Of a stretch of DNA of 37,835 nucleotides, positions 1 through 37,835 are shown piece after piece. The stretch comes from an uncultured Clostridia bacterium (GTDB taxonomy: Bacteria > Bacillota > Clostridia > Christensenellales > Borkfalkiaceae). Made by a program: the position numbers and the translations under genes. The notes below the pieces were generated by a model. That model saw only the letters and a program-made list of their open reading frames with translations. It ran no database searches and was not told where the DNA came from. The stretch lies in the NCBI GenBank assembly GCA_947629515.1, contig CANRDY010000012.1:1-37835 (forward strand). The letters run 5' to 3'. The number at the start of each line of letters is the position of its first letter. Within the stretch, counting starts at the first letter, position 1.

Positions 1-309
1 ATACGGCGGCGGACAGGCGGGCGGGCATATGGGCGGGCAGTTCTTTTTGCCGTGCGGGGGCGGCGGGGGCGGCGGCGGGTCGTCGCCGAGGTTGACGAGC
101 ACTGCGTCCTCGCCTATCTTCACCACGCTTTTGAGGGGTATAAATTCCTCTTGCCGCGTAAAGCGGAAGCCCTTTCCGCCCGTCACGGTAAAGCCCTTTA
201 TTTTGCCCTCGGGAAAGGCGAACGTAAGATCGCACACCTTGCCGAGGTGCTTGCCGTCGAAAAGGTTTACGACGTCTTTTTGTTTGAGTTCGGAAAAAAC
301 CACTTCCAT
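1..309 (-). CDS. YlmC/YmxH-type PRC-barrel sporulation protein (partial)
   Basis: The frame runs 103 codons from an ATG at 309 off the left edge, so the C-terminus is missing. The first ~75 residues (MEVVFSELKQKDVVNLFDGK, later GKVCDL and IPLKSVVKIGEDAVLV) have the pattern of the short YlmC/YmxH family: a single PRC-barrel domain of about 80-90 residues annotated as sporulation proteins, with no enzyme activity known. After the barrel comes an unusual tail with eight consecutive prolines followed by Cys-Pro-rich sequence (CPPICPPACPPP), which most family members lack. An in-frame ATG at 315 is an alternative start. No strong Shine-Dalgarno is visible for either, and a hairpin (320-355) lies just upstream. 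It follows cvpA in the same direction with a 65-bp gap and is probably cotranscribed. Family call moderately sure; the role of the tail is unknown. Confidence 0.65.
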   Translation of the reverse strand, partial: MEVVFSELKQKDVVNLFDGKHLGKVCDLTFAFPEGKIKGFTVTGGKGFRFTRQEEFIPLKSVVKIGEDAVLVNLGDDPPPPPPPPHGKKNCPPICPPACPPPY

Positions 310-319
310 ATACATAAAT

Positions 320-355
320 ATATGCGGAGAGCGATAAAACTTGCCCTCCGCATAT
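320..355 (-). other. Hairpin between cvpA and ylmC-like gene
   Basis: Ten-base perfect inverted repeat (ATATGCGGAG / CTCCGCATAT, arms 320-329 and 346-355) with a 16-nt loop, about 20 bp past the cvpA stop. On the minus strand it is followed by ATATTTATGT, not a clean U-run, so it may be a weak terminator, an mRNA-processing stem or a structure limiting access to the next start. Confidence 0.5.
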
Positions 356-374
356 GCGTTTTGGAATTGATTTT

Positions 375-947
375 TTATGCGAACATGCCCTTTACAAAGT
401 CGACTATCGCGCCGAGCGGGTTGTGTATGTACAGCATATCGAGCTTGAAGCAGCTCCCCCCGAGCGAGTTGATAAGATCGATTTCGGTTCCGCCGCCTAC
501 CCAATGCACGATCTGGAATATGAGCAGAACGACGACGAATACGACAGCCGCCATAAGGAGCGCGCCGCCCACTCTGTTTATTACGCTGATGACCACGTTA
601 TCGGCCTCGGAGATATTCTTTAAGATATTTACGATAATGACGCGCGCGATCTGCACGAGCAAAAACAGCACGATATAGTAAACGACTATTTCAAGGTGCA
701 TACTGCGGAGTATATCGAAGAAAATACCCTCCTGCGTGCCCCAAAGCCCCGCGAACTTGGCGAGCATATCCTGCACGAACGGTATATCGAGGAAAAATCC
801 GCCGATACAGTAGCAGACGAAACCCGAGATAATAATTCCTATTATCCCGCCCGTGAAAAATTTGAGAAGTCTGCCGAAGCCGAACACGGCTCCGAGTGCA
901 AGCGCGCCCAGCGCGACGGCTATGGCTATCCAATCGGCAAATACCAT
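375..947 (-). CDS. cvpA: CvpA family integral membrane protein
   Basis: 190 residues with about four hydrophobic segments (roughly residues 5-25, 30-52, 82-105 and 120-142) and glycine-rich N-terminal helices, the usual pattern of the CvpA (colicin V production) family, normally 160-200 residues. The biochemical role is unclear; the family is linked to envelope homeostasis. The start at 947 has an excellent Shine-Dalgarno (AGGAGG eight bases upstream). A consensus promoter (TTGACA-N17-TATAAT, 976-1004) lies directly upstream, so the gene is transcribed independently of the flippase before it. The family has no short catalytic motif to check, so the call rests on topology, length and general sequence character. 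Confidence 0.7.
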   Translation of the reverse strand: MVFADWIAIAVALGALALGAVFGFGRLLKFFTGGIIGIIISGFVCYCIGGFFLDIPFVQDMLAKFAGLWGTQEGIFFDILRSMHLEIVVYYIVLFLLVQIARVIIVNILKNISEADNVVISVINRVGGALLMAAVVFVVVLLIFQIVHWVGGGTEIDLINSLGGSCFKLDMLYIHNPLGAIVDFVKGMFA

Positions 948-975
948 TGCTTCATCCTCCTTTACTTACACCTAC

Positions 976-1004
976 ATTATATATTTACTTTTTGCGTTTG
1001 TCAA
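976..1004 (-). promoter_or_regulatory. SigA-type promoter for cvpA
   Basis: Minus strand: -35 TTGACA (999-1004), 17-nt spacer, -10 TATAAT (976-981), 29 bp before the cvpA start codon. Just upstream, at 1014-1027, lies a perfect 14-bp palindrome GTAAAATATTTTAC that could be an operator. Confidence 0.85.
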
Positions 1005-1077
1005 TTGTTTGCGGTAAAATATTTTACGAAGTTTTATTTTTTACGTCGGAGCGTTCGACATTTTTCGCGTTTTTATC

Positions 1078-2742
1078 TTATTTTTCTTCGGGTGAACCGA
1101 AAGGCTCGCCGCTTCCCGAAGTCCGAGGCTCTTCCGCTTTGTCTGCGGATTCGGCGGCGGGGTCGGGTGAGGGTTCGACCGCCGGGTCGCCTGCAACGGC
1201 AACGGGTTCGGCAGATTCAACTGCTTCAACGGGTTCGACAACGTCTTCAACGGGTTCGACCTTCTCCTCTTCGGAGTGCTTGGGCTTTATGTGCAGAACG
1301 TGCTTTACGATCGCAAGCCCCTTTTCAAGCCCTTCCATGCACATTTTGTCGCGCATGATAAGGAGCAAAAGGAAGTAAATTATCACGCCGCCTATAACGA
1401 GAATGGCGAGCGACCACCACTCGACGGGCAGAAAGTACTTTATGCCGAACAGCGCGCCGCACATTATGCCCGAGGCTATGGCGTATTTGAACCAGCAGGT
1501 GAACACGGGTTTGAGTTCGAACTGTTTTGTAACGCGAATGTACACCAACTGCGCCGCCGTGCCGCAGGTCTCCGCCGCTACCGAGGCTATCGTTGCCCCG
1601 AGCGAGAAATAAAGCGGAATGAGAATGAGGTTCAGAATGAGATTGACTACCGCGCCTATTACCACCGATATTGTGTAGATATTCTGCCGACCCGTCGGAA
1701 TGAGGTACTGCAAGCCCGTTGCGTTGCTCATTCCTATGATTATGTTGAGCGGACTGAATACCATAATCAAGAGCGCGCATTTTTCGTAACCGTCGCCGAA
1801 GAACACGGGGACGAACACGCTTGCCACGGCTATCAGTCCGAACATGAGCGGCAGAGCGAGCATCCAACCGAAGCGGTAGGATCGGTACATTGCCCATTTG
1901 ATATACTCGGTGTCGCCCTCGGCGTACTTGCGCGCCATGCGGGGGATCATTACCGTGCCGAGGGCGGTGACTATCGTCGTCGCCATTCTTATTACCTTTT
2001 CCGCTTGCTCGTAGTAGCCGTTTTCAACGGTGTCGCCGCCCGCGAACCAGCCTATCATCGACTTGTCGAGCACGGTGTACACCTGTACGGCGATCGACGG
2101 TATGAACAAAATGAGTATGTCCTTTATGTTGCGGAAAGGCTTTATTCCCTTGACTTTGACAAGATATTTGGGCATATACACCCACATGGACAAATTCCCG
2201 CCCGCAACGCCGAAACCGAGCAAAAGCACGTATATCCACAGATCGTTTGCCGTTTTTACGAGCGTTAAAGTTAAAACTATGTTGAGAATTTTGAAGAGAA
2301 TGTTTATGGAAACGGTCTTTCCGAACTCCTCCATTCCCTGCAAAAACCACGAGACGTCTACGAACACGTCGACGAGATACAACCCCAAAATGAGATAGAT
2401 GAGCCAATTATCCCTGTAAATCAAAGTAAAAGTTACAAGGTACACCGTGAGCGTGACCGTGGACATTATCGCACGGAAGATGAATATCTCCCAGAAAGAG
2501 CGGCTACGCTCTTCGGGGTTATTCTGGGTGTAGCCTATCTGCCTGTTGCCGAACGTGGCGGTTCCCAAACCCGCAACCAGAACGAAGTACGAGACTATCG
2601 AATAGGAATAGCTGTAAAGTCCTATGTTGCTGACCCCGAGCACGCGGGAAACATAGGGCATGGTGATGAGCGGTGCAACCAACACTATCAGTCTGTAAAT
2701 GAGGTTGAATATAAAGTTTTTCTTAACACTCTTCTGCGCCAT
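1078..2742 (-). CDS. Wzx-type oligosaccharide flippase with acidic repetitive tail
   Basis: 554 residues. The first ~485 form a polytopic membrane protein of the MOP/Wzx superfamily that flips lipid-linked oligosaccharide units across the membrane: the N-terminus (KNFIFNLIYRLIVLVAPLIT, then PYVSRVLGVSNIGLYSYSYS) is the classic first-helix signature, and about 12-14 hydrophobic segments follow. The last ~70 residues are a Pro/Glu/Ala/Val-rich low-complexity tail (repeats of EPVE/VEPVE, ending GSPEEK) not found in standard Wzx proteins and presumably cytoplasmic. No good Shine-Dalgarno precedes the ATG at 2742. It lies 188 bp downstream of the rhamnose genes and is likely the exporter of the glycan they supply. 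Sure of the family; substrate inferred from context only. Confidence 0.88.
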   Translation of the reverse strand: MAQKSVKKNFIFNLIYRLIVLVAPLITMPYVSRVLGVSNIGLYSYSYSIVSYFVLVAGLGTATFGNRQIGYTQNNPEERSRSFWEIFIFRAIMSTVTLTVYLVTFTLIYRDNWLIYLILGLYLVDVFVDVSWFLQGMEEFGKTVSINILFKILNIVLTLTLVKTANDLWIYVLLLGFGVAGGNLSMWVYMPKYLVKVKGIKPFRNIKDILILFIPSIAVQVYTVLDKSMIGWFAGGDTVENGYYEQAEKVIRMATTIVTALGTVMIPRMARKYAEGDTEYIKWAMYRSYRFGWMLALPLMFGLIAVASVFVPVFFGDGYEKCALLIMVFSPLNIIIGMSNATGLQYLIPTGRQNIYTISVVIGAVVNLILNLILIPLYFSLGATIASVAAETCGTAAQLVYIRVTKQFELKPVFTCWFKYAIASGIMCGALFGIKYFLPVEWWSLAILVIGGVIIYFLLLLIMRDKMCMEGLEKGLAIVKHVLHIKPKHSEEEKVEPVEDVVEPVEAVESAEPVAVAGDPAVEPSPDPAAESADKAEEPRTSGSGEPFGSPEEK

Positions 2743-2930
2743 GGGGATATATTTGAAAATTTGTGTTAGTTTTTGGGGAATGATAAATGAAGTGATAAAT
2801 AATGAGCGATAAATAAACGGGCGGGGTTGTTAAAGCAATTGCGGGGAGTTAATAATGTGCTTATTACGATTTATTAAAGTGCGCTTATTAAAGCGCGCGG
2901 TTTTTATTTCAGCCGCGAGGTTTTTTTATT
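2743..2930. other. AT-rich spacer with short repeats
   Basis: No gene. Short near-repeats (GATAAAT at several positions, TTATTAAAGTGCGCTTATTAAAGCGCGC) and a CGCGG/CCGCG hairpin at about 2898-2921 followed by a T-rich run on the plus strand. No clear flippase promoter was found. Confidence 0.5.
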
Positions 2931-3788
2931 TTAGCCGCCGAGCGATTTTAAATATCTTTTGAGGGCGTCGCGCCAATCGGGGAGCGGCTCGAACCCGTTT
3001 GCGACTATCCCGCTTCTGTCGAGACGGCTGTTGAAAGGGCGTTTTGCCTTTGAAAGCCCGTACTCTTCGGTCGTCACTTTTACGACGCGGGTCTTGATCC
3101 CCGCAAGCGCGTAAATTTCCCTTGTGAAGTCGTACCAGCTTATGTACCCGCCCTCGTTGGTGACGTGGTACACGCCGTATTTTTGCGTGACTATCATGTC
3201 GGCTATAAGGCGGGCGAGGTCGGGGGTGTACGTGGGCGTGCCGATCTGGTCGCCGACCACCCGCACTTCCTCGCGGGTCTTTGCCGCGTTCAGCATTGTC
3301 TTTACAAAGTTTTTGCCGTTCAAGCCGAATACCCACGCCGTTCTTATAATAAAGAACTCTTTGAGATTTTCCCTTACGGCAAGCTCTCCCTCGTACTTGG
3401 TCTGCCCGTAGTAGTTGATGGGCGAGGGCGTGCTTTCGCACGTCCACGGTTCGACGCCGTCGCCGCCGAACACGTAATCGGTGGAGATATAGACCATCTT
3501 TGCGCCGTATTCCGCGCAGAGCTTTGCTATGTTCTCTGTGCCCGTCGCGTTCACGGCGCGCACTTTTTGTCTGTTCTCCCGCTCTTCTGCGGCGTCGACC
3601 GCCGTCCACGCGGCGCAGTGCACGACCGCTTGGGGGCGGAATTTGGAAAAAGCGGCTTTGACCGAGCTTTTGTCGGTTATATCCATTTCTTCGATATCCA
3701 CGCCCGCGACCTCGTGACCGCGGCTTGTAAGCTCTTTCACCACGTCAAATCCGAGCTGGCCTTTTACACCCGTTACAAGAATTTTCAC
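2931..3788 (-). CDS. rfbD: dTDP-4-dehydrorhamnose reductase
   Basis: 285 residues, normal length for RfbD/RmlD, which uses NAD(P)H to reduce dTDP-4-keto-L-rhamnose to dTDP-L-rhamnose, the last step of the pathway. Extended SDR fold: Rossmann motif GVKGQLG at residues 7-13, STDYVFGG with YYGQTKYEGE (catalytic Tyr-x3-Lys) in the middle, and RTAWVFG. The start is GTG at 3788, preceded by an AAGGGG Shine-Dalgarno six bases upstream that belongs to the last copy of the 39-bp tandem repeat. The GTG overlaps the stop (TGA) of a 47-codon repeat ORF in a GTGA arrangement. Last of the four rfb genes in transcription order. Confidence 0.95.
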   Translation of the reverse strand: MKILVTGVKGQLGFDVVKELTSRGHEVAGVDIEEMDITDKSSVKAAFSKFRPQAVVHCAAWTAVDAAEERENRQKVRAVNATGTENIAKLCAEYGAKMVYISTDYVFGGDGVEPWTCESTPSPINYYGQTKYEGELAVRENLKEFFIIRTAWVFGLNGKNFVKTMLNAAKTREEVRVVGDQIGTPTYTPDLARLIADMIVTQKYGVYHVTNEGGYISWYDFTREIYALAGIKTRVVKVTTEEYGLSKAKRPFNSRLDRSGIVANGFEPLPDWRDALKRYLKSLGG

Positions 3789-3928
3789 TGTTTACCCCTT
3801 TTATTTAACATTTCCCCTTGTAGGTGAACTTTACCCCTTTTATTTAACATTTCCCCTTGTAGGTGAACTTTACCCCTTTTATTTAACATTTCCCCTTGTA
3901 GGTGAACTTTACCCCTTTTATTTAACAT
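3785..3928 (-). CDS. Possible 47-codon repeat ORF upstream of rfbD
   Basis: Reading the tandem repeat on the minus strand from ATG at 3928 gives an uninterrupted 47-residue ORF: three exact copies of MLNKRGKVHLQGE, then MLNKRGKQ and TGA. The stop overlaps the GTG of rfbD (GTGA), the geometry of translational coupling. The period is 39 bp, a multiple of three, so copy number can change without breaking the frame. The SD-like AAGGGG is only two bases from each ATG, which is poor spacing, so translation is doubtful. It may simply be a by-product of duplicating the rfbC 3' end and the rfbD ribosome-binding site. Confidence 0.25.
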   Translation of the reverse strand: MLNKRGKVHLQGEMLNKRGKVHLQGEMLNKRGKVHLQGEMLNKRGKQ

Positions 3929-3986
3929 TTCCCCTTGTATATGAACTTTACCCCTTATAGGTGAATTTTACCCCTTATAGGTGAAT
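3791..3986. repeat. 39-bp tandem repeat (x4) plus 20-bp repeats (x2)
   Basis: Four 39-bp units begin at 3791, 3830, 3869 and 3908. Apart from two altered bases in the unit next to rfbC they are identical. Two 20-bp units follow (3947 and 3967), the second overlapping the last codons of rfbC. On the minus strand each 39-bp unit contains a copy of the rfbC 3' end (AAGTTCACCTACAAGGGG, equivalent to codons KFTYKG) and an AAAAGGGGTAAA segment identical to the rfbD ribosome-binding site. The array therefore looks like repeated slippage or duplication of the rfbC-rfbD junction, not an unrelated insertion. Confidence 0.95.
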
Positions 3987-4528
3987 TTTACGTCGCTTTG
4001 GGAAAAGAGGGGGGCGGTGCGGTCTTTTTCGGAGAGCACGGGGCTTTCCGCTCCCCAATCTATGCCGAACTCGGGGTCGTCGTAGCGCACGCTTCTGTCG
4101 CTCGGCTTGTCGTAGTAGCTGTCGACTTTGTACTGCACTTCAACGTCGTCGCTCAGCGTGACGAAGCCGTGCAAAAACCCCTTGGGAATGAAGAGCTGTC
4201 TTTTGTTTTCGGCGGAGAGCAACACCTTTATCCACCTTTTGTATGTGGGCGAACCGAGGCGGACGTCGACTATCACGTCGTAAATCTCCCCCCGCGTACA
4301 GCGTATGAGCTTGGTCTGCGCAAAGGGTTCGAGCTGACAGTGCAGTCCGCGTATTATCCCCTTTCGGGAGCTGTAACTCTGGTTGTCCTGCACGAACGCG
4401 GGCACGGGCACTCCGCAGTTTTTGAGCTTTTCCTCGTTGAAAGTTTCCATGAACCACCCGCGGTTATCGCCGAATACCTGCGGTTCTATTATATACGCGC
4501 CCGTAAGTTCTGTTGCCGTAACTTTCAT
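3968..4528 (-). CDS. rfbC: dTDP-4-dehydrorhamnose 3,5-epimerase
   Basis: 186 residues, normal for RfbC/RmlC, the cupin-fold epimerase that converts dTDP-4-keto-6-deoxy-glucose to dTDP-4-keto-L-rhamnose. Family landmarks: GWFMETFNEEK, VQDNQSYSSRKGIIRGLHCQ (catalytic His in RGLH), TRGEIYDVIVDVR, IPKGFLHGFVTLSD and QYKVDSYYDKPSD. The ATG at 4528 is one base after the rfbB stop, so the two are tightly coupled. The final codons (VKFTYKG) lie inside the 20-bp repeat array that continues past the stop. Confidence 0.96.
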   Translation of the reverse strand: MKVTATELTGAYIIEPQVFGDNRGWFMETFNEEKLKNCGVPVPAFVQDNQSYSSRKGIIRGLHCQLEPFAQTKLIRCTRGEIYDVIVDVRLGSPTYKRWIKVLLSAENKRQLFIPKGFLHGFVTLSDDVEVQYKVDSYYDKPSDRSVRYDDPEFGIDWGAESPVLSEKDRTAPLFSQSDVKFTYKG

Positions 4529-4529
4529 T

Positions 4530-5549
4530 TTATCTGTCCCCGTACATTTTTTTGTAGTAATCGCGGTATTCCCCGCTTATTATCGTCTCCCACCATTTGC
4601 GGTTCTCAAGATACCATTCTACCGTCTTTACTATGCCGTCGGAAAATTTGGTCTCGGGAAGCCAGCCCAGCTCGGAGTGTATCTTCGAAGGGTCTATCGC
4701 GTAACGTCTGTCGTGCCCCTTTCTGTCGCCGACGAAAGTTATAAGACTTTCGGGCTTGCCCAGAATTTTGCAGATGAGCTTTACTATGTCGATATTCGCC
4801 ATTTCGTTGTGACCGCCCACGTTGTACACCTCTCCCGCGCGCCCGCGGTGTATTATGAGGTCTATCGCCTTGCAGTGGTCTTCGACGTACAGCCAATCCC
4901 TCACGTTTTTGCCGTCGCCGTACACGGGCAGAGGCTTATCGTTGAGCGCGTTGACTATCATGAGCGGTATGAGCTTTTCGGGGAAGTGATAAGGTCCGTA
5001 GTTGTTTGAACAGCGGCTTATGGTGACGGGCAGCCCGTAGGTGCGGTGATATGCCAGCGCGAGCAGATCCGCCGAAGCCTTCGAACTGCTGTAAGGCGAG
5101 CTTGTATGAAGGGGCGTGCTTTCGGTGAAGAACAGATCGGGGCGGTCGAGGGGAAGGTCTCCGTACACCTCGTCCGTCGAGACCTGATGAAAGCGCGAAA
5201 CGCCGTATTCGCGACATGCGTCCATGAGCGTAGCCGTGCCTATTATGTTGGTTTGAAGGAACACGGAAGGGTCGTCGATACTTCTGTCGACGTGACTTTC
5301 GGCGGCAAAGTTGACGACTATGTCGGGCTTTTCCTCTTCGAACAGCTCAAAAACGGCGCGCCTGTCGCATATGTCCGCCTTTACAAAGCGGAAACGGGGG
5401 TTCTTTACCGCCTTTTCAAGGGTGGAAAGGTTGCCCGCGTAAGTGAGCTTGTCGAGGCAGACTATTTTATGATCGGGGTGAACCGCAAGCATATGGTAGA
5501 CGAAATTCGATCCTATGAACCCCGCTCCGCCCGTGACTATTATCGTCAT
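4530..5549 (-). CDS. rfbB: dTDP-glucose 4,6-dehydratase
   Basis: 339 residues, typical for RfbB/RmlB. It dehydrates dTDP-glucose to dTDP-4-keto-6-deoxy-glucose with bound NAD+. Extended SDR features: TGGAGFIGSNF near the N-terminus, VNFAAESHVDRSI, STDEVYGDL with the catalytic acids of the Thr-Asp-Glu type, YSSSKASADLL (Tyr-x3-Lys), SRCSNNYGPYHFPEKLIPL, and RDWLYVEDHCKAI. ATG at 5549 with GGAGAAAAAGGAC just upstream. It lies 48 bp after rfbA and one base before rfbC in the same operon. Confidence 0.97.
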   Translation of the reverse strand: MTIIVTGGAGFIGSNFVYHMLAVHPDHKIVCLDKLTYAGNLSTLEKAVKNPRFRFVKADICDRRAVFELFEEEKPDIVVNFAAESHVDRSIDDPSVFLQTNIIGTATLMDACREYGVSRFHQVSTDEVYGDLPLDRPDLFFTESTPLHTSSPYSSSKASADLLALAYHRTYGLPVTISRCSNNYGPYHFPEKLIPLMIVNALNDKPLPVYGDGKNVRDWLYVEDHCKAIDLIIHRGRAGEVYNVGGHNEMANIDIVKLICKILGKPESLITFVGDRKGHDRRYAIDPSKIHSELGWLPETKFSDGIVKTVEWYLENRKWWETIISGEYRDYYKKMYGDR

Positions 5550-5597
5550 ATGTCCTTTTTCTCCTTTATATGCCTTGGTCTTTTTTTATATTTCTTC

Positions 5598-6488
5598 TTA
5601 TTTTTCTTCGTCGTCCTTTACGCCCGCAACCTTTTTGAGGTGCGCTCCGTAGGGCGATTTGCCGTAGTCCCCGGCGAGCTTAATGAGCTTTTCGCGGCTT
5701 ATCCAGCCGTTTTTCCAGGCGATCTCCTCGGGGGCGGAAATGGTCACGTTCTGCCTTTGCGAGAGGATACGGACGAACTCGCCCGCCTCGAAAAGGCTGT
5801 CCATAGTACCCGTGTCGAGCCACGCGAACCCTCTGTCGAGGAGCTGAACGGTTAGGTCGCCCGCCTCCAAATAGGCGCGGTTTATGTCGGTTATTTCAAG
5901 TTCGCCCCTTTCGGAGGGCTTTACCGCGGCGGCGATTTGCTTTACGCGGTTGTCGTAAAAATACAGACCAGTTATGCAGTAGTTGGACTTGGGGTGAGCG
6001 GGCTTTTCTTCGACCGAAAGCACGTTGCCCTCTTCGTCGAACTCGACTATTCCGAACCTCTGCGGGTCTTTTACGGCATAGCCGAATATTGTAGCCTTGC
6101 CGTGAAGCGCGTTGTCCTTCGCCTGTTTCAGCATCTTCTGAAAGCCGTGACCGTAAAAAATGTTGTCGCCCAATATCATTGCGCAGGCGTCGTCGGCGAT
6201 AAAATCCTTGCCGATTATGAACGCCTGAGCCAATCCGTCGGGCGAGGGCTGTACGGCGTAAGAAAGGCTCACCCCAAAGCTCGAACCGTCGCCGAGAAGA
6301 GCCTCGAAGCGGGGCGTGTCGGCGGGGGTGGAAATTATGAGTATATCCCTTATACCCGCGGTCATAAGCGTAGAAAGCGGGTAATATATCATGGGCTTAT
6401 CGTAGACGGGCAACAGCTGTTTGCTCGTCACTCTCGTCAGAGGATAGAGCCGCGTGCCCGACCCTCCCGCAAGAATTATCCCTTTCAT
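5598..6488 (-). CDS. rfbA: Glucose-1-phosphate thymidylyltransferase
   Basis: 296 residues, the usual length for RfbA/RmlA, which joins glucose-1-phosphate and dTTP into dTDP-glucose, the first rhamnose-pathway step. The N-terminus shows the nucleotidyltransferase signature [11 protein letters not shown] and [20 protein letters not shown]; later [20 protein letters not shown] and [10 protein letters not shown] appear, all characteristic of the family. ATG at 6488 has AGGAG nine bases upstream. It lies 64 bp after gmhA; gene order in transcription is hddA, hddC-gmhB, gmhA, rfbA, rfbB, rfbC, rfbD. Confidence 0.97.
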
Positions 6489-6552
6489 TTTATAACTCCT
6501 GTTAAGCGCGATTTAACGTTAAGTAAACGTCCGGTTCGGAAAAATAAAAGCG

Positions 6553-7203
6553 TTACGCGAAAAAGCGGGTTTCGAGCATGAGGCAAAGACAGTGATATAC
6601 GGGAAGATGAAGCTCTTGTATCATGTACGTTTCGGTCTCGGGCACTTTTACGGCGACGTCCGCCGCGGCGGCAAGCTCTCCGCCCTTTGCGCCCGTAAGC
6701 CCTATTACCTTTATCCCCGAAGCCTTGGCGACGGCGACGGCGTTCATTACGTTTTTGGAATTGCCCGAAGTGGAAATGCCTAAAAAGACGTCCCCCGCCT
6801 TGCCGTAGACGTACACCTGCTGGGCGTAGGTCAGAAGCCCGCCCCCCGCTACGTCGTTTATGTACGCCGTGTTGAGAGCCTGATGATCCGAAAGGGCTAT
6901 TGCGGGAAGCCCGCCCTGCAATTTGGCGGCAAGCTCTTCGCCCCGTGCGGGGTCTGCCTCTTTGAGCTTTTGCGCAAACTCCGCGGGGCACTCCCTTTTG
7001 AGCTTAAAGCCCTTCATAAGCTCGCCCGCTATGTGTTGCGCGTCGGCGCAACTGCCGCCGTTGCCCGCAACAAGCAGTTTTCCGCCTTTTGAAAAGCACT
7101 CTTCCAAAACTTCGTAGCTTCTCAAAATTTGGTCTTTGCACGCCGCAAGCCGAGGATATCTCCCAACCAAAAGGCGCAAATGTTCGCAGATCTTTTCGTC
7201 CAT
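6553..7203 (-). CDS. gmhA: Sedoheptulose-7-phosphate isomerase (SIS domain)
   Basis: 216 residues, slightly longer than the ~190 usual for GmhA. The SIS-fold phosphosugar-binding motif LLVAGNGGSCADAQHIAGEL is present, then GISTSGNSKNVMNAV and GLTGAKGGELAAAADVAVKVP, and the C-terminus has the QELHLPVYHCLCLMLE helix with catalytic His. The enzyme isomerises sedoheptulose-7-phosphate to D-glycero-D-manno-heptose-7-phosphate, the entry to activated heptoses. The start at 7203 has GGAGAG upstream. The adjacent hddC-gmhB fusion and hddA identify it as GmhA and not another SIS isomerase. A short insertion (roughly residues 68-92, KLKEADPARGEELAAKLQGG) resembles other GDP-heptose-type GmhA proteins. 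Confidence 0.93.
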   Translation of the reverse strand: MDEKICEHLRLLVGRYPRLAACKDQILRSYEVLEECFSKGGKLLVAGNGGSCADAQHIAGELMKGFKLKRECPAEFAQKLKEADPARGEELAAKLQGGLPAIALSDHQALNTAYINDVAGGGLLTYAQQVYVYGKAGDVFLGISTSGNSKNVMNAVAVAKASGIKVIGLTGAKGGELAAAADVAVKVPETETYMIQELHLPVYHCLCLMLETRFFA

Positions 7204-7248
7204 ATTTACTCTCCGCTGTTACGAAAATTTAAATATATATTGATATTT

Positions 7249-8688
7249 TTAACTTAAATCAATTGCGTTTATACATTCTATAAGGCTGCTGCCGACAAGA
7301 TCCGCGCCGAACGTCTGCACGGTTGCGGTCTGCCCGTTCAAAGCTCGCGCGCAGGAAGTTCCCTCATTCGAAATATCCTTGGGGGAATTTACGTCGGCGG
7401 AAGTTTTATTGGCGGAATTTTCCTTGGGGGAAGTTTCATTGGCGGAATTTTCCTTAGGGGAAGTTTTATTGAAGGAATTTTCCCCGCCTCCGTTCAAAAT
7501 CAAAGCCGTTCTGCAACCTGCGTTTTTTCCGCAGAGAACGTCGGTCTTGCCGTCGCCTATCATCCACGATTTCGAGAGGTCTATATTGAACTTTTCGGCC
7601 GCCCTGAAGATAAGCCCCGCCTTGGGTTTGCGGCAGTCGCAGTCGATTTTCAACTCCTTTACTTCGCCCTCGAACCCGCTGTCGGGGTGGTGCGGACAGA
7701 AATATATGCCGTCGAGGTACGCCCCTTCGCGCCCCAAAAGGGTCTCCATTTTGGCGTGGATCTCGTCAAGCCCGTCAAAGCTGACTTCCCCCCGCGCTAT
7801 CACGGGCTGGTTGGATATGACTATCGCAAGATAGCCGCTTTCGTTTATCTTTTTTATCGCCTCGCCCGCGCCATCTTCAAGCTCGAACTGCGATATATCT
7901 TTCAAAAAACCTACGTATTTGTTTATCGTGCCGTCTCTGTCGAGGAAGATCGCCCGCTGTTTTACCGAAAGATTTTTAGCCGCTACCTTGCCGCTCCGCA
8001 CGTCCTCGGTGACGGCGTAGTACCGCTCGGGCGTGCCCATGTCCTTGACGTATTCGGGCGAGTCGTAGGCGTACAGCCCGCCGCTCTGTATGAGGGGTTT
8101 CAACACCTCGCGGTCAAGGTCGGTCTTTTTCGGTTCTTCAAATAAATCGAGTATTTTGGGGGAAAGAACGTGCAGTCCCGCGTTGACTCTGTTGCGATAC
8201 CAAAGCCTTTCGTCCTCTTTGTGGAGCCAGCCCGTAACTTTGCCGCTGCCGTCGGCAATTATTATGCCGCTGTCGTAGGGGTGAGAGTTGGGGTGGGTGA
8301 AAAGGGTGGCAAGCGCGCCGCGCCGTTTGTGCGCCCTCATAAATCTCTGCACGTCTATATCGAAAATAACGTCGCCGCAGAGAAGAAGAAAATCGTCGTT
8401 TATGCGGTCTTTAAGGTAGTAAAGCGCGCCCGCCGTGCCAAGCGGCTCGCGCTCTTCGATATATTCAATGCGAACCCCAAAGGGCGAACCGTCGCCGAAG
8501 TAGTCCTTTATTACGTGCCCCAAATAACCCGTGACGAGCACTATCTCGTCGACGCCCTGCGAAGAAAGGCACTCTATCTGATATTGTAAAATGGGCTTGC
8601 CCAAAATGCGTATCATGGGCTTGGGGACTTCGGAGTTGACGCTCGATATGCGCGTCCCCTTGCCGCCCGCCATTATAACCGCAAGCAT
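7249..8688 (-). CDS. HddC-GmhB fusion: heptose-1-P guanylyltransferase and heptose bisphosphatase
   Basis: 479 residues with two enzymes. Residues 1-230 are a nucleotidyltransferase (AGGKGTR at 7-13, VPKPM at 21-25, CGDVIFD at 104-110) as in HddC, which makes GDP-heptose from heptose-1-phosphate. Residues 245-400 are a GmhB-type HAD phosphatase that removes the C7 phosphate: FLDRDGT with Asp250/Asp252, SNQ at 292-294, Lys355, GDGKTD with Asp379, and the zinc-loop ligands Cys331, His333, Cys350, Cys352. Between the last HAD strand and the final helix (residues 462-479) about 50 residues are inserted, including a decapeptide repeat (NKTSPKENSA type) encoded by ~30-bp DNA repeats. ATG 8688 has GAGGT nine bases upstream. 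With gmhA and hddA it completes the GDP-heptose pathway. Nucleotide specificity is inferred from context. Confidence 0.9.
   Translation of the reverse strand: MLAVIMAGGKGTRISSVNSEVPKPMIRILGKPILQYQIECLSSQGVDEIVLVTGYLGHVIKDYFGDGSPFGVRIEYIEEREPLGTAGALYYLKDRINDDFLLLCGDVIFDIDVQRFMRAHKRRGALATLFTHPNSHPYDSGIIIADGSGKVTGWLHKEDERLWYRNRVNAGLHVLSPKILDLFEEPKKTDLDREVLKPLIQSGGLYAYDSPEYVKDMGTPERYYAVTEDVRSGKVAAKNLSVKQRAIFLDRDGTINKYVGFLKDISQFELEDGAGEAIKKINESGYLAIVISNQPVIARGEVSFDGLDEIHAKMETLLGREGAYLDGIYFCPHHPDSGFEGEVKELKIDCDCRKPKAGLIFRAAEKFNIDLSKSWMIGDGKTDVLCGKNAGCRTALILNGGGENSFNKTSPKENSANETSPKENSANKTSADVNSPKDISNEGTSCARALNGQTATVQTFGADLVGSSLIECINAIDLS
7375..7485. repeat. ~30-bp coding tandem repeat inside hddC-gmhB
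   Basis: About three degenerate copies of a 30-bp unit (GGAAGTTTTATTGGCGGAAT type) in frame, encoding an Asn/Ser/Lys/Thr-rich decapeptide. Unit length is a multiple of three, so expansion keeps the reading frame. Confidence 0.85.
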
Positions 8689-8718
8689 AATTTTTACCTC
8701 ATTTTTACTTGTGGGATT

Positions 8719-9729
8719 TTATTTCTCCTGCACGCCCTCGAGGTCGTACTCTTCCGCCTTGTAATAGATGATGCGCGTGCCGCCCTCTTCGAAGTTGAAA
8801 GGTATGCGAAGCAGATCTTTGAACTCGGAGACGACTTTCGGCTGGTCGTCGGGACGGACGTAGAACACGAGGAATCCGCCCCCGCCCGCGCCGAGCAGCT
8901 TGCCGCCCAGCGCGCCCGCCTTTATGCCGCGTTCGTACAGCTCGTCTATGGAGTTGTTGGATATCTTCGAACCCGTCTGGCGTTTGAGCCGCCATGTTTC
9001 GTCGAGAAGTCTGCCGAAGTCGTCGATATCCCGTTCCTTGTCCACAAGCACTTTTTCGGCTTCGTCGACAAGCTCCAACATTCTTTTGAGCTGGGCTTTT
9101 TTGTCGATGCCGCTCACGGTGCTCTTTTGAATGTCGGAGGAAAAGCGGGTAACGCCCGTGAAGAACATGAGTATGTTGGAGTTAAGGCGGTGTTTGCGTT
9201 CGGCGGACATTACTATGGGGCTGACCGTGTAGGCGTTATTGGCAAAATCTATACGGTTCAGCCCGCCGTATGAGGCGGCTATCTGATCCTGCCAGCCGCC
9301 CGCCTCGTTGCAGAGGGTGCGTTCGAGGTAGATAGCCTCGTCGGCAAGTCGCTTTTTATCGGCGTATTTGCCCTTTACGGCGTAAAAGGCGTTCAACATT
9401 CCCACCGCAAACGAACTGCTTGTGCCAAGCCCCGTGCGTGCGGGAAGATCGGCTTCGTAATTTAAGCGCAGTTCGTGCATATCCATGAACTTTACGGCGT
9501 TGCGAATGAGCGGGTGCTTGATCTCTTCCACCCCTTTAACGCGTTCTATTACCGAATAGACGAACTCGCTGGTGTACTCGAAAAAGCGGGGCAAGTGCCT
9601 CACGGTGACGTAGCAGTACTTGTCGAACGTGGTCGAAAGCACGCTGCCGCCGTGTTCGTTGAAGTAGTCGGGCATGTCCGTGCCGCCGCCGAAAAAGCTC
9701 ATTCTGAACGGCGTTTTGGTGATTATCAT
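8719..9729 (-). CDS. hddA: D-glycero-D-manno-heptose-7-phosphate kinase (GHMP family)
   Basis: 336 residues from the chosen ATG at 9729, which has AGGAG seven bases upstream; a longer in-frame ORF to 9792 would add 21 residues of non-family sequence. The product begins MIITKTPFRMSFFGGGTDMP, typical of HddA-type GHMP kinases, followed by the ATP-binding loop LPARTGLGTSSSFAVG, WQDQIAASYGG, and the C-terminal motif GALGGKLLGAGGGGFLVFY. The enzyme phosphorylates heptose-7-phosphate at C1 to give the 1,7-bisphosphate that the GmhB domain of the next gene dephosphorylates. First gene of the sugar-nucleotide operon. Confidence 0.93.
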   Translation of the reverse strand: MIITKTPFRMSFFGGGTDMPDYFNEHGGSVLSTTFDKYCYVTVRHLPRFFEYTSEFVYSVIERVKGVEEIKHPLIRNAVKFMDMHELRLNYEADLPARTGLGTSSSFAVGMLNAFYAVKGKYADKKRLADEAIYLERTLCNEAGGWQDQIAASYGGLNRIDFANNAYTVSPIVMSAERKHRLNSNILMFFTGVTRFSSDIQKSTVSGIDKKAQLKRMLELVDEAEKVLVDKERDIDDFGRLLDETWRLKRQTGSKISNNSIDELYERGIKAGALGGKLLGAGGGGFLVFYVRPDDQPKVVSEFKDLLRIPFNFEEGGTRIIYYKAEEYDLEGVQEK

Positions 9730-9914
9730 TATTTTCTCCTGTATGCAGTTTTGTGCGCATTTTATATGTGATTTATAACATAATGTGCGCATAATATGTG
9801 CTGTTTGCGCGCGTTAAACGCGCATTATACACGCATTATAAGCGTAAGCATACGCGCCCGCGTGCGGGCAAAGCGCGCGCCCGCGCGAAGTTACGGCGGT
9901 AGCCGCTTTTGACT

Positions 9915-9943
9915 ATAATAACATATTTCGACACATAAAGCAA
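9915..9943 (-). promoter_or_regulatory. Candidate promoter of the heptose-rhamnose operon
   Basis: Minus strand TTGCTT (9938-9943), 17-nt spacer, TATTAT (9915-9920). It would give a leader of about 180 nt containing GC-rich palindromes (about 9840-9890). The -35 match is partial. Alternative -10-like TATAAT motifs occur nearer the gene (around 9830-9841) without good -35 boxes. Confidence 0.4.
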
Positions 9944-10423
9944 GCGTTTCAAACCGCAAGCGGAAGGCTTGCGGTTACTTTTGCAATTACGAAGCGAGAA
10001 AGGTCGAAGAAGTCGGCACAGCAAGCACAGCAAGGCGCGCGGGCGTTGGAACGCCCGCGCGCGAAAAGTGCCTTATATTGCTCCGATAATATTAGAAGTG
10101 CTCCCCCCTCTTTCATTCTCCCCCCTCGCAAGCGAAGGGGGAGGGTTGGGTATAGTGGAGTACACGGAAGGGGAGCGAATGGGCGATTGTTGGGTTGCTG
10201 TACGAAGTGAGAAACTTTGTAGATGCGAGCAAAACGAGTAACGCGCCCGCCGCTTTATGTTGAACAGCTCAAACGCTCGACTATCTCAACGCTGTTAAGA
10301 CACTTGGTCAAGCGGAACGCTTGCGTTGAACAGCCTCAACGCCGTATTACTTCCCCGCCGTTAAGAATCCCGTCTGCGGCGACACGCCGCTCAAGCGGAA
10401 CGCTTGCGTAGCTTATTCGGGCT
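9944..10423. repeat. Intergenic repeat cluster A
   Basis: No gene between hddA and sigG. It holds a GCGCGCGGGCGTT..AACGCCCGCGCGC palindrome (about 10035-10063), a CTCCCCCCTCGC..GCGAAGGGGGAG hairpin (about 10121-10144), and one copy of a dispersed repeat (10258-10325, core CTCAACGCTGTTAAGAC, CTTGGTCAAGCGGAACGCTT) also found at 29648 and 31296. A second piece (10363-10390, AAGAATCCCGTCTGCGGCG) recurs at 31470. No transposase is visible. Confidence 0.8.
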
Positions 10424-11197
10424 TTAAGGCAGTATGGCGGATTTGATTTGCTTTAACGCCGTCTTTTCAAGGCGCGAGACCTGCGCCTGAGATATGCCCA
10501 CTTCGGCGGAAATTTCGGTTTGGGTCTTGCCCTCGAAGTACCTCAGAAAGAGTATCCTCTTCTCCCTGCCTTCGAGGCGCGCCAACGCCTCGTACAGCGC
10601 GGCTTTTTCCGTCCATACCTCGTCGTTGTTCTTCTCGTCGGAAATTTGATCCATAAGCAACAGCGCGTCGCCCGAATTATTGTAGACGGGTTCGTACAGA
10701 CTTACGGGGTCGGAAATGGCGTCGAGCGCGTACGCCACCTCGCTTACGGCAACGTTCATTTCACGGGCTATTTTATCGTAAGTAACGTCGTCGTCGCTCT
10801 CTTCGAGTTTTTCGCGCACTTTCAAAATTCGATAGGCAGTATCCCTTATCGAACGCGAAACCCTAAGCGAATTTCCGTCGCGCAGAAACCTCTTTATCTC
10901 GCCCAGAATCATTGGCACGGCGTAGGTCGAAAACTTGACCCCTACCGACATATCGAAGTTGTCGATAGCCTTTATAAGCCCCACGCAACCCGCCTGAAAC
11001 ACGTCGTCGGCGTTGGCGTTCTTCGCCCAAAATCTTCGTACGAGCGACAAGACAAGGCGCATATTGCCCACGATGAATCTCTCGCGCGCGGCTTTGTCGC
11101 CGCTCTTCAATCTCTTCATAAGCTCGTCCTGCTCGGCTTGGGTCAAAAGGGGCAAGCCCGAAGTATCCACTCCGCAAATAACGACTTTCTGCAACAT
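10424..11197 (-). CDS. sigG: Sporulation sigma factor SigG
   Basis: 257 residues, the normal size for sigma-G, the late forespore sigma factor. The N-terminus KVVICGVDTSGLPLLTQAEQ is diagnostic of SigG. Region 2 follows (FIVGNMRLVLSLVRRFWAKN, DDVFQAGCVGLIKAIDNFD, FSTYAVPMILGEIKRFLRD), then region 3 (SLRVSRSIRDTAYRI) and region 4 (EKRILFLRYFEGKTQTEISA and a helix-turn-helix GISQAQVSRLEK). Shine-Dalgarno AGGAGG is seven bases from the ATG at 11197. It lies 113 bp downstream of sigE, the conserved spoIIGA-sigE-sigG order of Bacilli and Clostridia. In B. subtilis sigG also has its own forespore promoter; I could not find a convincing one here. Confidence 0.97.
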   Translation of the reverse strand: MLQKVVICGVDTSGLPLLTQAEQDELMKRLKSGDKAARERFIVGNMRLVLSLVRRFWAKNANADDVFQAGCVGLIKAIDNFDMSVGVKFSTYAVPMILGEIKRFLRDGNSLRVSRSIRDTAYRILKVREKLEESDDDVTYDKIAREMNVAVSEVAYALDAISDPVSLYEPVYNNSGDALLLMDQISDEKNNDEVWTEKAALYEALARLEGREKRILFLRYFEGKTQTEISAEVGISQAQVSRLEKTALKQIKSAILP

Positions 11198-11275
11198 ATT
11201 AATCTCCTCCTTGACTATGTAAGCCGCGAAAACTCAATATGTATTGCAAAAAGCCGTTGAATTTAAGGATCGCCC

Positions 11276-11311
11276 GCCCCGAAAAGCAAAATAAATGACG
11301 GGGCTTTTTTT
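11276..11311 (+). terminator. Terminator-like hairpin between sigE and sigG
   Basis: GCCCCG (11276-11281) pairs with CGGGGC (11299-11304), followed by seven T on the plus strand. The U-run favours termination of plus-strand transcription, although both neighbours are on the minus strand. For the minus strand it is a hairpin preceded by an A-run and would at most attenuate. Confidence 0.5.
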
Positions 11312-12009
11312 CAGTTTATCTGCTTTGAAATTTCTTTTTTGAGTTTGGAAATTATCTTTTTTTCGAGACGGGATATGTAACTTTGCGAAATACCCAGCTT
11401 GTCGGCTACGTCCTTTTGGGTCATCGCCTCGCCGCCGTCGAGTCCGAACCTCATTCCCATTATCTTTTGTTCCCTCGGGGAGAGTTTGCAGAGCGAGGCT
11501 TTGAGAAGTTCCCTCTCCACTCCGCCCTCGATATCCGAGTACACCGCGTCGGCGTCCGTTCCCATAACGTCGGAGAGGAGCAGTTCGTTGCCCTCCCAAT
11601 CGGTGTTCAGCGGTTCGTCGAAGCTGACTTCCTGACGTATTCTCGACATTCGCCTCAAATACATTAAAATTTCGTTTTCGATACAGCGTGAGGCGTAGGT
11701 GGCAAGCTTTATGTTTTTGTCGGAACGGAACGAATTTATAGCCTTAATTAGCCCTATCGTCCCCACCGAGACGAGGTCGTCGCCGTCCGCGCCCGAGCCT
11801 TCGAACTTTTTGGCTATGTACACGACGAGCCGTAAATTGTGCTCGACAAGCTCGGCTTTCGCCCGCTCGTCGCCCGACTCCAAAAGGGAGATCTGCTCGC
11901 TCTCTTCCTCCTGCGAAAAGGGCAGCGGGAGCGCTTCGGTTCCGCAAATGTAGTCGAGAGTGTTTCTTCCGAAGAGCATCGAGAGTATGTGTTTGACTTT
12001 TTCGAACAT
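11311..12009 (-). CDS. sigE: Sporulation sigma factor SigE (pro-sigma-E)
   Basis: 232 residues, normal for sigma-E, the first mother-cell sigma factor. The N-terminal ~30 residues (hydrophobic [14 protein letters not shown], then [14 protein letters not shown]) match the inhibitory pro-sequence that SpoIIGA removes. Region 2: [57 protein letters not shown]; region 4: [20 protein letters not shown] and the helix-turn-helix [13 protein letters not shown]. Its ATG directly follows the spoIIGA stop (TAG-ATG), which couples protease and substrate. Confidence 0.97.
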
Positions 12010-12792
12010 CTATTCCTCCATTATTCGCGGGTTGAGCACGGCGCGGTCTATGCGCGCGGGGCTGACCCCCAGCTTTACCCCTTTTAAGGTCTGCGTTTTT
12101 TCACCCGAAATAATTTCGAGCTTTTCGGCGGTGAACACCTTTATCGTCTTGCTCCCCGCAACAGTATGTATTTTTACCCCGTCTTTTATGCGGGAAAGGT
12201 CGGCGAGCTTTTCGGCGACGTTTCGGGGAATTACCGACACGGGCTTTCCGAAGTGAAAAACCTTGTTGCCGCTGTCGAAAAATCCGTTGACTTCGACCTG
12301 CGATCCGCCCGCATATATCCTGCATTTAACGCTGTTTTTGGGGGTGCGCGCAAGGCGTTTGTAAATTGCCTTTGCGCCCAATATCAAAAGGAGCGAAAAA
12401 AAGAGCGGGATACCTATGGGCACGGAAGAAATTATAAACCCGCCGCCCTCGATATACTCTACGCCCGCAAGCGAAAATATGCCGATGAGCGCGCCCGCAA
12501 GTACGGCGGAAAATATCAAAAACGCCGCCGTAAACTTTACGTAACTTTTAACGCTTCCGAACCTGCCCGCCGCAAGGCACAGGATAAGCCCCGCGGCTAT
12601 TTTAACGCTTACCGCCCACCCGCCGTCAAGCCCGAAAAGGGGAAAGACCACCGCGAACGCCGCCCCCGCCGCCGCGCCCGCCGCCAGCCGCCACAGGCGC
12701 GCGCCGTTGCCGCAGACGACCTTTGCCGCGTACAGCAAGGTGAAGTCCATGCAGAAGTTTTCGAGCACGGCAAGCTCTATATAGACCTGCAT
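12010..12792 (-). CDS. spoIIGA: Sigma-E processing peptidase SpoIIGA
   Basis: 260 residues. The N-terminal half has five hydrophobic segments (about 1-25, 33-55, 62-78, 86-112, 117-142), giving a polytopic membrane domain. The C-terminal half is a single retroviral-type aspartic protease lobe with the catalytic motif FFDSGN (Asp173). SpoIIGA dimerises in the septal membrane and cleaves pro-sigma-E after a signal from the forespore protein SpoIIR. The gene abuts sigE with no gap. Length is a little under the ~300 residues of the B. subtilis enzyme, as in many Clostridia. Confidence 0.93.
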   Translation of the reverse strand: MQVYIELAVLENFCMDFTLLYAAKVVCGNGARLWRLAAGAAAGAAFAVVFPLFGLDGGWAVSVKIAAGLILCLAAGRFGSVKSYVKFTAAFLIFSAVLAGALIGIFSLAGVEYIEGGGFIISSVPIGIPLFFSLLLILGAKAIYKRLARTPKNSVKCRIYAGGSQVEVNGFFDSGNKVFHFGKPVSVIPRNVAEKLADLSRIKDGVKIHTVAGSKTIKVFTAEKLEIISGEKTQTLKGVKLGVSPARIDRAVLNPRIMEE

Positions 12793-12802
12793 TGCAACAG
12801 CT

Positions 12803-12847
12803 ATTATAGCGTAACCGTTTGGTCGAAAAGTCGGTTAATTTGCCGAA
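12803..12847 (-). promoter_or_regulatory. Candidate spoIIGA promoter with two Spo0A-box-like heptamers
   Basis: A TATAAT -10 (12803-12808, minus strand) lies 10 bp before spoIIGA. No good -35 lies 17 bp upstream, but two heptamers close to the Spo0A box TGTCGAA occur on the plus strand 20 bp apart: GGTCGAA (12821-12827) and TGCCGAA (12841-12847), each one mismatch. In B. subtilis the spoIIG promoter also lacks normal spacing and depends on Spo0A~P bound at and above the -35, so this arrangement is plausible. Confidence 0.4.
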
Positions 12848-12871
12848 ACGGCGCGAATTGCGGCGGGTCTT

Positions 12872-13318
12872 AAATGCGGGGTTGCGAACGCGCGGGGTCG
12901 GAGTTGGTTCGAACGCTTGGCTCGTGGGAGGATTACTTAAACTGCTTTTTGATATCAAAAAGAGCGCGGGCGTGAAAACGCCCGCGCGAGAATAGTGCCA
13001 ATAATGTGCGACGATATTATTTTGAAGCACACCCCCTCAGTCCGCGTTCGCGGACAGCTCCCCCTCGCAAGCGAAGGGGAGCGAATGGGTATGTGAGAGG
13101 GAGGGAATGGGATAGGGTCATACGCCGGTCGTCGACCTTGCCCGTACGAAGTGAGAAAGGCTCGTTTACCCTTGCAATTACGAAGTTAGAAACTTCGGAG
13201 ATGCGAGCAAGACAAGGCGAACGAGCGACGACCGAAGCGAGTGTACAATGAAGTACACGAACAAGGCGGAGCGATGTTCAACGCCGTATTGCGACGCATA
13301 TACGAAGTTTGCGGGAGC
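12872..13318. repeat. Intergenic repeat cluster B
   Basis: No gene between spoIIGA and dusB. It holds a GCGCGGGCG(TGAAAA)CGCCCGCGCG palindrome (about 12964-12989), a CTCCCCCTCGC..GCGAAGGGGAG hairpin (about 13059-13082), and pieces of the GAAG-AGAAA-CTT-AGATGCGAGCAA element also seen near 10205. They are non-coding mosaic repeats shared with clusters A, C and D. Confidence 0.7.
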
Positions 13319-13346
13319 AAAAAAGAGCGCGGGCGCGCTCTTTTTT
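13319..13346 (-). terminator. Rho-independent terminator after dusB
   Basis: Minus strand: A6, GAGCGCG, a two-base turn, CGCGCTC, T6. The hairpin is symmetric and could work in both directions. It lies a few bases past the dusB stop and ends the spoVB-mazG-dusB transcript. Confidence 0.85.
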
Positions 13347-13350
13347 AAAA

Positions 13351-14286
13351 TCAAAACAGCGTTTTAGCTATCTCCTCCGCCTCCGCGCTCGACTTGCACG
13401 CCATAAGGCGCATGCGCGCTTCCGATGCGTTCGCCCTGCCCCTTATGTAAAAACTTATCATCTTGCGCATGTAAACGCACGCGAACCGTTCGCCGTAGAT
13501 CTGCCGCGTGAGCGAAATCTGATTGAGAACGTCGGCGCGCACGTTGGGCTTTGCGCCCGAAAAAAGGGAAAATATCCACGGATCGTACATCGCCCCGCGG
13601 GCTATCATAACGCCGTCCGCACCCGTTTTGGCGATGAGCTCTTCGGCGTCTTTGACCGAGAACACCCCGCCGTTGGCTATCACGGGAATTTTTACGGCGT
13701 TTTTTACCCTTTCTATTTCGGCAAAGTCCACCCCGCCCGAGTACATTTTGTCGCGCGTTCTGCCGTGAACGGTGATAAGATCCGCCCCCGCGTCCTCGCA
13801 CATTTTTGCAAATTCCACGCCCTGCAACTTTTGGGCGGAAAGCCCTATGCGGAACTTTACCGAAATTATCTTATTGCTCTTTTTGCACTCCGAAATTATG
13901 CGCGAGGCGAGCGGAAGGTCGTTCATGAGCGCGCTTCCCTCGCCGTTATTGTATATCTTGGGCACGGGACAGCCCATGTTTATGTCTATTATTTCAAAGG
14001 GCGAAAGCTCTTCGCTCTCCGCCGCTTTGCGCATAAACTTGGGTTCGCTTCCGAATATCTGGCACGCCTTTATCCGCCTCTGTCCTGGCAGAAGGTACAA
14101 AAGCTCCTTTGTCTTTTCGCTGCCGTAGCACAGCCCCTTTGCCGAGACCATTTCGGTGAAAGTAAGCCCCGCGCCCGCCCGTTCGCATATATCGCGGAAG
14201 GGGGCGTTGGTGTACCCCGCAAGAGGGGCGCACAGTATGTTCGAGGGAAGAGTCAGCCCTTTAAGCTCAATTTTGTTTGGTGACAT
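13351..14286 (-). CDS. dusB: tRNA-dihydrouridine synthase (DusB type)
   Basis: 311 residues, normal for bacterial Dus enzymes, FMN-dependent reductases that turn uridine into dihydrouridine in tRNA D-loops. The TIM-barrel start LSNILCAPLAGYTNAPFRDI-type sequence is present, followed by DINMGCPVPKI with the catalytic Cys, SVKFRIGL, ITVHGRTRDKMYSG and PVIANGGVFSVKDAEEL, then ARGAMYDPWIF. The start at 14286 lies inside the mazG gene (20-bp overlap), so the pair is translationally coupled. Assignment to DusB over other Dus subfamilies rests on general similarity. Confidence 0.92.
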   Translation of the reverse strand: MSPNKIELKGLTLPSNILCAPLAGYTNAPFRDICERAGAGLTFTEMVSAKGLCYGSEKTKELLYLLPGQRRIKACQIFGSEPKFMRKAAESEELSPFEIIDINMGCPVPKIYNNGEGSALMNDLPLASRIISECKKSNKIISVKFRIGLSAQKLQGVEFAKMCEDAGADLITVHGRTRDKMYSGGVDFAEIERVKNAVKIPVIANGGVFSVKDAEELIAKTGADGVMIARGAMYDPWIFSLFSGAKPNVRADVLNQISLTRQIYGERFACVYMRKMISFYIRGRANASEARMRLMACKSSAEAEEIAKTLF

Positions 14287-15688
14287 CCTTAGCCTTTATC
14301 CAATAATAGTCGAAGAGCGAGCCGTCCGCCGTTACGTCTTCCATCTTTTTGCCGTCCGCAAGCACGAGCTGTTCGCACGCTATGAACCGCTTTATGAATT
14401 TTTTTACAGAGGCGCGGAGGGCTTCCTCGCAGTCCACTCCCGCAAGGCGCACGGTGTTGACGGCCGAAAACAGCACGTCGCCCCCCTCTTCGAACACGCC
14501 CTCTTTATCGCCCTCGGCAAGGCACGCGACCATTTCCTGTACCTCTTCCCACAGCTTTTCGGACGCCGATATGGGCGAGAGAAAGTCGAAGCCGCACTTT
14601 GAGGCGCGCTTGCCCGCCTTTTGCGCAAACATGCACGCGGGGAAGTTGGTCGGGATCGCCGAGAGCGTTTCGCCGTATGTAGACTGACCCTTTTCCTTTA
14701 TCTTGTTCTTTTCCCACACGCCGAGGGCTTCGCCGTCGTTAGACGCCTTGTCCGAACCGAATATGTGCGAGTGGCGGAATATGAGTTTTTTGATGACGCG
14801 CGTCAAAGCGTCGCTCCCCGTGAACCCGCCCCGCTCCTCGCTGAGAACGGAATGGAACGCCGCCTGCAACAGCACGTCGCCCGTCTCCTCTTCCATTCCG
14901 TCAAGGTCGTCGCGCTCGATGGCGTCGGCAAGCTCGTACGCCTCTTCGACGAGGTTGCCCTTTATGCTCCTGGAAGTCTGCGCCCTGTCCCACGGGCAGC
15001 CGCCGGGGGCGCGAAGAAGCCTTATCATCTCTTCGAGGTCGGCGTAGTCGTAGCGGGCGCGTTTTAAGAACTCGCCCTCTTCAACCGCGACGGCGCAGGC
15101 GGCGTCGTAATTTTTTTGGCGGTCTATCTCGTATATCTTTATCTTTTTGACCTTTCCCCCGCGAATGAAGGCGCACGCCGTCTCTTCGCCGAAGATGTCC
15201 GAAAGGCGTTGCTTTACGAGCGAGGCGAGATATTCGCAGTCTATGTCGTAAACGCACGCCCCGCGACAGCTTTTGAGCTGTTTTATCGAGTACGCCGAAA
15301 CGCCCAGCACCTCGGGGCGGCTGAGCCGCGCAAGCGTGTACGCCGCGCTTGCCTTTGAAAAGGTGTCGAACACCTCGCAATTTTTGTGCCGCGAGAGAAT
15401 AATTTTGCAGGATTCGTTTTCGCTTACCGAACCGTCGACGCAGTAGCAGACGTTCCCCTCCTTTGCGGCTTTAAGAACTTCGGCGGCGAGCTTTTTGTTG
15501 AGCGTGTCGAAGTTGCGGCTCGAAGCATAAATATCGTCGAGCGTTTTTACATTGTATCCCGAAAGGTTTTTGTAACTTTCGGCGGCGGCTGTCTGCGCGA
15601 TTATTACCTCAGCCCCGTCGAGAGCTTTCTTTGCATTTAACGTTACGTCCCCTTCCGAGTTCCCCAAACCTATGAGCGTTATCTTCAT
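14267..15688 (-). CDS. Tetrapyrrole-methylase-like/MazG fusion protein (YabN type)
   Basis: 473 residues with two parts. Residues 1-~200 resemble the tetrapyrrole (SAM-dependent) methylase fold (MKITLIGLGNSEGDVTLNAK, later SAYSIKQLKSCRG). The rest carries two MazG nucleotide pyrophosphohydrolase units: the first with APGGCPWDRAQTSRSIKGNL, EEAYELADAI and EEETGDVLLQ (metal-binding acidic residues), the second with KLWEEVQEMV and EEGGDVLFSAVN. This is the architecture of B. subtilis YabN, a house-cleaning NTP pyrophosphatase encoded near spoVT and spoVB homologues in many Bacillota. ATG 15688 has a perfect Shine-Dalgarno (GGGTAGGAG). Its 5' end overlaps the upstream flippase gene by 80 bp. Confidence 0.9.
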   Translation of the reverse strand: MKITLIGLGNSEGDVTLNAKKALDGAEVIIAQTAAAESYKNLSGYNVKTLDDIYASSRNFDTLNKKLAAEVLKAAKEGNVCYCVDGSVSENESCKIILSRHKNCEVFDTFSKASAAYTLARLSRPEVLGVSAYSIKQLKSCRGACVYDIDCEYLASLVKQRLSDIFGEETACAFIRGGKVKKIKIYEIDRQKNYDAACAVAVEEGEFLKRARYDYADLEEMIRLLRAPGGCPWDRAQTSRSIKGNLVEEAYELADAIERDDLDGMEEETGDVLLQAAFHSVLSEERGGFTGSDALTRVIKKLIFRHSHIFGSDKASNDGEALGVWEKNKIKEKGQSTYGETLSAIPTNFPACMFAQKAGKRASKCGFDFLSPISASEKLWEEVQEMVACLAEGDKEGVFEEGGDVLFSAVNTVRLAGVDCEEALRASVKKFIKRFIACEQLVLADGKKMEDVTADGSLFDYYWIKAKDVTKQN

Positions 15689-16979
15689 GTCTTTCTCCTA
15701 CCCTTATAATATAACAGAAATTGAGGGCGGTTGCAACCAAATACGCACAATTTGCCGAAACCGCCGCGCCCGTGACCGAAAGCGGGGTGAATTTTATGAG
15801 GACCGCCGTGAGCGCAACGCGCAGTATGCCCGTTATCCACTGCGTGACCGTGCTGTAAAGGGGCTTGCCCAAAGCCGTAAGGCACGCCGAAGAGGTCTGC
15901 ACGAGCGAAGCCGTGACGGCGTTCACCGACATTATCCGCACAAGGCTGACGAGAAGCGACCTTTCGCCCTCGGAGAGCGAACCGAAGATAAGGCGCGAGG
16001 CGAGCGGCGCAAACACAAAGAGCGCGCCCGCCGCGGGCAGCGAGACGGCAAGGGTGATGAGGATTGCCTTAAAAGCCTGTTTTTTGGCTTTTGGGTACTC
16101 CCCCGCCGCCGCAAGCGGGGATATTTTGGGAACGCTCGCCGCCGCAAGCCCGTATGTCACCGATACGGGCAAATTTACTATTGTGACCGCGCACCCCGAA
16201 AATATGCCGAAAAGCGTGGTGGCGTTCGGAGTTATTTCCCTCAAAAGGCGCACCGAAACTACGCTTTCGGCAAGCTGGGAAAGCGGCAGGGCTATGGCGG
16301 TGAGGGTCAGCGGCACGGTGTACCGCAGTATCTCCGAGGCGGGCGGGGCGGGAACGCGGTACAAGGGGAGCTTGCCCCGCCTTTTCATGTAATAAATTAC
16401 CGCGCCCGCGCATGTGACGACCTCGCTTATCGTGACGGCAAAGAGCGTTGAGGCGACGGCTAAGGCGAGGTTCTCCCTGAAAAACCAGGCGAGCGCGCAA
16501 CCGCACCCCACTTTGACGAGCTGTTCGGCTATTTCCGAGACCGCCGTGGGGTACATGTTGCCCTTGCCCTGGAAGTAGCCGCGCACTACCGACAGCGCAG
16601 ACACGAAGAACACCGAGGGGCTTAAAAGTCTGCAACAGAGCGCGATCGAAGGTTCGCCTTGCAGTGCGGCGAGGGGTTGGGACAAGGCGAACATCAAAAG
16701 GCTTCCCGCTATTCCCACAAGGGCGTACAGTCTGAAAGCCGACCGCTCCGCGCCCGTTCTGCCAGACGACACAAGGCGGGCTATGCCCGTGGGTATGCCC
16801 GAAGCCGACACCGTTAAGAGTATGCAATAAAGAGGATATACCATCTGGTATATCCCCATTCCCTCGCCTCCGAGTATGTTGGTGAGCGGTATGCGGTAGA
16901 ACGCGCCGAGCAGTTTCGAAGCGAACCCGCCGAGCGATATTATTATTGCGCCCTTTATAAAGGATTGACTCTGTGACAT
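15609..16979 (-). CDS. SpoVB-like polysaccharide flippase
   Basis: From the ATG at 16979 (MSQSQSFIKGAIIISLGGFA) the protein has 456 residues and about 12-14 membrane helices of the MOP superfamily. KGAIIISLGGFASKLLGAFYRIPLTNILG is split as KGAIIISLGG and FASKLLGAFYRIPLT; with GEGMGIYQMVYPLYCILLTV it matches SpoVB and related spore-cortex or cell-wall lipid flippases. A longer ORF to 17096 would add 39 polar residues of no known type. The start chosen lacks a clear Shine-Dalgarno. The last ~30 residues (after CYIIRVGE) read through the mazG ribosome-binding site into mazG and look unlike family C-termini, suggesting loss of an earlier stop. Gene order spoVT-spoVB-mazG is the usual Bacillota context. 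Confidence 0.85.
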   Translation of the reverse strand: MSQSQSFIKGAIIISLGGFASKLLGAFYRIPLTNILGGEGMGIYQMVYPLYCILLTVSASGIPTGIARLVSSGRTGAERSAFRLYALVGIAGSLLMFALSQPLAALQGEPSIALCCRLLSPSVFFVSALSVVRGYFQGKGNMYPTAVSEIAEQLVKVGCGCALAWFFRENLALAVASTLFAVTISEVVTCAGAVIYYMKRRGKLPLYRVPAPPASEILRYTVPLTLTAIALPLSQLAESVVSVRLLREITPNATTLFGIFSGCAVTIVNLPVSVTYGLAAASVPKISPLAAAGEYPKAKKQAFKAILITLAVSLPAAGALFVFAPLASRLIFGSLSEGERSLLVSLVRIMSVNAVTASLVQTSSACLTALGKPLYSTVTQWITGILRVALTAVLIKFTPLSVTGAAVSANCAYLVATALNFCYIIRVGERHEDNAHRFGELGRGRNVKCKESSRRG

Positions 16980-17127
16980 ATTAAGTGGTTGGTAATGTTT
17001 GGGGTTGGAATTATATACGCCCGAACCGTGGCGGGGTTTTTGAATGGGTTGGGGTGAAGTTCGGATTTTTGCCTTTGGAACCGTTGCGCGGAGCAAAGCC
17101 GCGGGGTTGGGGGTTCTTACCTTAAAA

Positions 17128-17673
17128 TCACTCGAACTGTCCCGCGAGAATGTTGGCGGAAAGTTGGGCGAGTTTTATGCACGACGGCTCGATTTTTGCG
17201 CCCTTTTCGTCCGAAAACAGCACGACCGCGCCGAGGCAGTCGCCGTTGCACACGATGGGGACGATTATCTGGGCGGTCATCTGCGTGCTCTGCTCTTCGA
17301 GAATGGGCACGATTTTGCCGCCCTCAATTAGATTTGCGACGTAGCTTTTGCGCTCTTTGAGGATTTTGTCCATTGCGGGCGAGAGCTTTTTGCCCTCGAA
17401 CTCGCGGCGTTCCCTGCCCGAAGCGTGGAGCACTTCGTCGGTGTCGGCGATCGCCGAGGCAAGCCCCGAAAGCTCGTTGAGCGACTTTGCCGTGCCCTCC
17501 GAAAACTTTTCGAGCGAGGCTATCGGCGAATATTTTTTGAGCATAAGCTCGTCGCGTTCGGTAAATATTTCAAGCGGATCGCCGCTCTTCAGACGGAGCG
17601 TGCTCCTTATTTCCTTGGGTATGACCACCCTGCCAAGTTCGTCTATTCTTCTGACAATTCCCGTTGCTTTCAT
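17128..17673 (-). CDS. spoVT: Stage V sporulation protein T
   Basis: 181 residues from the ATG at 17673 (GGAGAG upstream); an upstream in-frame ATG at 17694 is less likely. The N-terminus KATGIVRRIDELGRVVIPKE begins an AbrB-type swapped-hairpin DNA-binding domain (residues 1-50, including RSTLRLKSGDPLEIF). Residues ~60-180 form a GAF-like domain. SpoVT is a forespore transcription factor that adjusts sigma-G-dependent genes. Length and both domains match the family (~178 residues). A sigma-G-like promoter is visible just upstream, agreeing with its known control in B. subtilis. Confidence 0.95.
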   Translation of the reverse strand: MKATGIVRRIDELGRVVIPKEIRSTLRLKSGDPLEIFTERDELMLKKYSPIASLEKFSEGTAKSLNELSGLASAIADTDEVLHASGRERREFEGKKLSPAMDKILKERKSYVANLIEGGKIVPILEEQSTQMTAQIIVPIVCNGDCLGAVVLFSDEKGAKIEPSCIKLAQLSANILAGQFE

Positions 17674-17695
17674 AATCTCTCCATTTTTCTGCAAT

Positions 17696-17724
17696 CAGTA
17701 TGTGACTCTTTTTGAATGTTATAC
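17696..17724 (-). promoter_or_regulatory. Sigma-G-like promoter for spoVT
   Basis: Minus strand GTATA (17720-17724), 17-nt spacer, CATACTG (17696-17702), close to the B. subtilis sigma-F/G pattern GHATR-N17/18-CATNHTA, about 22 bp before the spoVT start. spoVT is a known sigma-G target in B. subtilis and sigG is encoded in this window. Confidence 0.55.
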
Positions 17725-17760
17725 TTTAATGAGGTAAAAAAAGCCCGCCGTAAAATATGC

Positions 17761-17881
17761 GGCAGTCCGTTGTAAAAATAAGGCAGTCCACCGAAGAAAA
17801 AGGCAGTCTGTCGGGAAAAACAATTACACCGAGGTAAAGCAAAGTCCGTCGGGGGCGTTTGAAAACGCCCCCGACGGACTT
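17761..17881. repeat. Degenerate GGCAGTCCG repeats and a 19-bp perfect hairpin
   Basis: GGCAGTC occurs at 17761, 17782 and 17802 (about 20-bp period). A perfect 19-bp inverted repeat follows (17842-17860 / 17863-17881, AAGTCCGTCGGGGGCGTTT with a GA centre). The hairpin stands 109 bp past the NACHT gene stop and could end that transcript, though the U-runs are poor on both sides. Its GGGGGCGTTTGAAAACGCCCCC core is the same design as palindromes elsewhere in the window. Confidence 0.75.
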
Positions 17882-17989
17882 ATTTAATAACACATTCAAA
17901 TGTATACATTCTTTTATTTCAGCTATTACATTCCCGCGTGCTCTCTTTTAATATTACCTTTTAATATTACCTGTTAATATTACTTTTGC

Positions 17990-20900
17990 TTAACGTTTAC
18001 TTTTGTAGTTCGTCAAAATCGTCTTTAAGGCGTCGCTGCATCGAAGGTCGTTCCACGTTATGCATGATAAGTCGATACCCGGGAAAACATAAAAACCCGA
18101 AACTTGATTACTGCCGTACTTTATCACCGTTATCTTCCCGTTTTCGTATGCGCCCAAAAAATCTTTCGAGTCGGTGACGGCGCACTCGACGGGTTCTGCC
18201 GTTTTGTTTTTCAACGTGTTTATGTGATCCCAATGCCCGCGCACTTCCCCGCCGACAACTTTGTTGTGCAACTCCCACATCAAAATATCGCCGTTCGAGG
18301 CAAACCCCGCCAAAATAATTCTGTTCGCGGTGAAGAACCGCAACTTTTTGACTGTTCTGCCGTTCGTGGGCAAAAACTGCATACAGTTGCCCTTTCTCGT
18401 CGCAAATGTGCGAACCACCCTCTGACCGCGCACCTCTCTTCTTACCGTGTTGTTTGACGGCATGATTTCGTCCGCAACGACCGCCGCGTATGCGCTGTCG
18501 GCATTGCATATGGCAACGTCGACCACGTTCGAAAAGAACTTGTCGTATTCGTTCAACACCCTCTGCTTGTTGTTCCATATCCACACGGTATTGGACTTGT
18601 TTGCCATAACGATGGCGTTGCCGTCGTCGGTCGTCTCTATCTTGCGTATGCTCACGCCCCGCAGTCTTTTGCGAATGGCTTTTTTGAGTTCTGTTATTCT
18701 GCGTAAAGAACTGCTCTCCTCCGTCTTTCCGTCGGTCAAATTTATCTTTGTATACTGACCGTCGGAATACTCACATTCAAGACAGGCGTGCGTTTCGGGA
18801 AAGCGAACCTTCCGCACGGGCTTTTTCAGGTGACATACCTTTTTCAACTCGACCTTTTCGGTATCCCACAGCTGTACTATCTTACCGCCCGAACTCAAAG
18901 CAACGTACCGCCCGCCCGGGGAAAACGAGGCGGTGCATATTCTGCTGTCGCCCAGCGAGAACTCGGCTATGCACACCCTTTCGCTCACGCTCCAAAGCTG
19001 GATAAGCCCGTTCGAATGTCCGAGCGCAAGCAGGCGGCAATCGTCCGAAACGGCGTTGCTGTCCTCGACCAGATCCTCTTCGGCAAGCATTGCATACAGC
19101 TTCTGAACGCCGTCCGCCGCCTCTTCGCCGTCTGCGCCGTTCGGGATATTTTCGGGTCGGTAAATGCTTTCGTTCTGCGTTAAAGTTACCCTGTCATAAG
19201 AAAGGGTATACCAAAACCATGTTTTGTCGTTTGAAGTTACCAAAAGCAAGTCGTCCTCGTTAAACCCGATCTGCGCCCCGCCGCTCGCTTCGATCCTGCC
19301 GACGACCATTTGGCTTTGCGTTTCGATGTTACATACCGAGACCAAGCCGTTTTCCGAGACCGCCGCCAAGGTCTTGCCGTCGTGGGAGAACGCCAAACCT
19401 ATTATCTTGTCGTGATACTCGTCGTTGACGAAAGTCTGCTTCGACACCATAGCTCCGTCGATATCGATAGTGCCGCAGTAACTGCGTTTAAGATGCTCCG
19501 CAAGGGAAACTTCCCTCAGATCCAAACGCGAAAGATCCCTTCGGATATTCTTGTCGGCGTCTTTCGGCAACCAACAATTTATGATATTTTCGATAAAGAA
19601 ATCGTCTTTGCGCCTTTCCGTGCCGCGGTAAAAGCCGAGCTTGCCGTCTATGCCTCCGCCCTGCTTCCACGGTTCTTCGTCCATAAAGCGTATGTACTGC
19701 AAAACGTTCTCGGGTATGCGGCACCGCCATTCTTCGGCAACGCCCTCGGTTGCCGTAAAGAGGTTGAAGAAATATTTTGCCGCCATGTAGTCCCTGAATA
19801 TCTGGTGGGGGAAGGATACCGTCCTGTTCCCCTTTTTCATAAGGCACATAAGGTTTATGAGCAAGCCGTAAAGCTCGTCGCCGTCTATTTCATTACTCTG
19901 TTTAAGTCCGTAAATTCTTTTGACCGAACGCAGGTTTGCCGATAACGCTTCCCCGCCAATGGCTGAACCGCAAAGCTCTGCGGCGGATCTGAAGTACTCT
20001 TCGAACCTGTCGTCGGTAAGGACGGTCACGCCCGATTTTTCGGCGCGATAGCCCAAATAGGGCATGACATAGTCGATGAGACATATGCCGTTGAAGATGT
20101 TTGTTCCGCTGACTTCGGCTCTGTCCGCCAGCAACGCCACCTGCGCATAATAGTAATTGTGCAACAGGTCGGAGACGTTCGAAACAGCCTTCCATTCGCA
20201 GTATTCCAAATCCCTGTGCCTTTCGATGACGGGGCAGGTCTGCGCGTACAGCAACGCCATCATGGGATTTTTAAGCAATATGCGCAAGTTGCGCTTGCCC
20301 CAAATATCGCTCCATTCGGCTTCTTTGAAAAGGGTCTTTACCTGCTCGTCGCGCAGATCTTCGGTGCGGATAGTCTCGAAGTACGCCATGCCGTAGTTAC
20401 GCAGAAAATCGAGCCTCGAAGATATTATTATCTGTATGCCCGGGTAACCCGCGAGCGACTTTAATTCCGCAACATATCTGAACGTGCTTTCGGAATTGAG
20501 TTCGTTGAACCCGTCCACAAACAACACAAGGTCGGCGGCGGTATGCCGTTTGCTTAACATGGCGAAAAGCCGTTCTTTGTACCTGCTTTCGTTCGACCTG
20601 AATAAGCAGTTAAGAACGTAGTCGACGATAGTCGTCGACGAGGCTTGGAGCACCTGAATGGAGGCAAATATTGCAAGTCTGTTGCAGTTTTTTACAAAAT
20701 GGTTGCACGTGTGATAGAGCATGGTGCTCTTGCCCATGCCTCCGTCGCCCAACAGCAGGGCGTGCCGCGAGCAGTTGCCCTCGGCGTGTTCTTCCCACAG
20801 AAAATCGACAGCCTTATGCAACGAAATCGCCCGATCGTCGGTGACGTAAACCAACCCGTTGCAACTTAAATCGGGCACTAAATTTATGTTGAACCGAGTG

Positions 20901-21943
20901 CCGAAGAACTGACCGCCCTCCGCCTGCTGCATATCGAGGCAATCGCTCAGATTTTGCCGTTCGGTGGCATATATGTCCCAATCAACGCCGTCGTTCAGAC
21001 TGAAAGGATAGACAGAATCGTCCCGCGTGGCGGTGCGCACAAACGGATACCGCGCCCAGCCGCCCTTGTCGAACCATGCGTGCACGCTTATCTCGCCCCG
21101 AAGGGTATCCAGATCAAGCTCGCCCAAAATTACGCACGCCTTTGCGCCGTTCTCCGAAAGCAGGTTCCCGCACTGAAATTCATAAAACCAATCCCACTGT
21201 TTTCTGCATATATCCGAATGTTCGTGACCCGCGAACCACAGCTTGACGCCGTTATCCTTGAAAAGCTGAACGACCTGCTCCTGCTCTTCGCGCAACAGAA
21301 AATCAGATGAAAAATGGGTTAGAATTACCGTGGGTTTCGTCTTATCGGTATTTTCCAAAACGTCCATCAAAAGCTCGGTCCCCACTATCATATCGCGCTT
21401 TTGACCTTGGGTGAAGTTTATGGTCGTGTCTAAATGAACGACGTTCAAATGCTGTGTGGTCACCGAGAAATGCGGGCGGGAAGCGTCTTTATACAGCGCG
21501 ATCCTGCCATCGACGCCGCGATAGAGTTCTTCCAAAACACTGTTGAATTGCTCTTTGCCCTTGGCGATACAGTTGAGTTCGCTGTCGGCTATTCTGCCCA
21601 CGCCCGACTTATAGTAGCCCGACCAATCACTGCCGCAGAACACCTTTTTGACGGCGGCGTCTCTGCACTCGGAAGAGCAGTTTACGTCGTGGTTGCCCGC
21701 CACCGTAAACAGATTTTTTACGGGCACGTTGACGGCGGCGCAGATCTCGCGGATATACTGCGCCGAGTTCTTCGGAAAATCCCCGTCGGGGGCGTACCGC
21801 AAATCGCCCGTGAAAAACGCATAATCACAGCTGACGTTCAAACCTTTGAGATATTGCGGCAACTTTGCGCGGAGGCGGTTTGTTTCCACACCCGTCTCAT
21901 TCAAATGCAAATCCGAAAAATGCAACCACCTTATCGTTCTCAT
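17990..21943 (-). CDS. Metallophosphoesterase-NACHT-WD40 STAND protein
   Basis: 1317 residues, three modules. Residues 1-~290 are a calcineurin-like metallophosphoesterase with all metal motifs: SDLH (Asp11, His13), GD (Asp47), GNHD (84-87 region), TH (His210) and GHEH (239-242). Residues ~370-640 are a NACHT NTPase: Walker A GDGGMGKST (399-407), Walker B LVLFVDGFNEL with the acidic pair (472-482), and SSR (508-510); a helical region ending in PHQIFRDYMAAKYFF follows. From ~850 to the end lie about eight to ten WD40-like repeats (AFSHDGKTLAAVSENG, SFSPGGRYVALSSGG, LIQLWSV, TVWIWN). STAND proteins of this layout sense a ligand with the repeats, oligomerise through NACHT and activate the N-terminal effector. 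An antiphage or conflict role is inference. SD AAGGA; stands alone, divergent from the DUF6933-like gene. Confidence 0.9.
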   Translation of the reverse strand: MRTIRWLHFSDLHLNETGVETNRLRAKLPQYLKGLNVSCDYAFFTGDLRYAPDGDFPKNSAQYIREICAAVNVPVKNLFTVAGNHDVNCSSECRDAAVKKVFCGSDWSGYYKSGVGRIADSELNCIAKGKEQFNSVLEELYRGVDGRIALYKDASRPHFSVTTQHLNVVHLDTTINFTQGQKRDMIVGTELLMDVLENTDKTKPTVILTHFSSDFLLREEQEQVVQLFKDNGVKLWFAGHEHSDICRKQWDWFYEFQCGNLLSENGAKACVILGELDLDTLRGEISVHAWFDKGGWARYPFVRTATRDDSVYPFSLNDGVDWDIYATERQNLSDCLDMQQAEGGQFFGTRFNINLVPDLSCNGLVYVTDDRAISLHKAVDFLWEEHAEGNCSRHALLLGDGGMGKSTMLYHTCNHFVKNCNRLAIFASIQVLQASSTTIVDYVLNCLFRSNESRYKERLFAMLSKRHTAADLVLFVDGFNELNSESTFRYVAELKSLAGYPGIQIIISSRLDFLRNYGMAYFETIRTEDLRDEQVKTLFKEAEWSDIWGKRNLRILLKNPMMALLYAQTCPVIERHRDLEYCEWKAVSNVSDLLHNYYYAQVALLADRAEVSGTNIFNGICLIDYVMPYLGYRAEKSGVTVLTDDRFEEYFRSAAELCGSAIGGEALSANLRSVKRIYGLKQSNEIDGDELYGLLINLMCLMKKGNRTVSFPHQIFRDYMAAKYFFNLFTATEGVAEEWRCRIPENVLQYIRFMDEEPWKQGGGIDGKLGFYRGTERRKDDFFIENIINCWLPKDADKNIRRDLSRLDLREVSLAEHLKRSYCGTIDIDGAMVSKQTFVNDEYHDKIIGLAFSHDGKTLAAVSENGLVSVCNIETQSQMVVGRIEASGGAQIGFNEDDLLLVTSNDKTWFWYTLSYDRVTLTQNESIYRPENIPNGADGEEAADGVQKLYAMLAEEDLVEDSNAVSDDCRLLALGHSNGLIQLWSVSERVCIAEFSLGDSRICTASFSPGGRYVALSSGGKIVQLWDTEKVELKKVCHLKKPVRKVRFPETHACLECEYSDGQYTKINLTDGKTEESSSLRRITELKKAIRKRLRGVSIRKIETTDDGNAIVMANKSNTVWIWNNKQRVLNEYDKFFSNVVDVAICNADSAYAAVVADEIMPSNNTVRREVRGQRVVRTFATRKGNCMQFLPTNGRTVKKLRFFTANRIILAGFASNGDILMWELHNKVVGGEVRGHWDHINTLKNKTAEPVECAVTDSKDFLGAYENGKITVIKYGSNQVSGFYVFPGIDLSCITWNDLRCSDALKTILTNYKSKR

Positions 21944-22190
21944 TGGTTTTCCTTTAACGCGTTAAATAATTTTTAATATCAAAATTATGGCTGTTGATAT
22001 TAATCACGTCTGCCGATGCCGATTATGCTTGTTTATACCGATTATGGCTGTTGAGAGCTATAGTAACGGCGTTTGGCTTAAATATTGCTCCGCAAACTGA
22101 TTATAACATATAACCGCGCCAAATTCATCTGAAAATTATAAAATATCTCAATATTTTTCAAAATGGATTCAAATTGATTCGCTGCGGGTA
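21944..22190. other. Divergent intergenic region, NACHT gene side
   Basis: AT-rich spacer between the divergent NACHT and DUF6933-like genes. CAACAGCCATAAT (minus strand) occurs twice, about 60 bp apart (around 21983 and 22042), a possible operator for the NACHT gene. A weak candidate promoter (ATGAAT-N17-TATAAT, about 22098-22126) is the best I can offer for it. Confidence 0.35.
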
Positions 22191-22219
22191 TTGACTTTCG
22201 GAAACGGATATGTTATTAT
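22191..22219 (+). promoter_or_regulatory. SigA-type promoter for the DUF6933-like gene
   Basis: TTGACT (22191-22196), 17-nt spacer, TATTAT (22214-22219). Transcription would begin near 22226, giving a leader of about 130 nt. Confidence 0.8.
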
Positions 22220-22285
22220 ATTTTCAATAAAAATGAAGATGCAAGTTAATGAAAATTAAAAAGTAATGTTATACATGTAAATCTT

Positions 22286-22320
22286 CTGCGGCGTCGGCTT
22301 CATCTCGACGCCGCAGTTTC
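22286..22320 (+). terminator. Leader hairpin (possible attenuator) before the DUF6933-like gene
   Basis: Perfect 11-bp stem CTGCGGCGTCG / CGACGCCGCAG (22286-22296, 22306-22316), nine-base loop, then TTTCTATAAAA. It sits between the promoter and the start codon, so it would cut the transcript to ~95 nt unless read through. Attenuator or small-RNA terminator. Confidence 0.6.
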
Positions 22321-22355
22321 TATAAAAATGCGAACAATTAAGTGGAACTAATGAA

Positions 22356-22940
22356 ATGATAATTTATGTCACAAAAGAGACCGCCGTACGTTACGGTTTG
22401 AAAATGCCCGAAGAGCTGTCTTCTCCTTTGAAAGAGTCGGTTGCCTCGGCAATAGAGCGGGAAAGCGGCGACAAAATGCTTGAATGGGGCGCAAAGCTGT
22501 TTTACTTCGACCGAAGAAAGTGTCTGCTTATCACAAATTTTGCAAGCAGATTGACTCTGTTTTTGATTGACGTTAAAGTCAAAGATGTCGAAAATATAGG
22601 CAGCTCAATGGCTGATTACATGTTTGACATATATGAGGACGATCCCGAAACGACAAGGCTGTTGAAACGCTTTTTCAACGATGACGGAATTGTCGTATTT
22701 TCCGCGCTTAAAGATAAAAGCATGATCGCAACGCTCAACCACACGTTAACGAATCATATTTCAGACGGTGACAGGCTGTGGGATTATATCAAAAACGGCA
22801 TTTTGCATACACGGGAATTCAACAAAGATTTCAACAGAGAATGGATCTTGTTCAAAAAGGTCGACGGCAAAACCCAATATTTTTATGCCGCCGAGGTTTT
22901 TGCGCAACTTTTGAAAGACAGATATGCCGACAGGAATTGA
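22356..22940 (+). CDS. DUF6933-like protein
   Basis: 194 residues, soluble, no signal peptide or membrane segment. The layout (MIIYVTKETAVRYGL, then LEWGAKLFYFDRRKCLLITN followed by a stretch on using the protein as a Leu/Ile/Val-rich strand LTLFLIDVKVKD, and FSALKDKSMIATLNHTLTNH) resembles proteins annotated with DUF6933, about 160-190 residues and of unknown function, whose best conserved part is the W-x-A-x-L-x-x-x-x-R-x-K segment. The start has only a weak Shine-Dalgarno (AGTGGA). It is monocistronic on the plus strand, behind a hairpin leader, and followed by a strong terminator. Family call from memory of the motif; function unknown. Confidence 0.6.
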   Translation: MIIYVTKETAVRYGLKMPEELSSPLKESVASAIERESGDKMLEWGAKLFYFDRRKCLLITNFASRLTLFLIDVKVKDVENIGSSMADYMFDIYEDDPETTRLLKRFFNDDGIVVFSALKDKSMIATLNHTLTNHISDGDRLWDYIKNGILHTREFNKDFNREWILFKKVDGKTQYFYAAEVFAQLLKDRYADRN

Positions 22941-22988
22941 TATGTTTTAGAATTTTGTCAGGCGTGAGCGGACGTTGGCGTAATGTTT

Positions 22989-23029
22989 GCGCGCGGGCGC
23001 GGCTGTTATCAGCCGCGCCCGCGCGCTTT
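22989..23029 (+). terminator. Strong terminator after the DUF6933-like gene
   Basis: Perfect 17-bp GC stem (22989-23005 / 23010-23026) with loop TTAT, then TTTCTG, 48 bp past the stop. A near copy with loop CCAA and one mismatch lies at 30994-31031, so this is also a dispersed repeat. Confidence 0.8.
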
Positions 23030-23041
23030 CTGAAAATATCG

Positions 23042-23279
23042 GAGCGCATTATGGCACTGTCATTTCGAGGGATATGACACGCGCCGTAGGCGCGGGATTG
23101 ACCGAGAGAATCCCAACGGGGTCTGTGCTTGTACTTTGAAACCGACCCCCACTTTTCTGAAATAATTACTCCGCTATACTGCGGAATAGACCCGTTCGAC
23201 GCGCTTCGCTTGCTCAGTGTGACAGTTATTATTAGAAGCGCACCCACTCAGTCCGCGGAGCGAATTTTTTAATTCTTCC
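23042..23279. repeat. Intergenic repeat cluster C
   Basis: No gene. It holds one copy of repeat B (23052-23150: GGCACTGTCATTTCGAGGGA, then GCGCCGTAGGCGCGGGATTG and CCGAGAGAATCCC), also at 29763-29861 and inverted at about 31127-31250. One copy of repeat C (23169-23232: CTCCGCTATACTGCGGAATA, then GACCCGTTCGACGCGCTTCG) also occurs at 30134-30197 and inverted at 31044-31103. Confidence 0.85.
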
Positions 23280-24149
23280 TTATTCCCTACCCTTTTCTTC
23301 GGCAGGGGTGGCGGGGTCATCGGGGGCGGCGGGGTCATCGGGGGCGGCGGAGTTGAATTCCTCAAAGGGTTGCAAAGCAGTTGAACTTTTGGTCATCACG
23401 TCCCCGTCGGTTCCAACAACAAAATCGCCGCCGTTACCGCCATAACCGCCGTTTCCACCAAAACCACCGTTGCCGCCGTTACCACCATTTCCGCTATTTC
23501 CGCCAAAGCCGCCGTTACTACCGTTACCGCTTCCGCCGACGTTCGGGCTTACAAAATAAGGTTTATCCAAACTCTCGTAAAATTCCGCCGTCGCGGTCTG
23601 AACGTACGGCGTTATCCAGAACGACAGTATTCCAAGCGTCAAAAGGCTTAAAAGATGCCAGCCGATAAAGCTGAATTGCAGGCAGAACAACCGCCATTTG
23701 TTGCCCCGCATCATCGCGATCGACGTCCTGCGCACCTCGTCGGCCGTCATTTGCGGGTTGTCGCGGAGTATGTAAAAACTCATTGCGTAGGCGTAAGATT
23801 TGATTATCCCCGGAACTATCAAAAGCAACGTCCACAGAAAGATAAAAATCGAATTCAACAGGTTCAGCAAGAACGACGAGCCGAAGTTTTTGAACCCGTC
23901 AAACAAGTTTGTGACCTGCGCCGAACCGCCGCGCACGAAGTCGAGCGCGATCGTCGCAAAGCTGAGGGCGAAAGGTCCCGCTATCAAAAGCGCAACGACC
24001 CCGCCCACGTACACGCTGCACGCCCCGACGGCAACTTCTATAAGAACGTACACCAGCTGGATCACGGCAAACGTGCCCCATTTCGGTCCCGTCCAATTCT
24101 GCCCGAGGCTTGCCCGCGCTCTGGCGCGATAATCTTTTGCACACATCAT
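23280..24149 (-). CDS. DUF975 family membrane protein with Gly/Asn-rich tail
   Basis: 289 residues. Residues 1-~195 show the DUF975 pattern: RARARASLGQNWTGPKWGTF at the N-terminus, about five hydrophobic segments, LLIVPGIIKSYAYAMSFYIL followed by DNPQMTADEVRRTSIAMMRG and NKWRLFCLQFSFIGWHLLSL. The family is common in Clostridia and of unknown function. Residues ~200-289 are low complexity: GGNGGNGG-type repeats, then DDPAAPDDPATPAEEKGRE. The start may be either ATG of ATGATG (24149 or 24146); AGGAGAG lies just upstream. No neighbour suggests a role. Confidence 0.85.
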   Translation of the reverse strand: MMCAKDYRARARASLGQNWTGPKWGTFAVIQLVYVLIEVAVGACSVYVGGVVALLIAGPFALSFATIALDFVRGGSAQVTNLFDGFKNFGSSFLLNLLNSIFIFLWTLLLIVPGIIKSYAYAMSFYILRDNPQMTADEVRRTSIAMMRGNKWRLFCLQFSFIGWHLLSLLTLGILSFWITPYVQTATAEFYESLDKPYFVSPNVGGSGNGSNGGFGGNSGNGGNGGNGGFGGNGGYGGNGGDFVVGTDGDVMTKSSTALQPFEEFNSAAPDDPAAPDDPATPAEEKGRE

Positions 24150-24220
24150 TTCTCTCTCCTTTTTCCGAACGCCCCGAATACGGCGTCGGACTGTGTTTTT
24201 ATTTATGTGTTTATTATTTA

Positions 24221-24292
24221 TATAATGCGTTTTTATGTTATATAATGCGCTCTACATGCTATAATGCGCTTTTACATGCTATAATGCGCTTT
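24221..24292. repeat. ~20-bp tandem repeat carrying TATAATGCG
   Basis: TATAATGCG occurs at 24221, 24241, 24260 and 24280; three of the four units share the adjoining TTTTACATGC-like filler. It lies between tilS and the DUF975 gene. Each unit contains a -10-like TATAAT on the plus strand, but no -35 box stands at the right distance. Similar GCGCATTATA motifs occur upstream of hddA. Confidence 0.85.
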
Positions 24293-24320
24293 GAGGTAAG
24301 GCGTTTTTATGCGTGATATC

Positions 24321-25718
24321 TTATTTGAACGAGGTGGTTATGCGGACGACAAAGAGGGGCGAATTTTCGGGGGCGGCGGGGGAAAGCTCCACGACGTGGG
24401 GCGCGTTTTCTGAGGGAACGGGAGAAAACTCCACGGCGGGGGGCGTATTTACAGAGGGAACGGGGAGTTGGGCGGCGGCGGAGATATCGACGCCGCAGAC
24501 GACTAAAACGCGGTTGCCGTCGGCTATAACGGGGAGCTTGTCGCGAAGGCTTGCGGGGACTTTCTTTTCGGACAGAAAGTCGCCCAAACTCCTCTTTATG
24601 CCGCCGATTTTGACTATATAGTCGCCCTTGCGGCGCGTTCTTATCTGCGCTCCTTCAAGCGCGTTCGGGTCGGCGTAAAGCACCTCTCCCCCCTTGTTGA
24701 AATTCGCGGGGAAATCGGCTTTTTCTATCGTCACTTCGACGTCCCCCAAACGGTGCGTTCCGAACGAAAATTGCAATATACTTTGCACTTTTTGGGTGTT
24801 TCGGCAGATCGCGACGCCCCCCTCTTCCTTAAAAGCCGTCAAGCCCAGAAAGCAAAAAGTTTTGCCGTTTTTAAGGCTTTGCAGTGCGAAAAGGCTTTGG
24901 ATATGCTCCTCGGTATAGTCCTTTTTTTGGAACGCCTTTATTGCAAAAATTGCCGCACGGGCGAAAATGGGTTTTACCGTACAGTTTTTTATGATAACGC
25001 GACCCGCGCCAAACTCCACATACTTCTCCGCTTCCCCCGAAAGATACTTTTCGTCCTCGGCGGCGAGCCTTGCAAAACGGCAAATAGCCCCCACCGCACC
25101 GCCGACGGCGCGTTCGAGCGCGGGAATCACCTCGGCGCGGATCTTGTTGCGGGTGTAATCGGTCGAAAAATTGGTCTGATCGTCGGCGTAGGGAATGGAA
25201 TTTTGGCGCACATATTCGTCAATTTGCTCGCGCGTGACGTTTATCATGGGGCGAATAAGGCGCAACCCGTCCGCCTCGGTATCCACAATTCCGCACACGC
25301 CCGAAAGCCCGCTTCCCCTTGCGAGGTTGAAGAGAACCGTCTCGGCGTTGTCGTTCATGTGGTGCGCCGTTGCGACAAGCGCGCCGCCCGCTTTTTTTGA
25401 AGCGTCGGCATAGCATTTTCTGCGCCATTCGCGGGCGGCGGTTTCGACGCTCAGCCCCTGCTCTTTTGCGAGAATAGCGCAGTTTTGGCAATATGTGTAG
25501 AGTTTTATGCCGTTGGCGGCGCAAAAATCGGACACAAGCGCAGAGTCGGCTTTGGACTGTTCGCCCCTTAAACCGTGCTCGCAATTGACGGCGCAAAGCG
25601 TTATTCCGTACTCCCCCGCGTGGTTCAAAAGGTAATGGAGCATCGCCATGGAATCGCGCCCGCCCGAGACGGCGGCGCAGATCTTTGAATTTTTGTAAGC
25701 CGAAAGATCGAGTTTCAT
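24321..25718 (-). CDS. tilS: tRNA(Ile)-lysidine synthase with repetitive C-terminal tail
   Basis: 465 residues. TilS joins lysine to C34 of the tRNA-Ile CAU anticodon with ATP, changing it to read AUA; it is essential in most bacteria. The PP-loop SGGRDSMAMLHYLL starts at about residue 19, followed by VNCEHGLRGEQSKADSALV, ATAHHMNDNAETVLFNLARG (His-x3-Asp motif), GLRLIRPM and TNFSTDYTRNKIRAEVIPAL. The C-terminal domain ends near residue 420 with GDYIVKIGGIKRSLGDFLSE and VADGNRVLVVCGVDIS-type sequence. The last ~45 residues are three copies of a 14-residue Pro/Val/Glu/Asn motif (P-S-E-N-A-P-x-V-V-E-L-S-P type) not expected in TilS. The ATG at 25718 has no evident Shine-Dalgarno. Confidence 0.93.
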   Translation of the reverse strand: MKLDLSAYKNSKICAAVSGGRDSMAMLHYLLNHAGEYGITLCAVNCEHGLRGEQSKADSALVSDFCAANGIKLYTYCQNCAILAKEQGLSVETAAREWRRKCYADASKKAGGALVATAHHMNDNAETVLFNLARGSGLSGVCGIVDTEADGLRLIRPMINVTREQIDEYVRQNSIPYADDQTNFSTDYTRNKIRAEVIPALERAVGGAVGAICRFARLAAEDEKYLSGEAEKYVEFGAGRVIIKNCTVKPIFARAAIFAIKAFQKKDYTEEHIQSLFALQSLKNGKTFCFLGLTAFKEEGGVAICRNTQKVQSILQFSFGTHRLGDVEVTIEKADFPANFNKGGEVLYADPNALEGAQIRTRRKGDYIVKIGGIKRSLGDFLSEKKVPASLRDKLPVIADGNRVLVVCGVDISAAAQLPVPSVNTPPAVEFSPVPSENAPHVVELSPAAPENSPLFVVRITTSFK

Positions 25719-25903
25719 AACAAAATTTTAACACACCGCGCTCAAACTTGCAAGCAAATGGCGCATATCGGCGCAAATACGCAAATGCCGTGCGATCCTT
25801 AAAACAGGCAAACGCGGTTCAACCGATGTATCGGCTTGCAATTATAACAAGTTAAACGGCAAAAAGAGGAAATGTGGCTAAAAGATTAAAATTGCAATAT
25901 ACA

Positions 25904-25932
25904 TTGACATTTTACTATTAATATGGTATATT
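25904..25932 (+). promoter_or_regulatory. SigA-type promoter for the surface lipoprotein
   Basis: TTGACA (25904-25909), 17-nt spacer, TATATT (25927-25932); transcription would start near 25939, 43 bp before the ATG. Confidence 0.85.
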
Positions 25933-25981
25933 GTGAGTGCAAAGAAAGTTGCAAAAAAATGTTCTGCACGGAGGTGGAGTT

Positions 25982-28900
25982 ATGTCGAAATTCCGTAAAT
26001 TACTGCTCGTTTCACTTATATCCGTATGCGCCTTTATGCTGGGCGCGCTGGTTTTTTCGGCGTGCACGGAGCACGTCCACGCCTTTGGAGAATGGCAGAC
26101 TGAGACCGCCGCGACCTGCTCGCAGGAGGGCAAGGAAGTGCGCCGCTGCGAGTGCGGGCAGACCGAGACCCGCCCCACCGCCAAAAAAGAGCACACTCCC
26201 GACCAGACCGCGTGGCAGACGGTGACCGCCGCGACCTGCTCGCAAAAGGGCTTGGAGAGCAGCGTGTGCACGCTGTGCCGCGCGCCCGTCACGCGCGAGA
26301 CTGAAATGCTCCCCCACTCCTACGGGGAATGGCGCGAGACCAAAGCCCCCACCTGTTCGGCTGCGGGACTTAAAGAACACGACTGCACGGTGTGCGGTCA
26401 CGGCGAGAGCGAAGAGATACAAAAGCTCCCCCACACCCCCGTAGTTATGGTGGCGAAAGCTCCCACCTGCACGGAGGCGGGATATACCGCGGGCGAAAAG
26501 TGCGGGGTATGCGGGGCGACCGTTTCGGGAATGGAAGCAATACCCCCGACGGGGCATAGCTACGGCGATTGGCAGGAAGTTGCAAAGGCGACCTGCACAT
26601 CCAAAGGCGTTGAACAGCGCGAGTGCGCAAAGTGCTTTAACACCGAAGAGCGCGAGACGGCTATGACCCCCCACTCGCTCGAGACGGTACAGGGCGAACA
26701 GCCCACGTGCACAGAGCCCGGTCACTCCGACGGCAAGCGTTGTACCGTGTGCGAACAGATGATAGTCGAACAAAAAGTCCTGCCCGCCCTCGGTCACAAG
26801 ATGAGCGAATATACCCATCAGGAAGATACCTCGATGGGGCATTACCACACGTCCAACTGCATAAGGTGCATGGCTGTAGAGGTGCGCGCGGAGTGCAACT
26901 TCAACACGGTCGAAACGCCCGCTACCTGCCTTACGCCCCTCCACCACACGCACACATGCACGACTTGTAATTATTTTTATGAACACGACGAGGGCGAGGC
27001 TTTGGGTCATTCGTGGCTCGAACCCGTGTTCTATAAGTTCGACGAAAACAAAGTTCCCATGCACATTCAAAGGTGCGCGAGGGCTGACGGCGACGAAGAA
27101 CACGAAGCTATAATCGAAAACTGCACGCAAGTGCTTACCACCTATCAGCCCGACTGCAAGAACGCGGGATACACCCGCCATGAGTGCGAAAAGTGCAACC
27201 TTTGGTATTCGGGCGAAAAAGTGCCCGCGCTGGGACACGATTTTACGCCCTATGTTCAGGAAGCGGGGGCGCGCGGGACTTACACGCACACGCACAGATG
27301 CCAAAACGACGGGTGCGGACTTGTGGAGACAAAGGAGTGCATATTCCTTTTGAGTCAAACGGTCGACCCCACCTGCACTACGCAGGGCTATACCGACCGC
27401 ACGTGCGTGGTCTGCCGCAACACCGCGCGCACGAATATTAAGGAAAAGTTAGGTCATATAACCGAGAGCTGGGAACACTTTGAAGATGACGGGCAGTCGT
27501 ACCACCGCTCGCAGTGTCTGAGAAAGGACTGCGGCGAGACGGTCGTGGGCGAGTGCAACTTTGTGGACGCCTCCGTCGCGCCCACCTGCGGAGTTGCGGG
27601 GCACGATCTGGAAATTTGCGAAGTTTGCCTTTACAACAAGGACAACGGCGTTATAGAAGCCCTTGTGCACGCGTTCAGCCCGTGGACGCCCGACGGCTTC
27701 CACAAACAGCATGTGCACACCTGTTCGAACTGCGGGCTGGAGGAAAGGGTCGACCACCCTTACGACGTTGCAACGGTAGAGGCGACCTGCATTTCGGAAG
27801 GTTCAAAAACATACACCTGCGACGAGTGCGGCGATACCTATACCGACATATACCTCAACCCCCTCGGACATTCCTTTGAGAACATGGACCCTTCGCTATG
27901 GAATATAAACCCCCAACAGCACGCCGCAACGTGCGTGAGGTGCGAAAACCATGTTGAACTTGCCCATAACTTTACAGAGAGCAATATTTGCGCTGACTGC
28001 GGCTTCGACGGGCTGTACTACGCCTACGGCGACGAAAGCAGAACGTGGGCTACCGTGCGCGAACCCGACGCCAACGACAAGGACGAAAACGGCATTGCCT
28101 ACCCGACCGACAGCGTTAACAACTCCAAAAGGCTGCTTATTGCGGCGAGCTGGAACTCCGTTCCCGTTACGCAGATAGGCAAAAACGCCTTCTTTGCGAG
28201 CGCGATCGAGACCTTAGCCGTGCGCGAGGTGGTTCTCCCCTACTGCGTCGAAAGCATCGAAAACTTCGCGTTCGACCACTGTATTTATCTTGAGAGCGTG
28301 TCGATAGCCGACGACCCGCAGGCGGCGATACTCACCTATGAAAAGCCCGCCGCGCTCCGCAGTATAGGCGAGTACGCATTTCAGAATTGCTCTGCGCTGA
28401 CTACGGCGCATCTGCCCGACAGCCTTATAAGTATAGGCAGAAGCGCATTTATTAACTGCACGAGCCTTAACGACATCTCCATACCCGAAAGCGTTACCCA
28501 GATTGGCGGGTCGGCGTTCCAAAATACCGCGTTCATAAATAACCCCGCAAAGTGGACGGCGGGCGCGCTGTACATTAACAAACACCTGATAAAGGTCGAC
28601 AGCGGCACGATAGCCGAGGACTACGAGATTTGGGATAAAACGCTTACGGTGAGCGAAAACGCGTTTGAAAACTGCACTGCGCTCAAACGGCTTACCATTC
28701 CCGCCTCGGTAACGGTGTTCGACAACGACGCGTTCAAGGGGTGCACTTCCCTTTCGACGGTCGTCTATAACGGAACTGCGGAGCAGTTTTTGGCAATTAA
28801 GTTCGGCAACGACCTGGCAAGCCCCATGCACTACGCAAGCAGTATAACCATTGCGGGCGCGGTGGGCGACATGCAGATAGGCGAGGGCGTGACCGCCATT

Positions 28901-29479
28901 CCCGCAGGTGCGTTCAGGGGATCGCAGATATCCTCGATAATCATTCCCGAGAGCGTGACCTCGATAGGCGCGAACGCGTTTTACGGGTGCGAAAGTCTTA
29001 CGCATATCGAAGTGCTCGGCAAGATCGTGCGGTTGGGCGCGGACGCGTTCACGGGCACGGGATATTATAACGATCTCGAAAATTGGACGAACGGGCTTTT
29101 GTATATAGGCGATATGCTGATCGCCGCCGACAGACAGCAGACGGGCGACGAAATCGACATACGCGAGGGCGTGACGGCTATCGCCCCCGGCGTGTTCAAA
29201 AACTTCGCCACGCTCAAAAAGGTCAACCTGCCCGCAAGCCTTATGTTCATAGGGAGCGAGGCGTTCTCGGGCGCGTTCGAAGTTACCACCTCTCCCTCGG
29301 GAGCGAGGGTCGTAAATGCCGAAGTTACCTTTAACGGTTCAAACGGGTATTGGTTCGCCTCTAATCTGAACGGCATGGGCAGAGTGTTGATGGACGAAAA
29401 GTTCGCCTCGAACAAGTCTATCAACGCGAGCGAGCTGATGACCTATAACGGCGAATGGCGCAGAACCGTGAAAAATTGA
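25982..29479 (+). CDS. Cys-rich repeat and BspA-type LRR surface lipoprotein
   Basis: 1165 residues from the ATG at 25982 (GGAGG upstream; an earlier in-frame ATG at 25937 lies on the -10/+1 region and is rejected). Residues 1-28 are a lipoprotein signal ending LVFSAC, so Cys28 should be lipidated. Residues ~30-680 hold about 13 repeats of ~45 residues with the pattern ATC-x2-G, C-x2-C, LGH and W, each with paired cysteines (CTVCGHG, CGVCGA, CEKCN, CDECGDT) that could bind a metal or form disulfides. Residues ~720-1100 are BspA-type leucine-rich repeats (SIGEYAFQNCSALTTAHLPD, IPESVTSIGANAFYGCESL). Such proteins are surface adhesins or recognition proteins in gut bacteria. It is monocistronic on the plus strand. 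Ligand unknown. Confidence 0.9.
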   Translation: MSKFRKLLLVSLISVCAFMLGALVFSACTEHVHAFGEWQTETAATCSQEGKEVRRCECGQTETRPTAKKEHTPDQTAWQTVTAATCSQKGLESSVCTLCRAPVTRETEMLPHSYGEWRETKAPTCSAAGLKEHDCTVCGHGESEEIQKLPHTPVVMVAKAPTCTEAGYTAGEKCGVCGATVSGMEAIPPTGHSYGDWQEVAKATCTSKGVEQRECAKCFNTEERETAMTPHSLETVQGEQPTCTEPGHSDGKRCTVCEQMIVEQKVLPALGHKMSEYTHQEDTSMGHYHTSNCIRCMAVEVRAECNFNTVETPATCLTPLHHTHTCTTCNYFYEHDEGEALGHSWLEPVFYKFDENKVPMHIQRCARADGDEEHEAIIENCTQVLTTYQPDCKNAGYTRHECEKCNLWYSGEKVPALGHDFTPYVQEAGARGTYTHTHRCQNDGCGLVETKECIFLLSQTVDPTCTTQGYTDRTCVVCRNTARTNIKEKLGHITESWEHFEDDGQSYHRSQCLRKDCGETVVGECNFVDASVAPTCGVAGHDLEICEVCLYNKDNGVIEALVHAFSPWTPDGFHKQHVHTCSNCGLEERVDHPYDVATVEATCISEGSKTYTCDECGDTYTDIYLNPLGHSFENMDPSLWNINPQQHAATCVRCENHVELAHNFTESNICADCGFDGLYYAYGDESRTWATVREPDANDKDENGIAYPTDSVNNSKRLLIAASWNSVPVTQIGKNAFFASAIETLAVREVVLPYCVESIENFAFDHCIYLESVSIADDPQAAILTYEKPAALRSIGEYAFQNCSALTTAHLPDSLISIGRSAFINCTSLNDISIPESVTQIGGSAFQNTAFINNPAKWTAGALYINKHLIKVDSGTIAEDYEIWDKTLTVSENAFENCTALKRLTIPASVTVFDNDAFKGCTSLSTVVYNGTAEQFLAIKFGNDLASPMHYASSITIAGAVGDMQIGEGVTAIPAGAFRGSQISSIIIPESVTSIGANAFYGCESLTHIEVLGKIVRLGADAFTGTGYYNDLENWTNGLLYIGDMLIAADRQQTGDEIDIREGVTAIAPGVFKNFATLKKVNLPASLMFIGSEAFSGAFEVTTSPSGARVVNAEVTFNGSNGYWFASNLNGMGRVLMDEKFASNKSINASELMTYNGEWRRTVKN

Positions 29480-29608
29480 GGCGGCGAGAGCGGTTATTTG
29501 GTTATGAGGTTATAAGGTGATGAGGCGCGGATTATTTATAGTTGATTGTATATAGTCGATCATATGGTGATGATTGTATATAGTTGATTGTGTAGTGCCG
29601 ATTGTATA
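29480..29608. repeat. Short direct repeats downstream of the lipoprotein
   Basis: AT-rich stretch with imperfect copies of TATATAGTTGATTGTATATAG and GGTGATGA-type words. No gene or promoter recognised. Confidence 0.5.
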
Positions 29609-29612
29609 AAAA

Positions 29613-29645
29613 GTGCGCGCGGGCGTTTGAAAACGCCCGCGCGTT
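29613..29645 (+). terminator. Terminator-like palindrome after the lipoprotein
   Basis: CGCGCGGGCGTTT / AAACGCCCGCGCG around a GA centre, then TTTAATG on the plus strand. It shares the GGGCGTT..AACGCCC core with other palindromes in the window and is the first good hairpin after the gene, 135 bp past the stop. Confidence 0.6.
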
Positions 29646-30262
29646 TAATGTTGAACAGCCTGCGCGCTTGTCGCCCTCAACGCCGTTAAGACGCTTGGTC
29701 AAGCGGAACGCTTGCGCGGCGGGCGTTGAAAACGCCCGCCGCGCATATTATCGGAGCAACTTATGGCACTGTCATTTCGAGGGATATGACACGCGCCGTA
29801 GGCGCGGGATTGACCGAGAGAATCCCCACGTGGTCTGCTCGGGGCACTTTGAAACCAACACCCAATTCCAAATATTATCGTATCGCATTATTCGCGTGGG
29901 CGGGTGAACCCCCACCTTTCATTCCTCCCCCTTGTAATTACCCCCTTCCTCATTCCCTCCCCTTTTTCAAGGGTCGAGTGCGGACTTCTCAAAACAGCGG
30001 ATACCCGCTGTTTTGCCGCACGAGGTGAGCGAGCGCATATGCACGCGCGTGCGATGCCCGAGGCGGTTGTTGTCCTTACAACCGACGAGAAAGGTAGGGT
30101 AGGGGTTTTTCTATAATATCCACCTTATAAAAACTCCGCTATACTGCGGAATAGACCCGTTCGACGCGCTTCGCTTGCTCAGGGTGACAGTTATTATTAA
30201 AATAGCGCGGGCGGCAAAAAGCCGCCCGCCGCTTAATACTGAGTTTTGAGCTATTGATTTTT
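29646..30262. repeat. Intergenic repeat cluster D
   Basis: No gene. In order: repeat A (29648-29716), a GCGGCGGGCGTTGAAAACGCCCGCCGC palindrome split as GCGGCGGGCGTT / AACGCCCGCCGC (about 29717-29744), repeat B (29763-29861), a pyrimidine-rich stretch (29910-29970), repeat C (30134-30197) and a GCGGGCGGCAAAAAGCCGCCCGC hairpin with arms GCGGGCGGC / GCCGCCCGC (30206-30228). Confidence 0.8.
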
Positions 30263-30337
30263 AAAATAAAAGACCGAGGCGGCTTTCGCAGGCCTCGGGT
30301 TGATACGCACGCGCGTTTGCGTATCTGCCTAAATAGC
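30263..30337 (-). ncRNA. Small RNA 5 of the tandem array
   Basis: Predicted transcript of about 75 nt, starting near 30337 under its own promoter (30344-30372). Two stem-loops: GATACGCA / TGCGTATC (30318-30325 with 30302-30309) and a terminator CCGAGGC / GCCTCGG-type stem (about 30274-30298) with U-rich tail TCTTTTATTTT (30263-30273). It does not share the sequence core of units 1, 3 and 4. No ribosome-binding site with a useful ORF. Confidence 0.75.
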
Positions 30338-30343
30338 ATTTAT

Positions 30344-30372
30344 ATTATATGCAATACGCAAAGATTTGTCAA
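30344..30372 (-). promoter_or_regulatory. Promoter of small RNA 5
   Basis: TTGACA (30367-30372), 17-nt spacer, TATAAT (30344-30349): full consensus. The -35 begins nine bases past the U-run of unit 4. Confidence 0.9.
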
Positions 30373-30380
30373 TAGTTTTT

Positions 30381-30481
30381 AAAAAAGGAATAAGAGAGGG
30401 GCTGCCGAAACTTAATTCGTATATCGCCTACATCACAACCCGTTAAGGGTCTGACACCACGCTTGCGCGCTTTCCTCTCTT
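30381..30481 (-). ncRNA. Small RNA 4 of the tandem array
   Basis: About 101 nt, starting near 30481. The 5' end AAGAGAGG (30474-30481) pairs with CCTCTCTT (30392-30399), followed by ATTCCTTTTTT, so the closing stem of the whole RNA is also its terminator stem. Inside: a GCGC-GCAA-GCGU hairpin with a GNRA-type loop, a GACCC-UUAAC-GGGUU hairpin followed by GUGAUGU, and a CGAA / UUCG hairpin. About 90% identical to unit 3. Confidence 0.8.
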
Positions 30482-30487
30482 GTTTAT

Positions 30488-30516
30488 AGTATACGCATTA
30501 AATTGGAATTTGTCAA
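30488..30516 (-). promoter_or_regulatory. Promoter of small RNA 4
   Basis: TTGACA (30511-30516), 17-nt spacer, TATACT (30488-30493). The -35 begins nine bases past the U-run of unit 3. Confidence 0.9.
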
Positions 30517-30525
30517 CGGTTTTTT

Positions 30526-30628
30526 AAAAAAAGAAATAAGAGAGGGGCGAACCGAAACTTAATTCGTATATAGCCCACATCACGACCCGTTAATGGTCTG
30601 ACACCACGCTTGCGCGCTTTCCTCTCTT
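30526..30628 (-). ncRNA. Small RNA 3 of the tandem array
   Basis: About 103 nt, starting near 30628. Closing stem AAGAGAGG (30621-30628) / CCTCTCTT (30538-30545), then ATTTCTTTTTTT. Same internal hairpins as unit 4; the second reads GACC-AUUAACG-GGUC, so a G-U pair of unit 4 is G-C here. Substitutions between the two copies leave all proposed stems largely intact. Confidence 0.8.
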
Positions 30629-30634
30629 GTTTAT

Positions 30635-30663
30635 AGTATACGCATTAAAATAGATTTTGTCAA
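30635..30663 (-). promoter_or_regulatory. Promoter of small RNA 3
   Basis: TTGACA (30658-30663), 17-nt spacer, TATACT (30635-30640). Confidence 0.9.
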
Positions 30664-30672
30664 CAGTTTTTT

Positions 30673-30741
30673 AAAAAAGAACCGCTTTAGGTTTTTCCTA
30701 GGCGAAAAGAAAAAAAGATAAATCTTTTATTTACTTTAAGT
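30673..30741 (-). ncRNA. Small RNA 2 of the tandem array
   Basis: About 69 nt, starting near 30741. AU-rich 5' half with an AAAAGAU-UU-AUCUUUU hairpin, then a terminator CGCCTAGG-AAAAA-CCTAAAGCG (30682-30704) and TTCTTTTTT. No sequence likeness to units 1, 3, 4; shared only in promoter, size and layout. An early stop at the first U-rich hairpin would leave an RNA of only ~35 nt. Confidence 0.7.
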
Positions 30742-30747
30742 ACCTAT

Positions 30748-30776
30748 ATTATATGCAATAAATCCCATATTGTCAA
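30748..30776 (-). promoter_or_regulatory. Promoter of small RNA 2
   Basis: TTGACA (30771-30776), 17-nt spacer, TATAAT (30748-30753): full consensus. Confidence 0.9.
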
Positions 30777-30799
30777 GGGGTTTTAAAAAATTGAAGCAC

Positions 30800-30870
30800 A
30801 AAAAAAGTAACGGGTGCCAAACACTACAAAGAGCATCAGCCCGGACCCCTTAACGGGATCGCCGTTACCG
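30800..30870 (-). ncRNA. Small RNA 1 of the tandem array
   Basis: About 71 nt, first in transcription order, starting near 30870. The 5' end GTAACGG (30862-30868) pairs with CCGTTAC (30807-30813), directly followed by seven U (30800-30806): the same end-to-end closing terminator stem as units 3 and 4. The internal hairpin GAUCCC-GUUAA-GGGGUC followed closely by CUGAUGC matches the GACCC-UUAAC-GGGUU..GUGAUGU element of units 3/4 although the closing stems are unrelated in sequence. Confidence 0.78.
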
Positions 30871-30876
30871 ACAAAG

Positions 30877-30905
30877 ATAATAACACTCCCTTTTAAGATT
30901 GTCAA
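30877..30905 (-). promoter_or_regulatory. Promoter of small RNA 1
   Basis: TTGACA (30900-30905), 17-nt spacer, TATTAT (30877-30882). Confidence 0.88.
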
Positions 30906-31568
30906 GCAAAATTTTATACTGTGAAATAGATTTCTCGGCAAGCTCGAAATGACAGTTATTAAAAATACGTCTGCGCCCGCGCGGCGTAATGTTTGCGCGC
31001 GGGCGCGGCTGCCAACAGCCGTGCCCGCGCGCTTTCTGATAATAAACTGTCACCCTGAGCAAGCGAAGCGCGTCGAACGGGTCTATTCCGCAGTATTGCG
31101 GAGTTTTTATAAGGTATATATTATGTGGAAGTGATAACGCGTTTCAAAGGACAAGCACGGACCACGGGGGGATTCTCTCACTTAATCGCCCGCGCATTAA
31201 TGCGCGGGTCTCATAGCGTTCGAAATGACAGTGCCATAATGCGCTCCGTTATTATTTAAAACGCGGCGGGGCGCAAACGCGCCCCGCCGCCTTGCGTTGA
31301 ACAGCCTAAACGCTCGACTATCTCAACGCTGTTAAGACGCTTGGTCAAGCGGAACGCTTGCGAAGCATATACGAAGTTTGCGGTAGTAAAGCGGCGGGCG
31401 CGCGACTAAAATCGCGCGCCCGCCGCTTTCCGTTGATAAGCCTATACGCTTGTCATACTTTTCCGTAGTTAAGAATCCCGTCCGCGGCGACACGCCGCTT
31501 TACCATTCGCTCTTGTTATTAAAATTGCCTGTGCGGAAGGTTCGCTACCCTTGCGGTTCACACAAATT
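30906..31568. repeat. Intergenic repeat cluster E
   Basis: No gene. It holds the near copy of the DUF6933-gene terminator (30994-31031), repeat C inverted (31044-31103), repeat B inverted and diverged (about 31127-31250), repeat A (31296-31361), a GGCGGGCGCGCGA / TCGCGCGCCCGCC hairpin (about 31392-31425) and the AAGAATCCCGTCCGCGGCG piece (about 31470) shared with cluster A. Confidence 0.8.
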
Positions 31569-32063
31569 CTATACCATGCCGAACACCGTATAAATTATCA
31601 GCCCCACCACAAACAGCAGAATCACCACCCGCGAAATTATATACGGCAGCACCATTTTTTTGACCTCCGCACGCTTGTACTTCGGCTTCGACATCAGCGC
31701 GCATACGACGTACCCCACCACCCCAAGCACGCCGCCGATCGCCAAATACGCGTTCCGCAAAAAATAGTACAGCAGCGTGAACAGCGTCGCCAGCGCCACA
31801 AACGCCACCGCCGCCGCATAGTAACGACGAGACCGCCTTTCGTCTATCAGCCGCTTGTTGCACACGTCTTGGTCGGATATCAGCTCGTCTATGCTTACGC
31901 CGAACAGCTCGGATATGGCTTTGAGGCTGTCTATCGCGGGGAAGCCCTTGTCAAGCTCCCACTTCGATACCGCCGTGCGCGTGACGTACAACCGCTCGGC
32001 AAGCTCCTCTTGCGTAAGCGCGTTGTCCTTCCTGAGTTTTTTCAGCTTTTCTCCGAATGTCAT
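31569..32063 (-). CDS. XRE-family regulator with membrane anchor
   Basis: 164 residues. Residues 5-60 are a Cro/C1-type helix-turn-helix (KLKKLRKDNALTQEELAERL, YVTRTAVSKWELDKG, SLKAISELFGVSIDELIS). Residues ~80-160 hold three or four hydrophobic segments with basic linkers, so it is a DNA-binding domain tied to the membrane, a layout common in Clostridia for regulators that respond to envelope conditions or a cognate membrane protein. Target unknown. Shine-Dalgarno AGGAG lies about 13 bases from the ATG at 32063, a longer spacing than usual. It has its own promoter (32119-32147) and appears monocistronic. It lies just outside the restriction-modification island. Confidence 0.85.
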   Translation of the reverse strand: MTFGEKLKKLRKDNALTQEELAERLYVTRTAVSKWELDKGFPAIDSLKAISELFGVSIDELISDQDVCNKRLIDERRSRRYYAAAVAFVALATLFTLLYYFLRNAYLAIGGVLGVVGYVVCALMSKPKYKRAEVKKMVLPYIISRVVILLFVVGLIIYTVFGMV

Positions 32064-32118
32064 TTGCTTTGTAAAGCTCCTTTTTCTGTCGATTTTTTGT
32101 TGGGGTTTTTACAATTAA

Positions 32119-32147
32119 ATTATAACACGCAGAACCGAAAAAGTCAC
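32119..32147 (-). promoter_or_regulatory. Promoter for the XRE regulator
   Basis: GTGACT (32142-32147), 17-nt spacer, TATAAT (32119-32124). Four of six -35 bases match. Confidence 0.6.
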
Positions 32148-32430
32148 GACACTATCCGTCGCACTCCCCTATTCCACCCCATTTCACATTATTTTCTGTA
32201 TGTCTATCCGCTTTGTGCCCCTCCTTTATATCCCCCCTGCTCTTTTTTTTGTCGCAAATAACGTTTAAGTAATACGGCAAAATTACCCTTTGTTCCTATC
32301 CTGTCCCCCTTTCTCGCCGCCCTCACAAATGTGAATTTGGAAATTTGTGAATTTGTGAAAGTGCGCATACGCGCAAAGCGTCGCGGGCAAGCCCGCTCGC
32401 GCGAACCTGTGGGTTCGTTCCGACATACGA
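32148..32430. other. Spacer between XRE gene and restriction-modification island
   Basis: No gene. A pyrimidine-rich stretch, ATTTGTGAATTTGTGA short repeats (about 32337-32359), and small hairpins GCGGGCAAGCCCGC and GAACCTGTGGGTTC (about 32386-32418). Confidence 0.5.
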
Positions 32431-32470
32431 ATAAATGGCGGCACAGCGTTTTTGCTGTGCCGCCATTTAT
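32431..32470 (-). terminator. 17-bp perfect hairpin at the end of the restriction-modification operon
   Basis: ATAAATGGCGGCACAGC / GCTGTGCCGCCATTTAT (32431-32447, 32454-32470) with a six-base loop, 30 bp past the GHKL-nuclease stop. There is no true U-run, so it may be a terminator or a boundary palindrome. It abuts the direct repeat at 32466. Confidence 0.55.
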
Positions 32471-32481
32471 GGTGAGCCGCG
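32466..32481. repeat. Left copy of imperfect direct repeat flanking the island
   Basis: TTTATGGTGAGCCGCG matches 37755-37770 (TTTATGGTGACCCGTG) in 14 of 16 bases, ten of them contiguous. The right copy covers the 3' end of tRNA-Glu including the encoded CCA. Possible attachment-site remnant. Confidence 0.4.
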
Positions 32482-32499
32482 AAGTGTCTAATCCGATTT

Positions 32500-34527
32500 T
32501 CAATTTGAAATTGTAATTTTTTTAGTTAGTTCATCTGCTGTTTCACGTGACTTTTCCAATGCGGAAAGTTCAGAAGTCAATTGATCCCTATTAAACTTTA
32601 GCTTATCTAACATGAAACCATGTCGCAAGTCAAAGCTTTTGAAAACATCATCCCAAGTCAGAGCGTAAATCTCAAAATTCTCTAAGCATCGGACAAGTCC
32701 AATCTTGCCTTTGCTTTCATGCTCTTTATAGTATGCTTTTACATCTTCATCAACTTCATTACATACCGCAATGAACTTCCATCTTCTTTGAATACTATTA
32801 AACTGTGGTTGCCTGCGAATGAATCGCATATAGTCCTCAATTTGGCGCAAAACTTTAACAGACAACGGCACTTTCGGTGCCTTAAGCTCAACGATTATGT
32901 TCTCTTCTAAAGCATTTTCAAATGAGTCTTCACCTCTGCTCGCTCCGCAAAGAAAAATATCCATTCTCCGATTTTGCTCTTCGTCGGGAGCTAATGACTC
33001 TTGGGGTTTATGTGCCCCATATAAAATATTCAAATACCCCTCTAAGGCTTTTTGCATAGGTACATCTGCACTTGCTAAAGCGTAGCGTTCTCCGAAAATC
33101 CAATAGTGTTGCTCTACTATGGTTTGGATATGATTTCTTTCAGTAGTGAAAACCGATAGATCATATACTAAATGCTTAAGTACCTCAATTACCTCATATC
33201 TGCTTTCTACAAAATGTATAGTGTCAATGATATGTTCTAATTTTGACTTTTGTAGTAAACCTGCCAAGCGTCTTCTTTGATCTGCGGACAAATTTACTAT
33301 TTGTTCTATGACCACTAAAATATTTTCCCGTTCTTCTGAACTGAGCAATAGATTTAGAAATGCCAATAGGGATTTTTCCTGCACCTCTTTCAATTTGTAA
33401 AAGATTCGTGGCTCAGTACAATAAATCTCCTTTGTTACACGCACCAAATCTGCTTTTCTCAATTTGCCATAAGCATCATCAGAGAAACGAGGAAAGGTCT
33501 TGCGCTCCTTAATCATCTTGTCGATCTCTTCATCGGCTTTTCCTGCCATATAAAGAGCGAGTTGGCTGCTTATCAAATCTTGTGTAAATTTTTTTAATTT
33601 CTTTAGTACCGAAAAATACTCCTCGCCCTGTCCGAACTGCACTTGAACGGGATCATCAGAAAGCGAATCGGCATCAAAGGTTTCTGTAAAAAATGCGGAT
33701 TTGATGAAGATGCTATGATTAAAATCAACAGTATTGCGATTAAAGGTAGTGGTATCAAGTCCGCGTAAAATATCGTTTGCGTTGAGATAATAACAACAAA
33801 ACTTTTCCGAGATCTTTTTTCTCCAAACGATGAGATTTATTTGAAAGGAATAACTTTCAATTGCATATACTTCGGTTTTACTTAACTCATTATTAATCAA
33901 CTTTGAGTAATCAATTTCTGCACCATTAAGAATTAATTTTAAGTGCTTTTCTTTGTGAAGATACAGAAACCATGCAAATTCAGTCAAAAAATACTCTTCC
34001 AGATTTTCATGACTTAAATCGCATGGATGAAGATTACTAATATTACTAAGGGTGACAACCGTTCCCGTACTTGTTGCAGTAGTATCCTCCTCAGGTTCTG
34101 TGTATGCTAAATTTTGCTTATCAAGGTCATGCAAAACAATTCTATATTGACGGATAATATTTTCGCATTTATATCTTGTTATCCATTCTGCTTGAGTGGC
34201 AAATAAACAAAATGAAAATCGCCCTTTCCCTTTATTGGCTTTTGTTTTGGGCTTAAGAGAAAAACTATTTTTCTTAGAGACCAAAAAAGCTCCAAAAGTA
34301 TCTTCTAACTCGTCGAAATTTATTCCATCTCCATTATCGCTAATCGTGATAGATTCAATCCCTTCTTGTGTGGCATTGGGGATAAACGAAACCTTGACCT
34401 CGGTAGCATTTGCCTCAAAACTATTCCAAATATATTCGCAAATAGCCTCTTTATAGTCTTTAGTCAAACCTGAAGTTTCAACGCTCTGATTCTTCACGCT
34501 TAACTCCATAGTTTTCATGTCTGCCAT
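32500..34527 (-). CDS. GHKL ATPase fused to Shedu-like (DUF4263) nuclease
   Basis: 675 residues. Residues ~15-110 hold GHKL (Hsp90/MutL/MORC-type) ATP-binding motifs: EYIWNSFEANA with the Mg-binding Asn (31-41), SDNGDGI (63-69) and NKGKGRFS (98-105). A transducer-like middle follows (to ~460). Residues ~465-590 look like a PD-(D/E)XK nuclease of the Shedu/DUF4263 kind: QTIVEQHYWIFGERYAL (468-484), Asp523 in RRMDIFL, and IIVELKAP with Glu547 and Lys549, then Gln561. The last ~80 residues include an Asp/Arg-rich coiled segment. MutL/MORC-like ATPases beside restriction systems are described by comparative genomics; an ATP-gated nuclease working with the MjaI-like enzyme is inference. It starts 47 bp after the endonuclease gene in an AT-rich operon of unusual base use. 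Confidence 0.82.
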   Translation of the reverse strand: MADMKTMELSVKNQSVETSGLTKDYKEAICEYIWNSFEANATEVKVSFIPNATQEGIESITISDNGDGINFDELEDTFGAFLVSKKNSFSLKPKTKANKGKGRFSFCLFATQAEWITRYKCENIIRQYRIVLHDLDKQNLAYTEPEEDTTATSTGTVVTLSNISNLHPCDLSHENLEEYFLTEFAWFLYLHKEKHLKLILNGAEIDYSKLINNELSKTEVYAIESYSFQINLIVWRKKISEKFCCYYLNANDILRGLDTTTFNRNTVDFNHSIFIKSAFFTETFDADSLSDDPVQVQFGQGEEYFSVLKKLKKFTQDLISSQLALYMAGKADEEIDKMIKERKTFPRFSDDAYGKLRKADLVRVTKEIYCTEPRIFYKLKEVQEKSLLAFLNLLLSSEERENILVVIEQIVNLSADQRRRLAGLLQKSKLEHIIDTIHFVESRYEVIEVLKHLVYDLSVFTTERNHIQTIVEQHYWIFGERYALASADVPMQKALEGYLNILYGAHKPQESLAPDEEQNRRMDIFLCGASRGEDSFENALEENIIVELKAPKVPLSVKVLRQIEDYMRFIRRQPQFNSIQRRWKFIAVCNEVDEDVKAYYKEHESKGKIGLVRCLENFEIYALTWDDVFKSFDLRHGFMLDKLKFNRDQLTSELSALEKSRETADELTKKITISN

Positions 34528-34574
34528 ATTATGTCACCTCGAATTAAATGCAAATAAAGATTTTTCACGACTGT

Positions 34575-35207
34575 CTAATTACTTAAACGATCAATTTCTT
34601 CTTTAATTTCGTCAATCACTTCGGTATTTACGATGATTTTCTTGTCGCCCGACTTACAGGAGAACAGATAAAATACTTTTCCGCCATATTGTTGCGTAAA
34701 CTTTATATGGGTGGAATGTTGAATCCCGCGCTCTTTGTAAATTTCGGGAATACTCGATGCTTGCGATAAGGGTTTAATTTGCAGACCAATGAATTTCTCG
34801 TTGATTTCAATATAGAAATCAACATTGAACAATCGGTCCCATTCATCGGGCGCAGGCTTTATGGGAACTTGCAAGATTTCTTGCAATTGCTCATAAATCG
34901 TTTTGATTTCACGTACATAGCCGTCATATGTACGGTCAATAACCAACTCTTTAATGAAGTTAATGCAATCTTCTTCCGTTACCTCTTCTATTTCGGCAAC
35001 CAAGACCTCCGTGATTTTTACATACAACTTTTTCCCTAATTCAACAATATGTTCTTCAGAACGAACATTCTCAAAGTAATACGTTTGCCATTCCTCAAGC
35101 GATTTCGGCGCACATTTTCTAATCGCTTCGGACGTTGCACCTACGTTTCGCTTAAAGTTAAGTTGAAACCTGTTTGTCGCGCTGTTTAAGATCCATTCCT
35201 TAGCCAT
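34575..35207 (-). CDS. MjaI-like type II restriction endonuclease
   Basis: 210 residues from the ATG at 35207 (GAGG nine bases upstream); the ORF also has an ATG at 35213, too near that site. AKEWILNSATNRFQLNFKRN, PKSLEEWQTYYFENV and ELGKKLYVKITEV resemble the MjaI family (RE_MjaI), whose prototype cuts CTAG. NVDFYIEINEKFIGLQIKP fits a PD-(D/E)XK core with Asp, then Gln-x-Lys in place of Glu-x-Lys. The gene overlaps the methyltransferase by a few codons, as expected for a coupled pair. CTAG specificity is an inference from family resemblance; I am fairly sure it is a type II endonuclease. Confidence 0.8.
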   Translation of the reverse strand: MAKEWILNSATNRFQLNFKRNVGATSEAIRKCAPKSLEEWQTYYFENVRSEEHIVELGKKLYVKITEVLVAEIEEVTEEDCINFIKELVIDRTYDGYVREIKTIYEQLQEILQVPIKPAPDEWDRLFNVDFYIEINEKFIGLQIKPLSQASSIPEIYKERGIQHSTHIKFTQQYGGKVFYLFSCKSGDKKIIVNTEVIDEIKEEIDRLSN

Positions 35208-36471
35208 TTGCATATACCTCTATAAATTTCTTCTTATATTTGTACTCGATTGACGTATCAACTTCTACATACCTTGTGCGTATCAAATGAGCGTTCACAA
35301 AAGTGCGGTTATCAAGATACAAATAGCAAAGCAAGTTTCCGTCCCCATCGTACTTGGTAGAATCAAATTTCAAATAGACCTTTTTCTTTCTGAATTTGTC
35401 TTGCAAAAATTCTATCGCTTTTGCAGACTCAAAAGGATTAGTCTTTACACCGAGTAATTTGACTTTAAGTCCTGATGAAAGCAAAATATCTTCGGGGGAT
35501 AAGACCTCTTTCACCCCAAACAATTCTTCTTTTTGTGTACGCTTTGCATCTATCCTTGAACCGAATTGAAGCGACTTAACGTCGATTTTCTTATCCATTT
35601 TATGCGGGTCGTGAAAGATGTAGGGTAACTCCTCGAATGAAAAAAAAGGAGTGACTTCATCTCTGACTGTCGAAACCTCATTTTGTCGTGTAAACAAATC
35701 GCCGCTTAGTTTATCTTGAATGACAGGGATGAACGCTTCGTTGATTTCATAAGCGATAGAATTTCTACCCAAATGCAGTGCGGCTAAAGATGTCGTTCCG
35801 CTCCCTGCAAATGGATCGAGGACAGTCTCTCCATAAAACGAAAACATCTTAATGAGCCGCTTCGGTAGTTCTTCAGGGAACATTGCGATATGCTCCAACT
35901 GCTTTACACCGTTGAAATTCCAATGTGAGGAGAAGTATTGTGTCCATTCCTCATTTGTCAGAATGGATTTTTGTTTTTGTTCAACTGTAACTTTCGGCGG
36001 CGTTCCGAGTTTCTTAAAAATAAGAATAAACTCGTAGTCCATTTTCAAAATGCCATTCCGAGGATAGGGAAAACTTCCCATGACGGCTCCGCCGCCGGTA
36101 GTGTTCATGGTGGTAGTTTTTTGCCAAATAATTGCGCCCATGTAGTCCATTCCTAAGGCTTCGCAACATCTGATGATTTCCGTTCTTATGGGGATCACCT
36201 TATATCTTCCATAATAAACCGAGCGCGCGAACTGATCACCGATATTGATACATAAGCGGCAACCATCGGAAAGTACGCGGTAGCATTCTCGCCACACCAA
36301 ATTGAGGTTGTTTATGTACTCCTCATAGCTGTCGTTAAAGCCGATTTGATTTGCCGTCCCATAATCTTTTAATTGCCAATAGGGCGGCGAAGTGATAATC
36401 AACTGTACCGATTTATCTTTAATTTGTTTCAGAGAGCGGCTATCGCCCAAAACGATTTTATGATGTGTCAT
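35200..36471 (-). CDS. N4-cytosine-type DNA methyltransferase with SNase-like tail
   Basis: 423 residues. Catalytic motif TSPPYW (27-32) comes before the SAM-binding motif DPFAGSGTT (219-227), the beta-class order; SPPYW is typical of N4-cytosine methyltransferases. Further family features are SYEEYINNLNLVWRECYRVL, GAIIWQKTT and FPEELPKRLIKMFS. Residues ~320-423 resemble a staphylococcal-nuclease (SNase) fold: VKLLGVKTNPFESAKAIEFL, KKKVYLKFDSTKYD, NLLCYLYLDNRTFVNAHLI. The SNase catalytic Arg/Asp/Glu are not in place (VKTNP instead of VDTPE), so it is probably inactive and binds DNA or protein. First gene of the restriction-modification operon, under a consensus promoter. Confidence 0.9.
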   Translation of the reverse strand: MTHHKIVLGDSRSLKQIKDKSVQLIITSPPYWQLKDYGTANQIGFNDSYEEYINNLNLVWRECYRVLSDGCRLCINIGDQFARSVYYGRYKVIPIRTEIIRCCEALGMDYMGAIIWQKTTTMNTTGGGAVMGSFPYPRNGILKMDYEFILIFKKLGTPPKVTVEQKQKSILTNEEWTQYFSSHWNFNGVKQLEHIAMFPEELPKRLIKMFSFYGETVLDPFAGSGTTSLAALHLGRNSIAYEINEAFIPVIQDKLSGDLFTRQNEVSTVRDEVTPFFSFEELPYIFHDPHKMDKKIDVKSLQFGSRIDAKRTQKEELFGVKEVLSPEDILLSSGLKVKLLGVKTNPFESAKAIEFLQDKFRKKKVYLKFDSTKYDGDGNLLCYLYLDNRTFVNAHLIRTRYVEVDTSIEYKYKKKFIEVYANG

Positions 36472-36487
36472 ACTCGTTTCCCAAATT

Positions 36488-36526
36488 CTATAATCTTATT
36501 ATAGCATATATCGTCGTTTTTTTCAA
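36488..36526 (-). promoter_or_regulatory. Promoter and palindromic operator of the restriction-modification operon
   Basis: TTGAAA (36521-36526), 17-nt spacer, TATAAT (36498-36503). A perfect inverted repeat CTATAAT-AAG-ATTATAG (36488-36504) covers the -10 box. No controller-protein gene is visible in the operon, so the palindrome might be bound by the methyltransferase, its SNase-like tail, or nothing. Confidence 0.75.
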
Positions 36527-36531
36527 GTCGA

Positions 36532-36784
36532 ATCATGCAAAAAATCAAAATGGCACTTTGGCGTGCGCTTGACTAAAACGAGCGCGCCGCTACGCGGCGC
36601 GGTCAAGCACACGCCAAACCTACAAAACCGAAGAAAGAAATCAATCAAAGCCGCGCAAAGCGGCGCGGGTGTTCCAACGCCCGCGTAAATTTTGGGTCTA
36701 ACTCCGAACTTGTAACCACAATAAAGGACACCCGTCTTTTGGGTGTCCCTTATTGTAATGGAGCATTGATCACTTAAGACGAAT
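36532..36784. other. Intergenic hairpins between restriction-modification operon and small anchored protein
   Basis: No gene. It holds an imperfect inverted repeat TTTGGCGTGCGCTTGAC / GTCAAGCACACGCCAAA (about 36554-36629) with a GCGCGCCG..CGGCGCG loop stem, and a GCGGGTGTT..AACGCCCGC palindrome (about 36667-36687) of the common core. A minus-strand terminator for the next gene lies at 36725-36752 (GGGACACCC-AAAAGAC-GGGTGTCC, then TTTATT). Confidence 0.65.
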
Positions 36785-37258
36785 TTATGAGAAATAAGAT
36801 ACTGTTCCTCCGGTTACAACAAGGGAAGCATATTGTGTGTTCAACGCAACCGACAAGCTTATATCTATTAAAGAAACTGAAAAGCTGACTTGCACCCCCT
36901 CTTTGACATTTCCCAAACTTTTAACAATAGAATCAAGCAAATTCTTATTTTTATCTAAATAATTAAGCGTAATTTCCAAGCCGTCAATATCAACATGGGG
37001 AGTAATTGTACATTTTTCGCCAAAACTTAACAGATCCAAGTCCAAATTATATGTAATATCATTTATGTTTGCAGAACGACGAAAAAGCTGCGCATCTCCG
37101 CTGTGATTCCCTTGTGTCGTGCCGCTCCCATCAATTTGTTGTCTTGAATTTTGATAATCCACAAATTTGACAATCCCAAAAACGCAAGCAAAAATTATTA
37201 AAAATACAATTAAAAATATTAGGAATGGATGCCTCTTCTTTGGTTGATTGTCCGACAT
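36785..37258 (-). CDS. Small membrane-anchored extracytoplasmic protein, unknown
   Basis: 157 residues from the ATG at 37258 (GGGGGAG upstream; an in-frame ATG at 37273 is weaker). Residues ~10-35 are one hydrophobic segment after a basic stretch (KKRHPFLIFLIVFLIIFACV), so an N-in membrane anchor. The remaining ~120 residues are a Ser/Asn-rich linker and beta-rich sequence (ITYNLDLDLLSFGEKCTITP, IDGLEITLNYLDKNKN, VQVSFSVSLIDISLSVALNT) resembling a small beta-sandwich. I do not recognise the family. It has its own promoter and an unusual hairpin leader. AT-rich like the restriction-modification genes and probably part of the same island. Confidence 0.75.
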   Translation of the reverse strand: MSDNQPKKRHPFLIFLIVFLIIFACVFGIVKFVDYQNSRQQIDGSGTTQGNHSGDAQLFRRSANINDITYNLDLDLLSFGEKCTITPHVDIDGLEITLNYLDKNKNLLDSIVKSLGNVKEGVQVSFSVSLIDISLSVALNTQYASLVVTGGTVSYFS

Positions 37259-37327
37259 ATTTCTCCCCCCCAAAAATTAAAGATATACCTCATGAAGAGA
37301 CGCACGAAAAAATGCACCTATCAATGT

Positions 37328-37410
37328 TGCGACACATTTTCCTATTTCAAGGCGAGGGAATAAACTTTTACCGAGAGTCCCCCTAAAATAGGCTATTAAA
37401 ATGTGTCGCA
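37328..37410 (-). other. Long hairpin leader of the small anchored protein
   Basis: TGCGACACATTTT (37328-37340) pairs with AAAATGTGTCGCA (37398-37410), extended by CCTATTT / AAATAGG (37341-37347, 37386-37392) with a five-base bulge. With the promoter at 37416-37444 the RNA would start at the base of this stem, so it folds as soon as it is made. The start codon lies 70 bp beyond. cis-regulatory leader, stabilising stem or remnant of a palindromic mobile element. Confidence 0.7.
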
Positions 37411-37415
37411 TAATT

Positions 37416-37444
37416 ATTATAGCACTTTTTCAACATCAAATCAA
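37416..37444 (-). promoter_or_regulatory. Promoter of the small anchored protein
   Basis: TTGATT (37439-37444), 17-nt spacer, TATAAT (37416-37421). Confidence 0.75.
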
Positions 37445-37712
37445 GATGTAGCGACTATCTTTCTAAATAACCTAATGATAATTCGACGAGTATATCACTA
37501 ACACAAGCGCACCAACGTTTGCTGGCACCCCGACGACATATTCCCGCCGCCGCACGCCGACGTGCACGTTCTGCACGTTTCCGAAGAAATCTGCGCGGTC
37601 GCGGCATAAAATTCCCCTCGCTGCACGCAAGGGGTAATTCAGAGGCATTTTTAAGTGTTTTTATAATTTATTTTTGGGGAAATATTGGGGCAAACGAAAA
37701 ATCAACCTTAAA
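37445..37712. other. Spacer before tRNA-Glu
   Basis: No gene. A CCCCT..AGGGG hairpin (37613-37634, minus strand AATTACCCCTTGC / GCGAGGGGAATT with U-rich end) and an AT-rich end. GC-rich between 37520 and 37610, unlike the island to its left. Confidence 0.5.
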
Positions 37713-37757
37713 AATAAGGCAAAAACGCGAGAAAATCGACCGATTTTCCGCGTTTTT
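37713..37757 (-). terminator. Terminator after tRNA-Glu
   Basis: Minus strand AAAAACGCGGAAAATCG / CGATTTTCTCGCGTTTTT with a small loop, starting two bases past the CCA end. Confidence 0.8.
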
Positions 37758-37758
37758 A

Positions 37759-37833
37759 TGGTGACCCGTGCGGGAATCGAACCCACGATACCACCGTGAA
37801 AGGGTGATGTCTTAACCTCTTGACCAACGGGCC
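37759..37833 (-). tRNA. tRNA-Glu (UUC)
   Basis: Complete cloverleaf on the minus strand, 75 nt with encoded CCA. Acceptor stem GGCCCGT / ACGGGTC (one G-U), D-arm with GGTCAAGAGGTTAAGAC, anticodon stem TCACC / GGTGG around loop CTTTCAC (anticodon UUC), T-arm CGTGGGTTCGATTCCCGCG-like with GTTCGAT. Its 3' end faces the restriction-modification island and forms the right copy of the flanking direct repeat. Confidence 0.95.
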
Positions 37834-37835
37834 GT

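What the first reader, a model, noticed from the sequence alone, without database searches (positions are those of the whole stretch)
30263..30905. Array of five tandem small RNA genes, each with a consensus promoter and terminator
Seen directly: on the minus strand five promoters follow one another (-35 TTGACA exact in all five; spacers exactly 17 nt in all five; -10 TATTAT, TATAAT, TATACT, TATACT, TATAAT). Each is followed by 69-103 nt of hairpin-forming sequence ending in a stem and U-run, and the next -35 begins about ten bases later. No ORF with a ribosome-binding site is present. Such a packed run of near-optimal promoters should make these RNAs very abundant. I do not recognise them as any known structured RNA (not tRNA, 6S, SRP, tmRNA, RNase P, CRISPR or a riboswitch). 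A multi-RNA regulatory or antisense locus, perhaps with exchangeable units, is inference.
Basis: partly seen in the sequence, partly recalled or inferred. Interest (0 to 1): 0.88.

Follow-up and report, generated by a model that had tools for sequence, protein, structure and literature searches.

The report
Orphaned prophage small-RNA gene array
Five strong small-RNA genes in a genome related to gut Clostridia belong to RNA families that, in relatives, often sit inside filamentous-phage-like prophages, tail to tail with small toxin-like protein genes, so the array looks like a set of left-over or captured RNA antidotes.

Summary
In detail: five TTGACA-N17-TATAAT-type promoters on the minus strand each precede a 69-103-nt RNA ending in a U-run, with no plausible ORF. 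Rfam has no match.

The five RNAs fall into four families, all found in other genomes. The RNA1 and RNA5 families have covariation-supported structures. RNA3/RNA4 and RNA2 have relatives in other genomes.

The families are linked to inovirus-like prophages: 28 of 70 RNA sites have a Zot-like gene within 8 kb, and all 41 RNA units there lie opposite zot. In a genus-wide test, 23 of 24 matches to small-protein families P5/P7 and P6 have a convergent promoter-RNA-U-run unit at their 3' end, against 6 of 279 other ORFs. Low-confidence models of P5 and P7 match MazF/Kid toxins best.

The window's genome shows none of these proteins. The array is best read as an orphan collection of prophage RNA partners, probably RNA antitoxins able to act in trans. 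Origin is well supported; toxin neutralisation is inferred. 'Exchangeable units' is supported; 'host regulatory locus' is not needed.

The parts
30877..30905 (-). promoter of RNA1: TTGACA-N17-TATTAT
30800..30870 (-). RNA1 (family A), about 71 nt: closing stem GTAACGG/CCCGTTAC, variable hairpin, conserved GGGCTGATGC...GTTTGGCAC stretch, U-run
   Evidence: fold; member of CM R1 by construction (94.4 bits); 16 family sequences with covariation
30748..30776 (-). promoter of RNA2: TTGACA-N17-TATAAT (12 of 12)
30673..30741 (-). RNA2 (family 2), about 69 nt, A/U-rich with a 3' hairpin and U-run
   Evidence: relatives L099:5440 (found by blastn, then a seed of the profile) and L165:6404, about 0.4 kb from a Zot frame, E 1e-4
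30635..30663 (-). promoter of RNA3: TTGACA-N17-TATACT
30526..30628 (-). RNA3 (family E with an extra GCGC-GCAA-GCGT hairpin), about 103 nt; 5'-3' stem AAGAGAGG/CCTCTCTT stands before the U-run; carries an ACGAATTAAGTTTCGG hairpin
   Evidence: matches the E profile made without it, nhmmer E 7e-6
30488..30516 (-). promoter of RNA4: TTGACA-N17-TATACT
30381..30481 (-). RNA4 (family E), about 101 nt, duplicate of RNA3
   Evidence: E profile made without it, E 4e-5
30344..30372 (-). promoter of RNA5: TTGACA-N17-TATAAT (12 of 12)
30263..30337 (-). RNA5 (family B), about 75 nt: three hairpins with an AACCC linker; the third followed by a U-rich tail
   Evidence: member of CM R2 by construction (90.1 bits); 47 aligned units with covariation
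30113..30209 (.). 97-nt repeat flanking the array (inverted copy at 31028-31124)
   Evidence: a third copy at 23162-23234 and a match in G000:C14 (L002); no other genome's locus in the listing
31028..31124 (.). second copy of the 97-nt flanking repeat, inverted

Best explanation
The array is a set of five RNA genes whose families belong to inovirus-like (filamentous-phage-like) prophages of gut Clostridia. In those prophages each RNA is made from its own strong promoter and lies tail to tail with the gene of a small basic protein. Two of the protein groups (P5, P7) are probably MazF/PemK-fold toxin-like proteins; a third (P6) is of unknown fold. The most likely mechanism is that the folded RNA keeps its partner protein harmless, as RNA antitoxins do in type III toxin-antitoxin modules, possibly helped by antisense pairing over the 3' end of the protein's mRNA. 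In the window no protein gene is left and five RNAs of four families are packed together, each with a near-consensus promoter, so the cell would hold a standing stock of RNA antidotes that can act in trans against filamentous phages or prophages bearing the matching proteins. SHOWN: promoters, structures, families, prophage linkage, strand rule, tail-to-tail pairing, no detectable copy of the proteins in this genome. INFERRED: MazF-like activity, neutralisation by RNA, protective role of the orphan array.
Confidence: 0.5

Rival explanations
1. Cis-antisense regulators. In the prophages each RNA is an antisense RNA to the 3' end of the neighbouring mRNA (as in convergent type I toxin-antitoxin pairs or phage operon control); the window array is a decaying relic with no present function.
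For: Tail-to-tail geometry: in 22 of the 23 positive loci an RNA 3' end lies between 25 nt inside and 23 nt outside the stop codon. Overlapping convergent toxin and antitoxin genes are described for three characterised C. difficile type I modules, several of which sit in prophages (PMC6563280 passages). One family (K) lies convergent with a short hydrophobic-peptide frame in bajarodino virus 12. RNAs at Zot sites are always opposite to zot.
Against: RNA1 and RNA5 family structures are kept by compensatory changes across many genomes, orphan sites included. In the window all five promoters are intact although no target gene remains, which a dead relic would not keep. P5/P6/P7 are basic proteins of roughly 105-215 aa, not hydrophobic peptides.
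Confidence: 0.25
2. Host trans-acting regulatory sRNAs in a multi-gene cluster, as the first reader suggested (like Listeria LhrC1-5), targeting host mRNAs.
For: Several separately transcribed sRNAs; single-stranded AACCC linker in RNA5; 35 of 70 sites have neither Zot nor P5/P6/P7 in the DNA held, 20 of them on loci of 6.4 kb or more; 14 of 43 loci scanned have a tRNA gene (no control).
Against: Sporadic presence (15 and 47 of 301 genomes), prophage linkage, strand rule and protein pairing. 15 of the 35 orphan sites are on loci under 4.1 kb, where absence is weak; at least two loci counted as orphan still have remnants of P7 or P6 beside an RNA (L051 by its copy L071, and L048).
Confidence: 0.17
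3. The units act as single-stranded DNA signals of the filamentous phage (complementary-strand origin or packaging hairpins) rather than as RNAs.
For: The RNA strand is opposite to the zot strand in 41 of 41 units, so transcripts would be copied from the presumed virion strand; inoviruses use promoter-like hairpins there (recalled).
Against: Near-consensus promoters, mostly with 17-nt spacers, and U-runs; up to six units of several kinds at one site (L051); the RNA strand folds clearly better than its complement for RNA1, RNA3 and RNA4 (about equal for RNA5, worse for RNA2); units kept without phage genes in the window.
Confidence: 0.06

Closest known systems
Type III toxin-antitoxin modules (ToxIN, CptIN, TenpIN)
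   Same: protein toxin held by a structured RNA; ToxN-type toxins share the MazF/Kid fold (recalled), the best structural match of P5/P7
   Different: here the RNA gene is convergent and downstream, usually single rather than tandem repeats upstream (PMC4627078 passages), the P5/P7 sequences hit no known family at threshold, and the window has RNAs without toxins
Convergent prophage-borne type I toxin-antitoxin pairs (for example CD0956.2-RCd10; txpA-RatA)
   Same: RNA gene convergent with a toxin gene in prophages or prophage-like elements of Firmicutes (PMC6563280 passages; convergence of txpA-RatA recalled)
   Different: partner is a larger basic protein; RNAs form covarying families and exist as orphan arrays
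LhrC1-5 of Listeria (multi-copy sRNAs)
   Same: several separately transcribed sRNA genes of related type (the name seen only in search listings; detail recalled)
   Different: four unlike families in one array, prophage link, no host target known
svsR, a prophage sRNA limiting phage infection (PMC12803456; start of abstract seen)
   Same: prophage-encoded sRNA with a role against other phages
   Different: single sRNA of a lambdoid E. coli prophage; no protein partner in what I saw
Inoviridae / bajarodino virus 12 (PQ006185.1)
   Same: Zot-like protein 46% identical over 98%, further shared proteins, an RNA unit (family K) opposite to zot
   Different: no RNA of the window's four families found in it

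Membership tests
Type III toxin-antitoxin | toxin of the ToxN/MazF-like fold | tested here: inconclusive
   P5 and P7 models match MazF/Kid best but with low confidence; no sequence match
Type III toxin-antitoxin | RNA antitoxin encoded upstream of the toxin as tandem repeats | tested here: not met
   RNA is convergent at the toxin-like gene's 3' end; units mostly single (two direct repeats seen only in the unit at L049:5967)
Type III toxin-antitoxin | RNA neutralises the protein by binding | not testable with these tools
   needs co-expression and pull-down
Type I toxin-antitoxin | small hydrophobic toxic peptide | tested here: not met
   P5/P6/P7 are basic proteins of roughly 105-215 aa; no peptide ORF of note in the window array
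Type I toxin-antitoxin | convergent overlapping antisense RNA | tested here: met
   in relatives, 23 of 24 convergent; in the window no partner gene was found, so not met there
Inoviridae-like prophage | Zot/pI-type ATPase near the RNAs | tested here: met
   for 28 of 70 RNA sites; NOT met in the window itself
Rfam families (tRNA, 6S, SRP, riboswitches, CRISPR repeats and others) | score at or above the curated threshold | tested here: not met
   only a tRNA at 37762-37833 in the window; best sub-threshold match in 29900-31300 is 26.3 bits against 50
LhrC-like multi-copy sRNA family | near-identical copies with shared pairing motif to host mRNAs | tested here: inconclusive
   only RNA3/RNA4 are near-identical; targets not tested

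The most novel reading that the evidence does not exclude
Filamentous prophages of gut Clostridia carry a new class of modular pairs, a MazF-fold (or P6) protein plus its own tail-to-tail structured RNA antitoxin, and bacteria collect the RNA halves alone in promoter-driven arrays that act as a heritable, exchangeable antidote library against incoming filamentous phages.
Probability: 0.3. Interest if true: 0.93.

Novelty: new variant of a known kind. Interest (0 to 1): 0.8.

Why it matters
At least four RNA families without an Rfam match, two of them with covariation-supported structures, are tied to a group of filamentous prophages in gut bacteria, and their pairing with small, possibly MazF-fold proteins is a directly testable candidate for a new toxin-antitoxin layout. 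If the orphan arrays protect cells, they would be an RNA counterpart of anti-addiction modules, with units swapped between arrays.

Tried and rejected
Known structured RNA: Rfam at the gathering threshold on the window and on 20 related loci, and at a permissive threshold on 29900-31300, gave no credible match but tRNAs; four further loci gave a tRNA and a sub-threshold molybdenum riboswitch match.

Small toxin ORF on either strand of the window array: none of note. Relic of Zot, P5/P7 or P6 in the window: no match at E<1. tblastn of 153 prophage-region ORFs against the window gave four weak or generic matches, the best (E 2e-10) to an XRE regulator. So the array is not visibly inside a prophage.

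Phage or plasmid carriage: two exact-pattern scans of viral contigs found nothing; A5 found no relative in viral contigs and A4 found 2 distant Zot relatives; plasmids had no Zot match. Neither CM found its family in ten viral records (three R2 rows at E 0.09-0.32 are chance level).

Family E covariance model: MAFFT alignments A6-A9 did not hold the closing stem in register, so no model was built; a sequence profile (A8) made without the window's RNAs was used instead. Relation of P6 to P5/P7: not detected; P6 against PDB sequences: nothing. Literature: the listings showed no report of such arrays; open-licence PMC texts only, and I read only passages of two papers.

Full report
CHECK OF THE OBSERVATION. 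On the minus strand of 30263-30905 there are five TTGACA-N17-TATNNT promoters at 11 or 12 of 12 consensus positions, each followed by 69-103 nt of RNA and a U-run. Shuffles of the region give 1.6 sites at the far weaker cut of 9 of 12. RNA1, RNA3 and RNA4 share a plan: the 5' and 3' ends pair, that closing stem stands directly before the U-run or a few nt from it, and inner hairpins lie between. RNA5 is three hairpins in a row. RNA2 is weakly folded. RNA3 and RNA4 are 94% identical over 127 nt. Rfam knows none of them. The strict terminator scan did not list the five 3' ends, so termination rests on folds plus U-runs.

FAMILIES. The array sequence has no second copy in its own genome; the one other match is a 52-nt promoter-containing stretch on contig 14. 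In 93 genomes of the genus, relatives of single units are found, in G061 on different contigs. Covariance models from 5 (RNA1, A2) and 4 (RNA5, A3) sequences, the window's own among them, hit 15 and 47 of 301 genomes of the family, and RNA5's model hits 8 of 297 in the order at E<=0.001, the window's genome included. On 47 RNA5-family units, 97.4% of cells pair and 15 of 20 pairs change on both sides; on 16 RNA1-family units, 95.8% and 12 of 23; no shuffle reaches either, and sliding the partner by 1-3 columns drops pairing to 26-45%. These alignments were fitted to the models, which leans towards the structure. Promoters are strong there too: 41 of 47 and 14 of 16 score 10 or more of 12 with the best spacer of 15-19; the spacer is 17 in 39 of 47 and 9 of 16. 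RNA3 and RNA4 match a profile of 'family E' that was made without them (E 7e-6 and 4e-5). RNA2 has relatives in L099 and L165.

ARRAYS WITH EXCHANGED UNITS. Promoter-RNA-U-run units were extracted from the DNA then held (196 distinct units; 149 sequences held, 8 duplicates of the window skipped) and clustered; 97 are singletons, so not all are members of a family. Mixed arrays exist elsewhere: RNA1+RNA5 families (L129), RNA2+RNA5 (L099), D+C+B (L102), a six-unit array with an RNA5 relative (L051), and others. 'Exchangeable units' is therefore observed. A pattern scan of named genomes hit 21 stretches, 15 of them titled Clostridia or Clostridiales, some naming deer, goat or sheep gut. 14 of the 21 carry an RNA5-family match by profile or model; the other 7, among them two Colidextribacter and one Anaerolineales hit, were not confirmed. 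The window's own taxon is not given; 'Clostridia' rests on these relatives.

PROPHAGE LINK. Neighbouring genes include a Zot-like ATPase (PF05707 above the cut-off in 4 of 4 such proteins scanned), replication-initiator-like proteins, a serine-recombinase-like gene (L148, L134; named from sequence, recalled) and shared unknown proteins. I then fetched 30 further Zot loci for their Zot gene: 24 with frames of 188-309 aa and 6 of about 390 aa. Units that I recognised as families defined earlier (C, J, E, 2, A) appear in 7 of 24, in 10 of 24 counting family K, which was defined on these loci, and in 0 of 6. Caveats: six of the seven then became profile seeds, so their E-values are by construction (RNA2 in L165 and RNA1 in L176 are not), and G008's contig was already known to hold an RNA1 hit. 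Overall 28 of 70 distinct RNA sites have a Zot match within 8 kb, and all 41 RNA units there lie on the strand opposite to zot. 35 of 70 have neither Zot nor the proteins below; 15 of these are on loci under 4.1 kb but 20 on loci of 6.4 kb or more, so copies outside recognisable prophages are common.

PROTEIN PAIRING. RNA units end at the 3' end of small basic protein genes on the other strand: RNA5 family with P5, family E with P6, families J and D with P7, RNA1 family with P6-like or P7 genes in some loci only. To test this, I searched profiles of P5+P7 (A14) and P6 (A15) in all 93 held genomes of the genus: 11 and 12 genomes match. Of the 24 matches, 23 have a convergent promoter-RNA-U-run unit at or near the stop codon (18 of 19 when the 5 profile seeds are left out), against 6 of 279 other ORFs of at least 150 aa with a ribosome-binding site in L129-L187 (the rule asks for promoter and U-run, not for a fold). 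The one miss (L208) is a weak match in a 405-codon frame; one positive (L218) rests on an uncertain frame; in one (L199) the RNA ends 164 nt away.

THE WINDOW'S COPY. No Zot, P5/P7 or P6 match lies in the window. The host genome (92.6% complete) has no P5/P7 or P6 match at E<=0.001, and its one Zot match is of the other, about 390-aa kind on another contig. Two 97-nt inverted repeats flank the array at 30113 and 31028; a third copy lies at 23162, so they are a genomic repeat and not proof of a mobile cassette.

MECHANISM. Best reading: in the prophage, RNA and protein form a toxin-antitoxin-like pair; the RNA fold (kept by compensatory change in two families) is what acts, perhaps with antisense help in cis; the window's array is an orphan, strongly promoted set of such RNAs that could still act in trans. 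Each step after 'pair' is inference. The main rival is antisense control of the neighbouring mRNA with the window copy as relic; its weak point is that all five promoters and four folds look intact without a target.

COMPARISON. It works most like type III modules (RNA holds a MazF-fold protein), but fails their gene order (RNA upstream in tandem repeats; passages of PMC4627078). It shares convergent layout and prophage setting with Clostridia type I modules (passages of PMC6563280) but not the hydrophobic peptide toxin. I therefore file it as a member of neither. Searches for prior reports (listings) showed none in the open-licence library.

Noticed in passing
L190 (PQ006185.1, bajarodino virus 12) 2913-3246: A 12-of-12 promoter RNA unit (family K) convergent with a short hydrophobic-peptide frame (MSIDYILLLLRL...) that has its own promoter-like sequence: looks like a type I toxin-antitoxin pair in an inovirus; family K also in L159, L167, L175 near Zot genes.
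   Followed up: partly
L049:5850-5967 (minus strand): An RNA unit made of two direct repeats (TATGATACGCACCTTAACGGGTAGCTCGATTAC), convergent with a P6 gene; resembles the repeat layout of type III antitoxins.
   Followed up: no
L044 (G013:C5) 3408-3572: RNA5 relative broken within its third hairpin by sequence beginning TGAAGTGAACCCC, perhaps a mobile-element end near the contig end.
   Followed up: no
window 32500-36471: GHKL-type ATPase-like ORF, a small ORF and a DNA methyltransferase-like ORF in a row on the minus strand, perhaps a restriction or defence island next to the array (named from sequence only).
   Followed up: no
window 23162-23234, 30113-30209, 31028-31124; L002: Dispersed 97-nt repeat of this genome, inverted around the array.
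   Followed up: partly
L051, L053, L061, L063-L065, L081, L083-L086, L088, L094, L098: tRNA genes lie in the locus of 14 of 43 RNA loci scanned, possibly integration hot spots; no control was made.
   Followed up: no
L046:5406-6450 and window 25937-30628: In G061 the single RNA3 relative lies beside a leucine-rich-repeat lipoprotein-like gene, and the window's array also neighbours a large repeat protein gene (25937-29479).
   Followed up: no
L175:4130-4259: Molybdenum/tungsten riboswitch match just under its Rfam threshold (33.7 against 36 bits).
   Followed up: no
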